64,000 nucleotides of DNA, from contig NZ_CP098774.1 of the NCBI RefSeq assembly GCF_028473665.1, positions 4,335,501 to 4,399,500 of the forward strand, in the 5' to 3' direction. Source of the stretch: Sphingomonas sp. QA11. GTDB taxonomy: Bacteria; Pseudomonadota; Alphaproteobacteria; Sphingomonadales; Sphingomonadaceae. Numbering within the stretch: the stretch's first letter is position 1; every line of letters starts with the position of its first letter. Below the pieces are notes generated by a model, which worked only from the letters and a program-made list of their open reading frames with translations, was not told the origin of the DNA and did no database searches. Positions 1 to 64,000 of this stretch are shown piece by piece. Both the position numbers and the translations under genes were made by a program.

Positions 1-53
1 AGGCAGCCGAGGAGCATGCCTTCGTCCTGTGGCAGATGGGCGTCGAGGACTGA
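1..53 (+). CDS. C-terminal end of an unidentified gene
   Basis: An open frame enters from the left edge and reads AAEEHAFVLWQMGVED before a TGA at 51-53. The A of that stop is also the A of the next gene's ATG (TGATG), so the two genes are translationally coupled. Only 16 residues are visible, too few to name a family. Confidence 0.5.
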   Translation, partial: AAEEHAFVLWQMGVED

Positions 54-442
54 TGGCCTTCAGGCTCACCAGAACCGCGACTGACGCTGACATCGACGAG
101 CTCGGTCACGTCAACAATGCGGTCTGGGTGAGGTGGATTCAGGACATCGCGGTTTCGCATTGGGAAGCGATCGCGTCGGCCGAGCAGCGCCAAGCCTATA
201 TCTGGGTCGTGACCCGGCACGAGATCGACTATCGCGGCAATGTCGGTCCGGGGGAGATAGTGACGGGCGAGACCTGGGTTCCCGAACCGCCCAGGGGTGC
301 CCGGTTCGACCGGCATGTGCGATTCACCGGCGCCGACGGCAAGGTGAAGGTTGAAGCGGTATCGACCTGGGCGCTGCTCGACCGCGCGACGGGGCGGTTG
401 CTGCGGGTGCGGCCTGAACTGGCCGCGCCTTTCCTCACTTGA
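53..442 (+). CDS. acyl-CoA thioesterase, 4-hydroxybenzoyl-CoA thioesterase (hotdog) family
   Basis: The 129-residue protein starts at the ATG overlapping the upstream stop; an in-frame ATG at 29 would lie inside the preceding gene. Near the N-terminus it has DADIDELGHVNNAVWVRWIQ, the typical 4HBT motif with the catalytic Asp/His region followed by N-N and a helix. The length matches single-domain hotdog thioesterases of the YbgC/FadM type, which hydrolyse acyl-CoA to free acid and CoA in the cytoplasm. The exact acyl substrate cannot be read from sequence. It is convergent with the PEP carboxylase gene, with a short hairpin between them. Confidence 0.8.
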   Translation: MAFRLTRTATDADIDELGHVNNAVWVRWIQDIAVSHWEAIASAEQRQAYIWVVTRHEIDYRGNVGPGEIVTGETWVPEPPRGARFDRHVRFTGADGKVKVEAVSTWALLDRATGRLLRVRPELAAPFLT

Positions 443-462
443 TCCTCCCGTGCCGGGGAGGA
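443..462. terminator. hairpin between convergent genes
   Basis: TCCTCCC and GGGAGGA form a 7-bp stem around a 6-nt loop in the 25-bp gap between the convergent thioesterase and PEP carboxylase genes. It has no T-run on either side, so bidirectional termination is plausible but not proven. Confidence 0.4.
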
Positions 463-467
463 ATTGA

Positions 468-3143
468 TCAGCCCGAATTCCTGAGGGCCGTCGCGATCGC
501 GTTGATCGACAGCAATATCCCTTCGCCGATCCGCTCATCCGTCTCGCCCGCGCGATGGCGCTTCATCAGTTCGATCTGCAGCAGGTTGAGCGGCTCGATA
601 TAGGGCAGCCGCAGCCTGATCGATGCGTCAAGCGCGGGATGCTTCTCCAGCAGGCGCGACTGGCCGGTGATGTCGAGCAGCCCGTCATGAGTCTGCCGCC
701 AGCCGTCCCGGATCGCTCCGAACACCTTGTCGGCCAGCGCCCGATCCTCGACCAGGGCCGCGTAACGTTCGGCGATGTCCATGTCGGACTTCGCGATCAC
801 CTGCTCCATATTGTCGAGCGTCGCCGCGAAGAACGGCCAGCCCTGCGCCATTTCCGCCAGCAGCCCCTTGTCCTCGAATCCCGCGATCGCCTGACCGACA
901 CCATACCAGCCCGGGAGCATCACCCGCGCCTGCGCCCAGCTGAACACCCAAGGGATAGCACGAAGATCCTCGATCCGGTCGGACTTGGTGCGGCTCGCCG
1001 GGCGCGAGCCGATCTTGAGCCCCGAAATCTCGGCGATCGGCGTCATCTGGCGGAAGAAGGTGCGGAAGCCTTCAGTACCGTAGACCAGGTCGCGATAGGC
1101 CTTGAAGGCACTGCCCGACAAAGCATCCATCGCAACGCCGAAGCGCGCCTGCTCGGCCGGGGACAAGGCATCCGGCTCCAGGCTGGCGAGCAAGGTGGCC
1201 GCGGCCATCGCCTCCAGATTGGTCATCGCGCTTTCGCGCGTGCCGTATTTGCCGGCGATCACCTCACCCTGTTCGGTAATCCGGATACGCCCCTGCACCG
1301 TACCGGTCGGCTGCGCGCGGATCGCGGCAAAGGCCGAACCGCCGCCGCGCCCGACCGCGCCGCCGCGCCCATGGAAGAGCTGCATGCCGACGCCCGCCTT
1401 GTCGAACACCGGCTTCAGCGCGGTCGAGGCCTTCGACAGCGACCAAGTCGAGGTAATATAGCCCCCATCCTTGTTCGAATCCGAATAGCCGATCATCACT
1501 TCCTGGAATCCGCGCGCCCGGGTGATCGTGCCGGCCTCAGGCAGAGCGAACCATTCGGTCATGATGCCCGGCGCCGCCTCCAGATCGCCGATCGTCTCGA
1601 ACAGCGGCACCGCCATGATCGCCGCGCCCGGCGTCTCGCCCGGCCGGTAGAGCCCGACTTCCTTCAGCATCACGTTCACTTCGAGCAGGTCGGACACCGA
1701 CTGCGCCATCGAGACGATATGCTGGGTGATGCAGGCCGGGCCGTATTTGGCGTGCGCATCCGCGGCGGCCCGGACGATGGCGAGTTCGGACGCCGTCTCG
1801 TCCGAATAGGTCGCGAACTGGCTCGACAGCGGCCGCGCATTGGACAGCTCGTGGCGCAGTAGCGACACACGCTGCGATTCGTCGAGCGCGAGATAATCGC
1901 CTTCCACCCCCGCCACCTTGAGCAGCTCAGCGACCACCCGCTCCAGCACCGCGCTGTTCTGACGCAGGTCGAGCGTGGCGAGATGGAAGCCGAAGGTCTC
2001 CACCGCGCGGATCAGCCGCCCCAGCGCCCCGCCCGAGGCGAGCGCCCCGCCCCCGCCATCGCGCAACGCCCGGGCAATGGTGACGAGATCGGCACGGAAA
2101 CTCTGCGGATCGGGATAGGGCTCACCGTGGAGCGGGCCCGGCCGGGGCGCCGCTTTGCCGGTCAGCGCCAGATGAGTCGCCGCGAGCCGGGCGTAGATGC
2201 CCGACAGTGCGCGACGATAGGGCTCATCCTCCCGGCTCGCCGCATTGTCGCCGCTGGCATCGGCCAGTGCCTGCACCCCCGCATCGGCCGCGGTGATGCC
2301 GGTCGAGATCGACAGTTCGGCACCCAGCGCGTTCACCGCGTCGAGATAGTGGCCGAGCACCGCCTCGCACGCCCTGGCCAGTGCGGTCCGCAGCGAATCC
2401 GCCGTGACGAAGGGATTGCCGTCGCGGTCGCCGCCGATCCAGCTCCCGGGCCGCAGGAAGCTGGGGCTGCGCTCGCCAAGGGCACGGTCCCAGCGCTGGT
2501 AGAGCGCGGGCAACGCCGGCAGGAACACGTCGCGAAGATAGCTGAGCGCGGTCTCCACCTCATCGGCGACGAACAGCCGCTCCTTGCGGAGCACGCGCGT
2601 CTGCCAGAGGAGCGCGATCTGGCGAAGGATCGCCTCGTCCACCGCGTCGCCTTCAGGCGTCTCCGCCAGCCCCGCATCCTTCAGGGCCATCAGTTCGGAG
2701 ATGCGGTTGCGATGGTCGATCATGCTCTTGCGCCGCACCTCGGTCGGGTGGGCGGTGAGCACCGGGGCGATCAGTGCATGATCGAGCAGCGCCATCACCG
2801 CTGAATGATCGATCCCCTGGTCCGCCAGCCGCTTCAGCGCGGATTCGACATCGGCGCCCTTTTCGGCCGCGACGCCCTGCCGGTCCTCGGCGAGGTTCGC
2901 GAGCATCGAGAACAGCATGAAGCCGCGCACAAAATCCAGCGTCTCGTCAAGGCTCAGCCGGTCGAGCCCCAGATCGACTGAATCCTTGCCCGCGACGCCA
3001 CGATGCCGGTCGACCGAGGCGGCACGGATATATTCGGTTCGCCTGAACAGCGTGTCCCCGCCATAAGAGCGGATGACGTCGCCGAGCAGCTTGCCCAGGA
3101 AGCGGATGTCGGGGTTGTTCGCGATGGAAGGAAGATCGGCCAT
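468..3143 (-). CDS. ppc: phosphoenolpyruvate carboxylase
   Basis: This 891-residue cytoplasmic enzyme carboxylates phosphoenolpyruvate with bicarbonate to oxaloacetate, replenishing the TCA cycle. Recognisable motifs in order are TAHPTEVRRKS (catalytic His about residue 132), GSWIGGDRDGNPFVT, GYSDSNKDGGY, and the glycine-rich FHGRGGAVGRGGG loop. The C-terminus ends in NAIATALRNSG, close to the N-T-G type end of the family. Length is normal for bacterial Ppc. The ATG is followed by ADLPSIANNPDIRFLG, where the conserved N-terminal helix begins. It is transcribed alone. The long frames antisense to it are shadows caused by high GC. Confidence 0.97.
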   Translation of the reverse strand: MADLPSIANNPDIRFLGKLLGDVIRSYGGDTLFRRTEYIRAASVDRHRGVAGKDSVDLGLDRLSLDETLDFVRGFMLFSMLANLAEDRQGVAAEKGADVESALKRLADQGIDHSAVMALLDHALIAPVLTAHPTEVRRKSMIDHRNRISELMALKDAGLAETPEGDAVDEAILRQIALLWQTRVLRKERLFVADEVETALSYLRDVFLPALPALYQRWDRALGERSPSFLRPGSWIGGDRDGNPFVTADSLRTALARACEAVLGHYLDAVNALGAELSISTGITAADAGVQALADASGDNAASREDEPYRRALSGIYARLAATHLALTGKAAPRPGPLHGEPYPDPQSFRADLVTIARALRDGGGGALASGGALGRLIRAVETFGFHLATLDLRQNSAVLERVVAELLKVAGVEGDYLALDESQRVSLLRHELSNARPLSSQFATYSDETASELAIVRAAADAHAKYGPACITQHIVSMAQSVSDLLEVNVMLKEVGLYRPGETPGAAIMAVPLFETIGDLEAAPGIMTEWFALPEAGTITRARGFQEVMIGYSDSNKDGGYITSTWSLSKASTALKPVFDKAGVGMQLFHGRGGAVGRGGGSAFAAIRAQPTGTVQGRIRITEQGEVIAGKYGTRESAMTNLEAMAAATLLASLEPDALSPAEQARFGVAMDALSGSAFKAYRDLVYGTEGFRTFFRQMTPIAEISGLKIGSRPASRTKSDRIEDLRAIPWVFSWAQARVMLPGWYGVGQAIAGFEDKGLLAEMAQGWPFFAATLDNMEQVIAKSDMDIAERYAALVEDRALADKVFGAIRDGWRQTHDGLLDITGQSRLLEKHPALDASIRLRLPYIEPLNLLQIELMKRHRAGETDERIGEGILLSINAIATALRNSG

Positions 3144-3232
3144 GGCATGATGCTGCAGCGCAGTATCGTTCCGGTCAACCGACGATCGACGCGAATTTCA
3201 GATCCCCCTCCCGCCGGAAGAGGGAAATTCCC

Positions 3233-3799
3233 TCAGGCCTCCAGCTCGACGTCCCAGTAGAGCCAGTCATGCCAGGTATCGTGCAGGTAATTGGGCGGAA
3301 ACCGCCGGCCATGTTCCTGCAGATGCCAGTTCGTCGGCCGGATCGCGCCGATATGCAGCGGCATGCCCGCCTGTTTCGGCGTCCGCCCACCCTTTTTCAG
3401 GTTGCATGGCGCGCAAGCGGTGACGACATTTTCCCAGGTCGTGCGCCCGCCCTGCGCGCGCGGCACGACGTGATCGAAGGTCAGGTCATGCCCCGATCCG
3501 CAATATTGGCATTCGAACTTGTCGCGCAGGAACAGGTTGAACCGGGTGAAGGCGGGGAAGGCGCTTGGCCGCACATAGGATTTCAGCGCGATCACCGAGG
3601 GCAGCTTCACCCGGTGATTGGGGCTGCGCACCTCGCGCTCATATTCGGCGACGATGTCGACCCGGTCGAGGAACACTGCCTTGATCGCCGTTTGCCAAGG
3701 CCAGACACTGAGCGGATAATAGCTGAGCGGCGTATAGTCGGCGTTCAACACAAGGGCCGGGCAGCTGTCCGGATGGCGGATCAGATCGGGATGGTACAC
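3233..3799 (-). CDS. HNH endonuclease
   Basis: The 188-residue protein reads VYHPDLIRHP from a GTG at 3799, preceded by AAGGGGG at good spacing. An open frame continues further upstream but without family-like sequence and into the divergent gene's leader, so the GTG is preferred. The C-terminal half is an HNH domain: CQYC (97-100), FDHVVPR with the catalytic D-H pair near 109-110, TWENVV Asn near 124, and CAPC (129-132), the two CxxC pairs forming a zinc knuckle. Such proteins are widespread in alphaproteobacterial chromosomes and their role is unsettled; nothing nearby suggests a restriction system. Confidence 0.85.
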   Translation of the reverse strand: MYHPDLIRHPDSCPALVLNADYTPLSYYPLSVWPWQTAIKAVFLDRVDIVAEYEREVRSPNHRVKLPSVIALKSYVRPSAFPAFTRFNLFLRDKFECQYCGSGHDLTFDHVVPRAQGGRTTWENVVTACAPCNLKKGGRTPKQAGMPLHIGAIRPTNWHLQEHGRRFPPNYLHDTWHDWLYWDVELEA

Positions 3800-3893
3800 G
3801 CGAACGACCCCCTTTGCTTCCTGGCGCGGCAATCGCCGACTAGGATGACGCCGTGATGACAGCACAGCGCGCGACTCGCGGTCAAGAGCCGGT

Positions 3894-4796
3894 TTGAACG
3901 AGGTGATCACCCGGTTCGCGCCCAGCCCTACGGGACTGTTGCATATCGGCCACGCCTGGTCGGCAATCCTCTCGCACGACCGCGCGAAAGAGATAGGCGG
4001 GCGCTTCCTCCTGCGCATCGAGGATATCGACGGCACCCGCAGCCGCCCCGACTTCGTCGAGGCGATCCTTCGCGACCTCGCCTGGCTCGGGCTCGAATGG
4101 GACGGACCGGTCTTGTTCCAGGCCGAACGGCTTGGACTCTATGCCCGGGCGATCGATCGGTTGAAGGCGCTTGGCCTGCTCTACCCCTGTTTCTGCACCC
4201 GCGCCGAGATCGCCGCCAGCCTCTCAGCGCCGCATGGCGATGCCCGACCTCTCTATCCCGGCACCTGCCGACACCTTGCTCCCGACCTGCGAGACCGGCG
4301 GCTGGCGGGCGAGCAGCATGCGTGGCGACTGGATATGGCGCGTGCGCTCGATCTTCTCTCCCCCGCTGCGGAGGAGATGCCGGAACAACTCCGCCATGAC
4401 GGCAAATTGATATGGCATGACGACATCGTCGGCGATGTCGTCGCGACGCCCGAGATGCATGGCGACGTCATCCTGGCCCGCAAGGATGCGCCCGCCAGCT
4501 ATCATCTCGCCGTGACAGTCGACGATGCCGCGCAGGGCGTCACTCATGTCGTGCGCGGCCGCGACCTGTTCGCCGCGACTCATGTCCACCGGTTGCTCCA
4601 GGCGCTGCTCGGCCTGCCGACGCCGGTCTATCGTCACCACGCGCTGCTCGCCGACGAAACGGGCGAGCGGCTGGCGAAACGCAATAAGGCACCGACGCTG
4701 CAGGCGATGCGGGAGGCCGGTATCGACGGACGCGCCCTTGCCGACGACCTGCGCGCGGGGCACCTGCCCATTGGCTTTCGGCTGTCGGAGGTTTAA
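3894..4796 (+). CDS. gluQRS: glutamyl-Q tRNA(Asp) synthetase
   Basis: This is a GluRS catalytic-domain paralogue of about 300 residues with no anticodon-binding domain, as in GluQRS, which attaches glutamate to queuosine in tRNA(Asp). It opens with ITRFAPSPTGLLHIGHAW, containing the HIGH signature. A cysteine pair in LYPCFCTRAE belongs to the zinc site, and LAKRNKAP replaces the KMSKS loop. The start is uncertain: TTG at 3894 or GTG at 3903, the latter giving the common VITRFAPSP start. Neither has a strong ribosome-binding site. It diverges from the HNH gene and is followed 9 bp later by a small membrane-protein gene. Confidence 0.92.
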   Translation: MNEVITRFAPSPTGLLHIGHAWSAILSHDRAKEIGGRFLLRIEDIDGTRSRPDFVEAILRDLAWLGLEWDGPVLFQAERLGLYARAIDRLKALGLLYPCFCTRAEIAASLSAPHGDARPLYPGTCRHLAPDLRDRRLAGEQHAWRLDMARALDLLSPAAEEMPEQLRHDGKLIWHDDIVGDVVATPEMHGDVILARKDAPASYHLAVTVDDAAQGVTHVVRGRDLFAATHVHRLLQALLGLPTPVYRHHALLADETGERLAKRNKAPTLQAMREAGIDGRALADDLRAGHLPIGFRLSEV

Positions 4797-4805
4797 ATAC
4801 CTGGC

Positions 4806-5039
4806 ATGAACACCTTCCTCTTCATCCTCCTGATCGCGGCGATGCTCGCGACCGTCGCCATGCTGGTCCGCGGCCTCGCGGTTTTCCTGCTCAACGCGAG
4901 CAACGAGGTGAAGGGCGAGGGCGGCGGCCCGACCGCCTCGGCATTGAAGTCCAACAAGATGATGCAGTACCGCATCTTCTTCCAGGCGATCGCCATCGTG
5001 ATCGTCGTGCTGATCCTGTTCCTCGCCGGCAAGAACTGA
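4806..5039 (+). CDS. HIG1-domain twin-transmembrane protein
   Basis: The 77-residue protein has two hydrophobic segments (about 4-28 and 54-73) separated by a polar loop with NASNEVKGEGGG and SNKMMQYRIFFQA. This matches the hypoxia-induced (HIG1) twin-transmembrane family, members of which associate with respiratory complexes in some bacteria and mitochondria. It sits between gluQRS and the cobalamin adenosyltransferase, with gaps of 9 and 19 bp, so the three may share a transcript. No specific function can be read from the sequence. Confidence 0.75.
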   Translation: MNTFLFILLIAAMLATVAMLVRGLAVFLLNASNEVKGEGGGPTASALKSNKMMQYRIFFQAIAIVIVVLILFLAGKN

Positions 5040-5058
5040 CCCTCGGGTCGGTCCGGCC

Positions 5059-5643
5059 ATGGTCAAGCTCAACAAGATCTATACGCGTACCGGCGACAAC
5101 GGCACCACCGGCCTGGTCGACGGATCGCGCGTCGCCAAGAACGATCCGCGCATGGCCGCGATCGGCGATGTCGACGAGGCGAACAGCGCGATCGGCGTGG
5201 CGATCGCAGCGTTCGGGCCCGGCAGATCTGCCAGCGCGCTGACGCGAATCCAGAACGACCTGTTCGATCTCGGCGCCGACCTGGCCACGCCCGGCGAGGA
5301 TTTTGCGCCGTCCGACATGACGCTGCGCATCGTCGCCGCACAGGTTGTACGACTCGAGAACGAAATCGACGCGATGAACGCCGATCTGACGCCCCTCACC
5401 AGCTTCATCCTTCCCGCCGGCACTTCTGGCGCCGCCGCCCTTCACCTCGCCCGGGCCATTACCCGCCGCGCCGAACGCACGGCGGCCGCGGCCGCGCAGG
5501 TCACCCCTTTGAATCCGCTCGCCCTCTCCTATCTCAATCGCCTCTCGGACTATCTGTTCGTCGCCGCGAGGCGCGTGAACAAAGACGCGGGTGGCGACGT
5601 TCTGTGGATTCCGGGTGCGTCCCGGGACCTGAAGGGACCGTAG
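5059..5643 (+). CDS. PduO-type cob(I)alamin adenosyltransferase
   Basis: The 194-residue protein transfers the adenosyl group of ATP to cob(I)alamin or cobyrinic acid diamide to make coenzyme B12 forms. The N-terminus has KIYTRTGDNGTTGLVDGSRV, the ATP-binding signature of PduO-type enzymes. Next comes DVDEANSAIG, and towards the C-terminus the conserved RAITRRAERTAA and YLNRLSDYLFVAAR helices. Length is typical. The last residues are DLKGP. It is likely cotranscribed with the upstream HIG1 gene. Confidence 0.92.
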   Translation: MVKLNKIYTRTGDNGTTGLVDGSRVAKNDPRMAAIGDVDEANSAIGVAIAAFGPGRSASALTRIQNDLFDLGADLATPGEDFAPSDMTLRIVAAQVVRLENEIDAMNADLTPLTSFILPAGTSGAAALHLARAITRRAERTAAAAAQVTPLNPLALSYLNRLSDYLFVAARRVNKDAGGDVLWIPGASRDLKGP

Positions 5644-5686
5644 CTTGGCTTGACTTTGGCCGGCGCGTTCTGGAAAAGGGAACAGA

Positions 5687-6946
5687 ATGCGAACAAAATC
5701 GGACCCTCATCCCGGAACGGACCTGCTCGCGACGCGCTTCGCGACCGTTCGCGCGCTGACCGAAGCACTGGTCGCGCCGCTTTCCGACGCTGATGCCACC
5801 GTCCAGTCGATGGAGGATGCGTCACCCGCCAAATGGCATCTGGCGCACACCACCTGGTTCCTCGAGACCTTCATCCTGCGCGATTTCGTGGCAGGTTACG
5901 CACTCCACGACGACCGCTTCCCCTTCCTGTTCAACAGCTATTACGAGGCAGAGGGACAGCGCCACAGCCGGGCGCGGCGCGGCATCGTGACCCGGCCCAG
6001 CCTGGCCGAGGTGCTTGCCTATCGCGCCCATGTTAATGACGGGATCCGTGCCGCCCTGCCCCACCTGCCCGATGCGGCGATCGAACTGGTCGCGCTCGGC
6101 TGTCATCATGAGGAGCAGCATCAGGAACTGCTGATCACCGACATCCTCCACCTCATGTCCCTGAACCCGCTCGAACCGGCGATCTGGCCGGCCGAGCGCA
6201 AGGTGCCCGTCGCGATGCCGGGGCCGATCGGCTGGATCGAAGGCGAGGCCAGCATCGCCGAGATCGGCCATGAGGGGAATGGTTTTGCCTTCGACTGCGA
6301 AGGCCCGCGCCACGCGACCCTGCTTGCCCCGCATGCCATCGCCGACCGCACCATCACCAATGGCGAATGGGCGGCGTTCATCGCCGATGGCGCCTATGCC
6401 GATCCGCGCCACTGGCTGTCAGACGGTTGGGCCTGGGTGAAGTCGCAGGGGATCGTCGCACCGCTTTACTGGGAAAAGCAGAATGGCGCGTGGACTCGCT
6501 TCGGTCTTGACGGCCGCCGTCCGATCGACCCTGCCGCGCCCGTCACTCATGTCAGCTTCTATGAAGCGGATGCCTATGCGAGCTGGGCCGGCGTGCGCCT
6601 GCCGACCGAGTTCGAATGGGAAGCCGCCGCCGCCGCGCACGACCCGGATGGCGGCAACCAGCTCGACACGGCCGGCCCGGTCGAACCGCGTCCCGCAGCT
6701 GACGGCCCGGCCTTTTTCGGCAATGTCTGGCAGTGGACCGGCAGCGCCTATCGCCCCTATCCCGGCTTCAGGCCGGCCGAAGGCGCGGTCGGCGAATATA
6801 ATGGCAAGTTCATGAGCGGGCAGTTCGTGCTGCGGGGCGGCTCCTGCGCGACCCCGCGCGGCCATGCGCGCGCGAGCTACCGCAACTTCTTCTATCCCCA
6901 CCAGCGCTGGCAGTTCACCGGCGTGCGCCTGGCGAAGGATCTCTGA
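5687..6946 (+). CDS. egtB: ergothioneine biosynthesis protein EgtB (iron-dependent sulfoxide synthase)
   Basis: The 419-residue enzyme joins trimethylhistidine (hercynine) to a thiol donor with oxygen. The N-terminal DinB-like domain gives the iron ligands: His51 in AKWHLAHT and the HxxxHxE motif HHEEQHQE (His140, His144). A formylglycine-generating-enzyme-like C-terminal domain follows, ending in the conserved FVLRGGSCATPRGHARASYRNFFYP stretch (the key residues are the GGS and the YRNFF). The stop overlaps the egtD start by one base (TGATG), so the two are translationally coupled. No egtA, egtC or egtE lies nearby. Confidence 0.95.
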   Translation: MRTKSDPHPGTDLLATRFATVRALTEALVAPLSDADATVQSMEDASPAKWHLAHTTWFLETFILRDFVAGYALHDDRFPFLFNSYYEAEGQRHSRARRGIVTRPSLAEVLAYRAHVNDGIRAALPHLPDAAIELVALGCHHEEQHQELLITDILHLMSLNPLEPAIWPAERKVPVAMPGPIGWIEGEASIAEIGHEGNGFAFDCEGPRHATLLAPHAIADRTITNGEWAAFIADGAYADPRHWLSDGWAWVKSQGIVAPLYWEKQNGAWTRFGLDGRRPIDPAAPVTHVSFYEADAYASWAGVRLPTEFEWEAAAAAHDPDGGNQLDTAGPVEPRPAADGPAFFGNVWQWTGSAYRPYPGFRPAEGAVGEYNGKFMSGQFVLRGGSCATPRGHARASYRNFFYPHQRWQFTGVRLAKDL

Positions 6947-7923
6947 TGCTCAAGCCCGAAATCGAGGACGGCGACGTCACTCTCGCCGATCCTGCCTTCC
7001 GCGCCGACGTGCTGCGTGGCTTCGAGACGCGTCCGCGCGCCATTCCCGCCCGCTGGTTCTACGACCGGCGCGGGTCGGAACTGTTCGAGGCGATCACCGA
7101 ACTGCCGGAATATTACCCCACCCGGACCGAGACCGAGATATTACGCCATGCCTGCCCAGAGGTCGCGACGTTGGCGGGCGAAGGCCGGGCGGTCGTCGAA
7201 TTCGGCTCAGGCTCGTCGACCAAGACGCCGATCCTGCTCCGCAGTGTTGGACCGGCCGCCTATGTGCCGATCGACATCTCGGGCGATTTCCTTCGCGAAT
7301 CCTCGGCTGGCCTCGCGGCTGCCTTTCCCGGGCTGCCGGTGCTGCCGGTCGAGGCCGATTTTCTCCGCCCCATCGCCTTGCCTGCCTCGGTCGCGAGCCT
7401 CCCGAAGCTCGGCTTCTTCCCCGGCTCGACCATCGGCAACATGATCCCGCATAGTTCGGTCGACCTGCTCCGTGCGATGAAGGCGTCGCTCGGCGAGGGA
7501 TCGATGCTGCTGATCGGCATGGACCGGATCAAGGACGAACGCGTGCTCGTCTCAGCCTATGACGATGCGCAGGGCGTGACCGCCGCGTTCAACCTCAACC
7601 TGCTCGAACGGGTCAACCGCGAGCTCGACGGGACCATCCCGATCGATGCCCTGCGCCACCGCGCGATCTGGAACGATGACCGGTCACGGATCGAAATGCA
7701 CCTTGAGGCGCGCGAGGATATCGCCTTCACCATCGAGGGACGTCGTTTCTCCATGGCGGCGGGCGAGACGATCCACACCGAGAACAGCCACAAATATGGC
7801 CAGCGCGACGGTCGCATCCTGCTCCGCGCGGGCGGCTGGACCCCCATCGCCGAATGGACCGATCCACAAGGCCTCTTCGCGGTGATCCTGGCGGAAGCGC
7901 AGCCGCCGCGGCACGCGCCGTGA
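6946..7923 (+). CDS. egtD: L-histidine N(alpha)-methyltransferase EgtD
   Basis: The 325-residue SAM-dependent enzyme trimethylates the alpha-amino group of histidine to hercynine, the first ergothioneine step. Family hallmarks are PARWFYDRRGSELFEAITELPEYYPTRTE (PARW/FYD and the YYP-TRTE patch), the SAM loop VVEFGSGSSTKT, and GFFPGSTIGNM. The C-terminal part has the substrate-site glutamate-serine segment ETIHTENSHKY. It is directly coupled to egtB, so the pair supplies both core reactions; gamma-glutamyl-cysteine or cysteine would be the sulfur donor. Confidence 0.95.
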   Translation: MLKPEIEDGDVTLADPAFRADVLRGFETRPRAIPARWFYDRRGSELFEAITELPEYYPTRTETEILRHACPEVATLAGEGRAVVEFGSGSSTKTPILLRSVGPAAYVPIDISGDFLRESSAGLAAAFPGLPVLPVEADFLRPIALPASVASLPKLGFFPGSTIGNMIPHSSVDLLRAMKASLGEGSMLLIGMDRIKDERVLVSAYDDAQGVTAAFNLNLLERVNRELDGTIPIDALRHRAIWNDDRSRIEMHLEAREDIAFTIEGRRFSMAAGETIHTENSHKYGQRDGRILLRAGGWTPIAEWTDPQGLFAVILAEAQPPRHAP

Positions 7924-7929
7924 CAAGCT

Positions 7930-7954
7930 CTCCCCTTCCCTAAAGCGAGGGGAG
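7930..7954 (+). terminator. hairpin after egtD
   Basis: CTCCCC (7930-7935) and GGGGAG (7949-7954) pair across a 13-nt loop seven bases after the egtD stop. The stem is GC-rich and lacks a T-run, so this is a candidate terminator only. Confidence 0.35.
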
Positions 7955-8083
7955 GCAGCTTCAGCGAACCGGCGTCGCCCGCCAGATAATCAGCCAGCTG
8001 TTCAACCTGCAATCGCGATCCTAGCCCAGCGGCTTCCAAGTCGATAGGAGCGGCCCGACTTTGAAGAGCAACGGAGCAGGGCA

Positions 8084-8953
8084 ATGCAGACGGTAGGCGT
8101 GATCGGGGCGGGGCAGATGGGCGCGGGGATCGCACAGGTCTCGGCGCAGGCGGGCTTCCACGTGCTGCTCACCGACGTGTCGAAGGAACGCGCCGAGGCC
8201 GGCAAGGCGGGAATCGCCAAGGCGCTCGACCGGCTCGTCGCCAAGGAGAAGATCGATCCCGCCGCGCGCGACCAAGCGCTGGCCCGGATCGAGCCGATCG
8301 AGGGCGTCCATGGCATGTCGTCCTGCGGCCTGGTGATCGAGGCGGCGACCGAGCGCGAGGAGATCAAGCGCTCGATCTTCGCCGAGGTCGGCAAGGTGCT
8401 GGGCCATCAGGCGGTGCTCGCCTCCAATACCTCGTCGATCCCGATCACCCGTCTGGCCCAGGCCTCGCCCGACCCGAAGCGCTTCGTCGGCGTGCATTTC
8501 TTCAATCCAGTGCCGGTCATGGGCCTGATCGAGCTGATCCGCGGCCTCGCCACCTCGGACGAGACGGTCAGGCTAGTCGAGGACTATGCGAAGGCACTCG
8601 GCAAGAAAGTGGTCCGCGCCAATGACGCGCCGGGCTTCATCGTCAACCGCGTGCTGATGCCGATGCTCAACGAGGCGTGCTTCGCGCTGGGCGAGGGTGT
8701 CGCGACCATCCCCGACATCGACCTTGCCTGCCAGCTCGGCCTCAACCACCCGATGGGGCCACTCACCCTGGCCGACTTCATCGGTCTCGATACCTGCCTC
8801 GAAATCACCCGGGTACTGTTCGAAGGCACGGGCGACCCCAAATTTCGTCCCGCCCCGCTACTGGTGAAATATGTCGAAGCCGGCTGGTATGGCCGCAAGA
8901 CCGGCCGGGGCTTCTACGATTATACCGGGGACGAGCCGGTTCCGACGAGGTGA
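8084..8953 (+). CDS. 3-hydroxybutyryl-CoA dehydrogenase
   Basis: This 289-residue NAD(P)-dependent enzyme interconverts 3-hydroxybutyryl-CoA and acetoacetyl-CoA. The Rossmann loop [14 protein letters not shown] lies at 6-19. It also has [26 protein letters not shown] (with the catalytic His) and the C-terminal dimerisation domain [18 protein letters not shown] with [17 protein letters not shown]. The size fits stand-alone Hbd/PaaH enzymes rather than FadB/FadJ fusions. It stands alone here, so the sequence does not say whether it serves fatty-acid, polyhydroxybutyrate or phenylacetate metabolism. Confidence 0.92.
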
Positions 8954-8964
8954 TCTCCCCTAAT

Positions 8965-8985
8965 CCCCTCCCTGTCAGGGAGGGG
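8965..8985. terminator. perfect hairpin between convergent genes
   Basis: CCCCTCCCT and AGGGAGGGG form a perfect 9-bp stem around GTC, 12 bases after the dehydrogenase stop and 5 bases before the stop of the convergent SRPBCC gene. It is followed by AAAAT on the plus strand, so any T-run would serve neither gene ideally. Its position still argues for a two-way terminator. Confidence 0.55.
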
Positions 8986-8989
8986 AAAA

Positions 8990-9445
8990 TCAGGCCGCCA
9001 GCGCTTCCAGCCATTTCTGGTGCCATCGTTCCATTCGCGTCGGAAAAAGCAACCGCCCGACCCGGGAGACCGGTCCATACTGTGTCTCCTCGGTCAGGAT
9101 TGAGCATCCGCTCGCAGCCGGTACGATCAACCAGGCGTGATAGGCCGTCACGCCGATCCCCTTCGCCAGCCACGCGATGCACGTTTCGGGCTCGAATTCC
9201 TTCACCTCGCTCTTCAACGCGACGCCAAAGGTCTTCCAGGTGAAGCGGGCCCCGGCGAACAGATCGGCACCATCGCCCTCGATCGCCACGTCGCTGGCAT
9301 TGGCATAGATCGCCGGCCAGCCAGCCGCGTGGACCAGCCGCCGCCACACGATCTCCGGCGCGGTTCCCGTTTCGATTCGATTGACGACATGGATCGGCGC
9401 CTCGGTTGGCCCGAAGCCTTTCGGCCAGTGGATCTGCTCAACCAT
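8990..9445 (-). CDS. SRPBCC-family (START-like) protein
   Basis: The start is placed at the ATG giving MVEQIHWPKGFGPTEAPIHV. Sequence further upstream belongs to the overlapping reductase frame. The 151-residue protein is a polyketide-cyclase/dehydrase-like SRPBCC fold: an N-terminal strand VVNRIETGTAPEIVWRRLV, the middle GARFTWKTFGVALKSEVKEFEP, and a C-terminal helix PTRMERWHQKWLEALA. Ligand and reaction are unknown. Its start lies 8 bp inside the upstream flavin reductase gene, so the two are coupled. Confidence 0.75.
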   Translation of the reverse strand: MVEQIHWPKGFGPTEAPIHVVNRIETGTAPEIVWRRLVHAAGWPAIYANASDVAIEGDGADLFAGARFTWKTFGVALKSEVKEFEPETCIAWLAKGIGVTAYHAWLIVPAASGCSILTEETQYGPVSRVGRLLFPTRMERWHQKWLEALAA

Positions 9446-10025
9446 CCTGGCCGATCGGCGCGAAGCGCGCGACCTGGCGCCCGACGAGGCAGAGCTGTTC
9501 ATGCACCGCCGGGTCGCTGCTTCCGCCGTCATCGTCGAACTTGGTGAGCTGGGTATTGATCGCCGCGGCGAATGGCGTCGGCCAGCCACGTAGCGCGTGG
9601 ACGATCGACCTGAGCGCCGCGATCGTGCTGCCGGTCGCCTGCCAGCCATAGGCCGTGGCGATCAGCCCAACCGGCATGTCGGCGAGATAAGGCCGCTCGT
9701 CCTTCGCCGTCTCCTCAAGCAGATCGAGTGCGTTCTTGACCACGCCCGAGATGCTGCCGTGATAGCCGGGGCTGGCGATGATCAGCGCCGATGCCTGGCG
9801 CACGGTATCGACGAATTCGCGCTCCTGCTCGGTCCGGCAGGTCGCGCGCGGATCGTAGAGCGGCAGGCGCGCCATGTCCGCGCCGCCGAACATGCGCGTG
9901 CGGAATCCCTCCTTGCACGCAGCATCGAGCGCGATGCGCAGCGCCCGCTCGGTCGAGGAGGTGCCGCCGATCGTGCCACCGATCCCCACGACGAGGGGCG
10001 TAGCGGCGGTGGCGTTGTCAGTCAT
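9438..10025 (-). CDS. NADPH-dependent FMN reductase
   Basis: The 195-residue flavodoxin-fold protein starts at the ATG at 10025, which has a GAGGA ribosome-binding site. It has PLVVGIGGTIGGTSSTERALRIAL as the phosphate-binding loop region and ALIIASPGYHGSISGVVKNALD, the FMN-contact motif of the NADPH-dependent FMN reductase family (SsuE/ArsH/WrbA relatives). These enzymes reduce FMN or quinones with NAD(P)H. Overlap with the SRPBCC gene suggests a two-gene operon. The physiological acceptor cannot be told. Confidence 0.85.
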   Translation of the reverse strand: MTDNATAATPLVVGIGGTIGGTSSTERALRIALDAACKEGFRTRMFGGADMARLPLYDPRATCRTEQEREFVDTVRQASALIIASPGYHGSISGVVKNALDLLEETAKDERPYLADMPVGLIATAYGWQATGSTIAALRSIVHALRGWPTPFAAAINTQLTKFDDDGGSSDPAVHEQLCLVGRQVARFAPIGQDG

Positions 10026-10221
10026 CGGGGGTCCTCGTACGTGCGGTGCTGCACCATATCCAGATAGACGCTGCACGGCATCGCCTCAATGCCTCGCGGT
10101 CTCCGCTCGCATGGCGACCCCGCGCCTGCTAGGATGGCGGCATGTCAAATGCTTGCGGCAACTGGTATAGTACGCTAATACACCTCCGGGCGGCGTAACC
10201 GGGGACGGACTGACAGGAGCC

Positions 10222-12333
10222 ATGCGTCCTTATCCTTTCGAGCCCGCCACGTCGCAGGGCAAATCTCCCCTGGACCTGACCGAGGGCCTGCCGCCGCCGG
10301 CCTTTTCAGGCCGCTTCGACCACGCGCCCGCGCCGCCCGAACCCTATACGACCAACCTGCCCGTGGTGCGACGGCGCAATTACTGGGGCTGGCTCACGCG
10401 CGGCATCGGAATCCTCATCATCCTGTTCGTGATCGCGGTCGGCTGGCTCGCGGTGACCGCCCCCCTGTCGCAATCGCTCAAGCCGCTGACCCCACCCAGC
10501 ATCACCCTGCTCGCCGACGACGGATCGCCGATCGCGCGACGCGGCGCGATCATCGCTGCGCCGGTCGATGCGGCGAAACTGCCCAAGAACGTCACCAACG
10601 CTTTCCTCGCGATCGAGGACCGGCGGTTCCGCTCGCACTGGGGCATTGATCCGAAGGGAATCATCCGCGCCTTCTTCCACAATATGAGCCGGGGCCGGGT
10701 GCGCGAGGGCGGCAGCACCATCACGCAGCAACTCGCCAAGAACGCCTTTCTCGATTCGGACCGGACCGCCGCGCGCAAGGTGCGCGAGGTGATGATCGCC
10801 TTCTGGCTCGAGGCATGGCTGTCCAAGGACGAGATCCTGTCCCGCTACCTGTCGAACGTTTATTTCGGCGACAATGTCTATGGCCTGCGCGCCGCGGCGA
10901 AGCATTATTTCAACCGCGACCCCGAGGAACTGTCGATCGGCCAGGCGGCGATGCTGGCAGGTCTGGTCAAGGCGCCGTCAAAGCTTGCGCCGACCGTCAA
11001 CCTGAAGGGCGCGCGCGACCGGCAGAAGCTGGTGGTCGGCGCGATGGCCGCCGCCGGCTTCATCGACAAGGGCACGGCAGAGGATGTCAGTCCCGCGCGC
11101 CTCGCCGTGGACCGGATCAAGTCGCTGCCCGACGGCACCTATTTCGCTGACTGGGTCCTGCCCGAAGCGCGAGACCGCGCGGGCGAAATCGCCACCGAGA
11201 CGACGGTCAAGACCACGCTCGACCGCCGCCTGCAGAACGCCGCCGAACGCGCGGTGAGGCGGGCTGGCCTCCGCCAAGCGCAGATCGCTCTGGTCGCGAT
11301 GCGCCCCGACGGCCGAGTCGTCGCGATGGTCGGCGGCAAATCCTATGCCGACAGCCCGTTCAATCGCGCCACCCAGGCCCGGCGCCAGCCAGGATCGGCC
11401 TTCAAGCTGTTCGTCTATCTCGCGGCGCTGCGCAGCGGCATGACCCCGGATTCGATGATCGACGATTCGCCGATCACCATTGCCGACTGGTCGCCGAAGA
11501 ACGCCGATGGCCGCTATCTCGGCGAGATCACCCTGCGCCAGGCATTTGCCCGGTCGAGCAACGTCGCCGCGGCCCGGCTGATCCAGAAGGTCGGCGTGGC
11601 CAATGTCATCAAGGCAGCGCGCGATCTCGGCATCACCACACCGATCCCGAGCGAGGCGACGATCGCGCTCGGCACGTCGAGCATGTCGCTGCTCGAGCTG
11701 ACGTCCGCCTATGCGGCGGTGGCAGCCGAATCCTATCCGGTCGCCGCCCGCGGGCTGGAGGAAGTGCGTGACCAGAGCTGGTATGCGGCGCTGACCACGC
11801 GCTCCCGCCCGCTGACCGGCCGGATCCGCGACGACATGCTCGACCTGCTCTCCGCCTCGGCCGAATCAGGCACGGGGCGCCAGGCGGCCCTGTCGGTCGA
11901 CACCTATGGCAAGACCGGCACGACTCAGGACAATCGCGACGCGCTGTTCCTCGGCTTTGCCGGCGGGCTCGTCACCGGCGTATGGGTCGGCAATGACGAC
12001 AACACCCCCAATCCGGGCCTGTCGGGCGGCGGCATTCCCGCGCGAGTGTGGCGCGACTTCATGCAACAGGCACTGAATGTCGGTCCCGCTCACGCGGCTG
12101 AGCCGGCAGCGGTGGAGGTCGACCCGGATGCGGAGAACATGATCGACCCCGACGCGGTCAGCCTTCCCGTCGAGGGCGACCTGCAGGGACTTGGCCTCAA
12201 CCTCCATATCGGCCGGGACGGCAGCATCGAGATCAACCGTTCGAACCGCGAAAGCCCGGATCCGCGGCCCGATCCCCGGCCCCGCCGTGACGACCGCGCC
12301 CCGCCACGCGTCCCGGCCGGCGACGAGCAATAA
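10222..12333 (+). CDS. bifunctional penicillin-binding protein, PBP1A-like (glycosyltransferase GT51 plus transpeptidase)
   Basis: The 703-residue inner-membrane protein polymerises lipid II and cross-links peptidoglycan. A proline-rich cytoplasmic tail is followed by one transmembrane helix (about 58-80). The GT51 domain has IEDRRFRSHWGID (catalytic Glu132), REGGSTITQQLAKN (161-174) and a third conserved segment near YLSNVYFGDNVYGL. The transpeptidase has Ser392 in GSAFK, SSN at 445-447 and KTGTT at 564-568. The C-terminal tail (about 640-703) is acidic, then Arg/Pro-rich. All catalytic motifs are intact. It stands alone, about 200 bp from the divergent reductase. Confidence 0.93.
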   Translation: MRPYPFEPATSQGKSPLDLTEGLPPPAFSGRFDHAPAPPEPYTTNLPVVRRRNYWGWLTRGIGILIILFVIAVGWLAVTAPLSQSLKPLTPPSITLLADDGSPIARRGAIIAAPVDAAKLPKNVTNAFLAIEDRRFRSHWGIDPKGIIRAFFHNMSRGRVREGGSTITQQLAKNAFLDSDRTAARKVREVMIAFWLEAWLSKDEILSRYLSNVYFGDNVYGLRAAAKHYFNRDPEELSIGQAAMLAGLVKAPSKLAPTVNLKGARDRQKLVVGAMAAAGFIDKGTAEDVSPARLAVDRIKSLPDGTYFADWVLPEARDRAGEIATETTVKTTLDRRLQNAAERAVRRAGLRQAQIALVAMRPDGRVVAMVGGKSYADSPFNRATQARRQPGSAFKLFVYLAALRSGMTPDSMIDDSPITIADWSPKNADGRYLGEITLRQAFARSSNVAAARLIQKVGVANVIKAARDLGITTPIPSEATIALGTSSMSLLELTSAYAAVAAESYPVAARGLEEVRDQSWYAALTTRSRPLTGRIRDDMLDLLSASAESGTGRQAALSVDTYGKTGTTQDNRDALFLGFAGGLVTGVWVGNDDNTPNPGLSGGGIPARVWRDFMQQALNVGPAHAAEPAAVEVDPDAENMIDPDAVSLPVEGDLQGLGLNLHIGRDGSIEINRSNRESPDPRPDPRPRRDDRAPPRVPAGDEQ

Positions 12334-12375
12334 GGCGAGTTGACGTTCGCCGCGACGCGCAGCAAGGCGAATCGC

Positions 12376-13377
12376 ATGCGCTTCTTCTCCGACAACGCCG
12401 CCCCGGTCCATCCGGCCGTGCTCGCCGCGCTGGCCGAGGCAAATGTCCTCGATACCGCCTATGACGGCGACGCCTGGAGCAAGCAGCTCGACGGGTTGTT
12501 CTCGGACCTGTTCGAGACCGACGTCAGCGCGTTGTGGGTGCCGTCGGGCACATCGGCCAATTGCCTAGCGCTCGCAGCGCTCTGCCCGCCCCATGGTGCG
12601 ATCGTTTGCCACCGCGAGGCACACATCCAGAACGACGAATGCGGCGCACCCGAATTCTATACGCATGGCGCCAAGCTGCTGCTGGCGGAAGGGCTGGGTG
12701 CGAAGCTCGATCCCGCCGCGATCCGGACGGTGCTCGATGCGACGCGCAACGACGTGCACCAGGTCCAGCCGCACGCCATCTCGATCACCAACGCTACCGA
12801 ATATGGCCTGGTCTATTCACCCGACGACGTCGCCGCGATCGGCGACCTGGCGAAGGCGAAAGGCCTTGGGCTCCACATGGACGGCGCCCGCTTCGCCAAT
12901 GCCGTCGCGCATCTCGGCTGCTCGCCAGCCGATGTGACATGGCGTGCGGGCGTCGATGCGCTCAGCTTCGGCTTCGTGAAGAATGGCGGGATGAGTGCCG
13001 AGGCGCTGATCTTCTTCAAGCCCGATCTGGTGGCCGCCACCCTCTATCGGCGCAAGCGCGCCGGGCTGCTGCTGTCCAAGGGGCGCTATCTCGCGGTGCA
13101 GATCCTCGCGCTGCTCGATGACGACCGCTGGCTCGACAATGCCCGCAGCGCCAATGCCGGCGCGACGCTTCTCGCCAGCGCGGCGGGGGATCGGCTGGTC
13201 AATCCGGTCGAGGCGAACGAGGTGTTCCTCCGCGTCTCGCCCCAAGAGGCAGCAAGCCTGCGCGCGCTCGGTTTCGACTTCTACGACTGGGGGCCTGGCG
13301 AGGCGCGACTGGTGATCTCGTGGAACCAGCGCGAGGAGGATATCCGCCCCCTCGCCGACGCGATCGCGGCGCTTTGA
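12376..13377 (+). CDS. ltaE: low-specificity L-threonine aldolase
   Basis: The start is taken at the ATG giving MRFFSDNAAPVHP, the usual beginning of this family; a TTG 36 bp upstream is less likely. The 333-residue PLP enzyme of fold type I cleaves threonine to glycine and acetaldehyde. Visible motifs are VPSGTSANCLALAAL, the His-Asp substrate region HLDGARFANA-like GLHMDGARFANA, and the PLP lysine in SFGFVKNGGMSAEA. The cytoplasmic homotetramer is typical for the family. It lies 42 bp downstream of the PBP gene and may be read with it. Confidence 0.9.
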   Translation: MRFFSDNAAPVHPAVLAALAEANVLDTAYDGDAWSKQLDGLFSDLFETDVSALWVPSGTSANCLALAALCPPHGAIVCHREAHIQNDECGAPEFYTHGAKLLLAEGLGAKLDPAAIRTVLDATRNDVHQVQPHAISITNATEYGLVYSPDDVAAIGDLAKAKGLGLHMDGARFANAVAHLGCSPADVTWRAGVDALSFGFVKNGGMSAEALIFFKPDLVAATLYRRKRAGLLLSKGRYLAVQILALLDDDRWLDNARSANAGATLLASAAGDRLVNPVEANEVFLRVSPQEAASLRALGFDFYDWGPGEARLVISWNQREEDIRPLADAIAAL

Positions 13378-13450
13378 TAGGCTCAGCTTATCATCCGACA
13401 AGGAAATCGCCCGTCCCGTCCCGCGCCGCCCGGCGCTAGGGCGAAGGCTG

Positions 13451-14368
13451 ATGTCCGACCAGCCCGCACCGCCATCGACGCGCCTTGCGGTGCTGATCCC
13501 GTTCGGCATCGTCACCCTGATCTGGGGATCGACCTGGATCGTCATCACCGGCCAGCTCGGCGTTGTGCCGCTCAACTGGTCGGTCGCCTATCGCTTCACG
13601 ATCGGCGGGCTCACCATGCTCGCTTATGCCGCGTGGAAACGCGAGACAGTCACGCTCGACAGGCGCGGCTGGCTGTTCGTGCTCGCTCTGGCGTTCACCC
13701 AGTTCTGCCTCAACTTCAACTTCGTCTATCGGGCTGAGACCTACATCACGTCAGGCCTCGTCGCGGTGGTGTTCGCGCTGCTGCTCGTCCCCAATGCGAT
13801 CTTCGGCCGCATCTTCCTGGGCCAGAAGCTTGGCGGGCAGCTAATCGTCGGATCGGTGGTGGCGATGGCGGGTGTCGCGCTGCTGTTCGTCCATGAGGCG
13901 CGCTCCGATCCGCATGGCCCCCAGGCAGCGCTCGCCGGGGTCGGCGTCACCTTGCTCGCGGTATTGTCCGCCTCGACCGCCAACGTCCTGCAGGGAACCC
14001 AGACAGCGCGTCGCTATCCGATGGCGCCGACGCTCGGCATCGCCATGCTGCTCGGCGCGGCGATGGACGCGACGATCGCCTGGACGATTGCCGGCCCGCC
14101 AATGATCGAGCTTCGGCTCGGCTATATACTCGGCCTGCTCTATCTTGGCGTGATCGCCTCGGCGCTGGCGTTCACCCTCTATTTCGGGGTGCTGCGCATC
14201 ATCGGCCCGGCCAAGGCAGCCTATTCCAGCGTGATCATCCCGGTGATCGCGATGCTGCTGTCGACCATCTTCGAAGGTTATCGCTGGTCGTTGCTTGCCG
14301 GTGCCGGCGCTGCGTTGACTGGCGTCGGGCTGGTCATCGCGCTGAGGGCACGCAGGCCGGCCCGGTAA
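13451..14368 (+). CDS. EamA/DMT-family transporter
   Basis: The 305-residue protein has about ten hydrophobic segments arranged as two EamA repeats, beginning LIPFGIVTLIWGSTWIVITGQLG, a hallmark of drug/metabolite transporters that export amino acids or metabolites. The second repeat contains YLGVIASALAFTLYFGVLRIIGPAKAAY. The C-terminus (RARRPAR) runs 91 bp into the convergent SDR gene, coding on both strands. Substrate unknown. Confidence 0.9.
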   Translation: MSDQPAPPSTRLAVLIPFGIVTLIWGSTWIVITGQLGVVPLNWSVAYRFTIGGLTMLAYAAWKRETVTLDRRGWLFVLALAFTQFCLNFNFVYRAETYITSGLVAVVFALLLVPNAIFGRIFLGQKLGGQLIVGSVVAMAGVALLFVHEARSDPHGPQAALAGVGVTLLAVLSASTANVLQGTQTARRYPMAPTLGIAMLLGAAMDATIAWTIAGPPMIELRLGYILGLLYLGVIASALAFTLYFGVLRIIGPAKAAYSSVIIPVIAMLLSTIFEGYRWSLLAGAGAALTGVGLVIALRARRPAR

Positions 14369-15099
14369 TCCGGATAAAAGGGCCGCCAGCCGAGCACCCG
14401 CTTCGCCTTGCCGTTCGCAATCCGTCGATTCTCGTCGTAGAAGGCGCGCGCCGCCGGCGACAACGTCTCAAGCGGAACGAAGGGCGGCGGATCGCGGCCG
14501 AGCAGGCGCGCGGCGCACGCCATCACCGCATTCTGGCAGGCCGGCAGATCGTCCGAGAGGTTGTACGCCCCGGCCGGCGCGTCGAACCCGGCGATCACGC
14601 CCGATACAAGATCATCGACATGGATCCGGCTGAACACCTGCCCCGGCAGGTCGATGCGATGGGCGCGCCCTTGCGCGATCCGGTCGAGGGGCGACCGGCC
14701 CGGGCCGTAGATGCCCGGCAGGCGAAACACCCGCGCGCCCATCGCCAGCCACGCAGCATCGGCCTCTGCCCGTGCGCGCCGTCGTCCGCCGCCGGTCGGG
14801 GCGCTCTCGTCAACCCATGCCCCTCCGGCGTTGCCATAGACACCTGTCGAGGAAAGATAGCCGCACCATGCGCCAGCGGCCGCGAGCGCCGGTCCGTATG
14901 TCGCCAATACCGGGTCGACCTCCCCCTCGGGCGGCACCGAAGAGAGAATGTGGGTCGCCCCTGCGATCGCGGCCGTCACGGCGGCCCGGTCGCCGAATGC
15001 GATCGTGCCGGGCCTGCCGTCGCGGCTGGTGCCGGCCACCCGCCAGCCCTCGCCCCGCAGCCGGGACGCCAGCGCCCGGGCCGAATAGCCCAGGCCCAA
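14278..15099 (-). CDS. NAD(P)-binding sugar epimerase/SDR-family protein
   Basis: The 273-residue protein begins GLGYSARALASRLRGEGW, a Rossmann loop G-L-G-Y-S-A. It continues with LSSTGVYGNAGGAWVDE (S-T-G-V-Y), FRLPGIYGPGRSPLDRI and FSRIHVDDLVSGVIAG, as in the extended SDR YeeZ/epimerase-like group. The start is weakly defined: the available codon is a TTG preceded by LLV, so translation may begin slightly upstream. The gene follows the M28 peptidase gene by 14 bp. Its 3' end overlaps the convergent EamA gene by 91 bp. Substrate not known. Confidence 0.8.
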   Translation of the reverse strand: MGLGYSARALASRLRGEGWRVAGTSRDGRPGTIAFGDRAAVTAAIAGATHILSSVPPEGEVDPVLATYGPALAAAGAWCGYLSSTGVYGNAGGAWVDESAPTGGGRRRARAEADAAWLAMGARVFRLPGIYGPGRSPLDRIAQGRAHRIDLPGQVFSRIHVDDLVSGVIAGFDAPAGAYNLSDDLPACQNAVMACAARLLGRDPPPFVPLETLSPAARAFYDENRRIANGKAKRVLGWRPFYPDYRAGLRALSAMTSPTPVNAAPAPASNDQR

Positions 15100-15113
15100 G
15101 ACGAGTAGATCGG

Positions 15114-16784
15114 CTATTTCGCGCCGTACCCATTGTAGAGCAGGCCGAAGAAATCGCCCTTGTTCCAGCGCGGCCGCGCGTCGCCATCGGCAATCTCCCG
15201 CGCGATGGCATAGTTCGCATCGACGAAACGGATGCCCTGGCTCCAGTCGATCGGCTGCGACAAATCGTCCGAGGGCTGGTGATAGCGCTTGGCGAAGAAC
15301 TCAGCCGTCGCGGCCTTGCCGGGCCCGGCCTGGCCCGGCCACAAGAACACCGATGGCACGCCCTGCTGGACGAAGCGATAATGGTCCGAACGGACGAAGA
15401 TGCCCTGCGCCGGATCGGGATCGGGCGACATGGTCACCCCGAGCGTCGCGACCGCCTTGCTGACGATCGGCCCGAGCGTCGAACGGTCGGCGCCAAACAC
15501 CGTCATGTCCTCGAACCGGTAGCTCAGGATCGGCATGTCGAGATTCACATCGGCGACGATCCGGTTGATCGGCACGGTCGGATGTTTCGAGAAATAGTCG
15601 GAACCGACCAGCCCCTTCTCCTCGCCGGTGACCGCCAGGAACATCACGCTACGGCGCGGTGGCTTGCCGCTCGCCTTGAAGCGCCTGGCCTCCTCGATCA
15701 GCGAGGCGATGCCGACCGCATTGTCCTCCGCCCCATTGTAGATATTGTCGCCTTTCATGTCGGGGCGCACGCCGAGATGGTCGAGATGGGCCGACAGCAC
15801 CACGACGTCCGACCCGAGCTTCGGATCGCTCCCGGGGATCATGCCGGCGACATTGCTGCTCATGCCCTGCCGGAACGTCGTCCTGACCGCGACCGCCAGG
15901 CTGCCGGGCAGCTGCTCCGCCTTGAACTTCGCTTCGGCATTGGTCGCGCGCTTTAGGACGCTTTCCCAGGGCATCTTCGCCCCGGCGAACAGCTTGGCCG
16001 CACCGATATCGCTGATCGTCGCCAGCTGTGGCGCACCCGGAGAATCGCCGGTACCGTCTGGCCGGGCCCAGGTCACGCGCGGGCGATCCCAGCCTTGCAC
16101 CGCGTTGCCGAGCGGGCGCGGCTGGATGAGGATCGTGCCGACGGCGCCGCGCGACTGGGCGTAGATCGCCTTGGTCGTACCGCCCGAGAAATGCGCGCGC
16201 TCCTCGCTCTGGAAGCTCGACGGCGCGCCGCCGAGATAGGCGACGATCTTCCCCTTCACGTCGACCCCGGCATAGTCGTCACGCTTGTATTGCGGCGCGA
16301 CGATGCCGAAACCAACGAACACCACCGGCGCGTCGATGACCGTCGAGGCGGCGCCGGCATGGGCACCGGGGACATAATCTTCCCCGAAGACCAGGCGCTG
16401 CGGCAGCGCGCCATCGCGGGTCACCACGAGATCACCCTTGTCGCCGGCGCGATAGGTGACCAGCGGCACCTTCTGCAGATAGCTGCCATCATCGCCCGCC
16501 GGGCGCAGGCCGGCCGCATAGAATTGCGCCGCGACATATTCGGCCGCGATGTCATATTCGGGGCTGCCAGCCTCGCGCCCGCGCATCGCATCCGAGGCGA
16601 GGAACATGACATGCGCCTTCATCGCCGCCTGATCGTCCGGCAGCACCGCGTTGACGAGATCGTTGATGGCCTTCATATCCTTCACCACCGGCGCGGTTGG
16701 GGCCGGGGTCGGGGCTGGGGCCGTCTGGGCCAGCGCAGCGCCCGCGAAACTCATCAGCGCGATCGCGCCAACCGAACGAAACAT
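15114..16784 (-). CDS. secreted M28-family metallopeptidase
   Basis: The start is the ATG with AAGGA seven bases upstream, giving MFRSVGAIALMSFAGAALAQ, a Sec signal peptide. The mature protein has a PA-like insert (about 130-280) and an M28 catalytic domain: SAHLDHLGVR, NGAEDNAVGIASL, TGEEKGLVGSDYF and a C-terminal RSDHYRFVQQGVPSVFLW carrying the last zinc ligand. Two zinc ions would cleave N-terminal residues of peptides in the periplasm. About 556 residues is normal. It is divergent from pepN, so two aminopeptidase-like genes sit back to back. Confidence 0.9.
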   Translation of the reverse strand: MFRSVGAIALMSFAGAALAQTAPAPTPAPTAPVVKDMKAINDLVNAVLPDDQAAMKAHVMFLASDAMRGREAGSPEYDIAAEYVAAQFYAAGLRPAGDDGSYLQKVPLVTYRAGDKGDLVVTRDGALPQRLVFGEDYVPGAHAGAASTVIDAPVVFVGFGIVAPQYKRDDYAGVDVKGKIVAYLGGAPSSFQSEERAHFSGGTTKAIYAQSRGAVGTILIQPRPLGNAVQGWDRPRVTWARPDGTGDSPGAPQLATISDIGAAKLFAGAKMPWESVLKRATNAEAKFKAEQLPGSLAVAVRTTFRQGMSSNVAGMIPGSDPKLGSDVVVLSAHLDHLGVRPDMKGDNIYNGAEDNAVGIASLIEEARRFKASGKPPRRSVMFLAVTGEEKGLVGSDYFSKHPTVPINRIVADVNLDMPILSYRFEDMTVFGADRSTLGPIVSKAVATLGVTMSPDPDPAQGIFVRSDHYRFVQQGVPSVFLWPGQAGPGKAATAEFFAKRYHQPSDDLSQPIDWSQGIRFVDANYAIAREIADGDARPRWNKGDFFGLLYNGYGAK

Positions 16785-16909
16785 GCCTTTTCCTTGTGCA
16801 ATCCGGATCATGGCGGACGGCGTAGCATCGCCGCGCGCGCGCGCAAGTGCGGCGACCGGGGCGGCGATTTCGGTGGCACGAGGGGAATCTCCACCCTACA
16901 TCCATCGAC

Positions 16910-19507
16910 ATGCTCGACGTCCAGACCGCCACCGCCCAGCCCCATGTCACGCGTCGCGAAGACTATGAGGCGCCCGACTGGCTTGTCCCGGAGATCACGC
17001 TCGATTTCGACCTGGCGCCGGAGGCGACACGAGTCCGGGCGGTGCTGCACATCATCCGCAACGGCGCGCATGATTCATCGCTTCGTCTCGACGGCGGCGG
17101 CCAGACCCCGCTTTCGGTGAAGGTCGACGGCGCGGCGATCAACGACTGGTCGCTGGAGGACGATGCGCTCGTCATCCCACTCACCGGATCAGCCCATGTG
17201 ATCGAGACCGAGGTTGAGATCACGCCCGATCGCAACACCCAGCTGATGGGTCTCTACGCGTCCGGCGGCAATCTCTGCACGCAGTGCGAGGCGGAGGGTT
17301 TCCGCCGGATCACCTTCTTCCCCGACCGGCCCGACGTGCTCAGCCGCTACAAGGTGCGCATGACGGCGGACAAGGCGCGCTTCCCCGTGCTCCTCGCCAA
17401 TGGCGACCCGGTCGGCGAGGGCGATCTGGGCGAAGGGCGCCACTGGGCGGAGTGGCACGATCCCTTTCCCAAGCCCTGCTATCTCTTCGCGATGGTCGCT
17501 GGCGACCTCGTCGCCAACCGCGGCACCTTCGTCACCGGATCGGGCCGCGAGGTCGCGCTCGGCATCTGGGTCCGCGCCGCCGACGTCGTCAAGACCGGCC
17601 ATGCCCTCGAAGCGCTCAAGACCAGCATGGCCTGGGACGAGCGAGTCTATGGCCGCGAATATGATCTCGACGTGTTCAACATCGTCGCTGTCGACGATTT
17701 CAACTTCGGCGCGATGGAGAACAAGGGCCTCAACATCTTCAACTCGCGCTACATCCTGGCCGATCCCGACACAGCGACCGATTATGATTTCGACGCGATC
17801 GCTGCGGTGGTGGCGCATGAATATTTCCACAACTGGTCGGGCAACCGGGTCACCTGCCGCGACTGGTTCCAGCTTTCGCTGAAGGAAGGTTTCACCGTCT
17901 TTCGCGACCAGAGCTTCTCCGCCGACCAGGGCTCCGCGGCGGTCAAGCGGATCGAGGACGTGCGTGGGCTGCGTGCCGCCCAGTTCCCGGAAGATGCCGG
18001 CCCGCTCGCCCACCCCATCCGCCCGGACGAATATCTCGAAATCTCGAACTTCTACACCGCGACGATCTACAACAAGGGCGCCGAGGTCATCCGCATGATG
18101 GCGACGATGCTCGGGGCAGAGCGTTTCCGCGCCGCCACCGACCTGTATTTCGAGCGGTTCGACGGCACGGCGGCAACCTGCGAGGATTTCGTCGCCTGCA
18201 TGGAGGAAGCGGGCGGGATCGAGCTCACCCAGTTCCGCCGCTGGTACAGCCAGGCCGGCACGCCGCGCGTCACCGCCTCGCTGGCGCATGAGGCCAGCAG
18301 CGGTAGCGCCACCCTGACCCTGTCGCAACGCATCCTGCCTACACCCGGCCAGCCCGAAAAACTGCCGATGGTCCTGCCGCTCAAGCTGAAGCTGTTCGGG
18401 GCGGAGAGCGCCAGCCCGATCGGCCCGGAACAACTGATCCTGCTGACCGATGCCGAGGCGCGGATCAGCTTCGAGACAGTCACCGAGCGTCCCGTCCTCT
18501 CGATCAACCGCAGCTTCACCGCGCCTGTCGTGATCGAGACCGATCGTTCGGCGGCCGATCTCGCCTTCCTGTCGGCGCATGACGACGATCCCTTCGCCCG
18601 GTACGAGGCGATGCAGCAGCTGATGCTCGACACGCTGGTCGGCGCGGTCAGCCTTGGCCGCGCCGACCATGCGCCAGTGATCGCCGCCATCGCCAATACG
18701 CTCGACAACCCTCATCTCGACCGCGCTTTCGTGGCGGAGGCGGTATTGCTGCCGTCGGAAAGCTTCGTCGGCGACCAGATGAAGATGGTCGATCCGGAAG
18801 CGATCTACGCTGCGCGCGAAGCGCTGCGGCGGGATATCGGGCGCACGCTGGAAGCGAAATGGCGTGCCGAATATGAAGGCGCCCGGGCCGCGCATTTCGA
18901 ATATTCGCCGCTGGCAAAGGGACTGCGCCGGCTGCGTACCGTCGCGCTCGGCTATATCGCGGCGAATGGCGGCGACGAAGCGGCAGCACTTGCCTTCGCC
19001 CAGTTCGAGACAGCCGATAACATGACCGACCGCCAGGGCGCGCTCACCACGCTGGTCAACGGCAATTCGGATCGGCGGATCGCCGCGCTCGACATCTTCT
19101 ACAACCGCTATTCGGACAACGGCCTGGTCCTCGACAAATGGTTCTCGACCCAGGCGCTGTCGTCGCGCGACGATACGCTCGCCACCGTCAGCGAGCTGGC
19201 ACGGCATCGCGACTTCACCCTGGCCAACCCGAACCGCGCACGATCGCTGGTGGGCGCGTTCAGCGTCAACCAGCGGGCGTTCAATGCAGCCTCCGGCGAG
19301 GGCTATCGTTTCGTCGCAGACCAGCTCATCGCGCTCGACAAGCTCAACCCGCAGACAGCGGCGAAACTGATCCCGCCGCTCGGTCGCTGGCGCCGCTTCG
19401 ACGAAGCCCGCGGCAGCCTGATGCGCGCCGAGCTCCAGCGGATCGTGGCGACGCCGGGCTTGTCGAAGGACATGTTCGAACAGGCGACCCGAAGCCTGGA
19501 CGGCTGA
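16910..19507 (+). CDS. pepN: aminopeptidase N (M1 family)
   Basis: The start is the ATG giving MLDVQTATAQPHVTRREDY, the usual opening of the E. coli-type PepN group; an ATG 63 bp upstream reads Arg-rich unrelated sequence. At 865 residues the length matches. It has the exopeptidase motif GAMENKGLN and the zinc motif HEYFHNWSGNRVTCRDW (HExxH, with Glu 18 residues later in LKEGFTVFRDQ). The protein ends at FEQATRSLDG. It is a cytoplasmic zinc enzyme that removes N-terminal residues from peptides. Confidence 0.96.
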   Translation: MLDVQTATAQPHVTRREDYEAPDWLVPEITLDFDLAPEATRVRAVLHIIRNGAHDSSLRLDGGGQTPLSVKVDGAAINDWSLEDDALVIPLTGSAHVIETEVEITPDRNTQLMGLYASGGNLCTQCEAEGFRRITFFPDRPDVLSRYKVRMTADKARFPVLLANGDPVGEGDLGEGRHWAEWHDPFPKPCYLFAMVAGDLVANRGTFVTGSGREVALGIWVRAADVVKTGHALEALKTSMAWDERVYGREYDLDVFNIVAVDDFNFGAMENKGLNIFNSRYILADPDTATDYDFDAIAAVVAHEYFHNWSGNRVTCRDWFQLSLKEGFTVFRDQSFSADQGSAAVKRIEDVRGLRAAQFPEDAGPLAHPIRPDEYLEISNFYTATIYNKGAEVIRMMATMLGAERFRAATDLYFERFDGTAATCEDFVACMEEAGGIELTQFRRWYSQAGTPRVTASLAHEASSGSATLTLSQRILPTPGQPEKLPMVLPLKLKLFGAESASPIGPEQLILLTDAEARISFETVTERPVLSINRSFTAPVVIETDRSAADLAFLSAHDDDPFARYEAMQQLMLDTLVGAVSLGRADHAPVIAAIANTLDNPHLDRAFVAEAVLLPSESFVGDQMKMVDPEAIYAAREALRRDIGRTLEAKWRAEYEGARAAHFEYSPLAKGLRRLRTVALGYIAANGGDEAAALAFAQFETADNMTDRQGALTTLVNGNSDRRIAALDIFYNRYSDNGLVLDKWFSTQALSSRDDTLATVSELARHRDFTLANPNRARSLVGAFSVNQRAFNAASGEGYRFVADQLIALDKLNPQTAAKLIPPLGRWRRFDEARGSLMRAELQRIVATPGLSKDMFEQATRSLDG

Positions 19508-19513
19508 TCCCGG

Positions 19514-20260
19514 TCAGTTGCGGATCGCGTTGACGCGATCCAGCATCTCCAGCGCGTTGCCGAGCGCAGCGCCCGACGCGGTATTGTCGTAGATCGTCCA
19601 GCTCTCGACGTCCGCTGCACGCGCCGCGCCGGCATGCCGTCCGATCGCCACCGCATCATAGTGCGACCAGTAGATACGCGGTGATCCATGGAGGCGGGCG
19701 TACCGCAGGCCGTGCCACCCGCCCGGCTCTGCGGCACCCGGCACAGGCGCGGGATCGGCGGCAACGCGTGCCACCCGATGCTTCGCAAGCAATGCATCCG
19801 CCTCGGGCACGAACCAGGAGGCATGGCGCGGCTCGCACACCGTCATGCCCCCCAGTATTTCACGGGCGAGGCCGAAGAACCGGTCGGCGCGCGGCGGATC
19901 GAAGACGAGACTGGGCGGCAACTGAACCAGGGTCGGCCCGCGTTTCTTCTCGAGGTGTCCGACCTCCCCGGCGAAACGCTTCACCAACTTCTCGCAGTCG
20001 ACCAGCCGGTGCTCGTGCGTGATCGTCCCGGGCAGTTTGACCGCAAAGCGGAAATCCACCGGGACACTCGCCGCCCAGCGTGCATAAGTCTCGGGCTTGT
20101 GCGGGCGGTAGAAGCTGGAGTTGATCTCGACCGCGTCGAACGTCGCCGCATAGCGCTCAAGATGGCTACCTTCGTCAGGGAAGCGGTCGGCCGATGGCTT
20201 GTACAGCGACCAGCCCGCCGTCCCGATGCGAATCCGCTGCCTAGAAGAGTCTGCCGCCAT
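19514..20260 (-). CDS. DUF72-family protein
   Basis: The 248-residue protein reads RIRIGTAGWSLYKPSADRFP near the start, then FDAVEINSSFYRPHKPETYARWAASVP and FRFAVKLPGTITHEHRL, and WTIYDNTASGAALGNALEM near the end, all diagnostic of DUF72 (YecE-like TIM-barrel proteins). No reaction is established for the family. Its start lies 20 bp inside the end of csaA, so it is the last gene of a GST-csaA-DUF72 operon. Confidence 0.88.
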   Translation of the reverse strand: MAADSSRQRIRIGTAGWSLYKPSADRFPDEGSHLERYAATFDAVEINSSFYRPHKPETYARWAASVPVDFRFAVKLPGTITHEHRLVDCEKLVKRFAGEVGHLEKKRGPTLVQLPPSLVFDPPRADRFFGLAREILGGMTVCEPRHASWFVPEADALLAKHRVARVAADPAPVPGAAEPGGWHGLRYARLHGSPRIYWSHYDAVAIGRHAGAARAADVESWTIYDNTASGAALGNALEMLDRVNAIRN

Positions 20261-20612
20261 TGGGGACGGTAACGCTCGGGCCGATCAGAACGACCCGGCC
20301 CTCGGCATCAGGGAAGCCGAGCGTCAGCACTTCGGACATCATCGGCCCGATCTGGCGCGGGGGGAAGTTCACCACCGCTGCGACCTGTCGGCCGGGCAGT
20401 TCCTCAAGCGTATAATGCTCGGTGATCTGCGCCGAGGACCGCTTCACGCCAAGGACCGGCCCGAAATCGATCGTCAGCTTGTAAGCGGGCTTCCGCGCCT
20501 CGGGAAAAGGCAGCGCCTCCACTATCGTGCCGACACGGATGTCGACCGCGAGGAAGTCGTCAAAGCCGATCTGCGCGGCAATGTCCGCGGCTGGATCAGG
20601 AACCTTGTGCAT
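20241..20612 (-). CDS. csaA: tRNA-binding protein CsaA
   Basis: The 123-residue protein is a stand-alone OB-fold tRNA-binding domain: FLAVDIRVGTIVEALPFPEARKPAYKL is the domain opening, with VAAVVNFPPRQIGPMMSEVLTLG and a C-terminal VPNGGRLF. It matches CsaA, proposed to act as a chaperone or tRNA-binding dimer related to the MetRS C-terminal domain. TGATG coupling to the upstream GST gene and a 20-bp overlap with the DUF72 gene mark an operon. Confidence 0.9.
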   Translation of the reverse strand: MHKVPDPAADIAAQIGFDDFLAVDIRVGTIVEALPFPEARKPAYKLTIDFGPVLGVKRSSAQITEHYTLEELPGRQVAAVVNFPPRQIGPMMSEVLTLGFPDAEGRVVLIGPSVTVPNGGRLF

Positions 20613-21289
20613 CAGAAGTCGAAATCCACATCGTCATATTCCTTGGGCGGCGTGATCCCTGTCATTCGTTCGGACAGCAATGGCCGGAAGCTGGGTCGGC
20701 TCTTGAAGCCGCGATACCAGCGCGCGGTCTGCTCATGGCCCTTCCAGTCGATCCCGCCGAGATAGTCGGCGACCGAGATCTGCGCCGCGGCGGCGAGATC
20801 GGCCAGGCTCATCGTCGCACCGGCCATCCAGTTGTGATGGTCGAGCAGATAGTCGGTATAGTCGAGATGGCGCTCGGCCGCCTTCATCGCCTCGCGCAGC
20901 ACCTTGGCATCGGGCGAATCCCGGGTCACGATCCGCTTCATCATCCGCTCGCCGAGCAGTGGAGCGGTCACGTCCTGGAAGAATTGCGTGTCGAACCAGG
21001 CGACCAGCCGGCGGATCTCGGCGCGGTTGACCGCGGTGCCGTTGATCATCGCCGCTTTGTCGACCGTTTCCTCGAGATATTCGCAGATCGCCATCGAATC
21101 CATCAGGAGGATGTTGCGCCTGGGATCGGCCATCACCGGCACCTGGCCGGCGGGGTTCATGTCGAGGAATTCGTCGCGACGGTCCCACGGGTTCTCGCGC
21201 ACAAGGTCGTAGCCTACGCCCTTTTCACCGAGCAAAAGGCGGACTTTCCGCGAGAAGGGGCACAGGGGGAATTGATAAAGCTGCCACAT
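20612..21289 (-). CDS. glutathione S-transferase family protein
   Basis: The 225-residue protein has a thioredoxin-fold N-terminus with the redox-type motif CPFSRKVRLLLGEKG, NPAGQVPVM (cis-Pro) and MDSMAICEYLEE (Glu/Ser for the glutathione gamma-glutamate), then an all-helical domain with WMAGATMSLADLAAAA. A Cys at the active site rather than Tyr or Ser suggests a beta/omega-like or glutaredoxin-like class. First gene of the GST-csaA-DUF72 operon. Confidence 0.88.
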   Translation of the reverse strand: MWQLYQFPLCPFSRKVRLLLGEKGVGYDLVRENPWDRRDEFLDMNPAGQVPVMADPRRNILLMDSMAICEYLEETVDKAAMINGTAVNRAEIRRLVAWFDTQFFQDVTAPLLGERMMKRIVTRDSPDAKVLREAMKAAERHLDYTDYLLDHHNWMAGATMSLADLAAAAQISVADYLGGIDWKGHEQTARWYRGFKSRPSFRPLLSERMTGITPPKEYDDVDFDF

Positions 21290-21400
21290 AAGGCCCTGTT
21301 AGGCTGAGCGGGCGAGCGGGGGAAGGCATGATGGCCGACGATTCGTTCGAGACGGTCGCGATCAAGCCACGGCTCGCGCGATCGGATCGAGCCCCCTCCC

Positions 21401-21493
21401 GTCACCCCGGACTTGTTACAGGGTCCATCGCTCCGCACACATGCGACTGCGGCGCTAGCGGAACCATGGATGCCGGGACAAGCCCGGCATGAC
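21401..21493. repeat. interspersed imperfect inverted repeat
   Basis: Two related 28-nt arms, one starting GTCACCCCGGACTTG and the other ending GGGACAAGCCCGGCATGAC, face each other around a 37-nt spacer in the intergenic gap between the GST and gltB genes. Elements of this look are common intergenic repeats in sphingomonads and relatives. Whether it acts as a terminator or is a REP-like unit cannot be said. Confidence 0.6.
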
Positions 21494-21516
21494 GCGTGTG
21501 TGTGGTCGAGCATGCC

Positions 21517-24500
21517 CTATTCGGCCGCGACCATCTCCGACCGGTCATCCAACGGGTGCGCCAGACGTGTCAGCATCTCGTTGGGTACCACCTGCCAGAA
21601 ACGGTCGATTACCCGTCCCCAATCGTCGAGCAACGCCGCCGACCATTTGCTGTCGGTCGCCGCATGGTGGGCCCGGACGAGGTTGAGCAGCACCGCCTCC
21701 CAGTGCATCGAGGACAGGCGCTGCCACACGATGTTCTCCGGGTTGGCGCGGCGTTCGAAGCTGCCGTCCGCGTCATAGACGAACGCCATGCCGCCGGTCA
21801 TGCCGGCGCCGAAGTTCGCGCCGACCGCCCCAAGCACCACGGCTGTGCCGCCGGTCATATATTCGCACCCGTTCGCGCCGCAGCCTTCCACCACCACGGT
21901 CGCGCCCGAATTGCGCACCGCGAACCGCTCGCCCGCCTGGCCGGCCGCGAACAGGCTGCCGGAAGTCGCGCCGTAAAGCACGGTGTTGCCGATGATCGTG
22001 TTGTCCTGGCTGGCGAGCGGTGAGCTGACCACCGGGCGCAGCGCGATGATGCCGCCTGACAGGCCCTTGCCGACATAGTCGTTGGCGTCGCCGAACACCT
22101 CGAGCGTGATGCCCTTGCACAGGAACGCGCCCAGCGACTGACCCGCCGAGCCGCGCAGGCGGACATGGACATGCCCGTCCGCCAGCTTCGACATGCCGAA
22201 CTTGCGCGTGATCTCGCTCGATAGCCGCGTGCCGACCGCGCGGTGCGTGTTGCGCACCGAATAGGTCAGCTGCATCTTCTCGCCACGCGAGAACACCGCC
22301 GCCGCATCCTTGATCATCTGCGCATCGAGGCTGTCGGGCACTTCGTTGCGCCACGCCGACAGGCTGAAACGCCGTTCGGCATCGTCAGCGTCGACCTTGG
22401 CGAGGATCGGGTTGAGATCGAGATCGTCGAGATGCTCGGCGCCTCGGCTGACCTGGCGGAGCAACTCGGTGCGCCCGATCACCTCGTCAAGGCTGCGGAA
22501 GCCGAGCCTGGCAAGGATGTCGCGCACTTCCTCCGCGATGAAGGTCATCAGGTTGATGACCTTTTCCGGCGTGCCGGTGAACTTCGCGCGCAGGCGCTCG
22601 TCCTGCACACACACACCGACCGGGCAGGTGTTGGAATGGCATTGCCGCACCATGATGCAGCCCATCGCCACCAGCGACAGCGTGCCGATGCCGAACTCCT
22701 CCGCGCCGAGGATCGCGGCGATGACGATGTCGCGCCCGGTCTTGAGCCCGCCATCGGTCCGCAGCTTGATCCGGCCGCGCAGGCCGTTGAGCGTCAGGGT
22801 CTGGTTAACCTCGGAGAGGCCCATTTCCCATGGCGTGCCGGCATATTTGATGCTGGTCTGGGGCGAGGCGCCGGTGCCGCCGACATGGCCGGAGACGAGG
22901 ATCACGTCGGCATGCGCCTTGGCGACGCCCGCCGCGACCGTACCGATGCCGGCCGAGCTGACCAGCTTCACGCAGACGCGCGCGACCGGGTTGATCTGCT
23001 TCAGATCATAGATGAGCTGGGCCAAATCCTCGATCGAATAGATGTCGTGATGCGGCGGCGGGGAGATGAGCATCACCCCCGGCGTCGCATGACGCAGCTT
23101 CGCAATGAACTCTGTCACCTTGAAGCCGGGCAACTGCCCGCCCTCGCCGGGCTTGGCGCCCTGAGCGACCTTGATTTCGATCTCGTCACAGGCGTTGAGA
23201 TATTCGGCCGTCACGCCGAACCGGCCCGACGCGATCTGCTTCACGCCCGAATTGGCGTTGTCGCCATTCGGATAGGGCGCATAGCGTGCCTTGTCCTCGC
23301 CACCCTCGCCCGACACCGCCTTGGCGCCGATGCGGTTCATCGCGATCGCCAGCGTTTCATGCGCTTCAGGGCTCAGCGCGCCGAGCGACATGCCCGGCGT
23401 CACGAAACGCTTGCGGATTTCCGTGATCGCCTCGACCTGGTCGACCGCCACGCCTTCGTTCGGGTAATTGAACTGGAACAGGTCACGCAGATAGACTGGC
23501 GGCAACGCCTCCACCCCGCGCGAGAATTGCAGATAGGTCGAGTAGCTGTCGGTCGCGACCGCCGTCTGCAACAGGTGCATCAGCTGCGCCGAATAGGCAT
23601 GAGTCTCGCCGGTATGGCGCTGGCGGTAGAAGCCACCGATCGGCAGGTTCACCACCACGTCATCATAGGCGGCTTCATGGCGCAGCGCCGCGTTGAGATG
23701 AAGCGAGGCATAGCCCTCACCCGAGATCTTTGCCGGCATGCCCGGGAAAAGATCGTTGACCAGGCTGCGTGACAGCCCGACCGCCTCGAAATTATAGCCG
23801 CCACGATAGCTGGAGATCACCGCGATCCCCATCTTGGACATGATCTTGAGCAGCCCCTCGTCGACCGCATGGCGGTGATTGGCGAGACACTTCTCCAGGG
23901 TCAGGTCACCGAACAGGCCGCGCTGATGCCGGTCGACGATCGATGCCTCCGACAGATAGGCATGCACCGTCGTCGCGCCGACGCCGATCAGCACCGCATA
24001 ATAATGGGTGTCGAGGCATTCGGCGGTCTGGATGTTGATGCTGGCATAGGAGCGCAGGCCCCGCCGCACGAGATGCGTGTGGACCGCCGCCGCCGCGAGC
24101 ACGCCGGCGATGCCGACGCGGTTCGCACCGATATTCATGTCGCTCAGGAAGATTTCGCTCTTGCCCTCGCGCACCGCCTGCTCGGCCTCCGCACGGATTC
24201 GCGCGATCGCGGCGCGGAGCGTCTCCGGCCCACCGCCGTTTTCGAAAGTGCAATCGATATCGGCGACCTTGTTGCCGAAAAACGCCTTGAGCCGCGCCCA
24301 GTCGGTGCCGGCCAGCACGGGCGATTCGAGCACCAGCACGCCGTCGCGCCGGTCCTCGGTATCGAGGATATTGGCGAGATTGCCGAAGCGGGTCTTGAGC
24401 GACATCACATGGCGTTCGCGCAAGGGATCGATCGGCGGATTGGTGACCTGGCTGAAATTCTGGCGGAAGAACTGGCTGATCAGCCGGGGCTTGTCCGAAA

Positions 24501-26034
24501 TGACCGCGAGCGGCGTATCGTCGCCCATCGATCCGATCGCTTCCTTCGCGCCCTCGACCATCGGCGACAGGATCAGCTCCATGTCCTCGAGCGTCTGCCC
24601 AGCCGCGACCTGGCGGCGGGTCAGGTCGGCACGGTCGAAACGCACGGTCGCGTCGGCCGGCGCATCCGGCAGGTCGTTCACGCCGAGGAAGTTGCCGATC
24701 ATCTTGGCATAATCGGCTTCGCCCGAAATCCGGTCCTTGATCGCCCGGTCGTCGAGCAGCACGCCCTCATCAAGGTCGACGGCGATCATCTGACCCGGCC
24801 CGAGCCGGCCCTTTTCGATGATGGTCGATTCGGGGACGACGACCATGCCGCTCTCCGATCCGACGATCAGCAGGCCATCGCTGGTACGGGTATAACGCAG
24901 CGGGCGGAGCGCGTTGCGGTCCATGCCCGCCACCGCCCAGCGGCCGTCGGTCATCGCCAGCGCCGCCGGGCCGTCCCACGGCTCCATCACGCTGGCGAGA
25001 TATTTGTACATGTCGAGATGCGCCCTGGGCATCTCGCCCTTCGGCCCCCAGGCCTCGGGCACCAGCATCAGCTTCGCGGTCGGCGCGTCGCGGCCTGAAC
25101 GGCAGATCGCTTCGAAGGTGGCGTCGAGCGCGGCGGTATCGGACGCGCCGGCCGGGATCACCGGCTTGATGTCCTCCGAATATTCGCCGAACGCGAGGCT
25201 CGCCATCTTGATCTCGTGACTGAGCATCCAGTTCTTGTTGCCGCGGATCGTGTTGATCTCGCCATTATGCGCGAGGCAGCGGAACGGCTGGGCCAGCCAC
25301 CATTGCGGGAAGGTGTTGGTCGAATAGCGCTGGTGGAAGATCGCGACCCGGCTCTCGAAACGCTGGTCGATCAGGTCGGGATAGAAGACCGACAGGCTCT
25401 CCGCGAGGAACAGGCCCTTGTAGATGATCGATCGGCACGACAACGAGCAGATGTAGAAACCCTGGATCTGCGCCGCGATCACGCGCTTCTCGATCCGGCG
25501 GCGGACGAGATAGAGATTCTTCTCGAACTCGGCGGCGCTCTGTTCGTCCGGCAGCGGGCCGGCGATCATGATCTGCTCGATCTCCGGGCGCGTCGCCTGT
25601 GCTTTTTGCCCGATCACCGAGACATCGACCGGCACCTGACGCCAGCCATAAATGGTATAGCCTTCCTCGATGATCACGCTCTCGACGATCGTGCGGCAAT
25701 CCTCCTGAGCGCCGAGATCAGTGCGCGGCAGGAAGATCATGCCGACCGCAAGCCGGTTCGGCATGGTCTTGTGACCCGAGGCGCTGATCGCGTCGTCGAA
25801 GAACTTGACCGGCAGGTCGACATGCAGGCCGGCACCGTCGCCGGTCTTGCCGTCGGCATCGACCGCGCCGCGGTGCCACACCGCCTTCAGCGCATCGATC
25901 GCCGACTGGACGACGCGACGCGACGGCCTGCCGTCAGTCGCGGCGACCAGGCCGACACCGCAGGCATCGGATTCGAATTCTGGGCGATACATGCCTTCCG
26001 CAGCGAGGCGGAGGCGTTCGGCGTGCATATCCAT
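21517..26034 (-). CDS. gltB: glutamate synthase large subunit
   Basis: The 1505-residue subunit combines glutamine and 2-oxoglutarate into two glutamates using electrons from GltD. The class II amidotransferase domain has its nucleophile at Cys25 in ESDACGVGLVA, so a short propeptide must be removed. The FMN-barrel domain contains AHADVILVSGHVGGTGASPQ and LRTDGGLKTGRDIVIAAILG. The 3Fe-4S cluster motif CHSNTCPVGVC lies near residue 1130, and the beta-helix C-terminus holds repeated GG-motifs such as GGTAVVLGAVGANFGAGMTGG. It is the last gene of the gltD-DUF2059-gltB operon. Confidence 0.97.
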   Translation of the reverse strand: MDMHAERLRLAAEGMYRPEFESDACGVGLVAATDGRPSRRVVQSAIDALKAVWHRGAVDADGKTGDGAGLHVDLPVKFFDDAISASGHKTMPNRLAVGMIFLPRTDLGAQEDCRTIVESVIIEEGYTIYGWRQVPVDVSVIGQKAQATRPEIEQIMIAGPLPDEQSAAEFEKNLYLVRRRIEKRVIAAQIQGFYICSLSCRSIIYKGLFLAESLSVFYPDLIDQRFESRVAIFHQRYSTNTFPQWWLAQPFRCLAHNGEINTIRGNKNWMLSHEIKMASLAFGEYSEDIKPVIPAGASDTAALDATFEAICRSGRDAPTAKLMLVPEAWGPKGEMPRAHLDMYKYLASVMEPWDGPAALAMTDGRWAVAGMDRNALRPLRYTRTSDGLLIVGSESGMVVVPESTIIEKGRLGPGQMIAVDLDEGVLLDDRAIKDRISGEADYAKMIGNFLGVNDLPDAPADATVRFDRADLTRRQVAAGQTLEDMELILSPMVEGAKEAIGSMGDDTPLAVISDKPRLISQFFRQNFSQVTNPPIDPLRERHVMSLKTRFGNLANILDTEDRRDGVLVLESPVLAGTDWARLKAFFGNKVADIDCTFENGGGPETLRAAIARIRAEAEQAVREGKSEIFLSDMNIGANRVGIAGVLAAAAVHTHLVRRGLRSYASINIQTAECLDTHYYAVLIGVGATTVHAYLSEASIVDRHQRGLFGDLTLEKCLANHRHAVDEGLLKIMSKMGIAVISSYRGGYNFEAVGLSRSLVNDLFPGMPAKISGEGYASLHLNAALRHEAAYDDVVVNLPIGGFYRQRHTGETHAYSAQLMHLLQTAVATDSYSTYLQFSRGVEALPPVYLRDLFQFNYPNEGVAVDQVEAITEIRKRFVTPGMSLGALSPEAHETLAIAMNRIGAKAVSGEGGEDKARYAPYPNGDNANSGVKQIASGRFGVTAEYLNACDEIEIKVAQGAKPGEGGQLPGFKVTEFIAKLRHATPGVMLISPPPHHDIYSIEDLAQLIYDLKQINPVARVCVKLVSSAGIGTVAAGVAKAHADVILVSGHVGGTGASPQTSIKYAGTPWEMGLSEVNQTLTLNGLRGRIKLRTDGGLKTGRDIVIAAILGAEEFGIGTLSLVAMGCIMVRQCHSNTCPVGVCVQDERLRAKFTGTPEKVINLMTFIAEEVRDILARLGFRSLDEVIGRTELLRQVSRGAEHLDDLDLNPILAKVDADDAERRFSLSAWRNEVPDSLDAQMIKDAAAVFSRGEKMQLTYSVRNTHRAVGTRLSSEITRKFGMSKLADGHVHVRLRGSAGQSLGAFLCKGITLEVFGDANDYVGKGLSGGIIALRPVVSSPLASQDNTIIGNTVLYGATSGSLFAAGQAGERFAVRNSGATVVVEGCGANGCEYMTGGTAVVLGAVGANFGAGMTGGMAFVYDADGSFERRANPENIVWQRLSSMHWEAVLLNLVRAHHAATDSKWSAALLDDWGRVIDRFWQVVPNEMLTRLAHPLDDRSEMVAAE

Positions 26035-26038
26035 GGCT

Positions 26039-26797
26039 TTACTCTATTTCTTCTTGCCGTCGGGGGGCGTCATTGTCCCCCTCGAACAAGGCCGCGAGAT
26101 CGGCTTTCTGTTTGGCGGTCATTTTGCCCGGCTTGGGCATATCGTCCGTGACGGCTTTCACTTTAGCCATGATGACCGGCATCGCGGCCATCATTTTCGG
26201 CATCATGTCTTTCATGCGCGCTATCACCGCCGGGTCTGTGAACATCAGCATGGATTGGGCCGCATATTCGGTACCCACCGGAGTGGAGAAGAAGCGATTC
26301 ATCTCGACAAGCTGGGAGGTCGCGAAATGCCGCTCATAGGCCTCGACGACACCGACACGAACGTCCGGTTCCATTGTATCCATCAGATCGATCATCGCGG
26401 GCATCATGACATCCATCATTTTCTTCATGCGCTGATCGAAGACCGGATCGATGATCTTCATCGCCTGGCGCAGCGTTGCCGGCTTCAGATTGTGGAGCTT
26501 GTCTTCCGGAATGCCGCCCATGCGGGCGAGATCAGCAACGGGAATATCCATCATCCGATCCGTCATCGACGACATCATCTGGGACAGGGTGCCGTCCATC
26601 ATGCGGCGATAGGTCCCGGGCGGGAAAACCTTGTCGACGACCGCCTGGGCGATGGCGTGGCGTTCCGGATCGATGGACGGAATGGGAGCGCTCGTCGCGG
26701 CGGACGCCGCCGGCACCGTCTTTTGCCCCGCCGCGGGAACCGCGGCCAGCATGAGCCCGGCAGCCAGACAATGCCGATATCTCATAAAATCAATCAT
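26039..26797 (-). CDS. DUF2059-like secreted protein, methionine-rich
   Basis: The 252-residue protein opens with a signal peptide (MIDFMRYRHCLAAGLMLAAVPAAG). The rest is helical and unusually rich in methionine, for example YRRMMDGTLSQMMSSMTDRMMD and MKDMMPKMMAAMPVIM. The C-terminal half (YERHFATSQLVEMNRFFSTPVGTEYAAQ) resembles DUF2059. It is likely periplasmic; metal or oxidant binding by Met clusters is only a guess. Its ATG overlaps the gltD stop (ATGA), and it ends 4 bp before gltB, so it is embedded in the glutamate synthase operon. Confidence 0.75.
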   Translation of the reverse strand: MIDFMRYRHCLAAGLMLAAVPAAGQKTVPAASAATSAPIPSIDPERHAIAQAVVDKVFPPGTYRRMMDGTLSQMMSSMTDRMMDIPVADLARMGGIPEDKLHNLKPATLRQAMKIIDPVFDQRMKKMMDVMMPAMIDLMDTMEPDVRVGVVEAYERHFATSQLVEMNRFFSTPVGTEYAAQSMLMFTDPAVIARMKDMMPKMMAAMPVIMAKVKAVTDDMPKPGKMTAKQKADLAALFEGDNDAPRRQEEIE

Positions 26798-28236
26798 GCC
26801 GCTTTACGCCCCTTTTGCGCCTTTGCCTTCAGCCAGCCATGCATCGTCGCCGCCACATCGCGGCCATCGCGGATCGCCCAGACCACCAAGCTTGCGCCAC
26901 GGACGATGTCACCCGCAGCGAAGACGCCGTCGAGCGACGTCATCAGCGTCTTGTTGTCGACCAGCAGCGTGCCCCAGCGCGTCACGCCAAGCTCCGGCGC
27001 GCCGAACAGCACCGGCAGTTCCTCGGCGTCGAAGCCGAGCGCCTTGATGACGAGGTCAGCCGGGAGCTGGAAACCGCCATCCGGCTCAGCCTCGGGCGCG
27101 CGGCGGCCGCTGGCGTCGGGCGCACCTAGCCGCATTTTCGTCGCATGCACGCTTGTCACCACCTCGCCCGCATCGAACGCCTGGGGGGCGGAGAGCCAAA
27201 CGAATTCGACGCCTTCCTCTTCCGCATTGGCAACCTCGCGCTGCGATCCCGGCATGTTGGCGCGGTCGCGGCGGTACAGGCACTTTACCGAACTCGCGCC
27301 CTGCCGGATCGCCGTGCGGACGCAGTCCATCGCTGTGTCGCCGCCGCCGATCACCACGACATTCTTGCCGGCGGCGTCGAGCTTGCCATTGTCGAAGTCA
27401 GGCACCGCGTCGCCAAAGCCCTTGCGGTTCGACGCGATGAGATAGTCGAGTGCTTCGACCACGCCGGCGCTGCCGACGCCAGGCGCCTTGATCGCGCGCG
27501 GCTTGTACACGCCCGTCGCGACCAGGATTGCATCATGCCGCCTCCGAAGGTCGTCGAGCGTCGCCTCGCGGCCGACCTCGAAGCTTTCATGGAAGACGAT
27601 GCCGCCAGCCTTCAGGCGGTCGATCCGGCGGGTGACGATATGCTTCTCCAGCTTGAAGCCTGGGATGCCATAGGTCAGCAGGCCGCCGGCGCGATCGTAC
27701 CGGTCATAGACATGCACGTCATAACCCATCGTCCGGCAATATTCGGCGGCGGAAAGCCCAGCCGGCCCGGCGCCGATCACGCCGACCGACTGGCCGCGCG
27801 CCGCGCCCGGCACCAGCGGCTCGACCCAACCCTCTTCCCAGGCGGTGTCAGTGATGAACTTCTCCACCGAGCCGATCGTCACCGCGCCATGGCCGGAGAA
27901 TTCGATCACGCAATTGCCCTCGCACAGCCGGTCCTGCGGGCAGATGCGGCCGCAGATCTCGGGCATGGTCGAAGTGGCGTTGCTGAGCTCATAGGCCTCG
28001 CGCAGCCGGCCGTCAGCGGTCAGGCGCAGCCAGTCCGGGATGTGATTATGCAGCGGGCAATGCACCGAGCAATAGGGCACGCCGCATTGCGAACAGCGCC
28101 CGGCCTGTTCCTCGGCCGCGATGGGCGCGTAGCGATCGGCGATTTCGCGGAAATCCTCGGCGCGCGGCTTGGCCGCGCGCTTGCCCGGATAGGCTTGCGC
28201 TCGATCCACGAATTTCAACGTGTTGCCGTCAGCCAT
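26794..28236 (-). CDS. gltD: glutamate synthase small subunit
   Basis: The start is the ATG at 28236, preceded by GAGGCGG; a further ATG 15 bp upstream lacks a ribosome-binding site. The 480-residue flavoprotein passes electrons from NADPH through FAD and two 4Fe-4S clusters to GltB. It has CSQCGVPYCSVHCPLHNHIPDW-type cysteines near the N-terminus, ICPQDRLCEGNC, the FAD loop VGVIGAGPAGLSAAEY and the NADPH loop VVVIGGGDTAMDCVRTA. First gene of the operon; a perfect palindrome lies 65-99 bp upstream. Confidence 0.95.
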   Translation of the reverse strand: MADGNTLKFVDRAQAYPGKRAAKPRAEDFREIADRYAPIAAEEQAGRCSQCGVPYCSVHCPLHNHIPDWLRLTADGRLREAYELSNATSTMPEICGRICPQDRLCEGNCVIEFSGHGAVTIGSVEKFITDTAWEEGWVEPLVPGAARGQSVGVIGAGPAGLSAAEYCRTMGYDVHVYDRYDRAGGLLTYGIPGFKLEKHIVTRRIDRLKAGGIVFHESFEVGREATLDDLRRRHDAILVATGVYKPRAIKAPGVGSAGVVEALDYLIASNRKGFGDAVPDFDNGKLDAAGKNVVVIGGGDTAMDCVRTAIRQGASSVKCLYRRDRANMPGSQREVANAEEEGVEFVWLSAPQAFDAGEVVTSVHATKMRLGAPDASGRRAPEAEPDGGFQLPADLVIKALGFDAEELPVLFGAPELGVTRWGTLLVDNKTLMTSLDGVFAAGDIVRGASLVVWAIRDGRDVAATMHGWLKAKAQKGRKAA

Positions 28237-28300
28237 CGTCGCCCGCCTCATGAAATCGAGGGTGCGCTAGCGTTTTTGCCGAGGGTTGTCACGTCGAATC

Positions 28301-28335
28301 GGCAATATAGGTAAGCATACCTTACCTATATTGCC
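28301..28335. promoter_or_regulatory. perfect 15-bp inverted repeat upstream of the glt operon
   Basis: GGCAATATAGGTAAG and CTTACCTATATTGCC are exact reverse complements separated by CATAC. The stem is AT-richer than the region and is not followed by a T-run toward the end of uppP. It lies 65 to 99 bp before gltD, a place fitting an operator. A terminator for uppP is the alternative. Confidence 0.6.
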
Positions 28336-28398
28336 GTATTTATGCCTCCAGCCGCCTTGTCCTGCCGCTCATTCTTTCATACTAATACCGAATCGGTC

Positions 28399-29208
28399 CT
28401 ATATAAGCAGCCACGCCAGCGCCGCGGCACCGACCATGATTCGGTACCAAGCAAAGGGTGCAAAACCGTGCTTGCCGATAAAAGCGACGAACCAGCGGAT
28501 CACCAGCATCGCGACGATGAAGGAAATGACGAAGCCGATCGCGATCGCGGTCAGGTGCGCGTCGCCCAGTTCGTGCCGCCCCTTGTAGAGCGCCAGCGTG
28601 GTTGCGCCGAGCATGGTCGGCACGGCGAGGAAGAAGCTGTATTCAGCCGCCGTCTCCCGATCGACGCCGAGCATCAGCGCGCCCATGATGGTCGCGCCGG
28701 AACGGCTGACCCCGGGGATCATCGCAAGGCACTGGAGTACGCCGATGCCGAGCGCGGTGCGCCAGGTGATCGCCTCGACCGAGTTGGCGGTGATTCGCTT
28801 CGACAGCCGCTCGATGACCAGGATCAGCACCCCGCCGACGATTAGCGCGATCGACACCACGATCGGCGCGATCACCGGTGCCTCGAGCACCGCCTTGATC
28901 GCGCCATAGGCCAGCGCGCCCACTACTGCGGACGGCAGGAAACCGAGCAGCACGTTGCGGGTGAAACGGATCGCCCCGGGATCGCGCTTCAGCAGGCCGC
29001 GCAGCACGCCCATGAAGCGCCCCCAGAACAGCACCACGACCGCCAGGATCGCGCCGAGCTGGATCACGATGTCGAAGGTCGCGTCCGCCTGAGGCAGGCC
29101 GAACAGCCGGCCGGCGAGGATGAGGTGTCCGGTCGAGGAGACGGGCAGGAATTCGGTCACCCCCTCGACGATGCCGAGCAGGATGATGATGATCAGGTCC
29201 ACGCGCAT
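28399..29208 (-). CDS. uppP: undecaprenyl-diphosphatase
   Basis: The 269-residue integral membrane protein of the BacA/UppP family dephosphorylates undecaprenyl pyrophosphate, recycling the lipid carrier for peptidoglycan. The two signature motifs are present: GIVEGVTEFLPVSSTGHLIL (residues about 12-31) and MIPGVSRSGATIMGAL. About eight hydrophobic segments are visible and length is typical. It may share a transcript with the upstream NDUFA9-like gene (53 bp gap). Confidence 0.95.
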   Translation of the reverse strand: MRVDLIIIILLGIVEGVTEFLPVSSTGHLILAGRLFGLPQADATFDIVIQLGAILAVVVLFWGRFMGVLRGLLKRDPGAIRFTRNVLLGFLPSAVVGALAYGAIKAVLEAPVIAPIVVSIALIVGGVLILVIERLSKRITANSVEAITWRTALGIGVLQCLAMIPGVSRSGATIMGALMLGVDRETAAEYSFFLAVPTMLGATTLALYKGRHELGDAHLTAIAIGFVISFIVAMLVIRWFVAFIGKHGFAPFAWYRIMVGAAALAWLLI

Positions 29209-29261
29209 TCCCCTTTTGCGGCGGAGTGCCGCGACTGATTATCCGGCGATACCGGACGAGA

Positions 29262-30194
29262 TCACGCGGCGGCGCGTGTCCCGAAACGTCCATGGCTGCG
29301 ATACTGGACCAGCCAGCCCGGCGCGACCGCATCGAGCGGCGTCGGCGACATGCCGAACGCCGTCAGGCCCTCGGCCCCGGCAGCAACGATATTGTCCGTC
29401 TGCAGCATGCGCCACTGGTCGAGCGTGATCGGCGCGCCAGGCAGGAAACCGCCCGTCGCGATCAGCCGGCCGATCGCATCGGGAATCTCCACGATCGACG
29501 GCTCCCGTCCGATCGCACCTGCGATCCAGCGGATCAGCGCCCCCATCGACAGAATATCAGGACCGCCCAGTTCGAACGTCTTGCCCTGCGCGGTCTCGTC
29601 GCCGAGCGCCTTGACCACTGCCTGCGCGACATCCGCGACATAGACTGGCTGGAATTTCGTGTTTGCGCGCAGCACGGGCACCACCGGCGCCGACGCGATC
29701 ATGCCGGCAAATCGGTTCACGAACCGGTCCTCGCGCCCGAAGATGATCGACGGCCGAAGAATCGTCGCGGCGGGAAAAGCCGCGCGCACCGCCGCTTCAC
29801 CCTCACCCTTGGAGCGACCATAGGCCGATGAACTCGCGAAATCGGCGCCGATGGCCGAGATATGCACCAGCGCCGGGACGCCTGCCGCTGCGGAGGCCTC
29901 GGCGACACCCCGCGCACCATCAACGTGCAGCGCCTGGAAATTGCCCTTGAGCACGCCAACCAGATTGACCACCGCATCAGCGCCCCGGACCGCCCGCGCG
30001 ATGCTGTCGGGCTTGCGCACGTCGACCGCGACGAACTGAGTCTGGCCGAGCCCCCCGAGCGGTTTCAGGAAGAGCGCCTCGCGCGGATCGCGCTGAGCGA
30101 TTCGGAGGCGCGCGCCGGCCGCGAGCAATTCCTGCGCGACATATCGGCCGAGAAAACCCCCGCCGCCGATCAGCGTAACCAGCCTGTTCTTCAT
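29262..30194 (-). CDS. complex I NDUFA9-like NAD(P)H-binding protein
   Basis: The 310-residue atypical SDR begins VTLIGGGGFLGRYVAQELLAAGARLRIAQRDP and contains VRGADAVVNLVGVL, LVHISAIGAD, YGRSKGEGEAAVRAAFPAATILRPSIIFG and FQPVYVADVAQAVVKAL. This is the NDUFA9 subfamily found in alphaproteobacteria. In mitochondria NDUFA9 is a complex I accessory subunit binding NADPH; in bacteria a structural or quinone-related role is assumed. It is the last core gene before the tRNA-Leu and the mobile element. Confidence 0.88.
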   Translation of the reverse strand: MKNRLVTLIGGGGFLGRYVAQELLAAGARLRIAQRDPREALFLKPLGGLGQTQFVAVDVRKPDSIARAVRGADAVVNLVGVLKGNFQALHVDGARGVAEASAAAGVPALVHISAIGADFASSSAYGRSKGEGEAAVRAAFPAATILRPSIIFGREDRFVNRFAGMIASAPVVPVLRANTKFQPVYVADVAQAVVKALGDETAQGKTFELGGPDILSMGALIRWIAGAIGREPSIVEIPDAIGRLIATGGFLPGAPITLDQWRMLQTDNIVAAGAEGLTAFGMSPTPLDAVAPGWLVQYRSHGRFGTRAAA

Positions 30195-30249
30195 GCCTGC
30201 GTGCCTTGCCTAACGTGAGCCGTCGTCCCCTTGCCGCGCGACGCCCGTG

Positions 30250-30278
30250 TTGACAAGCCGCACAAGCGTCCCCTAAGG
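30250..30278 (+). promoter_or_regulatory. candidate promoter of tRNA-Leu
   Basis: TTGACA (30250-30255) is followed after 17 bp by CTAAGG (30273-30278), ending 17 bp before the tRNA. The -35 box is perfect for a sigma-70-type promoter; the -10 box is weak. Confidence 0.45.
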
Positions 30279-30295
30279 GCCGCCCCCTACCCCGT

Positions 30296-30382
30296 GCCCA
30301 GATGGCGGAATTGGTAGACGCACCAGCTTCAGGTGCTGGCGGTCGCAAGGCCGTGGAGGTTCGAGTCCTCTTCTGGGCACCA
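30296..30382 (+). tRNA. tRNA-Leu, anticodon CAG
   Basis: The 87-nt gene folds as a class II tRNA. The acceptor strands GCCCAGA and TCTGGGC pair, the anticodon arm CCAGC-TTCAGGT-GCTGG carries CAG, a variable arm follows, and the T arm has GGTTCGAGTCC. The discriminator A and CCA are encoded. Its 3' end adjoins the integrase gene, so it is the probable attachment site of the element to the right. Confidence 0.95.
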
Positions 30383-30546
30383 TTTTCCCGGTCCATTGAC
30401 GTTCATCAGCGTCGCGTAAGTGGCTGGGTAAAAAGCCTTTTTCCAAATATCTTTCCGACGAGATTTGGGCGCATCCGCCGACATACCACCAGTTTTGGTG
30501 GCACATTTCGGCAGTGGATTCGCCCGTTTTCGGACGGAGATACCCC

Positions 30547-31812
30547 ATGGCTCTTACGGCCCTTGCGATCAGAAATGCGCAGCCTCGAACAAAGGCCTAC
30601 AAGCTCAGTGACGAGCGCTCCCTCTTCCTCCTGGTGATGCCGAATGGCGCCAAGTACTGGCGCTTTCGCTATCGCTTCCTCGACAAGCAGAAGACGCTCG
30701 CGATCGGCGTGTGGCCTGAGGTCAGCCTTGCCGATGCCCGCGTCAAACGCGACTCCGCACGCCGGATGGTCGCGGACGGCATCGATCCGATGGTCGAGAA
30801 AAAGCGCCGGAAGCTTCGGGCGCATTTCGATGAGAACAACACATTCCGGGCTGTCGCGGAGGAATGGTTCGTCAAGATCACCCGCGAGGAACGGGCAGAG
30901 GTGACGCTCAGCAAGGTGCGCTGGCTACTCGATAAGGTCTATCCGTTTCTCAGCGACATCCCGATCCATGAGATCGAAGTGCAGGAAGTGTTGGCCGTGC
31001 TCCGAAAAATCGAGGCGACGGGCCGCTATGAGAGCGCACGGCGCATGCGAAGCGTGATCAGCCGCGTCTTTCGCTACGGCATCGCCACGGGGCGGGCGAA
31101 AGTCGACCCTGCGCGCGATCTGCGCGGCGCGATCATCGTTCCCAAGACCAAGCACTTCGCCGCGATCACGCGGCCGAAGGAAGTGGGCAAGCTGCTCCGG
31201 GACATCGACGATTGCCCTGGATACGCGATCACCAAGCTCGCGCTGCGCATGACGCCACACGTCTTCGTACGCCCTGGAGAGCTGCGCCGGGCCGAATGGA
31301 GCGAGTTCGACCTGGAGCGCGCGGTGTGGTCGATCCCGGCTGAGAAGATGAAGATGCGCTGGCCGCATCAGGTGCCGCTGTCGCGACAGGTGCTGGACCT
31401 GCTCGACGAGATACGTCCGCTGACCGGCCACAGCCCCTATGTCTTCCCGGCCTCCCATACCTGGAAGCGCCCCATGTCGGAGAACACCGTCACCTTCGCG
31501 CTCCGGCGGATGGGTTACAGCGGCAGCGAGATGACCGCGCATGGCTTCCGGGCGATGGCGGCGACCCTGCTCAACGAGATGGGGCTATGGAACCCTGACG
31601 CCATCGAGCGGCAACTCGCGCACATGGAGAATAACGGCGTGCGGCGAGCCTATGCGCGCGGACAATATTGGGAAGAGCGCGTGCGCATGATGCAACACTG
31701 GTCCAATTATCTCGACCAGCTCCGCGGCGGGAACGGCAGCGACAAGTCTTCCGATGACAGCAAGGTGGTCACGGTCGATTTTGGGAGTCGCTCGAAGCGG
31801 GCACTTCAATGA
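30547..31812 (+). CDS. P4-type tyrosine integrase of the conjugative element
   Basis: The start is the ATG giving MALTALAIRNAQPRTKAYKL, with GGAG at good spacing. The 421-residue protein has an N-terminal DUF4102 arm-binding domain (1-90), a SAM-like core-binding domain, and a catalytic domain with Arg in VFVRPGELRRAEW, HGFRAMAATLLNE (HxxR), the second His in LAHMENN and the Tyr in RAYARGQYWEER. It sits 165 bp after tRNA-Leu, reading away from it, the classic arrangement for tRNA-targeting islands. It would recombine attP with the tRNA 3' end. It appears intact. Confidence 0.93.
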   Translation: MALTALAIRNAQPRTKAYKLSDERSLFLLVMPNGAKYWRFRYRFLDKQKTLAIGVWPEVSLADARVKRDSARRMVADGIDPMVEKKRRKLRAHFDENNTFRAVAEEWFVKITREERAEVTLSKVRWLLDKVYPFLSDIPIHEIEVQEVLAVLRKIEATGRYESARRMRSVISRVFRYGIATGRAKVDPARDLRGAIIVPKTKHFAAITRPKEVGKLLRDIDDCPGYAITKLALRMTPHVFVRPGELRRAEWSEFDLERAVWSIPAEKMKMRWPHQVPLSRQVLDLLDEIRPLTGHSPYVFPASHTWKRPMSENTVTFALRRMGYSGSEMTAHGFRAMAATLLNEMGLWNPDAIERQLAHMENNGVRRAYARGQYWEERVRMMQHWSNYLDQLRGGNGSDKSSDDSKVVTVDFGSRSKRALQ

Positions 31813-32168
31813 GCGAGCGTCGCCATTGCCGCCAGCGCGGGTCGGTGGTGGCTTCGCGTCCCATCTCGGTCGTTCGTTCAGTCGCGTCGCCGCTATGCGT
31901 CCTAAGCTCGCATATACCTACGCATCGGAACGATCCCGATAACGAAACGAGTGATGGACCGTGTCAGCAACATTGAGGGTCGCGGCGAGGCGGTTGAGCA
32001 TGGCCCGGCTTATTAATAGGTCCCGCAAAAATGATAATGTACGCTTATGCACTCATTGTTGGTCCGCTTAAGGCTTAACGTATGCGAAAGCGGACCTTAT
32101 TGATAAACCCGCTATGAGCGCTTATACAGGCCTTAAGCCCCTCAAACTAGGATAAGGATCGCATTTCC
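31813..32168. other. gene-free stretch between integrase and hipB
   Basis: There is no coding frame I can support in these 356 bp. The right half is AT-richer and contains two inverted repeats listed separately, so it probably holds the hipBA promoter and operators. The attP-side arm-binding sites of the integrase could also lie here. Confidence 0.5.
32061..32096. promoter_or_regulatory. inverted repeat upstream of hipBA
   Basis: GGTCCGCTT (32061-32069) and AAGCGGACC (32088-32096) are exact reverse complements around an 18-nt centre. A smaller symmetric pair, GCTTA and TAAGC with a 9-nt centre, lies at 32120-32138. HipB proteins repress their own operon through paired palindromes, so these are operator candidates. 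Confidence 0.4.
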
Positions 32169-32516
32169 GTGCCTAATGAGGATAGTAAGCAGCAACCTAT
32201 CGCCAATGTGCTCGTGATGCTCGGCGAGCGGATCGAGAAATATCGTCTGTCGCGCAATCTGCGTCAGCAGGATGTAGCAGAGGCAGCCGGAGTCCGGCGG
32301 GGAACCGTTAGCAAGCTCGAAAAGGGCGGCGGTACGATCGAGACGCTGGCACGGGTGCTGCGCGCGCTCGATATCGGGGATCGCCTGCTGGACATCGTAC
32401 CCGACGCGCGCCTGAGCCCGATGGATGCGCACACGACGCGAGGCACCGAGCGAGCGCGCGCCCGCCCGCAAGACCCCGATCAGGACGATGGGCCCTGGTC
32501 CTGGGGGGAGGAATAG
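32169..32516 (+). CDS. hipB: HipB-like XRE-family antitoxin/repressor
   Basis: The 115-residue protein starts at a GTG and has a helix-turn-helix of Xre type: GERIEKYRLSRNLRQQDVAEAAGVRRGTVSKLEKGGG, followed by TIETLARVLRALDIGDRLLDIV. The charged tail ending DDGPWSWGEE carries a C-terminal Trp like HipB antitoxins. The stop is 3 bp before hipA. In HipBA systems HipB binds HipA and represses the operon. The pair probably stabilises the conjugative element. Confidence 0.85.
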   Translation: MPNEDSKQQPIANVLVMLGERIEKYRLSRNLRQQDVAEAAGVRRGTVSKLEKGGGTIETLARVLRALDIGDRLLDIVPDARLSPMDAHTTRGTERARARPQDPDQDDGPWSWGEE

Positions 32517-32519
32517 TCG

Positions 32520-33839
32520 ATGCCGGATGTCATACGCGCTGAAGTCTGGCTATGGGGCCGGCAGATCGGTGCAGTCCTCTGGGACGATCAGCGCCAACTC
32601 GGATCGTTCGAATATGATCCGAAATTTCTAACCTCACGGATCGAGATCGCGCCGCTCACGGTGCCGCTCCGCGCGGGCGTGTTCGACTTTCCCAACCTGT
32701 CGCGCGATACGTTCAAGGGCCTGCCGGGATTTCTGTCGGACAGCTTGCCCGACAAGTTCGGTAACCTGCTCATCGATCGCTGGCTCGCCGAGCAGGGCCG
32801 GACCGCGAGCAGCATGAACCCGGTCGAACGACTCTGCTACACGGGCGTACGCGGGATGGGCGCGCTCGAATTCCGTCCAGCCAAAGCCGATGTCGATCGC
32901 AAAAGCGAGCATGTCGAGATCGCGCACTTGGTTGACCTGGCCTCGACGATCCTGACCCAGCGAAAGGCGCTCAAGGGCCAATTGGATGGTACGCATGATG
33001 CGGCCGCGCTCCAGGAGATCCTCAAGGTCGGCACCTCGGCCGGTGGCGCGCGCGCCAAGGCCGTGCTGGCCTGGAATCCGACGACCGGTGAATTCCGATC
33101 GGGTCAGGTGGAGGTAGCCGAGGGGTTTGAATCCTGGCTGCTCAAATTTGATGGCGTCGCCGACAATAGCGACAAGGAACTGGCCGACCCGAAAGGCTTC
33201 GGTCGCCTGGAATATGCCTGCTACCTTGCCGCGCGCGACGCCGGCATCGAGATGATGCCATGCCGGCTACATGAAGAGGGCGGGCGGGCGCACTTCATGA
33301 CCAAGCGTTTCGATCGCACCGCGAGCGGCGGAAAGATCCACATGCTATCGCTCGGTGCCATGCGACACTTCGATTTCAACTTGGCGCGTGCTTATTCCTA
33401 CGAGCAGGCGATCGAGACGATCCGCAAACTCGGCCTCGGACAGAAAGCGATCGAAGAGCAGCTGCGCCGGGCTTATTTCAACATCCTGATTCGCAACCAG
33501 GACGACCATGTCAAAAATATCGCCTTCCTGATGGATCAGCAGGGCGCGTGGCGCCTGTCGCCCGCTTTCGACGTCGCCTATGCGCATAATCCGTCCGGCC
33601 CGTGGACGAGCGAGCATCAGATGTCGCTCAACGGCAAGACCACCGACTTCACCCTCGACGATCTGCTCGCATTCGCCAGCTTCTGCGACGTCAAATCGGC
33701 CCGCGCGAAATCCATCCTCGAGAAGGCCCATAAGGCCGTCGCCGACTGGGATCGCCATGCGCATGCCGCGGCTGTCCCGGCAGGGCTCTCCAATCGGGCC
33801 AAAGCCGCGTTTCGCACCACCATCGCCACAGCTGGCTGA
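32520..33839 (+). CDS. hipA: HipA-like serine/threonine kinase toxin
   Basis: The 439-residue protein has the N-terminal HipA subdomain (about 1-120), a glycine-rich nucleotide loop GTSAGGARAK (171-180), VERFDR-like MTKRFDRTASGGKIHMLS, the catalytic loop NILIRNQDDHVKNIAF (Asp at 328-329, Asn333) and the metal-binding SPAFDV (Asp351). HipA kinases phosphorylate targets such as glutamyl-tRNA synthetase and cause growth arrest; the target here is unknown. All catalytic residues look intact. Confidence 0.9.
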   Translation: MPDVIRAEVWLWGRQIGAVLWDDQRQLGSFEYDPKFLTSRIEIAPLTVPLRAGVFDFPNLSRDTFKGLPGFLSDSLPDKFGNLLIDRWLAEQGRTASSMNPVERLCYTGVRGMGALEFRPAKADVDRKSEHVEIAHLVDLASTILTQRKALKGQLDGTHDAAALQEILKVGTSAGGARAKAVLAWNPTTGEFRSGQVEVAEGFESWLLKFDGVADNSDKELADPKGFGRLEYACYLAARDAGIEMMPCRLHEEGGRAHFMTKRFDRTASGGKIHMLSLGAMRHFDFNLARAYSYEQAIETIRKLGLGQKAIEEQLRRAYFNILIRNQDDHVKNIAFLMDQQGAWRLSPAFDVAYAHNPSGPWTSEHQMSLNGKTTDFTLDDLLAFASFCDVKSARAKSILEKAHKAVADWDRHAHAAAVPAGLSNRAKAAFRTTIATAG

Positions 33840-33921
33840 TTCACGCCGCGCACCATTTACCGTGTTCGGTTCTGTGGAGACTGCTCGCGAACGCTTCGAG
33901 CGAGGCTGAATGCGACCGACG

Positions 33922-34122
33922 TCAGCTCCGCTCGAACAACCGCTTCAGGCTCGGATAGAGAATGAAGGTCGACCGACCGATCTTCACCGTCTCTATCGTC
34001 CCGTCGCCGATAAGCTCGTAGATCGTGGAACGACAGATGCCGGTGATCCTCACGGCGGTGGAAATCCGAACGCTGATCGGCTCGATCGCCACTTCTTCTG
34101 GCGGCAAAAGGCGTTCGCTCAT
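33922..34122 (-). CDS. AlpA/excisionase-type helix-turn-helix protein
   Basis: The 66-residue protein has a winged-helix/MerR-like DNA-binding segment: VRISTAVRITGICRSTIYELIGDGTIETVKIGRSTFILYPSLKRLFE. This is typical of AlpA and excisionase-family regulators. Its ATG overlaps the stop of the DUF2274 gene (ATGA), making it the last cistron of the trb operon. It may direct excision or regulate transfer. Confidence 0.8.
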   Translation of the reverse strand: MSERLLPPEEVAIEPISVRISTAVRITGICRSTIYELIGDGTIETVKIGRSTFILYPSLKRLFERS

Positions 34123-34331
34123 TTCGTCCTCGCTTTGCTGAAGGCGCGATCGCTCTCAAGAAATGCGGAGAGCATCGCCGGGATGAGATCCGCGACCGGC
34201 TCTTCGCGCCCATAGGTCTGGGCATAGAGGGTCGCGTAGTCGTTGAGTGCATGATGGAGGTCCGGTGTCGCCGAGAAGGTCAGCTTGACCGGCGTGCGAT
34301 CCGGCAGTTGCGCGAGCTTGAGGTCCGGCAT
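34119..34331 (-). CDS. DUF2274-family protein
   Basis: The start is the ATG giving MPDLKLAQLPDRTPVKLTFSATPDLHHALNDYA, preceded by GGGGAG; its leader overlaps the trbI stop. About 70 residues with AQTYGREEPVADLIPAMLSAFLESDRAF match DUF2274, small proteins routinely encoded after trbI in alphaproteobacterial conjugative elements. The fold may be ribbon-helix-helix-like. Function unknown. Confidence 0.82.
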   Translation of the reverse strand: MPDLKLAQLPDRTPVKLTFSATPDLHHALNDYATLYAQTYGREEPVADLIPAMLSAFLESDRAFSKARTK

Positions 34332-34332
34332 C

Positions 34333-35556
34333 CTATCGCTCCCCACTTGGCCAGGGCGCGAGGACGATGTCCTTGTGCACCACGACGCGGAGCGGCCAGC
34401 CGGGCCGCACCTTGATGGTCGGCTGGACGTTGAGGTTCTTGGTGACGATCTGGTCGCCGGCGCGCGATGTGCCCTGCTGGGCGGATTCGCGGATCGCGCG
34501 GACGAGGTCGCTTTCGCGGTCGCCCAGGCTCAGCTCGGTGCCGACGCCGAGCAGCGTCGACAGCGCCACGCCCTTGAGCAGCTGCCAGGTGTGCGTGTCG
34601 ACCTTGTCGGCAAGGCCGGCATAGCCGGCCATGTCGGTCGCGGGCACATTGTCGATCCGGATCGAGCTGCCGTTCGGCAGGACGATGCGCTGCCAGACGA
34701 CCAGGGCCCGGCTTTGCCCATAGGCCACGACGCTGTCGTAGCTGCCGATCAGCCGCGCACCTTGCGGAACCAGCAGGATATGGCCGGTGACGCTGTCATA
34801 GGCGTTCTCGGTCACCTGCGCAGTCACGAGCCCGGGCAGGTCCGAGTTGAGACCGGTGATCAGGCTGGCGGCGATGATGCTGCCGGCGCTCAGCGTGTAC
34901 GGCGAGACCTGTGCCACCAACGCGTGCGGGTTGATGTCGCCGGTCTCGTCCTTGCCGGCGAGGAAGTCGGCCTTGCGCTGCTGGTTGCCCCGGTCCCGCA
35001 CCGGATCGACCGCGATCGTCGCCGATGGCGCCTCCCGTGCCGGAACGGCGGCCGGCGCAGAGGCGGGCGCAGCCGTGTTCACCGCATGCTCGGTGGCCCC
35101 GAGTTGCGTCATGATTCCGGATTCGCGCGCCGCCTTGCGCTCGGCGAGAAGCCGCTGTCGCTCAGCTTCGGCCGCCTGCGCGGCTTGGTCCGGGGAGCCT
35201 GCAGGCGGCAGTCCGCCGAACGCCTCCTGCCGGCGCAGGATCGGACGCCCGAGATCGCCGGGGAGTGGCGGCCCGAGCCTGGGCACATCGCCATAGCTTT
35301 TCGGCGCGCCGGCGAGGGCCTCGTCGTGCGCATGGTTGGCGATATCCTTCTGGTCCTCGGCGCCGGCGACGATCCGGAAGGTCGCGGGCTTGAGCGCGAT
35401 CCAGGTGACCCCGACGATCGCCGTCGATCCCAACGCCGCGATCGCGATGATCGCGCCGCGGCGAAAGCGGATAATCCGGTTCGGGCGGCCGCGCAGCACC
35501 AGCGTCTCGGGATCGACCTTGGGCGAGGTCGCGGCATCGGGCGCGGTCTCGCTCAT
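34333..35556 (-). CDS. trbI: conjugal transfer protein TrbI (VirB10-like)
   Basis: The 407-residue protein has a short cytoplasmic tail, one membrane helix (about 34-55), a Pro/Ala-rich periplasmic linker and a C-terminal VirB10 beta-barrel domain. Recognisable segments include SPYTLSAGSIIAASLITGLNSDLPG, AQVTENAYDSVTGHILLVPQGARLIGSYDS and PNGSSIRIDNVPATD. It spans the envelope as part of the secretion core. It overlaps trbG by 4 bp. Confidence 0.93.
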   Translation of the reverse strand: MSETAPDAATSPKVDPETLVLRGRPNRIIRFRRGAIIAIAALGSTAIVGVTWIALKPATFRIVAGAEDQKDIANHAHDEALAGAPKSYGDVPRLGPPLPGDLGRPILRRQEAFGGLPPAGSPDQAAQAAEAERQRLLAERKAARESGIMTQLGATEHAVNTAAPASAPAAVPAREAPSATIAVDPVRDRGNQQRKADFLAGKDETGDINPHALVAQVSPYTLSAGSIIAASLITGLNSDLPGLVTAQVTENAYDSVTGHILLVPQGARLIGSYDSVVAYGQSRALVVWQRIVLPNGSSIRIDNVPATDMAGYAGLADKVDTHTWQLLKGVALSTLLGVGTELSLGDRESDLVRAIRESAQQGTSRAGDQIVTKNLNVQPTIKVRPGWPLRVVVHKDIVLAPWPSGER

Positions 35557-36500
35557 GATACCTTCCGCTGCCGCCGGCTCCGGGCGGCGCCGACCCGGAC
35601 GATACGGACCACGGCCTGTTTCTTCGTGCCCAACCGAAGCTCGGCGGCGTCGAACAGCCGGTCGACCACATAGAAGCGGCCGGTCATCCGGTAGTTGACG
35701 AGCTGCGCATCGCCCCTGTCGCCGATGACGAACAGCGGCGGCGCCTCGCCGACGCCGACGCTCGCCGGGAATTCGACGAACGTCTGCCGCCCGTCGTCGA
35801 ATGCACGCAGCGGCCGCCAGGCAGGCCTGTCGCCGGTCACCGCATAGCCGAAGTTCAGCTGCTCGACAGCGAGGCCCGAAGCGACCGGCCTTGCCGCTTC
35901 CGCCGACGCCTGCTGGCGGCGGATCGCGATCATCTCGTCCTGCGGATAGGTCCAGGACAAGGCGGCCATGGCGGTGGCCGGCGTGCTGTCGAGCTGCAGA
36001 TGATAGGCGCGCCGATCGGTCGTGATGACGAGGTTGGTCGAGAGCCCGGCGGCGAACGGCTTCACGAGGATATGGACGCGCCTGCTCTCGCCGGAACCGC
36101 TGGTCGTGTCGCCGAGGGTCCAGCGCGCCGTGTCGCCCGCCGCCACCGAGACGATCGCCTCTCCGGGCTGTAGGGCGATGTCGCTGACCCGCTCGGGCGC
36201 GGCGAACAGGCGGTACAGGACGCCCTCGCCATAGGGGTAGACCTGCACGGCGTTGACGAAGGCCGGGGCCGCAGGCTCCTGGGTCGCTTTCGCATTCGCC
36301 GTGCGAACCCGAAGCTCGGCCGGCGACGGCTTGTGGTGACGGGGCGCCACGGGAGGCACTACCGACGGGGCAGCGATGGTAGTCGCGACCGGCGGCGAGC
36401 TGGGACTCGCCGTGGCGGCCTGAAGCGGCTGGGGCGGCGAGGTTTGCGCGAAAGCGGGCACAGCGACGAGCGCGCTCGTCGCAAGCAGGATGCGGTTCAT
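35553..36500 (-). CDS. trbG: conjugal transfer protein TrbG (VirB9-like)
   Basis: The 315-residue protein starts with a signal peptide (MNRILLATSALVAVPAFAQ). A Pro/Ala-rich spacer precedes the VirB9/CagX domain: NAVQVYPYGEGVLYRLFAAPERVSDIALQPGEAI and, near the end, RPLRAFDDGRQTFVEFPASVGVGEAPPLFVIGDRGDAQLVNYRMTGRFYVVDRLFDAAELR (key residues are the F-DDG-T and the Y-V-VD-LF patch). It forms the outer-membrane complex with TrbI. ATGA overlaps join it to trbF and trbI. Confidence 0.93.
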   Translation of the reverse strand: MNRILLATSALVAVPAFAQTSPPQPLQAATASPSSPPVATTIAAPSVVPPVAPRHHKPSPAELRVRTANAKATQEPAAPAFVNAVQVYPYGEGVLYRLFAAPERVSDIALQPGEAIVSVAAGDTARWTLGDTTSGSGESRRVHILVKPFAAGLSTNLVITTDRRAYHLQLDSTPATAMAALSWTYPQDEMIAIRRQQASAEAARPVASGLAVEQLNFGYAVTGDRPAWRPLRAFDDGRQTFVEFPASVGVGEAPPLFVIGDRGDAQLVNYRMTGRFYVVDRLFDAAELRLGTKKQAVVRIVRVGAARSRRQRKVS

Positions 36501-37303
36501 GGGCGGTTCTCCAGTTGGGCTTGGGAGGGCTGGCCGAGGCGGGGATCGAGTGGCGATCCGCTGGGCACGCCGGGATCCGGCACGGGCGTCAGCGCCGTGC
36601 CCGACGCATGGTCGGCAGGCGTCTCGAGCTCGCGGCTCCAGTCGATCGCATCGACATAGAGGCCGAGCGGGTTCCTGCGCAGCGTCTCAGCGTCGCGCGG
36701 CGGCTTGAGCAGGACCGTGACGATCGCGGTCCAGCGCGACGTGCCCGCGAGGCTCCCGCGGTCATAGGCGCGCTCGGCCCATTTCACCTGGAAGCTCGTC
36801 GCGGATGCGCGGACCACGCTGGTCACCTGGACCGAGACGGTCTTGTCGCCGACATCCGCGAACGGGTTCGCCGAGCGGGCATATTCGCCCAGGAAGATGG
36901 CGCCGCGCTTCGAGGCGAAGTCATAGGCCTGGAGCCAGTTCTCCCGCATCAGCACCGCGTCCAGCGACCGGCCCCGGATGTCGGTGACGAAGCGCGCGAG
37001 GAACCAGGCGAGTTGGGGATCGGTCGGCCGGTATTCGGCGGCGGCGGGGGACACTGCCTGTGCCTGGCCGAGGCTGTCGACCGCGACGACATAGGGGACG
37101 ACGCGGCTCTGCATCGACTGCCAGACCAGCGCGCCCGACAGGCCGGTGGTGAGCGCCAGCCCCCCGAATGCCATCAGCCGCCAGTTGCTCGCCTGGGCCC
37201 GGGCGGAGCCGATCCGCTCGTCCCAGAGCTGGCCCGCGCGGCGGTACGGTGTCTCGGGTTCGTCCGTGCGCCCGTAGCGCTGGACGGCACGTTTGAAGCG
37301 CAT
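36497..37303 (-). CDS. trbF: conjugal transfer protein TrbF (VirB8-like)
   Basis: The start is the ATG giving MRFKRAVQRYGRTDEPETPY, overlapping the trbL stop (TGATG); sequence further upstream belongs to another frame of trbL. The 268-residue protein has one membrane helix (about 43-63) and a periplasmic VirB8 domain with VVAVDSLGQAQAV, PQLAWFLARFVTDIRGRS and SFQVKWAERAYDRG. It is an inner-membrane assembly factor of the secretion channel. Confidence 0.92.
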   Translation of the reverse strand: MRFKRAVQRYGRTDEPETPYRRAGQLWDERIGSARAQASNWRLMAFGGLALTTGLSGALVWQSMQSRVVPYVVAVDSLGQAQAVSPAAAEYRPTDPQLAWFLARFVTDIRGRSLDAVLMRENWLQAYDFASKRGAIFLGEYARSANPFADVGDKTVSVQVTSVVRASATSFQVKWAERAYDRGSLAGTSRWTAIVTVLLKPPRDAETLRRNPLGLYVDAIDWSRELETPADHASGTALTPVPDPGVPSGSPLDPRLGQPSQAQLENRP

Positions 37304-38607
37304 CAGTCCTTCTCCTTGATGTCGGGGGTCGCGCCGCCGCCGCCGCGATCCGAACCCTGGAAGGCGTGGATCGCCGCTTGGCGATGGTGACGGCGGGATT
37401 GCGTGTTCTGGAGGTCGCGCGCCCAACCCGGCATGGCGTTAGACGCAGGAGCGGACGCTCCCCCGGGGTTGGACTGCGCGCCCGTCGTGCCGGCATTCCA
37501 GGCGGCGCGCTGGCCGTCGGCTGCCGCCGCGCGGAGCCCGAGCCCGCCGCCCATGCGCTGCGCGAGCGCGCCGCAGGCGGCGGTCGCGACACCGCCCATG
37601 CCGGCTGCGACCGATTTCGAGCCGGAAGCCTCCTGGCCGAGCTTGTACGCGGTCGAGGCTCCCGACCCCATCGAGGTGCCGGCGCGGATCGCGCCGAGCC
37701 CTGCACCGGCAAGCCCCTTCGCCGCAGCCATGCCCGCGCCGCCGGCGACCGCGAAGCCGCCCGCCGCAAGCGCCGTGGTCGCGACCGCCGAGCCGGCGCC
37801 GAGTTGCGGCGCGCCGGAGACGAGCCCGGAGGCGATGCCCGGCCCGAAGATGCCGAGGCCGAACAATGCGAGGCTGGCGAGCACGAGGCTCATCGCCTGG
37901 CCGATATCGGGCTCCTTGCCCTGGAGCGCCGAGGCGAACTCGGTGAAGAAGCCCGAGCCGATGCCGACGATCACCGCCAGCACCATCACCTTGATGCCCG
38001 AGGAGATGACGTTGCCGAACACGCGCTCGGCCAGGAAGCTGGTGCGGTTCCACAGCGCGAACGGCACGAGGATGAACCCAGCGAGCGTCGTCAGCTTGAA
38101 CTCGAGGATGCAGACGAACATCTGCACGGCGAGGATGAAGAAGGCGACGATCACGATCACCCAGGCGATCAGGAGCACCATGATCGTCATGAAGTTCTCG
38201 AAGAAGGTCGTGAAGCCGAGCAGGTCGCTGGCCTGGTCGAGCAATGGCCAGGCGGCCTGGAAGCCGGTGCCCGCGAGGCGGCCCGGGCGGAGCAGGTCGT
38301 CGGCCGAGAGCGTGCCCCCGCCGGCGGTCAGGCCTGCCTGCGCAAAGGAGCGGAAGATGATGTCGGCGAGCGTCGAGAAGCGATTCAGGATCAGCGCGAA
38401 TACGCCGATATAGAGGATCTTCTTCAGGAAGCGGCCGATCATGTCGTCCTCGCCACCCATCGCCCAGAACAGGCCGGCGAGGGTGATATCGATGCCGATC
38501 AGCACGGATGTCAGGAAGCCGACATCGGGCCCGAGCAGGCCGAACCCGCTATCTATGTAGCGGATGAAGTCGGCCATGAACCGGTCGATCACGTTAAGGT
38601 CGTTCAC
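37303..38607 (-). CDS. trbL: conjugal transfer protein TrbL (VirB6-like)
   Basis: The 434-residue polytopic inner-membrane protein starts at a GTG (MNDLNVIDRFMADFIRYIDSGFGLLG). It has at least six hydrophobic segments and a Gly/Ala-rich cytoplasmic tail, as in TrbL/VirB6. The GTG abuts the end of a group II intron inserted in the opposite direction. The native leader (AAGGAAGAACCC) is now 2.3 kb away. Translation must rely on a weaker AGGA ten bases upstream, supplied by the complement of the intron's first bases, so expression may be reduced. Confidence 0.93.
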   Translation of the reverse strand: MNDLNVIDRFMADFIRYIDSGFGLLGPDVGFLTSVLIGIDITLAGLFWAMGGEDDMIGRFLKKILYIGVFALILNRFSTLADIIFRSFAQAGLTAGGGTLSADDLLRPGRLAGTGFQAAWPLLDQASDLLGFTTFFENFMTIMVLLIAWVIVIVAFFILAVQMFVCILEFKLTTLAGFILVPFALWNRTSFLAERVFGNVISSGIKVMVLAVIVGIGSGFFTEFASALQGKEPDIGQAMSLVLASLALFGLGIFGPGIASGLVSGAPQLGAGSAVATTALAAGGFAVAGGAGMAAAKGLAGAGLGAIRAGTSMGSGASTAYKLGQEASGSKSVAAGMGGVATAACGALAQRMGGGLGLRAAAADGQRAAWNAGTTGAQSNPGGASAPASNAMPGWARDLQNTQSRRHHRQAAIHAFQGSDRGGGGATPDIKEKD

Positions 38608-39244
38608 GTGCGTCAGGTCCTAATCAAAGAAAGGAGTGCTTTGATTTTATTGCTGTTTTTGATCTCGCAGGGTGCAAGGCCCTGCGCACCGTGTGACGCA
38701 ACATGCGGTGACGAGCGGTGGGTGAGTCGCGCCGGGTGCTTCCGGTGAGGCGTAAATCAGCAGAACCCATAAAAGTCGGGCAGACGGGGACTTCCGACCC
38801 TGTGGCTGGCCCGGCGAGCGAGCTTGCCATGGCAAGGGAAACCGAACCGATGGTGGAAGCCCCGGCAGACTTGAACATCCGCCAACTCGGAAGTGGGCGG
38901 GTCGATCTGCGGCGCGAGCGGCAGATCGGCGGAGCGTTGGTCCGTGGTGTGGATGCACGGACTGGGGGTGCGCGGCGTGCCGCGCGCCAGCCTCGACACA
39001 AGCTTGCGGTGTGCCGTGGCCCGAATCCGCACGGGGTAGAGTCGGTGCCTAAAGCAGGCGAGAGATCAATTACGGAACCTGAGAACCCTGCCATCGCTCC
39101 CGGCGTCTCCAAACGTCGGGTGACTGAAGCGACCAGCGATCGCGGTGATGGGGGGCGGAGCCTTCGTAGTAGTCCGAGGACGGGAAAGCCGTCCACATGG
39201 CGAAGGGAGGCAGTGGATGCAGCGAGCAGGCAGGAGGCGGACCT

Positions 39245-40771
39245 ATGTCCGATGGGGTGAATACCTCGTTCGTCCTCGACATGCAGCGCAAACTGTATCG
39301 GTGGAGTCACGAAGACCCTGACAAGGTCTTCGCTGATCTGTTCAATATCGTATGCGACCGCAGAATATTGACCGCAGCTTGGGAAAAGCTTGTCCGCAAC
39401 AGCGGCAGCAAGACACCGGGCACGGACGGTATGACGCGGCGCAAGGTCGAGGAGCGTCCGGGTGGCGCGGCAGCGCTGATCGAAGAAGTTCGTGAGGCGC
39501 TTCGCAACGGAACCTATCAACCGCAACCGGTCAGGCAACGGCTCATCCCGAAGCCAGGCAAGCCGGGGAAGTTCCGCCCGCTCGGCATTCCAACGCTCAT
39601 CGACCGTCTGGTACAAATGGCTTTGAAGCTGGTCTTGGAGCCCATCTTCGAGACGGATTTTTATCCGACCTCGTATGGGTTCCGCATAGGCCGGAGCACC
39701 CACGACGCACTCGAAAGGATCGTGAAGGTCCTTCACCCGACGAAGCGCGGACCTTCGGTCTACGCTTATGTCATTGAGGGCGACATCAAGGGATGCTTTG
39801 ACGCCATCGATCATCATGTCATGATGGAACGGGTGCGAAAACGCATCGGCGACCGCAAGGTGCTGAGGCTGATCCTCGCGTTCCTGAAGGCCGGCGTGAT
39901 GGTCGAGGGAACCGTTCGTCACCCCGTTACCGGGTCGCCGCAAGGCGGTATCATCTCGCCAATGCTGTCGAATATCTACCTGACGGCACTCGATGAGCGA
40001 TACGGGCGATGGTCCCAGTGCCCTCGCGAACCATATATCAATGCCGCTGCCCGCCGGGTCAAAGACCATAAGCGGCGCAGGACGGTGTTCTATATGGTCA
40101 GATACGCGGACGACTTCGTCGTCCTCGTGGATGGCACGAGGGAGCAGGCGGAAGCGGAAAAGCGCGCGCTGGCGGAGTTCCTGAAAACGGAGCTTCGCAT
40201 GGAGCTGTCGGTCGAAAAGACCAAGATCACCGACGTCCGGGAAGGCTTCGACTTCCTCGGATATCGGGTGGCGCAGACCAGAGCCCGCAACACGGGTCGC
40301 CGTGTCGGCAACCTCTTCATCCCGAGGGGCAAGCTGAACGACCTGCGCCACAAGATCAAGGTCCTGGTGAAGCGAACTTCCACCGGGAGTATGCTCACCA
40401 CCCTGATCGACAAGCTCAACCCGATCCTGCTGGGTTGGCGGAATTACTACCGATACGCCACTGGCGCATATCGGGCGTTCCACCAACTCGACTTCTGGAT
40501 TTGGGAGCGCGTTGGGCGCTGGTTGAGAAAGAAGCACGGAGATGCGTCGTGGCCTGTGGTTCGGCGCAGCTATCATCACAGCGCACCGGGAAAACGGCGG
40601 CAATGGACCGAGGGCGCGATACGCCTGCGGTTCCTCACCGAAGGGAATACCCGTCGCTACCCGGCCCAGCTTATTACGAAACCGAACGGATGGGATGCGC
40701 CCCGTGAAGCCCGGCACCGCGCAAGCACGCGGAGCTTCTGGGATGCGTTCCACAGCCTCAGACATATCTGA
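39245..40771 (+). CDS. ltrA: group II intron reverse transcriptase/maturase
   Basis: The start is the ATG giving MSDGVNTSFVLDMQRKLYRW, preceded by GGAGGCGG; an ATG 48 bp upstream is possible. The 508-residue protein has RT motifs in order: RPLGIPTLIDRLVQMAL, YGFRIGRSTHDAL, GDIKGCFDAIDHHVM, SPQGGIISPMLSNIYL and YADDFVVL (YADD at 287-290). Next come the thumb/maturase region FLGYRVAQTRA and GWRNYYRYATGAYRAF. There is no C-terminal HNH zinc motif, so it is an endonuclease-minus type that probably uses replication-fork primers. It appears intact. Confidence 0.95.
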   Translation: MSDGVNTSFVLDMQRKLYRWSHEDPDKVFADLFNIVCDRRILTAAWEKLVRNSGSKTPGTDGMTRRKVEERPGGAAALIEEVREALRNGTYQPQPVRQRLIPKPGKPGKFRPLGIPTLIDRLVQMALKLVLEPIFETDFYPTSYGFRIGRSTHDALERIVKVLHPTKRGPSVYAYVIEGDIKGCFDAIDHHVMMERVRKRIGDRKVLRLILAFLKAGVMVEGTVRHPVTGSPQGGIISPMLSNIYLTALDERYGRWSQCPREPYINAAARRVKDHKRRRTVFYMVRYADDFVVLVDGTREQAEAEKRALAEFLKTELRMELSVEKTKITDVREGFDFLGYRVAQTRARNTGRRVGNLFIPRGKLNDLRHKIKVLVKRTSTGSMLTTLIDKLNPILLGWRNYYRYATGAYRAFHQLDFWIWERVGRWLRKKHGDASWPVVRRSYHHSAPGKRRQWTEGAIRLRFLTEGNTRRYPAQLITKPNGWDAPREARHRASTRSFWDAFHSLRHI

Positions 40772-40807
40772 GGCCCACCCCTGCCCGGTCGTCCGTGCAG
40801 GCATGGA

Positions 40808-40841
40808 GAGCCGGATGCGAGGAAACCCGCACGTCCGGTTC
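40808..40841 (+). ncRNA. group II intron domain V
   Basis: The 34-nt hairpin pairs GAGCCGGA with TCCGGTTC and TGCG with CGCA around an internal bulge and a purine-rich loop. It carries the AGC catalytic triad at its 5' base (809-811), as in bacterial group II introns. Confidence 0.85.
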
Positions 40842-40925
40842 GGAGGAGAGTATGGAGAAACTTGTCTCCGAGAGGGGATGTAGCGTTCCATACTTATCCT
40901 ACGGGTTCTTCCTTGGATCTGGGTG

Positions 40926-40968
40926 CCGCGGGGCCCGGCCAGGGGGAGCGGGTGGCTGGGCCCCGCGG
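40926..40968. promoter_or_regulatory. GC-rich inverted repeat between trbJ and the trbL leader
   Basis: CCGCGGGGCCC (40926-40936) and GGGCCCCGCGG (40958-40968) are exact reverse complements with a 21-nt centre. It lies in the 113-bp gap after trbJ, before the intron insertion point. It may be an attenuator or mRNA stabiliser. This is the place where trbK is found in many trb operons, but no trbK frame is seen. Confidence 0.4.
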
Positions 40969-41015
40969 GCTGCGACCGCGTCGGCAGAGGGCTCGTTCCG
41001 CCGCGGCCGGTCTCG

Positions 41016-41756
41016 CTATCGCTGGGGCGTGTAGGCAGTGCCGCTTCCGAGGAACCTGCGCGTCGCGGCGCGCGACGCCTCGGACTCGGTCAGCTGGCGC
41101 TGCTTCTCGAGCGCGTCGGCGCGGAACTGCGCGGCCATCATCTGCTGGAGGGCCATGCCCTGCTTGGCGGTGAACGCGAGCAGCTGGTTGGTCGCCTGGC
41201 CGATAGCGAGCGCGCCTTCCGCGCCCTGGCTGCGCGCCGCGATCTCGGCCAGCGCCTCGGCATCCTCGCGCGCCTGCTGAACGATCCCGCTCTGGACGGT
41301 GATCGTCCGGCGCAGGGCGTCGGTGCTCGCGTCGTAGCGCTCCCGGGCCGCCTGCAGCCGCTGGTCGCGCGTCGAGGCGGGATCGAAGCTGCGCGGATAG
41401 AGCGCCTTCAGCCTGGCCTCGAGCTGGTCCACCTCGAAGTCGACGCTCTGGGCCTGCTTCATCAGCCGGTCGATGCCGTCGAGCTTGTCGAGCAGCGCCT
41501 GGAGCTGCGGAAAGGCGATGCCCTTCAGGTTCCTGTCCAGCCGGAGCAGCATCTGCGCCTCGTTCTGGAGCGACTGGATCTGGTTGTTGACCTGCTGGAG
41601 CGTGCGCGCCGCGGTCAAGACGGTCTGGCTGTAGTTGGTGGGGTCGAACACCGTGATCTGCGCGTGTGCGCTGGTAGCGAAGCCCATCGTCAGCGAGCCC
41701 AGGGCACCGAGGCCCAGCGCCGTCGCGATCAGGTTCTTGCGGGTGAGGATACGCAT
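41016..41756 (-). CDS. trbJ: conjugal transfer protein TrbJ (VirB5-like)
   Basis: The start is the ATG giving MRILTRKNLIATALGLGALG; a much longer open frame upstream is only a shadow of trbE. The 246-residue protein has a signal peptide cut near SAHAQ, then VFDPTNYSQTVLTAARTLQQVNNQIQSLQNEAQMLL, the typical opening of TrbJ, and is almost wholly helical. It is a minor pilus or adhesin-type component. It begins 5 bp after trbE. Confidence 0.92.
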   Translation of the reverse strand: MRILTRKNLIATALGLGALGSLTMGFATSAHAQITVFDPTNYSQTVLTAARTLQQVNNQIQSLQNEAQMLLRLDRNLKGIAFPQLQALLDKLDGIDRLMKQAQSVDFEVDQLEARLKALYPRSFDPASTRDQRLQAARERYDASTDALRRTITVQSGIVQQAREDAEALAEIAARSQGAEGALAIGQATNQLLAFTAKQGMALQQMMAAQFRADALEKQRQLTESEASRAATRRFLGSGTAYTPQR

Positions 41757-41761
41757 CACTT

Positions 41762-44200
41762 CTACTCCTTCGCTTGGGGATCCGGGAATTGGGCGAGCAG
41801 CGCCGCGGCCCAGTCGAGCCCGGCGTCCTCCAGGAAGCGCGCGGCGAATCCGGCCGGGCCGTGCGCGGCGAGCAGCGCGTCGATGCGCGCCTGGGTGGCG
41901 GGATCGGAGGCGCCGCACAGCGCGAGCGCGATGGGCCCGAGGCCCAGCTCGAAGAGGCGGTTGCCGGCGGCGGACTGGAGGTAATAATGCCGCTTGGGCG
42001 TCGCGCGGCTGACGAGCTCGATCTGCCGGTCGTTGAGCCCGAACCTCTGATAGGCCGCGCGCCCCTGCGGCTCGATCGCCGCGGCATTGGGAAGCAGGAT
42101 GCGCTGGGGGCAGCTCTCGATGATGGCGGGTGCGATGCCGCTGTCGGCAATGTCGGCGAGGCTCTGGCTCGCGAAGATCACCGCGACATTCTTCTTGCGC
42201 AGCGTCTTCAGCCACTCGCGGATGCGCGCGGCGAACAGCGGGTGGTCGAGGAACTTCCAGGCCTCGTCGAGGATCAGCAATGTCGGGCGTCCGGTGAACC
42301 GCGCCTCGAGCCGGTGGAAGAGATAGGTCAGGACGGGCGCGACCACGCTGCCGGCGCCCATGAGTGCCTCGGTCTCGAAGCACTGGACGTCCGCCATGCG
42401 CAGATCGTCTTCGGCCGCGTCGAGCAGCCGGCCGAACGGGCCTTCGAGCGTATAGGGCGCGAGCGCCGAGCGGAGCGCCATCGACTGGAGCAGCAGCGAG
42501 AGGCCAGTGAGCGTCCGCTCCTCGATCGGCGCGCTCGCCAGACTGGTCAGCGCCGACCAGACGGCTTCCTTCACCTCCGGCGTGACCACGACCTTCTCGT
42601 GCGCGAGCAGCGCGGCGATCCATTCTGCCGCCCAGGCACGCTCGCGGGCGTCGGCGATCCCGGCGAGCGGCTGGAACGCGATCGTATCGCCGGCGTCGCC
42701 GCCGAGCCCGAGGCCGTGATGCGCACCGCCCATCGCCAGCGTGGCCGCGCGCGCCGAGCGGCCCATGTCGAAGAGGTAGAGCTGGCTCCCCGGATAGCGG
42801 CGGAACTGGAGCGCGATCAGCGCGAGCAGGACCGACTTGCCGGCACCGGTCGGCCCGATGATCATCATGTGCCCGACATCGCCGACATGGGTCGACAGCC
42901 GGAACGGAGTCGAACCGCTGGTCTCGGCATGGAGGAGCGGCGGCCCGTCGAGGTGCCGGTTGCGCGCAGGTCCCGCCCAGACGCTCGACAGCGGCATCAG
43001 GTGCGCGAGATTGAGCGTATGGACGAGCGGCTGCCGGACATTGGCATAGGCCTGCCCGGGCAGGCTCGAGAGCCAGGTCTCGACCGCGTTCAGCCCCTCG
43101 CGGATGCAGGTGAAGCCGAGCCCGTTGACGATCCGCTCGACCGCGCGGACCTTGTCCTCGACGCGGGCCCGATCCTCGTCGGCGACGGTGATCGTCGTAG
43201 TGAGGTATCCGAAGGCGACATGGTCGCCGCCCAGCGCCTGGAGCGCGAGATCGGCGTCGGCGGTCTTGTTGTCGGCGTCGCTGTCGAGCAGCTGGACCGG
43301 CTGGTTGTAGATCACCTCGCGCAGCATCGCGGTGACCGACTTGCGCTTGTTGAACCATTGGCGGCGCAGCCGGGTCAGCGCCCTGGTAGCGTCGGTCTTG
43401 TCGAGCGCAATGAACCGTGTGACCCAGCGATAGCCGAAGTCCTGGTGGTTGAGCGCGTCGAGGATCCCGGGCCGGCTGAGGCCGGGGAAGCCGAGGATGG
43501 TCAGCGTGCGTAGGTGCAGTGACCCGAGCATCGGCTCGAGCCCGCCGGTCAGCGGTGTGTCGGCGAGCAGCCCGTCGAGATACATCGGCGTCTCGGGCAC
43601 GCGCACGCCGTGGCGTCGCGTCGAGATGGTGCCATGTAGGAATGCCAGCGTCTCCGCGTCGTCGAGCGCCGCGATCTCCGGCATGAAGCCCGAGAACAGG
43701 TCGAGCGCGCGATCGGTCTCCGCGACGAACCCGGCAAGCGCCTGGCGCCAGTCGCGACCCTGTGGCGCATCGGCACGCTCGACCAGCGCGCGGCCGGCGC
43801 TGTCCGCCTGGTCGGGCGGCGGCAGGAAGGTCAAGGTGAGATGGTAGCGGCTCTCGAAATGGGCGCCCGCCGCCTCGAACGAGGCGCGACGCTCCTCGTC
43901 GACGAGCCAGGACGCCGCGTCCGGGAAGCTGCTCGCCGGATAGCCCGGCGCCTCGCGGCGCTCGGCCTCGATGTGCAGCGCCCAGCCCGACCCGAAGCGC
44001 TTGAGCACATTGTTGGCGCGCGCGCAGGCGGAGACAAGCTCGGCCTCGGTCGCCGATTCGAGGTCGGGGCCACGGAAGCGCAGCGTGCGCTGGAAGCTGC
44101 CGTCCTTGTTGAGCACCACGCCGGGCGCGACCAGCGCGGCCCAGGGAAGGTGATCGGCCAGTCGGTCGGCGCGGCTGCGATATTCGCGCAGGTTCAGCAT
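41762..44200 (-). CDS. trbE: conjugal transfer ATPase TrbE (VirB4-like)
   Basis: The start is the ATG giving MLNLREYRSRADRLADHLPW; residues before it are in the trbD frame. The 812-residue ATPase powers substrate transfer and pilus assembly at the inner membrane. Walker A is IIGPTGAGKSVLLALIA (447-463) and Walker B is PTLLILDEAWKFLDHPLF, followed by VIFASQSLADIADSGIA. Length is normal. It starts 7 bp inside trbD. Confidence 0.95.
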   Translation of the reverse strand: MLNLREYRSRADRLADHLPWAALVAPGVVLNKDGSFQRTLRFRGPDLESATEAELVSACARANNVLKRFGSGWALHIEAERREAPGYPASSFPDAASWLVDEERRASFEAAGAHFESRYHLTLTFLPPPDQADSAGRALVERADAPQGRDWRQALAGFVAETDRALDLFSGFMPEIAALDDAETLAFLHGTISTRRHGVRVPETPMYLDGLLADTPLTGGLEPMLGSLHLRTLTILGFPGLSRPGILDALNHQDFGYRWVTRFIALDKTDATRALTRLRRQWFNKRKSVTAMLREVIYNQPVQLLDSDADNKTADADLALQALGGDHVAFGYLTTTITVADEDRARVEDKVRAVERIVNGLGFTCIREGLNAVETWLSSLPGQAYANVRQPLVHTLNLAHLMPLSSVWAGPARNRHLDGPPLLHAETSGSTPFRLSTHVGDVGHMMIIGPTGAGKSVLLALIALQFRRYPGSQLYLFDMGRSARAATLAMGGAHHGLGLGGDAGDTIAFQPLAGIADARERAWAAEWIAALLAHEKVVVTPEVKEAVWSALTSLASAPIEERTLTGLSLLLQSMALRSALAPYTLEGPFGRLLDAAEDDLRMADVQCFETEALMGAGSVVAPVLTYLFHRLEARFTGRPTLLILDEAWKFLDHPLFAARIREWLKTLRKKNVAVIFASQSLADIADSGIAPAIIESCPQRILLPNAAAIEPQGRAAYQRFGLNDRQIELVSRATPKRHYYLQSAAGNRLFELGLGPIALALCGASDPATQARIDALLAAHGPAGFAARFLEDAGLDWAAALLAQFPDPQAKE

Positions 44201-44466
44201 GCTAGATATCCCCGCTGCCGCAGGTGGCGCGCGAGCACCGCGGCGAAGTCCGGGTCGCGCTTCGCGGCGAACACGGCGATGGTGTGCCCGACCGCCCAGA
44301 CCAGCACGCCCGCGATCCATTGCTGGAGGCCCAGCCCCAGCGCGGCGGCGACGGTGCCGTTGACGATCGCGATGGCGCGCGGCGCGCCGCCGAGCAGGAT
44401 CGGCTCGGCGAGCGAACGGTGCAGCGGCGCCTCGAACCCGTCGAGATGCTGGCCATCACCGATCAT
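44194..44466 (-). CDS. trbD: conjugal transfer protein TrbD (VirB3-like)
   Basis: The 90-residue protein (MIGDGQHLDGFEAPLHRSLA to RQRGYLAC) has PILLGGAPRAIAIVNGTVAAALGL and a second hydrophobic stretch WIAGVLVWAVGHTIAVF, the VirB3/TrbD layout. ATGA overlap with trbC and a 7-bp overlap with trbE mark the operon. Confidence 0.92.
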   Translation of the reverse strand: MIGDGQHLDGFEAPLHRSLAEPILLGGAPRAIAIVNGTVAAALGLGLQQWIAGVLVWAVGHTIAVFAAKRDPDFAAVLARHLRQRGYLAC

Positions 44467-44789
44467 GCCAGCAGCGCCCCGCCGCCGAACGAGAAGAAGG
44501 ACAGGAAGAAGCTCGAGGCCGCAAAGGCGATCGACAGGCCGAAGACGATCTGGATGAGCCGGCGGAAACCGCCGGCCGTCTCGCCGAACGCCAGCGTCAG
44601 GCCGGTCACGATGATGATGATCACCGCGACGATCTTGGCGACTGGACCCTGGACCGACTCTAGCACCTGCTGGAGCGGCTCCTCCCACGGCATGCCGGTT
44701 CCGGAAGCCCAGGCCTGGCCGGCGGCGAGGACGGCGACTGCGGCGCCGGCCAGCAGGCGCGGCTTGGTGGGCAGGTCTATGGTCTTCAT
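44463..44789 (-). CDS. trbC: conjugal transfer pilin TrbC (VirB2-like)
   Basis: The 108-residue protein has a signal sequence (LLAGAAVAVLAAGQAWASG) and two membrane segments (IVAVIIIIVTGLTLAFG and IQIVFGLSIAFAASSFFLSFF) around a short polar loop GETAGGFRR, the TrbC/VirB2 pattern. It forms the pilus. It starts 2 bp after the trbB stop. Confidence 0.93.
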   Translation of the reverse strand: MKTIDLPTKPRLLAGAAVAVLAAGQAWASGTGMPWEEPLQQVLESVQGPVAKIVAVIIIIVTGLTLAFGETAGGFRRLIQIVFGLSIAFAASSFFLSFFSFGGGALLA

Positions 44790-44791
44790 GG

Positions 44792-45778
44792 TCAGGCTCC
44801 TTGGCTGGTGGGAAGGTGGAAGGGGGCGAGCGCGTAGGCGCCGGTGTCGGGATCGACGCCGACGACGCGCGCGATCGCGTCGACCGAGCGGTGGGCGCCG
44901 CGTCCGGCGATGAAGACGACAAGGTCGATCGCCTCGGCGACGAGGCGGCGGGGCACGGTGACGACCGCCTCCTGGACGAGCTGTTCGACGCGGTAGAGCG
45001 CGGCCTCGGCCGAGTTGGCATGGACGGTCGCGATCCCGCCGGGGTGTCCGGTGTTCCAGGCCTTGAGCATGTCGAGCGCCTCGGGGCCGCGGACCTCGCC
45101 GACGATGATCCGGTCCGGTCGGAGACGGAGCGTCGAGCGCACCAGGTCGGTCATCGACACGATCCCCGGGCGGGTGCGCAGCGCCACCGTGTCCGGCGCC
45201 GGGCTCTGCAGCTCGCGCGTATCCTCGATCAGGATGACACGGGCATCCACCCAGCGCATCTCGGCGAGAAGCGCGTTGGCGAGCGTCGTCTTGCCCGAAC
45301 TCGTCCCGCCGGCGATGAGGATATTGAACCGCTGGGTGACCGCTGCCCGCAGCGCGCCCGCCATCGCGGCTGACATGATCCCGTCCGCCGCATAGTCGTC
45401 CAGCGTATAGAGGCGCTGGGCGGGCTTGCGGATCGAGAAGCAGGGGCCGGTCGAGACCGGGGGCAGTACGCCTTCGAAACGCTCGCCGGCCCGGCCATCG
45501 AGATGCGGCGGCAGCTCGGCCGAGATGATCGGCTGCCCGGCATGGACCTCGGCGCGCGCATGGCTCGCGACCAGCCGGAGGATCCGCTCGACCTGCGGAG
45601 CCTCTAGGACAACGCCCGTGTCGATCCGGCCTTCGCCGAGCCGGTCGAGGCGCAGCGAGCCGTCGGGATTGACCATTACCTCGATCACCAATGGATCGGC
45701 CAGCGCCGAGGCGATGTCGGGCCCCATCGCGGTGCGCAGCATCGCGCGCCGGCGATCGGACGAGAGGATCTCGCTCAT
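44792..45778 (-). CDS. trbB: conjugal transfer ATPase TrbB (VirB11-like)
   Basis: The 328-residue hexameric traffic ATPase has an N-terminal domain with FEGVLPPVSTGPCFSIRKP, Walker A ILIAGGTSSGKTTLANAL (GGTSSGKTT at 157-165), the Asp box VILIEDTRELQ, Walker B RPDRIIVGEVRGPEALDML and the His box TGHPGGIATVHANSAEAAL. All motifs are intact. ATGA overlap with the upstream CopG gene. Confidence 0.95.
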   Translation of the reverse strand: MSEILSSDRRRAMLRTAMGPDIASALADPLVIEVMVNPDGSLRLDRLGEGRIDTGVVLEAPQVERILRLVASHARAEVHAGQPIISAELPPHLDGRAGERFEGVLPPVSTGPCFSIRKPAQRLYTLDDYAADGIMSAAMAGALRAAVTQRFNILIAGGTSSGKTTLANALLAEMRWVDARVILIEDTRELQSPAPDTVALRTRPGIVSMTDLVRSTLRLRPDRIIVGEVRGPEALDMLKAWNTGHPGGIATVHANSAEAALYRVEQLVQEAVVTVPRRLVAEAIDLVVFIAGRGAHRSVDAIARVVGVDPDTGAYALAPFHLPTSQGA

Positions 45779-46176
45779 CGCTCCTCCTCCGCGGGAAGGA
45801 GCGTGCGCCTGCCGGTCGCGACGGCGCGGCCGACCTGGGTGACGAACGCCTCGAAGCGCTCGCGCGCGAGCGCGCGGCCCGCCGCATCGTTCTCGGCGAG
45901 CGGTGCCTGGATCGCGAGCTCGAACCGGATGAACAGCGCGAGCGTCTCGAGCACGACATGGCTGTCGCGCTCGATTCGGCCCAATGCGTTGGACATCCGG
46001 TCGAGGCGGAGCGCGAAGCGATCCTCGAGCTCGGAAGCGCCGCGGCGGTTTAGCCAGGCGGTCACCGCGTCGGCGAGGATCGCGGACTTGGTCGCGCCGG
46101 GTGCTGCCGCAAGCGCCTCGAGACGGTCGCTGGTCGCCTTCGGCAGGAACAGCTGGTGGCGGACGCGATCGACCAT
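45775..46176 (-). CDS. CopG-family ribbon-helix-helix regulator
   Basis: The start is the ATG giving MVDRVRHQLFLPKATSDRLEALAAAPGATKS, one base after the traG stop; longer upstream reading is a shadow of traG. The 133-residue protein has an N-terminal ribbon-helix-helix DNA-binding domain and a helical C-terminal half. A CopG gene between traG and trbB is standard in this type of element and may regulate transfer. Confidence 0.85.
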   Translation of the reverse strand: MVDRVRHQLFLPKATSDRLEALAAAPGATKSAILADAVTAWLNRRGASELEDRFALRLDRMSNALGRIERDSHVVLETLALFIRFELAIQAPLAENDAAGRALARERFEAFVTQVGRAVATGRRTLLPAEEER

Positions 46177-46177
46177 C

Positions 46178-48199
46178 TCAGAAGTCCAGTTCGAGATTGG
46201 CGGGCCGCTTGTCGGCCATGTCGAGGGCATAGGCGCGCCGGGCAGTGCCGACGGTGGCCTGGTCCATGGCGCGCTTGTCGGCGGCAGGGTCGCCCTCGTC
46301 CTCCCCCAGCCCGAGCGGGTCGGCGGGGGCCAGATCGACAGGTGTCGCGGCCACGAGCTCCTGGGTGGGATGGCGCGCTTGCTCGAGGCCGCCGGCCTCC
46401 TCCCCGTCTTCGGTCGACGCCTCGGCGAGCCGCGCATCGACCGGGCGGACACGGTCCTGCCAGTCATGGGCGCGCTGGGGCGGCAGATCTGCCGTCCCGC
46501 CGCGTCCCAGAGCGGGAGGCGGCAGCACGCGCGTTTTGAATGACGCGTCCTCGAAATAGCGCAGCTTCCGGGCGCGGACCGGCGGGTAGCCCGCGACCAG
46601 CACGACCTCGTCGGTCGGCGGCAGCTGCATGACCTCGCCGGGCGTCAGCAGTGCGCGAGCCGTCTCCTGGCGGCTGACCATGACGTGCGCGAGCCAGGGC
46701 GCGAGGCGGTGGCCGGCATAGTTGCGCATGGCGCGCTGCTCGGTTGCGGTGCCGAGCGCGTCGGAGATCCGCTTGGCCGTACGTTCATCGTTTGTCGCGA
46801 AGGCGACGCGGACATGGCAGTTGTCGAGGATGGCGTTGTGCTCACCGTAAGCCTTCTCGATCTGGTTCAGGCTCTGCGCGATCAGAAAGGCACGGACGCC
46901 ATAGCCAGCGAGGAAGGCCAGGCTGGTCTCGAAGAAGTCCAGGCGGCCGAGGGCCGGGAACTCGTCGAGCATCAGCAGCAGCTTGTGCCGCCCCGGCACG
47001 CCGGCGGCGTGCAGCTGCTCGGTTAGGCGCCGGCCGATCTGGTTCAGTACCAGGCGGATCAGCGGCTTGGTGCGATTGATGTCCGAGGGCGGGACGACGA
47101 GGTAGAGCGATACCGGGTGCGGTGCTGCGACCAGGTCCTCCACGCGCCAGTCGGACGCGGCCGTGACCGCGGCGACGGTCGGGTCGCGGTAGAGGCCGAG
47201 GAACGACATCGCCGTCGACAGCACGCCCGAGCGCTCGTTGTCGGACTTATTGAGCACCTCGCGTGCGGCCGATGCCACCACCGGATGCACCAGCGGCATC
47301 TCCTCGGTGCCGAGGTGGTTGGTCGTCATCATCGCGCGGAGCGTGGCGACGAACGGGTGCTGCGGGTCCGAGAGGAAGGTCGCGACGCGGGCGAGCGTCT
47401 TCTCCTCCTCGGCGTAGAGCACATGGAGGATGGCACCGACGAGCAACGAGTGGCTGGTCTTCTCCCAGTGATTCCGACGTTCCAGCGCGCCTTCGGGATC
47501 GACCAGAATGTCGGCGATATTCTGGACGTCGCGAACCTCGTGGGTACCGCGGCGGACCTCCAGCAGTGGGTTGTAGCGTGCCGAGCGGACATCGGTCGGG
47601 TTGAACAGCAGGCAATGCGAGAAGCGCGACCGCCACCCGGCGGTCAGCTGCCAGTTCTCACCCTTGATGTCGTGGACGACCGTCGAGCCGGTCCAGCCGA
47701 GAAGGGTCGGCACGACCAGGCCGACGCCCTTGCCCGAACGCGTCGGCGCAAAGGCCATGACATGCTCTGGACCATCATGGCGCAGGTAACGCGAGGTCGC
47801 GCGACCGAGGAACACGCCGGCGTCTGCCGCCAGGCCAGCCGCGCGGATATCGCGGGGGTTCGCCCAGCGCGCGGAGCCATAGGTCGTGACGTTGCGCTGC
47901 CGGCGGGCGCGCCAGACGGAGCCGCCGATCGCGGCACCGCAGGCAACGATGCCGCTTCCGGCGGCGATCCCGCCCGCCTCGTCGAACACGACCGGAGCAT
48001 AGGCGTCGAAATGGAACCACCAGGGGAAGATGGACCAGGGCGCGTATACGGGCGTGCCGCCGAGCCGGAACCAGGGTGTGCCGAGCGCGGGCTGATATGC
48101 AAGAGACGCGGCTGCCCATTGGGTCGCGAACCAGATACTCGCGACGATGATCGCGGCGACCACCAGCATCTGGCCAATTAGGAGCTTCGTCGGTGTCAT
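46178..48199 (-). CDS. traG: type IV coupling protein TraG (VirD4-like)
   Basis: The start is the ATG giving MTPTKLLIGQMLVVAAIIVA, with GGAGG five bases upstream. The 673-residue ATPase links the relaxosome to the secretion channel. Two N-terminal membrane segments are followed by Walker A APTRSGKGVGLVVP (151-164), Walker B LLLMLDEFPALGRLD and FLIAQSLNQIEKAYGE. A relaxase gene normally precedes traG in such operons, but the upstream DNA here has none. First gene of the visible trb operon. Confidence 0.95.
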   Translation of the reverse strand: MTPTKLLIGQMLVVAAIIVASIWFATQWAAASLAYQPALGTPWFRLGGTPVYAPWSIFPWWFHFDAYAPVVFDEAGGIAAGSGIVACGAAIGGSVWRARRQRNVTTYGSARWANPRDIRAAGLAADAGVFLGRATSRYLRHDGPEHVMAFAPTRSGKGVGLVVPTLLGWTGSTVVHDIKGENWQLTAGWRSRFSHCLLFNPTDVRSARYNPLLEVRRGTHEVRDVQNIADILVDPEGALERRNHWEKTSHSLLVGAILHVLYAEEEKTLARVATFLSDPQHPFVATLRAMMTTNHLGTEEMPLVHPVVASAAREVLNKSDNERSGVLSTAMSFLGLYRDPTVAAVTAASDWRVEDLVAAPHPVSLYLVVPPSDINRTKPLIRLVLNQIGRRLTEQLHAAGVPGRHKLLLMLDEFPALGRLDFFETSLAFLAGYGVRAFLIAQSLNQIEKAYGEHNAILDNCHVRVAFATNDERTAKRISDALGTATEQRAMRNYAGHRLAPWLAHVMVSRQETARALLTPGEVMQLPPTDEVVLVAGYPPVRARKLRYFEDASFKTRVLPPPALGRGGTADLPPQRAHDWQDRVRPVDARLAEASTEDGEEAGGLEQARHPTQELVAATPVDLAPADPLGLGEDEGDPAADKRAMDQATVGTARRAYALDMADKRPANLELDF

Positions 48200-48670
48200 G
48201 CGGGCCTCCGCCCGCACGACTCAATGGCGCGGGCTCGACATCAAGACTCGCTGGATATCGATCAAAGCGTCAGGCTCTCGCTGGTGACAAGGAGTACGTA
48301 TTTGGGGGCACCCGGCTTATTGGCGGCATATGGGCCGGCAGTTGCCAGTCCGGTTCTGGATAGGGCACGTGGGATAGCTGCCATACCCGATGGCGACGCC
48401 GCAGAGGCGGCTCGCGACCAGACGCGGTCTCTGAGATCGGCTAACATGATCGTCTGCTCATGACAGAAGCTGCCGATGGAACGCTCTGCGGCGGACTGTC
48501 GGGAAGGAGCCCTAAAACCTACCAGTTTGAACGTTTCACACGGTTTCCTGGAAGCCGCCATTTGCCCCCCAAGCCAAGCCCTTCAATACGATTTTCGATT
48601 CCACCGTTGAAATGTAGGATTTTGAATGTTCTCACTATGTTCCCAATGGTTGGGAATGAGGAGAATATTG
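48200..48670. other. gene-free junction upstream of traG
   Basis: No frame in these 471 bp looks like a gene. The relaxase expected before traG is absent, and two short frames (about 80 and 100 codons) show no family features. It is probably a junction between the conjugative element and later insertions. It must contain the trb promoter and the promoter of the tailspike-like gene. Confidence 0.5.
48640..48656 (+). promoter_or_regulatory. short palindrome before the tailspike-like gene
   Basis: TTCCCAA and TTGGGAA form a perfect 7-bp stem around TGG, ending two bases before the GAGGAG ribosome-binding site of the next gene. It could be an operator or a hairpin affecting translation. Confidence 0.45.
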
Positions 48671-50182
48671 ATGACAAGCGCTGTTAGCGTGCTGGATTTC
48701 GGCGCGGTGGGAGACGGGATTACCGACGATTATCCCGCCATTCAGGCAGCACTCGACGCCGTGGGAAATAGCGGCGGCAGTACCGTGATCCTGCCCAAGG
48801 TATCCGGGCGCTATCTGATCAGTCAGGGGTTGAAAATCCCGAGCCATGTGACGCTGGAAGGGTGTGCTCCAGCTCGTTATCCGTTCAACGCGGGGAATGC
48901 CAACTCCTCGGCGCTGGTGGCAAAATTCAGCGATCCGTTTCAGTGGATCATCGAGCCCAAGACGCAGGTGGCCCAGCAATCGGTGCCATACAATGTCATG
49001 GTGACCGGGGGTGCGCAGAACGACTTCACAATTAATTGCTGCGTGCGCAACCTGGTCATCACGTCGCTGGAATTCGACGAGAACGGCGATCGTCGCGTAG
49101 TGCCTTATGGTGGCATCCGTATGCACGGTTGCCCCGGCTCGATCGTCGAGAATGTCGCTATCGACAATGTTGGGTGCGGGCTCCTGGTCAATTTTTCAAC
49201 TGGAGGAAGCTATGTCGTACATACGCTCACCCATTATTACGGCGTGGCCTGCTGGGAGGATGCAAACGCCAACAGCTTCGACGTCTATGCAACCCGGAAG
49301 GACCCGTCGCTCGGACAGATCATCCCAAACGCATATCTGATGCCCTTCATGTCTGCGCTCGACGGCGGCCTGATCTCGGAAGGCCTGAGCACCAACTCTC
49401 ATTACAACAGGCCGTTCGGCCTTGTGGTTGGCGCGACAGGTGATCGAGCTTCCGTGAACAGCAGCTTTGACGTGACCATTGAGAACTTCTCCGGAGGCGT
49501 ATTCCAGCGACGTGCCTTGGCGATGACTTTCGGGCGACTCTACGTGGAGGGCGCTCCTCCGACGGTCGATATCGTCGTTGTTGCAGCACGGTCGGCGTTC
49601 AATGCCGCCACTCTGCACGCCTATATTTCGGCGGCTCCCAGTCCGCGATGGGGCTCACTTTTCGACATCGGGAATGAAGTCACCGCACGTATCGCCCCGA
49701 ACGGCATGATCTTTCCGGAAAGCTTCGGTACGGTTTCATTGAGCGACACCACCAGCATCGTACTCGAGGGCGTAAAGCCGAGCGATGGGACGCAGGCAGT
49801 GGACACTGGTTTCACTCCGGGTGCCCCGCTTCAGCAGAACATCTTCTACGGAGAATCTACCCCTTGGCATCCCCTGGCGAATGCAGTGATGGCCGGGACG
49901 ACAACCATGTTCCTGAATAGCTGGTCGAATGTGGGCGGCATTTCGGTGGATGCCGCATATCGCCTGCAGGGCAATACCGGTGCCGTACAGCTTCGCGGCT
50001 TCATTACCGGCGGCCCGTCCGGTACGGCAGCCTTTACCTTGCCGATGGGCTTCCGGCCGTTCAAGCGCCGGGCCTTTACTACCGTTGGCGGAGATGTCGT
50101 CATCGACATGGACGGCACTGTAACCGTCTATACTACCGGGGGTACCGTAGGCCTAGATGGTATCGGTTTTGATCGCGTCTAA
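48671..50182 (+). CDS. phage tailspike-like right-handed beta-helix protein (pectate-lyase-superfamily)
   Basis: The start is the ATG preceded by GAGGAG. The 503-residue protein opens VSVLDFGAVGDGITDDYPAIQAAL, the hallmark of the pectate lyase 3 / tailspike beta-helix fold, with GGSTVILPKVSGRYLIS. The C-terminal 70 residues (RLQGNTGAVQLRGFITGG, FTLPMGFRPFKRRAFTT, and a final LDGIGFDRV) look like the C-terminal domain of phage tail fibres. There is no signal peptide and no other phage gene nearby. It may be a relic receptor-binding depolymerase or a tailocin-type part. Confidence 0.75.
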   Translation: MTSAVSVLDFGAVGDGITDDYPAIQAALDAVGNSGGSTVILPKVSGRYLISQGLKIPSHVTLEGCAPARYPFNAGNANSSALVAKFSDPFQWIIEPKTQVAQQSVPYNVMVTGGAQNDFTINCCVRNLVITSLEFDENGDRRVVPYGGIRMHGCPGSIVENVAIDNVGCGLLVNFSTGGSYVVHTLTHYYGVACWEDANANSFDVYATRKDPSLGQIIPNAYLMPFMSALDGGLISEGLSTNSHYNRPFGLVVGATGDRASVNSSFDVTIENFSGGVFQRRALAMTFGRLYVEGAPPTVDIVVVAARSAFNAATLHAYISAAPSPRWGSLFDIGNEVTARIAPNGMIFPESFGTVSLSDTTSIVLEGVKPSDGTQAVDTGFTPGAPLQQNIFYGESTPWHPLANAVMAGTTTMFLNSWSNVGGISVDAAYRLQGNTGAVQLRGFITGGPSGTAAFTLPMGFRPFKRRAFTTVGGDVVIDMDGTVTVYTTGGTVGLDGIGFDRV

Positions 50183-50495
50183 AGCATAGGATTAGCAGGA
50201 TATTTTGGTGTCTCCTGCTTCGGCTAAATCCGGAGCGGGAAACACCGGCAGTGAGCCAGACCGACGTCAGCTTTCGCTTCAGATGCCTCATAGATCTGCC
50301 AGTCAGCATTCGGCCCAGCTTCTGTCGCTATGCGACGCTGTTCGGGTAAACGATGAACATTAGCTTCTGGCAAAAGCTGTCATTCGACCTGTTGCAAGAG
50401 AACGACCGCTTTGTCCCAAAGCCTGGTCATCCATCGGGTTACTGAATGGCTATTATTGGGCGGCAACTTTCGGGATCATGGCGGACGCCGCGCTA

Positions 50496-50520
50496 TGACC
50501 GATTCTGGGGCGCGTAGCCG
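50496..50520. repeat. recurring 25-bp boundary motif, copy 1
   Basis: The core TGGGGCGC plus TAGCCG, preceded by GACCGA, matches the copy at 60881-60905 at 20 of 25 positions. It lies 48 bp beyond the stop of recombinase A, in the same relation to it as copy 2 (49 bp) is to recombinase B. Confidence 0.55.
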
Positions 50521-50530
50521 CCCCGCTTGA

Positions 50531-50563
50531 GAGCGGGCCTTTCCGCATGCGGAAAGGCCGCTC
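50531..50563. terminator. strong hairpin after recombinase A
   Basis: A perfect 24-bp palindrome (GGCCTTTCCGCA with its complement, 50536-50559) is extended by GAGC/GCTC. It starts 5 bp beyond the recombinase stop and is probably its terminator, although no T-run follows. The equivalent place after recombinase B lacks it. Confidence 0.55.
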
Positions 50564-50567
50564 CACC

Positions 50568-51200
50568 TCATATTTCAGTTCGCTCTGCCAGGGTCAGGGC
50601 ATCTTCGATATCGACACCGAGATATCTGACAGTGTTCTCGATTTTGGTATGGCCGAGCAATATCTGGATCGCACGGAGATTGCCTGTAGCCTTGTAAATC
50701 ATCGAGGCCTTGGTTCGGCGCATCGAATGCGTGCCATACTCGGCGCGCCTCAAACCGATTGCGGTCACCCATTCATCGACCAGCCGGGCGTACTGCCTTG
50801 TGCTTAGATGACCAGCGTGATCAACCCGGCTTGGGAAGACGTAGTCACCAATCGTGCCTCCTCGGCGTTCCAGCCATGATAGGAGGCTCGCCCGCACATC
50901 AGCGGTTAGTTCAAATTGCACTGGCCGACCGGTCTTTTGCTGGACGACTATCGCGCGGGTTCTAATTTCTGCGCCCGAGACGACGTCGTCGATCTTGACC
51001 TTCACCAGATCGCAACCGCGCAGCTTGCTGTCGATCGCGAGGTCAAACAACGCTCTATCGCGAAGCCGCCCCTCGCGTTCTAGGAAGAAGCGAACTGCCC
51101 AGATCTGCTTCTGTGTCAAAGGTCGTTTGGTGCCGACCATCTTGCCTGCATTCCATGCCGGTCGCGCCTGCATTGCGGGATCGTATTTCGAATATCCCAT
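50568..51200 (-). CDS. minimal tyrosine recombinase A
   Basis: The start is the ATG giving MGYSKYDPAMQARPAW, seven bases after GGAG. The 210-residue protein is nearly all catalytic domain, with no separate core-binding domain. Active-site residues are Arg61 (KLRGCDL), a Lys near 89, HSMR (His158, Arg161), His184 (LLGHTKIENT) and Tyr193 (VRYLGV). A second copy at 60954-61586 has the same length and differs at 31 of 210 positions. It probably moves the DNA beside it; substrate sites are unknown. Confidence 0.88.
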   Translation of the reverse strand: MGYSKYDPAMQARPAWNAGKMVGTKRPLTQKQIWAVRFFLEREGRLRDRALFDLAIDSKLRGCDLVKVKIDDVVSGAEIRTRAIVVQQKTGRPVQFELTADVRASLLSWLERRGGTIGDYVFPSRVDHAGHLSTRQYARLVDEWVTAIGLRRAEYGTHSMRRTKASMIYKATGNLRAIQILLGHTKIENTVRYLGVDIEDALTLAERTEI

Positions 51201-51212
51201 GATCATTCTCCT

Positions 51213-51228
51213 CGGCCATGATTGGCCG
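51213..51228. promoter_or_regulatory. conserved palindromic box upstream of recombinase A
   Basis: CGGCCATGATTGGCCG is a near-perfect palindrome starting 13 bp upstream of the ATG. CGGCCGTAATTGACCG occupies the identical position (61599-61614) before recombinase B, matching at 13 or more of 16 positions. An autoregulatory operator or recombination core is likely. Confidence 0.5.
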
Positions 51229-51487
51229 CGGAGAGCATCGCGGTAATGTCTTTGAATTCCGGATTGAGCGCTACCGGCGCTCGCGACTCAATCCCAGCCG
51301 TTCCGACCACCGGCTCTTGTATCCTGAAACCTGCCATCCGGATCGAGAATGCACCGGGATGCCAAGAATATTCCTAGCCCTTCGCGTCGAGGGTTTGGTA
51401 CGGAAAACTGCCCCTTCCCGATCGTCTCAGCGACAATGGTAACAACCTTCGAATGAAGTCTGCAGCCCAGCACAAAACGGCCCGCCC

Positions 51488-52960
51488 CTAAGCCGAAAAC
51501 AGCGGAAACCGGACCGGACGGGTTCGCGGGATACGCTGATCCGGCGGGTTCGCGCTACCCTGCTCGAGCGACACGTTCCGGGTTTCTTCGCCCCAGAGCC
51601 ACCAGAGTAGCGCGGCGATCGGACCAGGCAGGGCCAGCACGATGAGCACGAGAAGCGCGGACGATGGCGCTCCGCTGGTCTGGTAGGCATAGGTGAGCAT
51701 CAGCGGCGCCAGCATCGCCCCTACCCGGCCGATCGCAACGGAGACACCGAGCCCGGTCGCGCGCAGGCGGGTCGGCAGGATCTCCGCTGCAATCACATAG
51801 GCGGTGATATAGGCCCACGTCACGCCAAACTGCATCAGGCAGTAGCTGAAAACCATGCCCGGCAGGCTGGTGAGCGCATAAAGTGGCAGTACGGCAAGGA
51901 CGGTGAGGCTGTAACTCGCGAGCAGCGAATTGCGCCGCCCCAGCGCCTCGACTGCATAGGCCCCCATCATGCCGCCGAGCAGCGCGGCAGCATTACCCCA
52001 GAAATAATAGAGCGGCAGATCGGCGGCGGGCACCTTCATTTCGGGAAGGATCACCAGCGCCATCAGCGCGAGCGCGCCGTAGACTATGGCGGCCTGCGAG
52101 AAGTTGAGCGCGCTCGCCAGGCCGCAGCGACTGCGATAACGCGTCGCCAGTTCCCCGATATTGCGCAGGAAGGAGGGTGTAGCGGCGACGAAGGAAGCCG
52201 GCGCAAATCGGCGCGCGGCCCGCTCCGAGGCAGCAGAACCGGTTGCCGTGGCCGCGATCGAGGCCACGATCGCTTCGACTTCGGCCACCCGCCCCTTCTG
52301 CAGCAGCCAGCGCGGAGACTCCGGGATCGCCCGGCGGACCCAGAGGAAGAACAGGGCCAGCACCGCGCCCAGGCCGAAGCCGATGCGCCAGCCGATCTCC
52401 GGCGGGAACCAGCTGAACAGCAACCAGGAAGCCCCCGCCGAGGCCATCGCGCCGACCGGGAAGCCGGAAAGGATCAGGGCATCGGTGCGGCCGCGATGCG
52501 CCTTGGGGAAGAACTCGCCCATGGTGGCGGTAACCGCCGAATATTCGCCGCCTACGGCCAGTGCCGTCATAAAACGGAAGAACAGGAACGACTCGTAGTT
52601 CCAGGAGAAGGCGGTGCCGGTTGCGAACAAGGCGTACCATAGCAGCGTGCCGAGGAAGAGCCGCTTGCGCCCGAACCGGTCGGCCAGATAGCCGAAGCCG
52701 ACCGCGCCGATCAGCATGCCGACCACCCAGATGCTCACCGCGATCGAGCCCTGCGACGCCGACAAGCCCCACTGGGTCTTCAGCACGCCGAAGGTGCTGC
52801 CGATGATGTTCGTCTCGAATGAATCCAGCGCCCAGCCCACGCCGAGTGCAACGGTCAGCACGGTATGGAAACGCGTCCACGGCATGTGATCGAGGCGTTC
52901 GAGCGCGTCGGTCTGCACTGCGGATTGCATGGTCATCGCAGCCTCATCTGCCCGCGTCAT
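51488..52960 (-). CDS. MFS transporter, putative phosphonate importer
   Basis: The start is the ATG one base after the dehydrogenase stop (TAAcATG). The 490-residue protein has twelve hydrophobic segments, the loop 2-3 signature GYLADRFGRKRLFLG, and an acidic residue in helix 1 (GWALDSFETNIIG), like sugar/aromatic-acid symporters. A central cytoplasmic loop holds ESPRWLLQKGRVAEVEAIVASI. Being in the phnX operon, it most probably imports the small phosphonate released in the periplasm; that is inference. No ABC-type phosphonate importer is present. Confidence 0.85.
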   Translation of the reverse strand: MTRADEAAMTMQSAVQTDALERLDHMPWTRFHTVLTVALGVGWALDSFETNIIGSTFGVLKTQWGLSASQGSIAVSIWVVGMLIGAVGFGYLADRFGRKRLFLGTLLWYALFATGTAFSWNYESFLFFRFMTALAVGGEYSAVTATMGEFFPKAHRGRTDALILSGFPVGAMASAGASWLLFSWFPPEIGWRIGFGLGAVLALFFLWVRRAIPESPRWLLQKGRVAEVEAIVASIAATATGSAASERAARRFAPASFVAATPSFLRNIGELATRYRSRCGLASALNFSQAAIVYGALALMALVILPEMKVPAADLPLYYFWGNAAALLGGMMGAYAVEALGRRNSLLASYSLTVLAVLPLYALTSLPGMVFSYCLMQFGVTWAYITAYVIAAEILPTRLRATGLGVSVAIGRVGAMLAPLMLTYAYQTSGAPSSALLVLIVLALPGPIAALLWWLWGEETRNVSLEQGSANPPDQRIPRTRPVRFPLFSA

Positions 52961-52961
52961 G

Positions 52962-54068
52962 TTAAGCCTCCGCGACGGTGGGAAGGGGAAAGCGGCTTCG
53001 CGCGCCGACGAAGTTGCGCCCGCGCGGTCCCGCAAAAGCCGCATCCACGATCTCGTGCCATTCGTCCGGCCCGATACCCAATGTCTCCGGCCCCGCCGCG
53101 ACACCGAGGCCAGCCAGGAAATGCCGGAGCCGCGCGGGCGCCTGGTCCAGATCGTCGAACAGCTCGGCGAGCGCGGCATCGCACGCCGCATCTGCGCCGA
53201 TCGCGGCAATCATCACTTCCGGCAGGCAGAAGGAGCAGGCGATGCCATGCGGCACGCCATGCTCGAGCGTGATCGGATAGGAGATGTTGTGCGCGAGCGC
53301 CGTCTGGGTGTTCGAAAAGGCCAGGCCGGCGAGAGTGGCGCCTAGCGCCATCTTCTCGCGTGCGGTGCCGTCACGTGGATCCTCGTGGAGGCGGCGCAGC
53401 CCGGCCATGATATCGCGCACCGCCGCAACGGCGAAGCTGCGGGTGACCGGCGTAGCATGCCGGTTCCAGATGCTCTCCAGCGCATGCGACAACGCATCGA
53501 GGCCACTGGCCAGCGTGACCGGCCACGGCAGGCTCTCGGTGATCCGGGGATCGACGAAGACGGCCTCGGCATAGAGATCGTCGCGATTGAGCGAGAGCTT
53601 GCGCTTGCGCTCGGGGTCCCAGACCGTCGCCCATTTGGTCAGGTCGCTGCCGGTGCCGGAGGTGGTCGGGATTGCGACGATCGGCAGGGCGCGACGGGCG
53701 AGGCGCTCCCCGGTTTCCATGTACTGGACCACCGGGGCATAGCGGCCGCGACCGGCCGCCAGGAACTTGGCGGTGTCCATCACCGATCCGCCACCCAGCG
53801 CGACGATCAGTTCCGGCTCATGGGTGGCCGCGCCAACCTGGGTGCAGATGCGCCGGAGCATGGCGAGCGACGGGTTGGGCTCGACATTGTCGATCGCCAG
53901 CAGCGGCTCGCCCGCCAGTTCGGCCAGCCGCGCACGCCAAGGCTGCAGCGGAGCATCGGGATGGGTGACGAGGATGAACGTCCGACCGCCAATCGCGTCG
54001 GCCAGCGCATCGAAAACGCCGCTACCGAAATGCAGCCGCACCGGATTGTGGTAGGCCCAGCCGCTCAC
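52962..54068 (-). CDS. iron-containing alcohol dehydrogenase, putative 2-hydroxyethylphosphonate dehydrogenase
   Basis: The start is the GTG overlapping the phnX stop (GTGA), giving VSGWAYHNPVRLHFGSG; the longer upstream frame is a shadow of phnX. The 368-residue group III alcohol dehydrogenase has the NAD motifs GGGSVMD (92-98) and PTTSGTGSD (134-142). The metal ligands are Asp191, His195, His260 and His274 (GLDALSHALE, LAHNI, EHGVPHG). Relatives PhpC and FomC interconvert phosphonoacetaldehyde and 2-hydroxyethylphosphonate. With no phnW present, I infer it oxidises 2-hydroxyethylphosphonate to the PhnX substrate. Confidence 0.85.
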   Translation of the reverse strand: MSGWAYHNPVRLHFGSGVFDALADAIGGRTFILVTHPDAPLQPWRARLAELAGEPLLAIDNVEPNPSLAMLRRICTQVGAATHEPELIVALGGGSVMDTAKFLAAGRGRYAPVVQYMETGERLARRALPIVAIPTTSGTGSDLTKWATVWDPERKRKLSLNRDDLYAEAVFVDPRITESLPWPVTLASGLDALSHALESIWNRHATPVTRSFAVAAVRDIMAGLRRLHEDPRDGTAREKMALGATLAGLAFSNTQTALAHNISYPITLEHGVPHGIACSFCLPEVMIAAIGADAACDAALAELFDDLDQAPARLRHFLAGLGVAAGPETLGIGPDEWHEIVDAAFAGPRGRNFVGARSRFPLPTVAEA

Positions 54069-54910
54069 GGCCTTTCCCCCGAGCGCAGCCGGGCGTCGAT
54101 CACATCGATCACCGGCAGCAGGTCGGCCACCGTATCGATGACATAATGGGCGCCCGCCGCTTCCAGCTTTGCCCGCGCCGGCTCGCGCAGCCGATCCCGG
54201 GCATCGGCGCCCAGCGCCAGCCATGCCTCGAGCGTCAGCCCCACTTCATTGCCGCTGGCGACGACCCCGATCGCCCACGTGCCTGCGGCGCGGCCGGATG
54301 CGAGACCGGTCGGGCTATCGTCCACCACCACGCAACTCCGCACATCGGCGACGCCCAGCGCCAGCACATTGGCGAGCGGCATGTCGGGCCAGGGCCGCCC
54401 CCGCTCCACATCGCTCACGGTGACGCAGCAATCCGGGACATAGCCCTGCGCAGCGGCGAGCGGCGCCAGCCCATCCATGACACTGCGCGGATAGCCGGTG
54501 GTGCTGCCGATCGCGATGCCGCGTGCCCGAAGCGCCGCGATCGTCTCTAGCGCGCCCGGGATCATCGCACTGTATTTCGCGCAATTGACCGCATCGATCC
54601 CCAGGAACGCGCGGTAAAGGTCATCGACATCGGGCTCGCCCGAAGCCTGGCCCTTCGCCGCCTGCCAGCGCGCCTGCACGCCCGGCTGGGCAAGGATCAG
54701 CTGGACATGCTCGCGCTTAGCGGCACCCATCGGAAGCCGCGCCTCGGCTTCGCTGATCTCCACGCCGGCCAGCGCAAAGGCTTCGCGGAACGCCGCCACC
54801 GGCGCGATGCAGCCAAAGTCGAGGACGGTCCCGGCCCAGTCGAAGATGGCGGCCGATACCGGGCCGCGAAACGCGCGCGCGTCTTGGGAAAGCGTGAAAG
54901 GCAAGGTCAT
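54065..54910 (-). CDS. phnX: phosphonoacetaldehyde hydrolase
   Basis: The 281-residue HAD-superfamily enzyme cleaves the C-P bond of phosphonoacetaldehyde to acetaldehyde and phosphate. The nucleophile is Asp24 in FDWAGTVLDFG. The Schiff-base lysine is Lys65 in MGAAKREH, 41 residues later, the same spacing as Asp12/Lys53 of the Bacillus enzyme. It also has GSTTGYPR (135-142), GRPWPDM and VVVDDSPTG (195-202) with the Mg-binding acids. All key residues are present. First gene of the operon phnX-dehydrogenase-MFS. Confidence 0.93.
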   Translation of the reverse strand: MTLPFTLSQDARAFRGPVSAAIFDWAGTVLDFGCIAPVAAFREAFALAGVEISEAEARLPMGAAKREHVQLILAQPGVQARWQAAKGQASGEPDVDDLYRAFLGIDAVNCAKYSAMIPGALETIAALRARGIAIGSTTGYPRSVMDGLAPLAAAQGYVPDCCVTVSDVERGRPWPDMPLANVLALGVADVRSCVVVDDSPTGLASGRAAGTWAIGVVASGNEVGLTLEAWLALGADARDRLREPARAKLEAAGAHYVIDTVADLLPVIDVIDARLRSGERP

Positions 54911-54991
54911 GGAAATCCGCTTGAAACCGGGAAAGACGGCCGGTTTCTAGCGGGGGTTGATGACAGTGATGCCATCTAAAGAACCGCGTCG

Positions 54992-55017
54992 TATCGATCC
55001 TTCAAACGAAAATTCCG
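54992..55017 (+). promoter_or_regulatory. candidate LysR operator upstream of phnX
   Basis: A 26-bp sequence beginning TATCGAT and containing AACGA and AATT matches 20 of 26 bases of the site at 55934-55959. It lies 82 bp before phnX and just beyond the LysR stop, and is oriented opposite to transcription, as the other copy is relative to the TonB-receptor gene. Confidence 0.6.
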
Positions 55018-55030
55018 TTACATAAAAACA

Positions 55031-55933
55031 CTAGTTGCTCCGCGCACTAGCCTTGCGGGCCTTGGTCTGGCGCAGGGCCTCGAAGAAGGCGGCGATCATC
55101 CGGCTGCGTCGACGCTCGCGCAGGCAGCAGACATAGATATGGGTCAGCACCGGTGCGCCAGCGATCGGCAGCAGGTGCAGCTGCGCGTCGGGAACATATT
55201 CGGATTCGGAGACCGTCCCAATCCCCAGCCCGCGGATCACGGCCTCGCGAATGGCCTCCCGACTGCCGATCTCCATCGAGACCCTGGCCGTCGCGCCGAT
55301 CGCCGCCATGCCCTCTTCCAGCGCGCGACGCGTCGTCGAGCCGCGCTCGCGCATCAGCAATTTCTCTTTCGCGAGATCAGCCAGCTCGATGCTCTTGAGC
55401 GCCGCCAGACGGTGATCGCGCCGAACGAAGGCGGTTATCGGATAGCTGGCATAATGCTGGACATAATAGCGGTCGTCATCGGTATCGCGGGCGAGCACCC
55501 CGACATCGCAGCCATAGCTGCTTAGTTCGCTCAACACCGCTTCGGAATTGCCGAGCGCGGTGGAGAGATAGACGTCGGGATAGCTGGCATTGAACGCCTC
55601 GATCATCTCGATGACCTGGAACGGGCTGACCGCGCCTATCTTCAGCGAGCCGCTCCGCAGGTCCGCGCTGTCCTTCAGCATCATCGCGGCATCATCTTCG
55701 AGGCCAACCATCTGCCGCGCGATCTGGAGCAGTTTCTCACCCACCTGGGTCAGCTCGATGCGCCGGCCCCGCCGCTCGAACAGGCGCACGCCATGCTCTT
55801 CCTCGAGCGTCTGGATCTGCGAGGTGATCGTCGTCTGGCTGGTCTTGAGCGCGCGCGCGGCCGCGGTGAAGCCATTGTAGCGCGCCACGGCAATGAAGCT
55901 GCGAAGCTGGTTGAGCGTCATCGGCTGATCCAT
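55031..55933 (-). CDS. LysR-family regulator of the phosphonate cassette
   Basis: The start is placed at the ATG giving MDQPMTLNQLRSFIAVARYN; ATGs at 55972 and 55921 are alternatives. About 300 residues: the helix-turn-helix GFTAAARALKTSQTTITSQIQTLEEEHGVRLFERRGRRIELT, then a periplasmic-binding-protein-like effector domain starting LKIGAVSPFQVIEMIEAF. It resembles LysR regulators found beside 2-aminoethylphosphonate genes. It sits between the phnX operon and the divergent receptor gene, and probably activates both. Confidence 0.88.
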   Translation of the reverse strand: MDQPMTLNQLRSFIAVARYNGFTAAARALKTSQTTITSQIQTLEEEHGVRLFERRGRRIELTQVGEKLLQIARQMVGLEDDAAMMLKDSADLRSGSLKIGAVSPFQVIEMIEAFNASYPDVYLSTALGNSEAVLSELSSYGCDVGVLARDTDDDRYYVQHYASYPITAFVRRDHRLAALKSIELADLAKEKLLMRERGSTTRRALEEGMAAIGATARVSMEIGSREAIREAVIRGLGIGTVSESEYVPDAQLHLLPIAGAPVLTHIYVCCLRERRRSRMIAAFFEALRQTKARKASARSN

Positions 55934-55959
55934 CGAAATTATCGTTCGATTTATCGATA
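55934..55959 (-). promoter_or_regulatory. candidate LysR operator in the divergent promoter region
   Basis: Read on the minus strand this begins TATCGAT and contains the palindrome ATCGAACGAT. It shares 20 of 26 bases with the site upstream of phnX. It abuts the preferred LysR start and lies 164 bp before the TonB-receptor gene, fitting autoregulation plus control of uptake. Confidence 0.6.
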
Positions 55960-56006
55960 GAACACGGCGCATCCCACAACAATAGCGTCATGCGGGCTTC
56001 CTATCC

Positions 56007-56029
56007 GGTCTCTCGACAGCAACGAGACC
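56007..56029 (+). promoter_or_regulatory. inverted repeat in the receptor leader region
   Basis: GGTCTC and GAGACC are exact complements around an 11-nt centre in the 189-bp gap between the LysR and TonB-receptor genes. It may be a further regulator site or part of the mRNA leader. Confidence 0.35.
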
Positions 56030-56122
56030 AGAGTCGCCAAGACGCAATGCGTCCTAGCTACCGGATGCCGGGCAGCCGGCTCCCTGGTCGAATTCACGTG
56101 TCCAGAGATTCAGGGGGATAGA

Positions 56123-59100
56123 ATGAAGTCTCGTAACGCAATCCTGTGCGGCACCGCGATCCTTGCCGTGCTCACGGCCGGCGCAGCGCGCGCGCAGACC
56201 GCTTCGAACGCCACGGTGTCGACCGAGCAGGAGAGCGCCGCCGGGCGCGACGAGATCGTCGTCACCGGTTCCAACCTGCGCCGCGCCGAAGGGGAAGGTG
56301 CGCTGCCGGTGACGGTGATCGACCAGGCCGACTTCGACCTGCGCGGCGGATCGACCGGCGCCGACCTGTACGAGACGATCGCAGCCGCCGCCCCGCCGGA
56401 GATCAACGAAGGCACGATCGCCTCGCAGGGCGCGCGCGGCGACGTTTCCTCGATCGACCTGCGCGGCATCGGCGCCGGCAGCACGCTGCTGCTGATCAAC
56501 GGTCGCCGTATGGCACCGCACCCGCTTTCGGGAACCGACCAGGGCGTTCCCTCGCTCTCACCCAACGCCAATGTGATCCCGACAGCCCTGCTCTCGCGCG
56601 TCGAAGTGCTCCGCGACGGTGCGTCCGCGATCTACGGCGCCGACGCCGCAGCCGGCGTGGTCAACAACATCTTCCGGCTCGACAAGGAGCGCGGCAAGAT
56701 CGCGCTCAACTCTTCGGTCACTCAGCATGGCGGAGCTGAGGAATTTCGCATCACCGGCGCCAAGACCTTCAAGTTCGGCCATACCTCGGTGGGCGTGGCC
56801 GCCGACTATTTCGAGCGCAACCTGCTGACCTTCGCCCAGCGCGAATGGGGTTCGCAGTCCGACCTCCGGCGCACCCGTGAGCTGCCGGCGCCCTGGAATG
56901 GCCTGCCGGTGATCAACCCAGCGACGGGCGCGGCCTTCGCGCTCGACAACGACCTCGATAACGGCAGCACGATCAACCACTACGGACAGTATCGCCGCGG
57001 CTTCATCCAGTCCGACTATCTGACCTTCAACGGCGGCCGGCCCGACGGCAATCGCGGGATCTCGACCTCGGCCACGCCGGCCAACGGAGTCGCCACCGTC
57101 GCGACTGACGGCACCTTCTTCCTCTATCCCACCGCCAATGGCTCGGTCGGCTTCAAGCAGACCACGCCTTCGCGCAACCTGGGCACCGCCGAGGACGATT
57201 ATTACGACAACCGCCTGATCCATCGCGCGATTCTGCCCGCGCTGAAGCGCGCCAACCTGGCGGTGTTCGCCGAGCACGAGCTGAGCGACAGCGTCACGCT
57301 CTTCGGGGACGTCGTCTATTCGGGTTCGCGCGCGAACAGCCAGCGCGAAGAAGCCAATATGCAGAACGTCAACGAGCCCGGCCTCTACATCCCGGCCTCG
57401 AACCCCTACAATCCGTTCGGCGTGCGCTTCTACGACCCGCAGGGCCGCCCGAATGCCGACGGCACGCCGCGCATCCTGGGCACCCCCGCCGACGTCACCA
57501 TCGTCTCGGGCCTGATCCCTGCGGGCACCCGCGATCGCTACATCCAGGTCAATTCGAGCTTCTATCGCGCGCTCGGCGGCGCACGCGGCCGGCTCGGCAA
57601 TGGCTGGAACTGGGAGAGCGGCCTGCTGATATCGGGCGCCTATAGCCACGAGACCGAGCAGAACATCTACCGGGAATCGCTGCTGCGCATGGCGCTCAAT
57701 CGCACCGATGCGACCGCCTACAATCCCTTCCCGGTCACCTTCAAGGTGGTCGGCAACCAGGTGGTGGTCGACCAGGCCTATGTGAACCCGGCCTCCGTCA
57801 CCGACCCGATGTACGATACCGATAATCGTTACGGTAAGACCCAGCTGATCACCTGGGACGGCAGGCTCACCGGCGAACTCTGGCAGCTGCCCGGCGGCGG
57901 CGGACGCATCGCGTTCGCGACGGGCTTCGAGGCGCGCTGGGAGAAATATGATGCGTGGAAGGCCCCCTATGCGGGCCTGAACCCGGCAGGATCGGGCGCC
58001 TATTTCCCCTATCTGCGCGACGACGACAACGACTTCATCGCAATGAGCCCCAATGCAGATGTGCATGCGAGCCAGAACGTCCAGTCCGCTTATGCAGAAA
58101 TCGCGTTGCCGCTGGTGACGCGCGCCAATCGCTTCTTCCTGTTCCAGCAGTTCGAGCTCGGTGCCGCCGTGCGCCATGAGCGCTTCTCGATCCATGGCGA
58201 GAGCACCACGCCGAAGTTCAGCGTGCTCTGGGGTCCGACGCCCTGGCTCAAGCTGCGCGGCTCGTACAACGAGTCCTTCCGCGCGCCGAATCTGGCCCAG
58301 ACCAACACCACGCCGCTATTGCGGGTGAACTACACCGCCGACCCTTATCGCTACGACGTGACCAAGGCGGCGGTGGATAATAGCGGCCCGCGTCGCACCT
58401 TCCGTCAGGGCAACGACCTGCTCAACCCTGAGCGCTCGAAGAACTGGAGCGCGGGCTTCATGCTCGACGTGCCGGGCATCTCAGGCCTCTCGCTCACCGC
58501 CGATTACTGGAGCCTCCATCAGCGCGACGCGATCACTGCGCTGGGCAACGACCAGGTGCTGGCGGCGGACGAGCTGGCGCTCGATCTCGCCACCCAAGCG
58601 GCGTTGGAGGCGGGCAAGTCGATCGATCAGATCGATCTCGGCTCGGGCACCGGGAACTATGTCGGCAACAGCCGCGTGACCCGCCGCGCGCCCACTGCCG
58701 CCGATATCGCCACCTTCGCTGCCTATAACGCCGCCCAGCCGACCAACGCGACCAAGCGCGCCGCGGTCGGCGAGATCACGAGCATGATCAACGACTACAT
58801 CAACCTGGGCTCACGCAAGCTCGCCGGCATCGATTTCGCCCTGCAATATCATGTGCCCGATTTCGGCATCGGCCGGTTCAGCGTCCGCGTGGAAGGCACC
58901 CGCAACCTGAAGCGCGAGGAAGAACTGGCCGATGACGGCATCGTTAGCGACGGGCTCGGCAAGGACAAGCGCGCCAAGTGGAAGGGCAATCTGACGGTCA
59001 ACTGGAAGAGCGGCCCCTGGGCCGCCGGCTGGTTCACCAGCTATTACTGCGCCTATGCCGACAGTTCGGCCTCGACCACCGAAGCGATCTACGAAGCGCT

Positions 59101-59353
59101 GGGCAGGCCGAAGAGCATCATGGTGTTCAACGATAACGGCATCAAGCGCTTCTATATGCGCGTGAAGCCCACAGTGCTGCACAACCTCAACATCACCTAT
59201 ACCCTGCCTGACAAGGACACGCGGATCACGCTTGGCGTGAACAATATCTTCGACAGCTGGCCACCGGTAGCGGACGAGGACGAAGGCTTTGTCGTCGGCA
59301 CCGCCAATCCGCGCGGACGCCAGTTCCGCCTGAAATTCGACCATAGCTTCTGA
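56123..59353 (+). CDS. TonB-dependent outer-membrane receptor
   Basis: The 1076-residue protein starts with a signal peptide cut near GAARAQ. The TonB box region (DEIVVTGSNLRR) and plug domain follow, with LPVTVIDQADFDLRGG, SSIDLRGIGAGSTLLLINGRRM and RVEVLRDGASAIYGADAAAGVVN. A long beta-barrel ends in GRQFRLKFDHSF, an aromatic-terminated strand. It imports a ligand too large or scarce for porins. Next to the secreted phosphodiesterase and phnX genes, a phosphonate ester or phosphonylated glycan is a reasonable guess. Confidence 0.92.
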   Translation: MKSRNAILCGTAILAVLTAGAARAQTASNATVSTEQESAAGRDEIVVTGSNLRRAEGEGALPVTVIDQADFDLRGGSTGADLYETIAAAAPPEINEGTIASQGARGDVSSIDLRGIGAGSTLLLINGRRMAPHPLSGTDQGVPSLSPNANVIPTALLSRVEVLRDGASAIYGADAAAGVVNNIFRLDKERGKIALNSSVTQHGGAEEFRITGAKTFKFGHTSVGVAADYFERNLLTFAQREWGSQSDLRRTRELPAPWNGLPVINPATGAAFALDNDLDNGSTINHYGQYRRGFIQSDYLTFNGGRPDGNRGISTSATPANGVATVATDGTFFLYPTANGSVGFKQTTPSRNLGTAEDDYYDNRLIHRAILPALKRANLAVFAEHELSDSVTLFGDVVYSGSRANSQREEANMQNVNEPGLYIPASNPYNPFGVRFYDPQGRPNADGTPRILGTPADVTIVSGLIPAGTRDRYIQVNSSFYRALGGARGRLGNGWNWESGLLISGAYSHETEQNIYRESLLRMALNRTDATAYNPFPVTFKVVGNQVVVDQAYVNPASVTDPMYDTDNRYGKTQLITWDGRLTGELWQLPGGGGRIAFATGFEARWEKYDAWKAPYAGLNPAGSGAYFPYLRDDDNDFIAMSPNADVHASQNVQSAYAEIALPLVTRANRFFLFQQFELGAAVRHERFSIHGESTTPKFSVLWGPTPWLKLRGSYNESFRAPNLAQTNTTPLLRVNYTADPYRYDVTKAAVDNSGPRRTFRQGNDLLNPERSKNWSAGFMLDVPGISGLSLTADYWSLHQRDAITALGNDQVLAADELALDLATQAALEAGKSIDQIDLGSGTGNYVGNSRVTRRAPTAADIATFAAYNAAQPTNATKRAAVGEITSMINDYINLGSRKLAGIDFALQYHVPDFGIGRFSVRVEGTRNLKREEELADDGIVSDGLGKDKRAKWKGNLTVNWKSGPWAAGWFTSYYCAYADSSASTTEAIYEALGRPKSIMVFNDNGIKRFYMRVKPTVLHNLNITYTLPDKDTRITLGVNNIFDSWPPVADEDEGFVVGTANPRGRQFRLKFDHSF

Positions 59354-59358
59354 TCCCT

Positions 59359-59378
59359 GCCCCGCCGCGCGGCGGGGC
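59359..59378 (+). terminator. perfect GC palindrome between receptor and phosphodiesterase genes
   Basis: GCCCCGCCGC and its exact complement run back to back, 5 bp after the receptor stop and 29 bp before the next ATG. As a hairpin it would partly terminate or stabilise the receptor mRNA, giving the two genes different output. Confidence 0.55.
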
Positions 59379-59407
59379 ATCCCCTTGTCTGACCTCCGGA
59401 GCCGGGC

Positions 59408-60667
59408 ATGAAATCGCCATTCCCATTGCTGTTGTCGGTACTGCTTGCCCCGTCCGTTCCGGCGGCTGCCCAGGAGGTCGCGGCTCCCGCGGCGCGCCAG
59501 CCCGTGTTGATGATCTCGATCGACGGACTGATGCCCGACGCAGTGCTGCAGGCGGATGCACACGGACTGAAGATCCCGGTGCTGCGCAGCTTCCTCGCGA
59601 AGGGAAGCTATGCGCGGGAAGTGATCAACGCGAACCCGACGGTGACCAACCCCAACCATACCAGCCTGGTCACCGGGGTGCTCCCGCTCGAACACGGCAT
59701 CTACAACAACCGCCCCTTCACGCCGCTGGAGCAATCGCCGGGGACCTACCGTCTCTATGCGCAGATCAAGGCCCAGACGTTGTGGGGCGCGGCGAAGACG
59801 GCCGGGCTGACGACCGGCAGCATCTTCTGGCCAGTGACCGACAAGGCTGCCGATATCGACTTCAACATCACCTCTGGGGCCGATGAAGACGAGGCGGGCA
59901 TCGCGCGCAGCGCCGCGGTGATGATCCGGGATCATCGTCCACAGCTGCTGACAGTGCATTTCGTCTCGCTCGACCACCGCGCGCATGAGACTGGCCCGTT
60001 CAGCGCAGAGGCGAATGCGGCGCTGGAGCGGATCGACGGTGCGATCGGCACGCTGATCGAAGCGGAGCGCAAGGCCTATCCCGACGCGGCCATCCTGATC
60101 GTATCCGACCATGGCTTCGCCCCCGCCTCGACGCAGGTGCATCTCAACACCGCCTTTGCCGATGCCGGCCTGCTGACGTTAAGCAGCGGCCCCAAGCCCG
60201 TAGTGACCAGCTGGCGGGCGACCGCCTGGTATGTGGGGGCGATGGCAATGATCGTGGTCAGAGATCCGCGCGACCATGCGATGGTGCGGCAGGTCAAGGC
60301 ACTGCTGGACACGCTCGCCGCCGATCCCGCGAACGGTATCGAGGGCATCCATGACCGCGCGGCGATCGCAGGGCTGGGCCTGCCGCCCGTCGATTTCGTC
60401 GTCGCCTTCCGCCCTGGCTATCGAATGGGCACCGCGCTTGCCGGACCGCTGCGAACGCCTTTCAAGGGCGGCGCGCACGGCGCCTTCTCGACGCGGACGC
60501 TGCGCCCGGACATGCACTCCGCCTTCTTCGCGGCTGGCCCGGGAATCGCTGCGGGCCGAGACCTGGGCACGATCGACATCCGCCAGATCGCCCCGACCGT
60601 CGCGGTTCGGCTTCGGGTTGCGCTGCCAGCAGCGAAGCTGCCCCCGCTCCGGCTGCGAGGCCGATAG
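59408..60667 (+). CDS. secreted alkaline-phosphatase-superfamily phosphodiesterase (NPP-like)
   Basis: The 419-residue protein has a signal peptide (MKSPFPLLLSVLLAPSVPAAAQ) and a nucleotide pyrophosphatase/phosphodiesterase domain. The first metal Asp39 is in LMISIDGLMPDA, the nucleophile Thr80 in NPTVTNPNHTSLVTG, Asp189 and His193 in LDHRAHETGP, Asp234-His235 in VSDHGF, and the last His in GGAHGAFST. It is predicted periplasmic. NPP-type enzymes hydrolyse phosphodiesters and can hydrolyse phosphonate monoesters. I infer it frees the small phosphonate from an ester taken up by the neighbouring receptor. Confidence 0.87.
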   Translation: MKSPFPLLLSVLLAPSVPAAAQEVAAPAARQPVLMISIDGLMPDAVLQADAHGLKIPVLRSFLAKGSYAREVINANPTVTNPNHTSLVTGVLPLEHGIYNNRPFTPLEQSPGTYRLYAQIKAQTLWGAAKTAGLTTGSIFWPVTDKAADIDFNITSGADEDEAGIARSAAVMIRDHRPQLLTVHFVSLDHRAHETGPFSAEANAALERIDGAIGTLIEAERKAYPDAAILIVSDHGFAPASTQVHLNTAFADAGLLTLSSGPKPVVTSWRATAWYVGAMAMIVVRDPRDHAMVRQVKALLDTLAADPANGIEGIHDRAAIAGLGLPPVDFVVAFRPGYRMGTALAGPLRTPFKGGAHGAFSTRTLRPDMHSAFFAAGPGIAAGRDLGTIDIRQIAPTVAVRLRVALPAAKLPPLRLRGR

Positions 60668-60880
60668 CTACCCACCTGTAGACGCCGGGCTGGAGTGCAA
60701 CTCGCCCGAAATAGCAGCGGCTTCAGGTCGCCAACGCGTATAGCCACCGTGAATGCCGGATTCCGATCCTATTCCCACTCAAAGACGGGCAGCAAAGTCC
60801 TCGATGTTGGCCGTTCGGCCTGCCGTTTAGAATCGGGTGAACGGATGGCAGGTTTTCGGGGACGGCGCGCGATCGCTGAA

Positions 60881-60905
60881 CGACCGAGAATGGGGCGCAT
60901 AGCCG
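60881..60905. repeat. recurring 25-bp boundary motif, copy 2
   Basis: The motif (CGACCGA, TGGGGCGC, TAGCCG) lies 49 bp beyond the recombinase B stop, in the 286-bp gap after the phosphodiesterase gene. Nothing else in that gap is recognisable. Confidence 0.55.
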
Positions 60906-60953
60906 TCCGGCGTCGGAGCGGCCCATCTTGAGCGCGGATGGACCGCCCCAGCC

Positions 60954-61586
60954 TTAGATCTCCGTTCGTTTAGCAAGGGTGAGAGCATCCTCAATGTCGA
61001 CGCCGAGATATCGGACAGTGTTCTCAATCTTCGTGTGACCTAGCAGAATCTGGATCGCGCGAAGGTTGCCGGTGGCCTTGTAGATCATCGATGCCTTCGT
61101 GCGCCGTAGCGAATGCGTGCCATTTTCGGCACGGCGAAGTCCGACTGCCTCAACCCACTCATCGACAAGTCGAGCGTATTGGCGCGTGCTGAGGTGGCCC
61201 ACACTGTCGACTCGGCTCGGAAAAGCATAGTCGTGGCCCCTGCCGCTGCGACGTTCGAGCCAAGCGAGCAAGCTCGCTCTGACATCAGCCGTCAGCTCGA
61301 ACTGCACGGGTTTTCTGGTCTTCTGTTGGATGACGATCGCCCTGGTCCTGATGTCGACTCCAGATACGAGATCGCCAATCTTGATTTTCACCAAGTCGCA
61401 GCCGCGCAGCTTGCTGTCGATCGCCAGGTCGAACAGCGCCTTGTCACGAACGCGGCCTTCGCTATCCAGGAAGAAGCGAACGGCCCAGATTTGCTTCTGC
61501 GTCAGCGGTCTCTTGGCGCCGACGGCCTTGCCCGCGTTCCACGCGGGTCGGCCCTGCGCGGCAGGGTCATAATATGAGTGTCCCAT
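60954..61586 (-). CDS. minimal tyrosine recombinase B
   Basis: The start is the ATG giving MGHSYYDPAAQGRPAW, six bases after GGAGG. It is 210 residues, with 31 differences from recombinase A. The active-site set Arg61, HSLR (158-161), His184 and Tyr193 is intact. It has the same orientation, same upstream box and same downstream motif as copy A. The two copies diverge enough to be independent acquisitions rather than a recent duplication. Confidence 0.88.
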   Translation of the reverse strand: MGHSYYDPAAQGRPAWNAGKAVGAKRPLTQKQIWAVRFFLDSEGRVRDKALFDLAIDSKLRGCDLVKIKIGDLVSGVDIRTRAIVIQQKTRKPVQFELTADVRASLLAWLERRSGRGHDYAFPSRVDSVGHLSTRQYARLVDEWVEAVGLRRAENGTHSLRRTKASMIYKATGNLRAIQILLGHTKIENTVRYLGVDIEDALTLAKRTEI

Positions 61587-61868
61587 TGTTCGCCTCCACG
61601 GCCGTAATTGACCGCCGAGTGAACGCGTTGACCGACATTGGCTTCGCAGCCGCGATGCTGCAGGTTTCGCCCCAGAGCCGGCCGTTCAAATTAGCTCCGT
61701 TGAACGTCCGCTTCTCCCGGAAGCCGACCTTCGTCGCCGGGCCTTCGAAGGGCGGCTTCGCCCCAAGCAGCGTCGCTGAGAATCGACGAAGGCACGCTCA
61801 TTAATTTGCTGCATCGTTCCCGGGTTGAGGCTAAGCCCAAGAAACTTACAGAAGCGGTTGGGGTAGCA

Positions 61869-62375
61869 ATGGAACTAACGAAGAAAGAGCGGCTGGGGTA
61901 CATCTATCAGCTTAGAATTCTGGAAGCCCTATACCCCGACGAGGCGATTGATTTTGCACGCAAACGCACGGCACTGGAAGATGGATACTCCCTTCATTAT
62001 GAGTGGCTGACCGAAACCCTTAGCGATGATATGAGTGCGGAAGAGTGTCGCGAGGTTCTCAATATCTTGGACATGTACCGCGCCATTACCTTCGCGCTGC
62101 AAAAGCTGGATGAGGGAGACGCTTTACGCGGGCATCGCCTAGCAAAATTCCTTGGATTTGACGGGAACAACGAAGGCCAGCTTATGGCTTACGTCCGGTA
62201 TTTTATAATGGATCTGGACAGGTTTGACGAACTCAAGGAAGGAAAATTCCCTAGCTTCAACAGTCACATGCCTATGCTTGATACTTATCGGGCCATGCTT
62301 GAGCGCTGGAACCTGATCGAAGACAGGTTTGAACCGTCCCGCGCTCAGATCGCAGCTGTTCTAGGAGCAGAATAG
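61869..62375 (+). CDS. YfbU-family protein
   Basis: The start is the ATG giving MELTKKERLGYIYQLRILEALYP, the usual YfbU opening; earlier starts read unrelated sequence. The 168-residue protein has LEDGYSLHYEWLTETLSDDMSAEECREVLNILDMYRAI, FLGFDGNNEGQLMAYVRYFIMDLDRF and FNSHMPMLDTYRAMLERWN, all matching YfbU (DUF1232-independent, uncharacterised). GC is visibly lower than its surroundings. The stop overlaps the next start by one base (TAGTG). Role unknown. Confidence 0.88.
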   Translation: MELTKKERLGYIYQLRILEALYPDEAIDFARKRTALEDGYSLHYEWLTETLSDDMSAEECREVLNILDMYRAITFALQKLDEGDALRGHRLAKFLGFDGNNEGQLMAYVRYFIMDLDRFDELKEGKFPSFNSHMPMLDTYRAMLERWNLIEDRFEPSRAQIAAVLGAE

Positions 62376-62893
62376 TGTCGTGGACCGATGGAGCCACTTG
62401 GGTCGGCACGATCGTCTCAATCATAGCCGGTTTTTTTGCTTGGAGGCAGGCTCAAAGCGCTAAGTCCGAGGCGGAAAATGCAGAAAATTCTGCATCTCTT
62501 GCTGAGCAGATGCGGGATCAGATTGCCCATAGAAAAGCTCAAAGTGATTTAGGTGAGCTAAATAATACGCTAATGTCTTCCCTTCAAGCTATGCATAAGT
62601 ATGGCCCAGGTGCCAAGTCTGTCACAAGATTGGGATATAACGCCAGTAAAGACGCGTCATCCGTTAGGGATTTGACCACGGAGATGGGCCTCAAAAGAGC
62701 TATGCTGGAAAAGATTTTTGGTAACAAAATAGATGGTTTCCAAAATAATCTAGTATCCTTGCTGCAGGTTTTTGCAAACTCTCAAACTGAAGATCAATAT
62801 GTAGCGGCTGGTTGCAGCATACATATCGAGCTTACCGAGCTCGGTGGGAATTTTCGAGATGCATTGGACAAAGATATCTTCGGTCATACTTAA
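62375..62893 (+). CDS. small membrane-anchored coiled-coil protein, unknown
   Basis: Starts at a GTG coupled to the YfbU stop. The 172-residue protein has one N-terminal membrane helix (about 9-23, VGTIVSIIAGFFAWR), then a charged helix (AQSAKSEAENAENSASLAEQMRDQIAHRKAQ) likely to be a coiled coil, and a soluble tail. I do not recognise the family. AT-rich codon use and the coupling to YfbU suggest a horizontally acquired two-gene module. Confidence 0.75.
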   Translation: MSWTDGATWVGTIVSIIAGFFAWRQAQSAKSEAENAENSASLAEQMRDQIAHRKAQSDLGELNNTLMSSLQAMHKYGPGAKSVTRLGYNASKDASSVRDLTTEMGLKRAMLEKIFGNKIDGFQNNLVSLLQVFANSQTEDQYVAAGCSIHIELTELGGNFRDALDKDIFGHT

Positions 62894-63422
62894 CCATACG
62901 GCAATCTGCCCATAAACTACTTCACCGGCGGCAATTTGAGATTTCTGCTTCGAACTAGGATTTATCGTGTCGGTCAGCTTTTCCCATTCCCCGCCGCTGT
63001 TCGCTGCCCTTCAGAGAGTCCGGTCTCATCTAAAGGCCGCCCTTTCGACGCCTACCTGCGAACGACTACTTTGGCCCAATGGCGGTCGTTCACACGGCCA
63101 TCTCGACCATATGAACGAACGGCAGCTTCCGGGCATTCTGGAGGAAGCGGCGAACGACCGGAACGAGGGCGCAAGGCTGACTTGCGGCTTTGTCAGGTGT
63201 CGAGGGCTGATATCGAAGACCCCGCCCTTTCAGTCGGGCGGTACAGAATGACCGACTTTAGGTGGTCGATGTTCAACTAAGGCAAGCTGGAAGTGAAAAA
63301 ACTGAAGGCTCGCGTGAGAGGCCGATCTCGCTAATCAGCTTGGTTTGAGAATCCGACGAGGGCACCTCCCGCAACTCGCCAGGGAATGCTGACTGGCGTG
63401 CTCTCGGAGGAGTTGCACGTCC
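62894..63422. other. gene-free stretch with boundary-motif remnant
   Basis: I see no gene in these 529 bp. A degenerate copy of the 25-bp motif (ACGACCGGAACGAGGGCGC, then AAGGCT) lies at 63154-63178. A small inverted repeat (GCCAG/CTGGC) occurs near 63380-63400. It is probably scar DNA at the end of an inserted unit. Confidence 0.45.
63154..63178. repeat. recurring 25-bp boundary motif, degenerate copy 3
   Basis: ACGACCGGAACGAGGGCGC resembles copies 1 and 2 but is less conserved at the right end, and no recombinase gene lies beside it. Confidence 0.35.
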
Positions 63423-64000
63423 CTACGAATGGCCAGCCTCGGCAAGTAGCTTGGCAACTTTCACAAATTTTCCATTGCCTGTTGCCGTCAAGAGTACATC
63501 GCGCGCTTCCTCAGCAAGCGCTTGTCCTGTTATTGCCCGCGCTTCAACGATGACCTCAAGCAAGCGAAACGCATTGTTCGCTCCAAAATCCAGTTTCGGC
63601 AGCCATAGCTGAAGCGCATCGCTGACCACCTTGGCGTGGAGCGGCGAGATCTGAACGACCTGCATCAACGTGTCGCCCAGCCGGTTCAGCTTCATCCACT
63701 CGCCTTCAGCCAGCCGGGCGATCGTCGATGCGAACAGCTCCGGATCGAAGAGCCGCACATCGATGCCATCGATCAGCGCATCGACCGCGAGCCCGCCGGC
63801 ATCGGCGTCCTTGCCGACGAGGCCCAGACACAGCAGCAGATGGCCCGTCTCTCGCCACGGCCGGCCGTGCTGGAACAGCGGCTGGAAATAGCCATGGCTC
63901 GGGGTCCAGCTGCTGCTGTTGTCGTCGGTCCTCAGCATCAGCCTCGTGACGCCGCGCATACAAGTGGCGGTCGGATTCTGCGGCCAGACAAACGCGAGCC
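63423..64000 (-). CDS. C-terminal part of a DUF6493-like protein, runs off the window
   Basis: The frame is open to the right edge (LAFVWPQNPTATCMRGVTRLM), so the ATG at 63959 is probably internal. It has SSSWTPSHGYFQPLFQHGRPW and RETGHLLLCLGLVGKDADAGGLAVDALIDGIDVRLFDPE, which I associate with DUF6493, a repeat-containing family found near SWIM-zinc-finger and MoxR/VWA genes. Function unknown. The stop leaves the C-terminus AKLLAEAGHS. Confidence 0.7.
   Translation of the reverse strand, partial: LAFVWPQNPTATCMRGVTRLMLRTDDNSSSWTPSHGYFQPLFQHGRPWRETGHLLLCLGLVGKDADAGGLAVDALIDGIDVRLFDPELFASTIARLAEGEWMKLNRLGDTLMQVVQISPLHAKVVSDALQLWLPKLDFGANNAFRLLEVIVEARAITGQALAEEARDVLLTATGNGKFVKVAKLLAEAGHS

Follow-up and report, generated by a model that had tools for sequence, protein, structure and literature searches.

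A complete group II intron is situated between trbJ and trbL in the 64,000-nucleotide stretch of Sphingomonas sp. QA11 DNA that was analyzed here (the window), where it lies antisense to the trb operon and directly adjoins the GTG start codon of trbL. From the sequence comparisons presented below, the balance of probability favors an intron that, read in antisense, passes as a translated cistron, is followed by re-initiation at trbL, and homes into the start codons of conjugation genes.

The intron spans 2295 nt of the plus strand, from 38608 to 40902. These are the boundaries assigned to it in a preliminary description of this DNA, and they agree with the intron ends, the RNA family match and the domains of the encoded protein. 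The 5′ end is GTGCG at 38608 and the 3′ end is TAC at 40902, in keeping with the GUGYG and AY termini of group II introns. Domains V and VI are recognized at 40806–40902 by Rfam family RF00029 (63.3 bits, gathering score of 40), and within this match domain V occupies 40808–40841 of the plus strand, its exact limits having been set by eye. The intron-encoded reverse transcriptase/maturase (RT; 39245–40771, plus strand) contains RVT_1 and GIIM domains, matches TIGR04416 above the cut-off, and has an open reading frame that can be extended upstream to an ATG at 39197. Its best relatives of solved structure, by sequence, are group II intron proteins, and no endonuclease domain is found among its domain matches. 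Together with the EBS1–IBS1 pairing described below, these features place the element among the group II introns.

On the minus strand, a trbE-like ATPase gene (41762–44230) and trbJ (41016–41756) lie upstream of the intron in the operon. Downstream are an intact trbL (37303–38607) and the likewise intact trbF, trbG and trbI (34333–37309; VirB8, CagX and TrbI families). As the NF010449 match of TrbL spans residues 1–434, its GTG is a credible start. A Shine–Dalgarno (SD) sequence, AAGGA, is located in the exon on the trbJ side at 40910–40914 (minus strand), 7 nt (AGAACCC) from the junction, and an intron-borne AGGA at 38618–38621 (minus strand) lies 10 nt before the trbL GTG; both distances had been given correctly in the preliminary description. 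Its statement that splicing is unable to repair the trb mRNA is also borne out, because the intron is antisense to the operon.

Comparison with intron-free relatives confirmed the position of the start codon. It covered 29 intron-free Sphingomonadaceae trbL loci (L100–L128), listed among the matches of a TrbL search that found hits in 99 of 298 genomes. All 29 carry ATG, GTG or TTG at the homologous position, and an SD-like sequence is present upstream of the start in these loci (spacings of 3–13 nt were searched). In one of them, L120, 14 of the 15 nt immediately upstream of the start are identical to those at the insertion site of the second intron copy described below, with equal spacing. 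Furthermore, 15 plasmid records match the trbL exon of a related site, L040; the match ends no more than 4 nt from the start codon in 14 records and 10 nt short of it in the remaining one, and in the three of these records that were inspected, the end of an annotated trbK-alt is separated from trbL by 4, 2 and 4 nt.

Elsewhere in the window, the region 30296–31812 contains a tRNA gene followed by an integrase-like open reading frame (below the family cut-off), with trb and traG genes further on; the trb operon is therefore probably part of an integrative conjugative element at this tRNA gene. At 32169–33839, a weak HipA-family match, also below the cut-off, is preceded by a small open reading frame that by eye looks like a helix-turn-helix protein, and this pair is possibly a HipBA-type toxin–antitoxin. 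A XerC/XerD-like recombinase of 212 aa is found at 50568–51206, and its match covers the C-terminal part of the profiles only.

A second copy of the intron (L002; the window copy is L001) is present in the same genome at G000:C1:4072917-4075211 on the minus strand. The two copies are 100% identical, and the second precedes another trbL whose protein is 69% identical to that of the window trbL. Identical copies in front of divergent trbL genes suggest recent homing between two conjugative elements within one cell. A third trbL, at 14035, shows 57% identity over the compared stretch; the intron search of this genome gave signals at the two copies only. Separately, two adjacent partial TrbL-family matches (profile positions 118–194 and 1–74), each in a 442-aa open frame, are observed at G000:C1:2413794-2414477; they probably represent one divergent TrbL/VirB6-like protein.

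Few further relatives of the intron were found. Across six genome sets, matches at E ≤ 1e-100 were found in 2/385, 1/5, 0/1, 2/17, 3/388 and 2/397 genomes, counts that include the own genome wherever it was searched. At E ≤ 0.001, the intron is matched in 74 of 397 Sphingomonadaceae genomes, all but two of them in short stretches only; the two are the own genome and G067 (L003), a 70% relative. No plasmid relative exceeds about 71% identity over most of the intron, and the search of viral contigs gave one distant locus. A pattern scan of one genome per species for 84,980 species yielded 58 loci with related RTs. Among these and the two copies of the own genome, seven trbL sites have a 5′ junction that can be read (L001, L002, L037, L038, L039, L040 and L047); at every one the intron adjoins the start of trbL in antisense, and trbL is an intact open reading frame at each of the seven; related introns thus adjoin intact trbL genes in five other bacteria besides the own genome.

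Other translation starts are also occupied. L054 adjoins the start of a TraD-family gene (Pfam) and L041 that of a similar gene recognized by eye. In L043 and L044, the insertion lies 11 nt before a MobA/MobL relaxase gene, which in L043 is also TraA_Ti, and L052 lies 11 nt before a DUF736 gene. Distant relatives are found 10–12 nt before DUF736 genes as well, in L032 (annotated) and in L033 and L051 (by eye). L049 lies in antisense before a ParB-like gene. The eight distinct introns that adjoin a start codon form, together with L042, one clade of nine rows with support of 100/99. L042 has lost its 5′ flank and follows trbJ; it and L053, which has only 7 nt of this flank, are excluded from the site counts. 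A rule that all relatives target start codons fails, as L134 and L135 apparently lie, by sequence, inside a parB-like gene. The introns of L043 (5378–7658) and L044 (1455–3753) have the open antisense frame described below, and their other flank resembles, by eye, an oriT nick region.

The site preference may be traced to base pairing. EBS1 was located by a systematic exon–intron pairing scan of 19 rows, two of which are repeats, and falls at one alignment column across the scanned rows. In the window intron, EBS1 is GTGGAT (38949–38954, plus strand) and pairs with the IBS1 GTTCAC (38602–38607, plus strand), which corresponds to the first two codons of trbL, start codon included, read in antisense. 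The corresponding EBS1/IBS1 pairs of relatives are ATGGGT/GCCCAT, ATGCGT/GCGCAT, GAGCCT/GGGCTC, GGAGAT/TTCTCC and GTATGA/TCATAC, some with unpaired last bases, so that EBS1 covaries with IBS1 across unrelated sequences. Only a weak match is seen in L043, L044, L049 and L032, the last of these scanned one base off. The covariation of EBS1 with the start codon read in antisense shows that the site is targeted, and the lineage has been retargeted, often onto start codons or SD sequences in antisense orientation. Inspection of another variable loop by eye gave no EBS1; it was the systematic scan that located it. Insertion of the terminator type known from class C introns does not describe this site, where the 5′ exon consists of trbL coding sequence in antisense; no terminator is present at the 5′ junction, and the one terminator-like site found by the scan (1.9 expected) lies inside the intron.

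Read in the direction of the operon, the intron contains a single long open frame. This frame extends on the minus strand from an ATG at 40889–40891 to a TGA at 38624–38626 (755 codons, 38624–40891), runs codon-aligned with the RT, and passes through both the RT gene and the ribozyme parts. The ATG is preceded within the intron by AGGATAAGT. In L001, L002 and L037, the frame is open over 2274 of 2295 nt. Similar extents are observed in L038, L040 and L041 (2289/2297 nt), L039 (2312/2312), L044 (2289/2299) and L043 (2279/2281), and in the truncated L042, L052, L053 and L054 (1997/1999, 1515/1531, 1278/1323 and 1260/1268 nt, respectively). The two antisense stops of L052 lie beyond the end of its RT match, where no RT resemblance is seen, and were excluded from the openness and register counts. 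L047, inserted at trbL, is open over 2016 of 2296 nt with one internal antisense stop. By comparison, the other two antisense frames contain 20–31 stops each in the seven full-length relatives L037–L041, L043 and L044. Summed over 11 introns including that of the window, with the terminal 24 nt excluded and with L042, L049 and L053 absent from the count, the three antisense registers contain 1, 248 and 255 stops; when only the 5′ ribozyme part is considered and each stop position is counted once, the registers contain 1, 7 and 16.

Insertions and deletions relative to L038, compared over the first 2250 nt of full-length introns, amount to 3, 3, 12 and 15 nt. The exception is a 1-nt deletion near nt 110 that is common to L001 and L037, and the last stretch, which this deletion shifts in register, stays open. 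Outside the open group, the best antisense frame has 5–11 stops (L032, L033, L034, L045 and L051), and the introns that appear to lie in the parB-like gene, L134 and L135, contain 4 and 2 stops, respectively, in this register. Over the 600 nt that precede the RT, eight alphaproteobacterial introns from beyond the clade show 2–4 stops of the register, whereas six of the eight actinobacterial introns counted have none. In the Streptomyces introns L058 and L061, the latter apparently sense-inserted (by eye), every stretch counted is free of stops in this register. Given this scarcity of 5′ stops in distant relatives, ribozyme sequence or GC content may explain some of the openness of the 5′ part of the frame. 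A 60% relative on a separate branch, L049 (5375–7640; also L003), is open over 2223 of 2266 nt before its ParB-like gene and is possibly an independent case of openness.

Signals for starting and re-starting translation are placed at the two ends of this frame. At the trbJ-side end, an in-frame ATG is present at antisense nt 12 or 13 in every open intron with a 3′ end (L001, L002, L037–L044, L047 and L049); an ATG near the 3′ end is not exclusive to these introns and also occurs in the non-open L045, L046 and L050. In L001 (40897–40900, minus strand), L002 and L037, the antisense ATG is preceded at a distance of 5 nt by an AGGA that belongs to the intron. In L038, L039, L040 and L041, an additional in-frame GTG forms the first antisense codon, behind the old SD of the gene; the open reading frame upstream of it ends 3 nt (L038) and 2 nt (L040) before this intron-borne GTG. 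At the other end, the antisense stop precedes the start codon of the gene by 16 nt in L001, L002 and L037 and by 5 nt in L038, L040 and L041, and in L039 the frame extends to a TGA that overlaps the trbL ATG.

The SD-like sequence at the intron end has a predicted pairing energy of −3.9 to −7.3 kcal/mol at the nine start-abutting sites (eight distinct introns). This range is comparable to that of 29 natural trbL starts (−3.3 to −7.6 kcal/mol, median −4.4); ten other intron ends give −1.5 kcal/mol or weaker. An open frame, a start, an SD and a stop near the next start are thus all present, and by sequence the antisense strand has the form expected of a translationally coupled cistron. The intron-end SD is confined to one clade and hence represents one evolutionary event. 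The open introns at TraA and DUF736 genes lie 11 nt upstream and keep the leader of the gene, and for these the model holds without its SD component.

Codon usage in the RT indicates that stops on the opposite strand are avoided. In the 10 full-length RTs of the open group, the codons that would form antisense stops are absent (TCA in 0/117 TCN, CTA in 0/430 CTN and TTA in 0/32 TTR codons), and other A-ending codons are common (CCA 28/261, ACA 43/270, GCA 39/310 and GTA 21/321). The eight non-open relatives use both kinds (TCA 19/92, CTA 15/316 and TTA 4/46; CCA 38/217, ACA 45/229, GCA 46/293 and GTA 24/233), A-ending codons being generally somewhat commoner among them. Codon evolution was simulated along the tree from a stop-free RT, with the codon frequencies of either set, under four models; L042 was included, and the truncated L052, L053 and L054 and the open L049 from its separate branch were left out. 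The simulated tips acquired a mean of 2.2–5.2 antisense stops, and all ten RTs remained stop-free in 0 of 1000 simulations under each of the four models. On this evidence, selection for openness of the antisense strand is well supported.

No comparable constraint is seen on the amino acids that the frame would encode. In the 5′ ribozyme part, the synonymous fraction of the open frame is not raised (0.304 versus 0.292 and 0.378), which argues that openness alone is kept; in the short 3′ part, the values are 0.324 versus 0.371 and 0.284. The predicted product has no Pfam or NCBIfam match. Since stops are avoided and amino acids are free to vary, the frame would be one for reading and not for one particular protein. 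Constraint on the ribozyme may be a contributing cause both of the open 5′ part and of the bases that form the SD.

In the proposed mechanism, a mobile intron of an alphaproteobacterial lineage would home, in antisense, into the translation starts of conjugation genes. Because EBS1 pairs with the antisense of the start codon, insertion occurs exactly between the SD and the start codon. A start codon near the trbJ-side junction would then open a stop-free frame of ~2.3 kb across the RT gene and ribozyme domains. This frame would end beside the downstream start, and ribosomes that have traversed the intron are proposed to re-initiate on trbL by means of the new AGGA that the intron supplies. Selection would act on openness and not on a protein, and the likely benefit is that translation would prevent polarity of the antisense insertion on the remaining transfer operon. 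Insertion between the SD and the start codon would be tolerated because the antisense strand of the intron offers a place to start, runs on without stops and carries a new SD. The preliminary description had instead emphasized an SD split from its gene and a lowering of transfer. As the main reading this is not supported, given intact trbL, trbF, trbG and trbI genes here, an intact trbL at all seven trbL sites and an antisense frame selected to be open. Its other suggestion, a usable start region supplied by the intron, is to be preferred, given an intron-end SD in the natural range. The antisense frame, the second identical copy and the recurrence at further start codons were not part of that description.

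Other explanations account for parts of these observations. The openness could be a by-product of codon bias and ribozyme sequence in an ordinary insertion that lowers TrbL and transfer, and several points speak for it: certain distant introns have few or no stops in the register (only 2 in L135), an antisense insertion is a non-conditional disruption according to a targetron review (PMC3898094), and Ll.LtrB is reported to have reduced conjugation 3- to 4-fold in its host (PMC6003770). It is nevertheless unlikely in view of the missing stop-forming codons among otherwise common A-ending ones, the use of those codons by most non-open relatives of similar GC content, the outcome of all four simulation models, and the intact trbL genes. 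A similarly low probability is given to the idea that ribosomes on the operon mRNA block its annealing to the intron RNA and so protect intron folding and RT synthesis, with trbL expression being incidental. Such a role would explain why stops are avoided and why selection on amino acids is missing, but it leaves the SD-like sequence at the intron end and the exact targeting of start codons without explanation.

It is very improbable that a functional protein, overlapping the RT, is encoded in the antisense frame. The 755 codons, the start and the SD-like sequence would allow for such a protein, but the lack of a Pfam or NCBIfam match and of a synonymous excess in the ribozyme part argue against it. 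Expression of trbL and the downstream genes from a promoter within the antisense strand of the intron is considered just as doubtful. No evidence in its favor was found, and a scan of 38500–41100 for the sigma-70 consensus gave no minus-strand site and one plus-strand site (0.7 expected).

If translation through the antisense strand is correct, a ribosome-readable intron would represent another way for a retroelement to coexist with a host gene. The intron would be unspliceable from the mRNA and yet of low cost because it is gene-like, and a genetic parasite may in this manner spread without breaking its host element. A full-length frame would be preserved solely so that it stays open, on the strand facing a reverse transcriptase and a ribozyme. 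Whether the lineage exemplifies two-way compatible retroelements, in which a sense strand with ribozyme and RT is combined with a stop-free antisense strand that has a start and a re-initiation site, such that ribosomes restart on the interrupted transfer gene and homing into start codons of conjugation operons proceeds without splicing and without causing polarity, is an evenly balanced question. According to the literature, group II introns of bacteria settle within other mobile elements or in intergenic regions where they do no harm (PMC8919778), and in biotechnology antisense insertion is used to disrupt a gene permanently because such an intron is unspliceable (PMC3898094). A literature search of limited reach returned, in the accessible portions of the sources, no description of antisense homing into start codons or of an open antisense frame for group II introns.

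Among known systems, the intron shares with Ll.LtrB the property of a mobile group II intron that resides in a conjugation gene. Ll.LtrB is spliced from the mRNA of its host gene. It sits inside the gene and lowers its expression via mRNA targeting, whereas the present intron is antisense, lies before the start codon, and has an open antisense frame. The host gene of Ll.LtrB is a conjugative relaxase gene of Lactococcus (PMC6003770). Class C introns, which insert after terminators or at attC, are similar in that a lineage-specific functional DNA context is recognized, and those at attC sites are likewise inserted opposite to the direction of gene-cassette transcription (PMC7923331). A 2015 review lists homing sites, terminators and attC as the three known specificities (PMC4424553). 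In contrast to class C, the target of the present intron is a translation start, and its 5′ junction has no terminator. The class D introns RmInt1 and RmInt2 of Sinorhizobium meliloti also have alphaproteobacterial hosts. RmInt1 is not known to have an endonuclease domain and in this respect resembles the present intron, where none was found. Unlike the present intron, RmInt1 and RmInt2 target the insertion sequences ISRm2011-2 and ISRm17 (PMC5894124). Finally, in coupled bacterial cistrons the stop and start lie within a few nt of each other and an SD-like sequence precedes the stop, as is also observed at the trbL-side ends in L038, L039 and L040. The cistron proposed here differs from these in that, free of selection on a protein, it would be the reverse strand of a retroelement.
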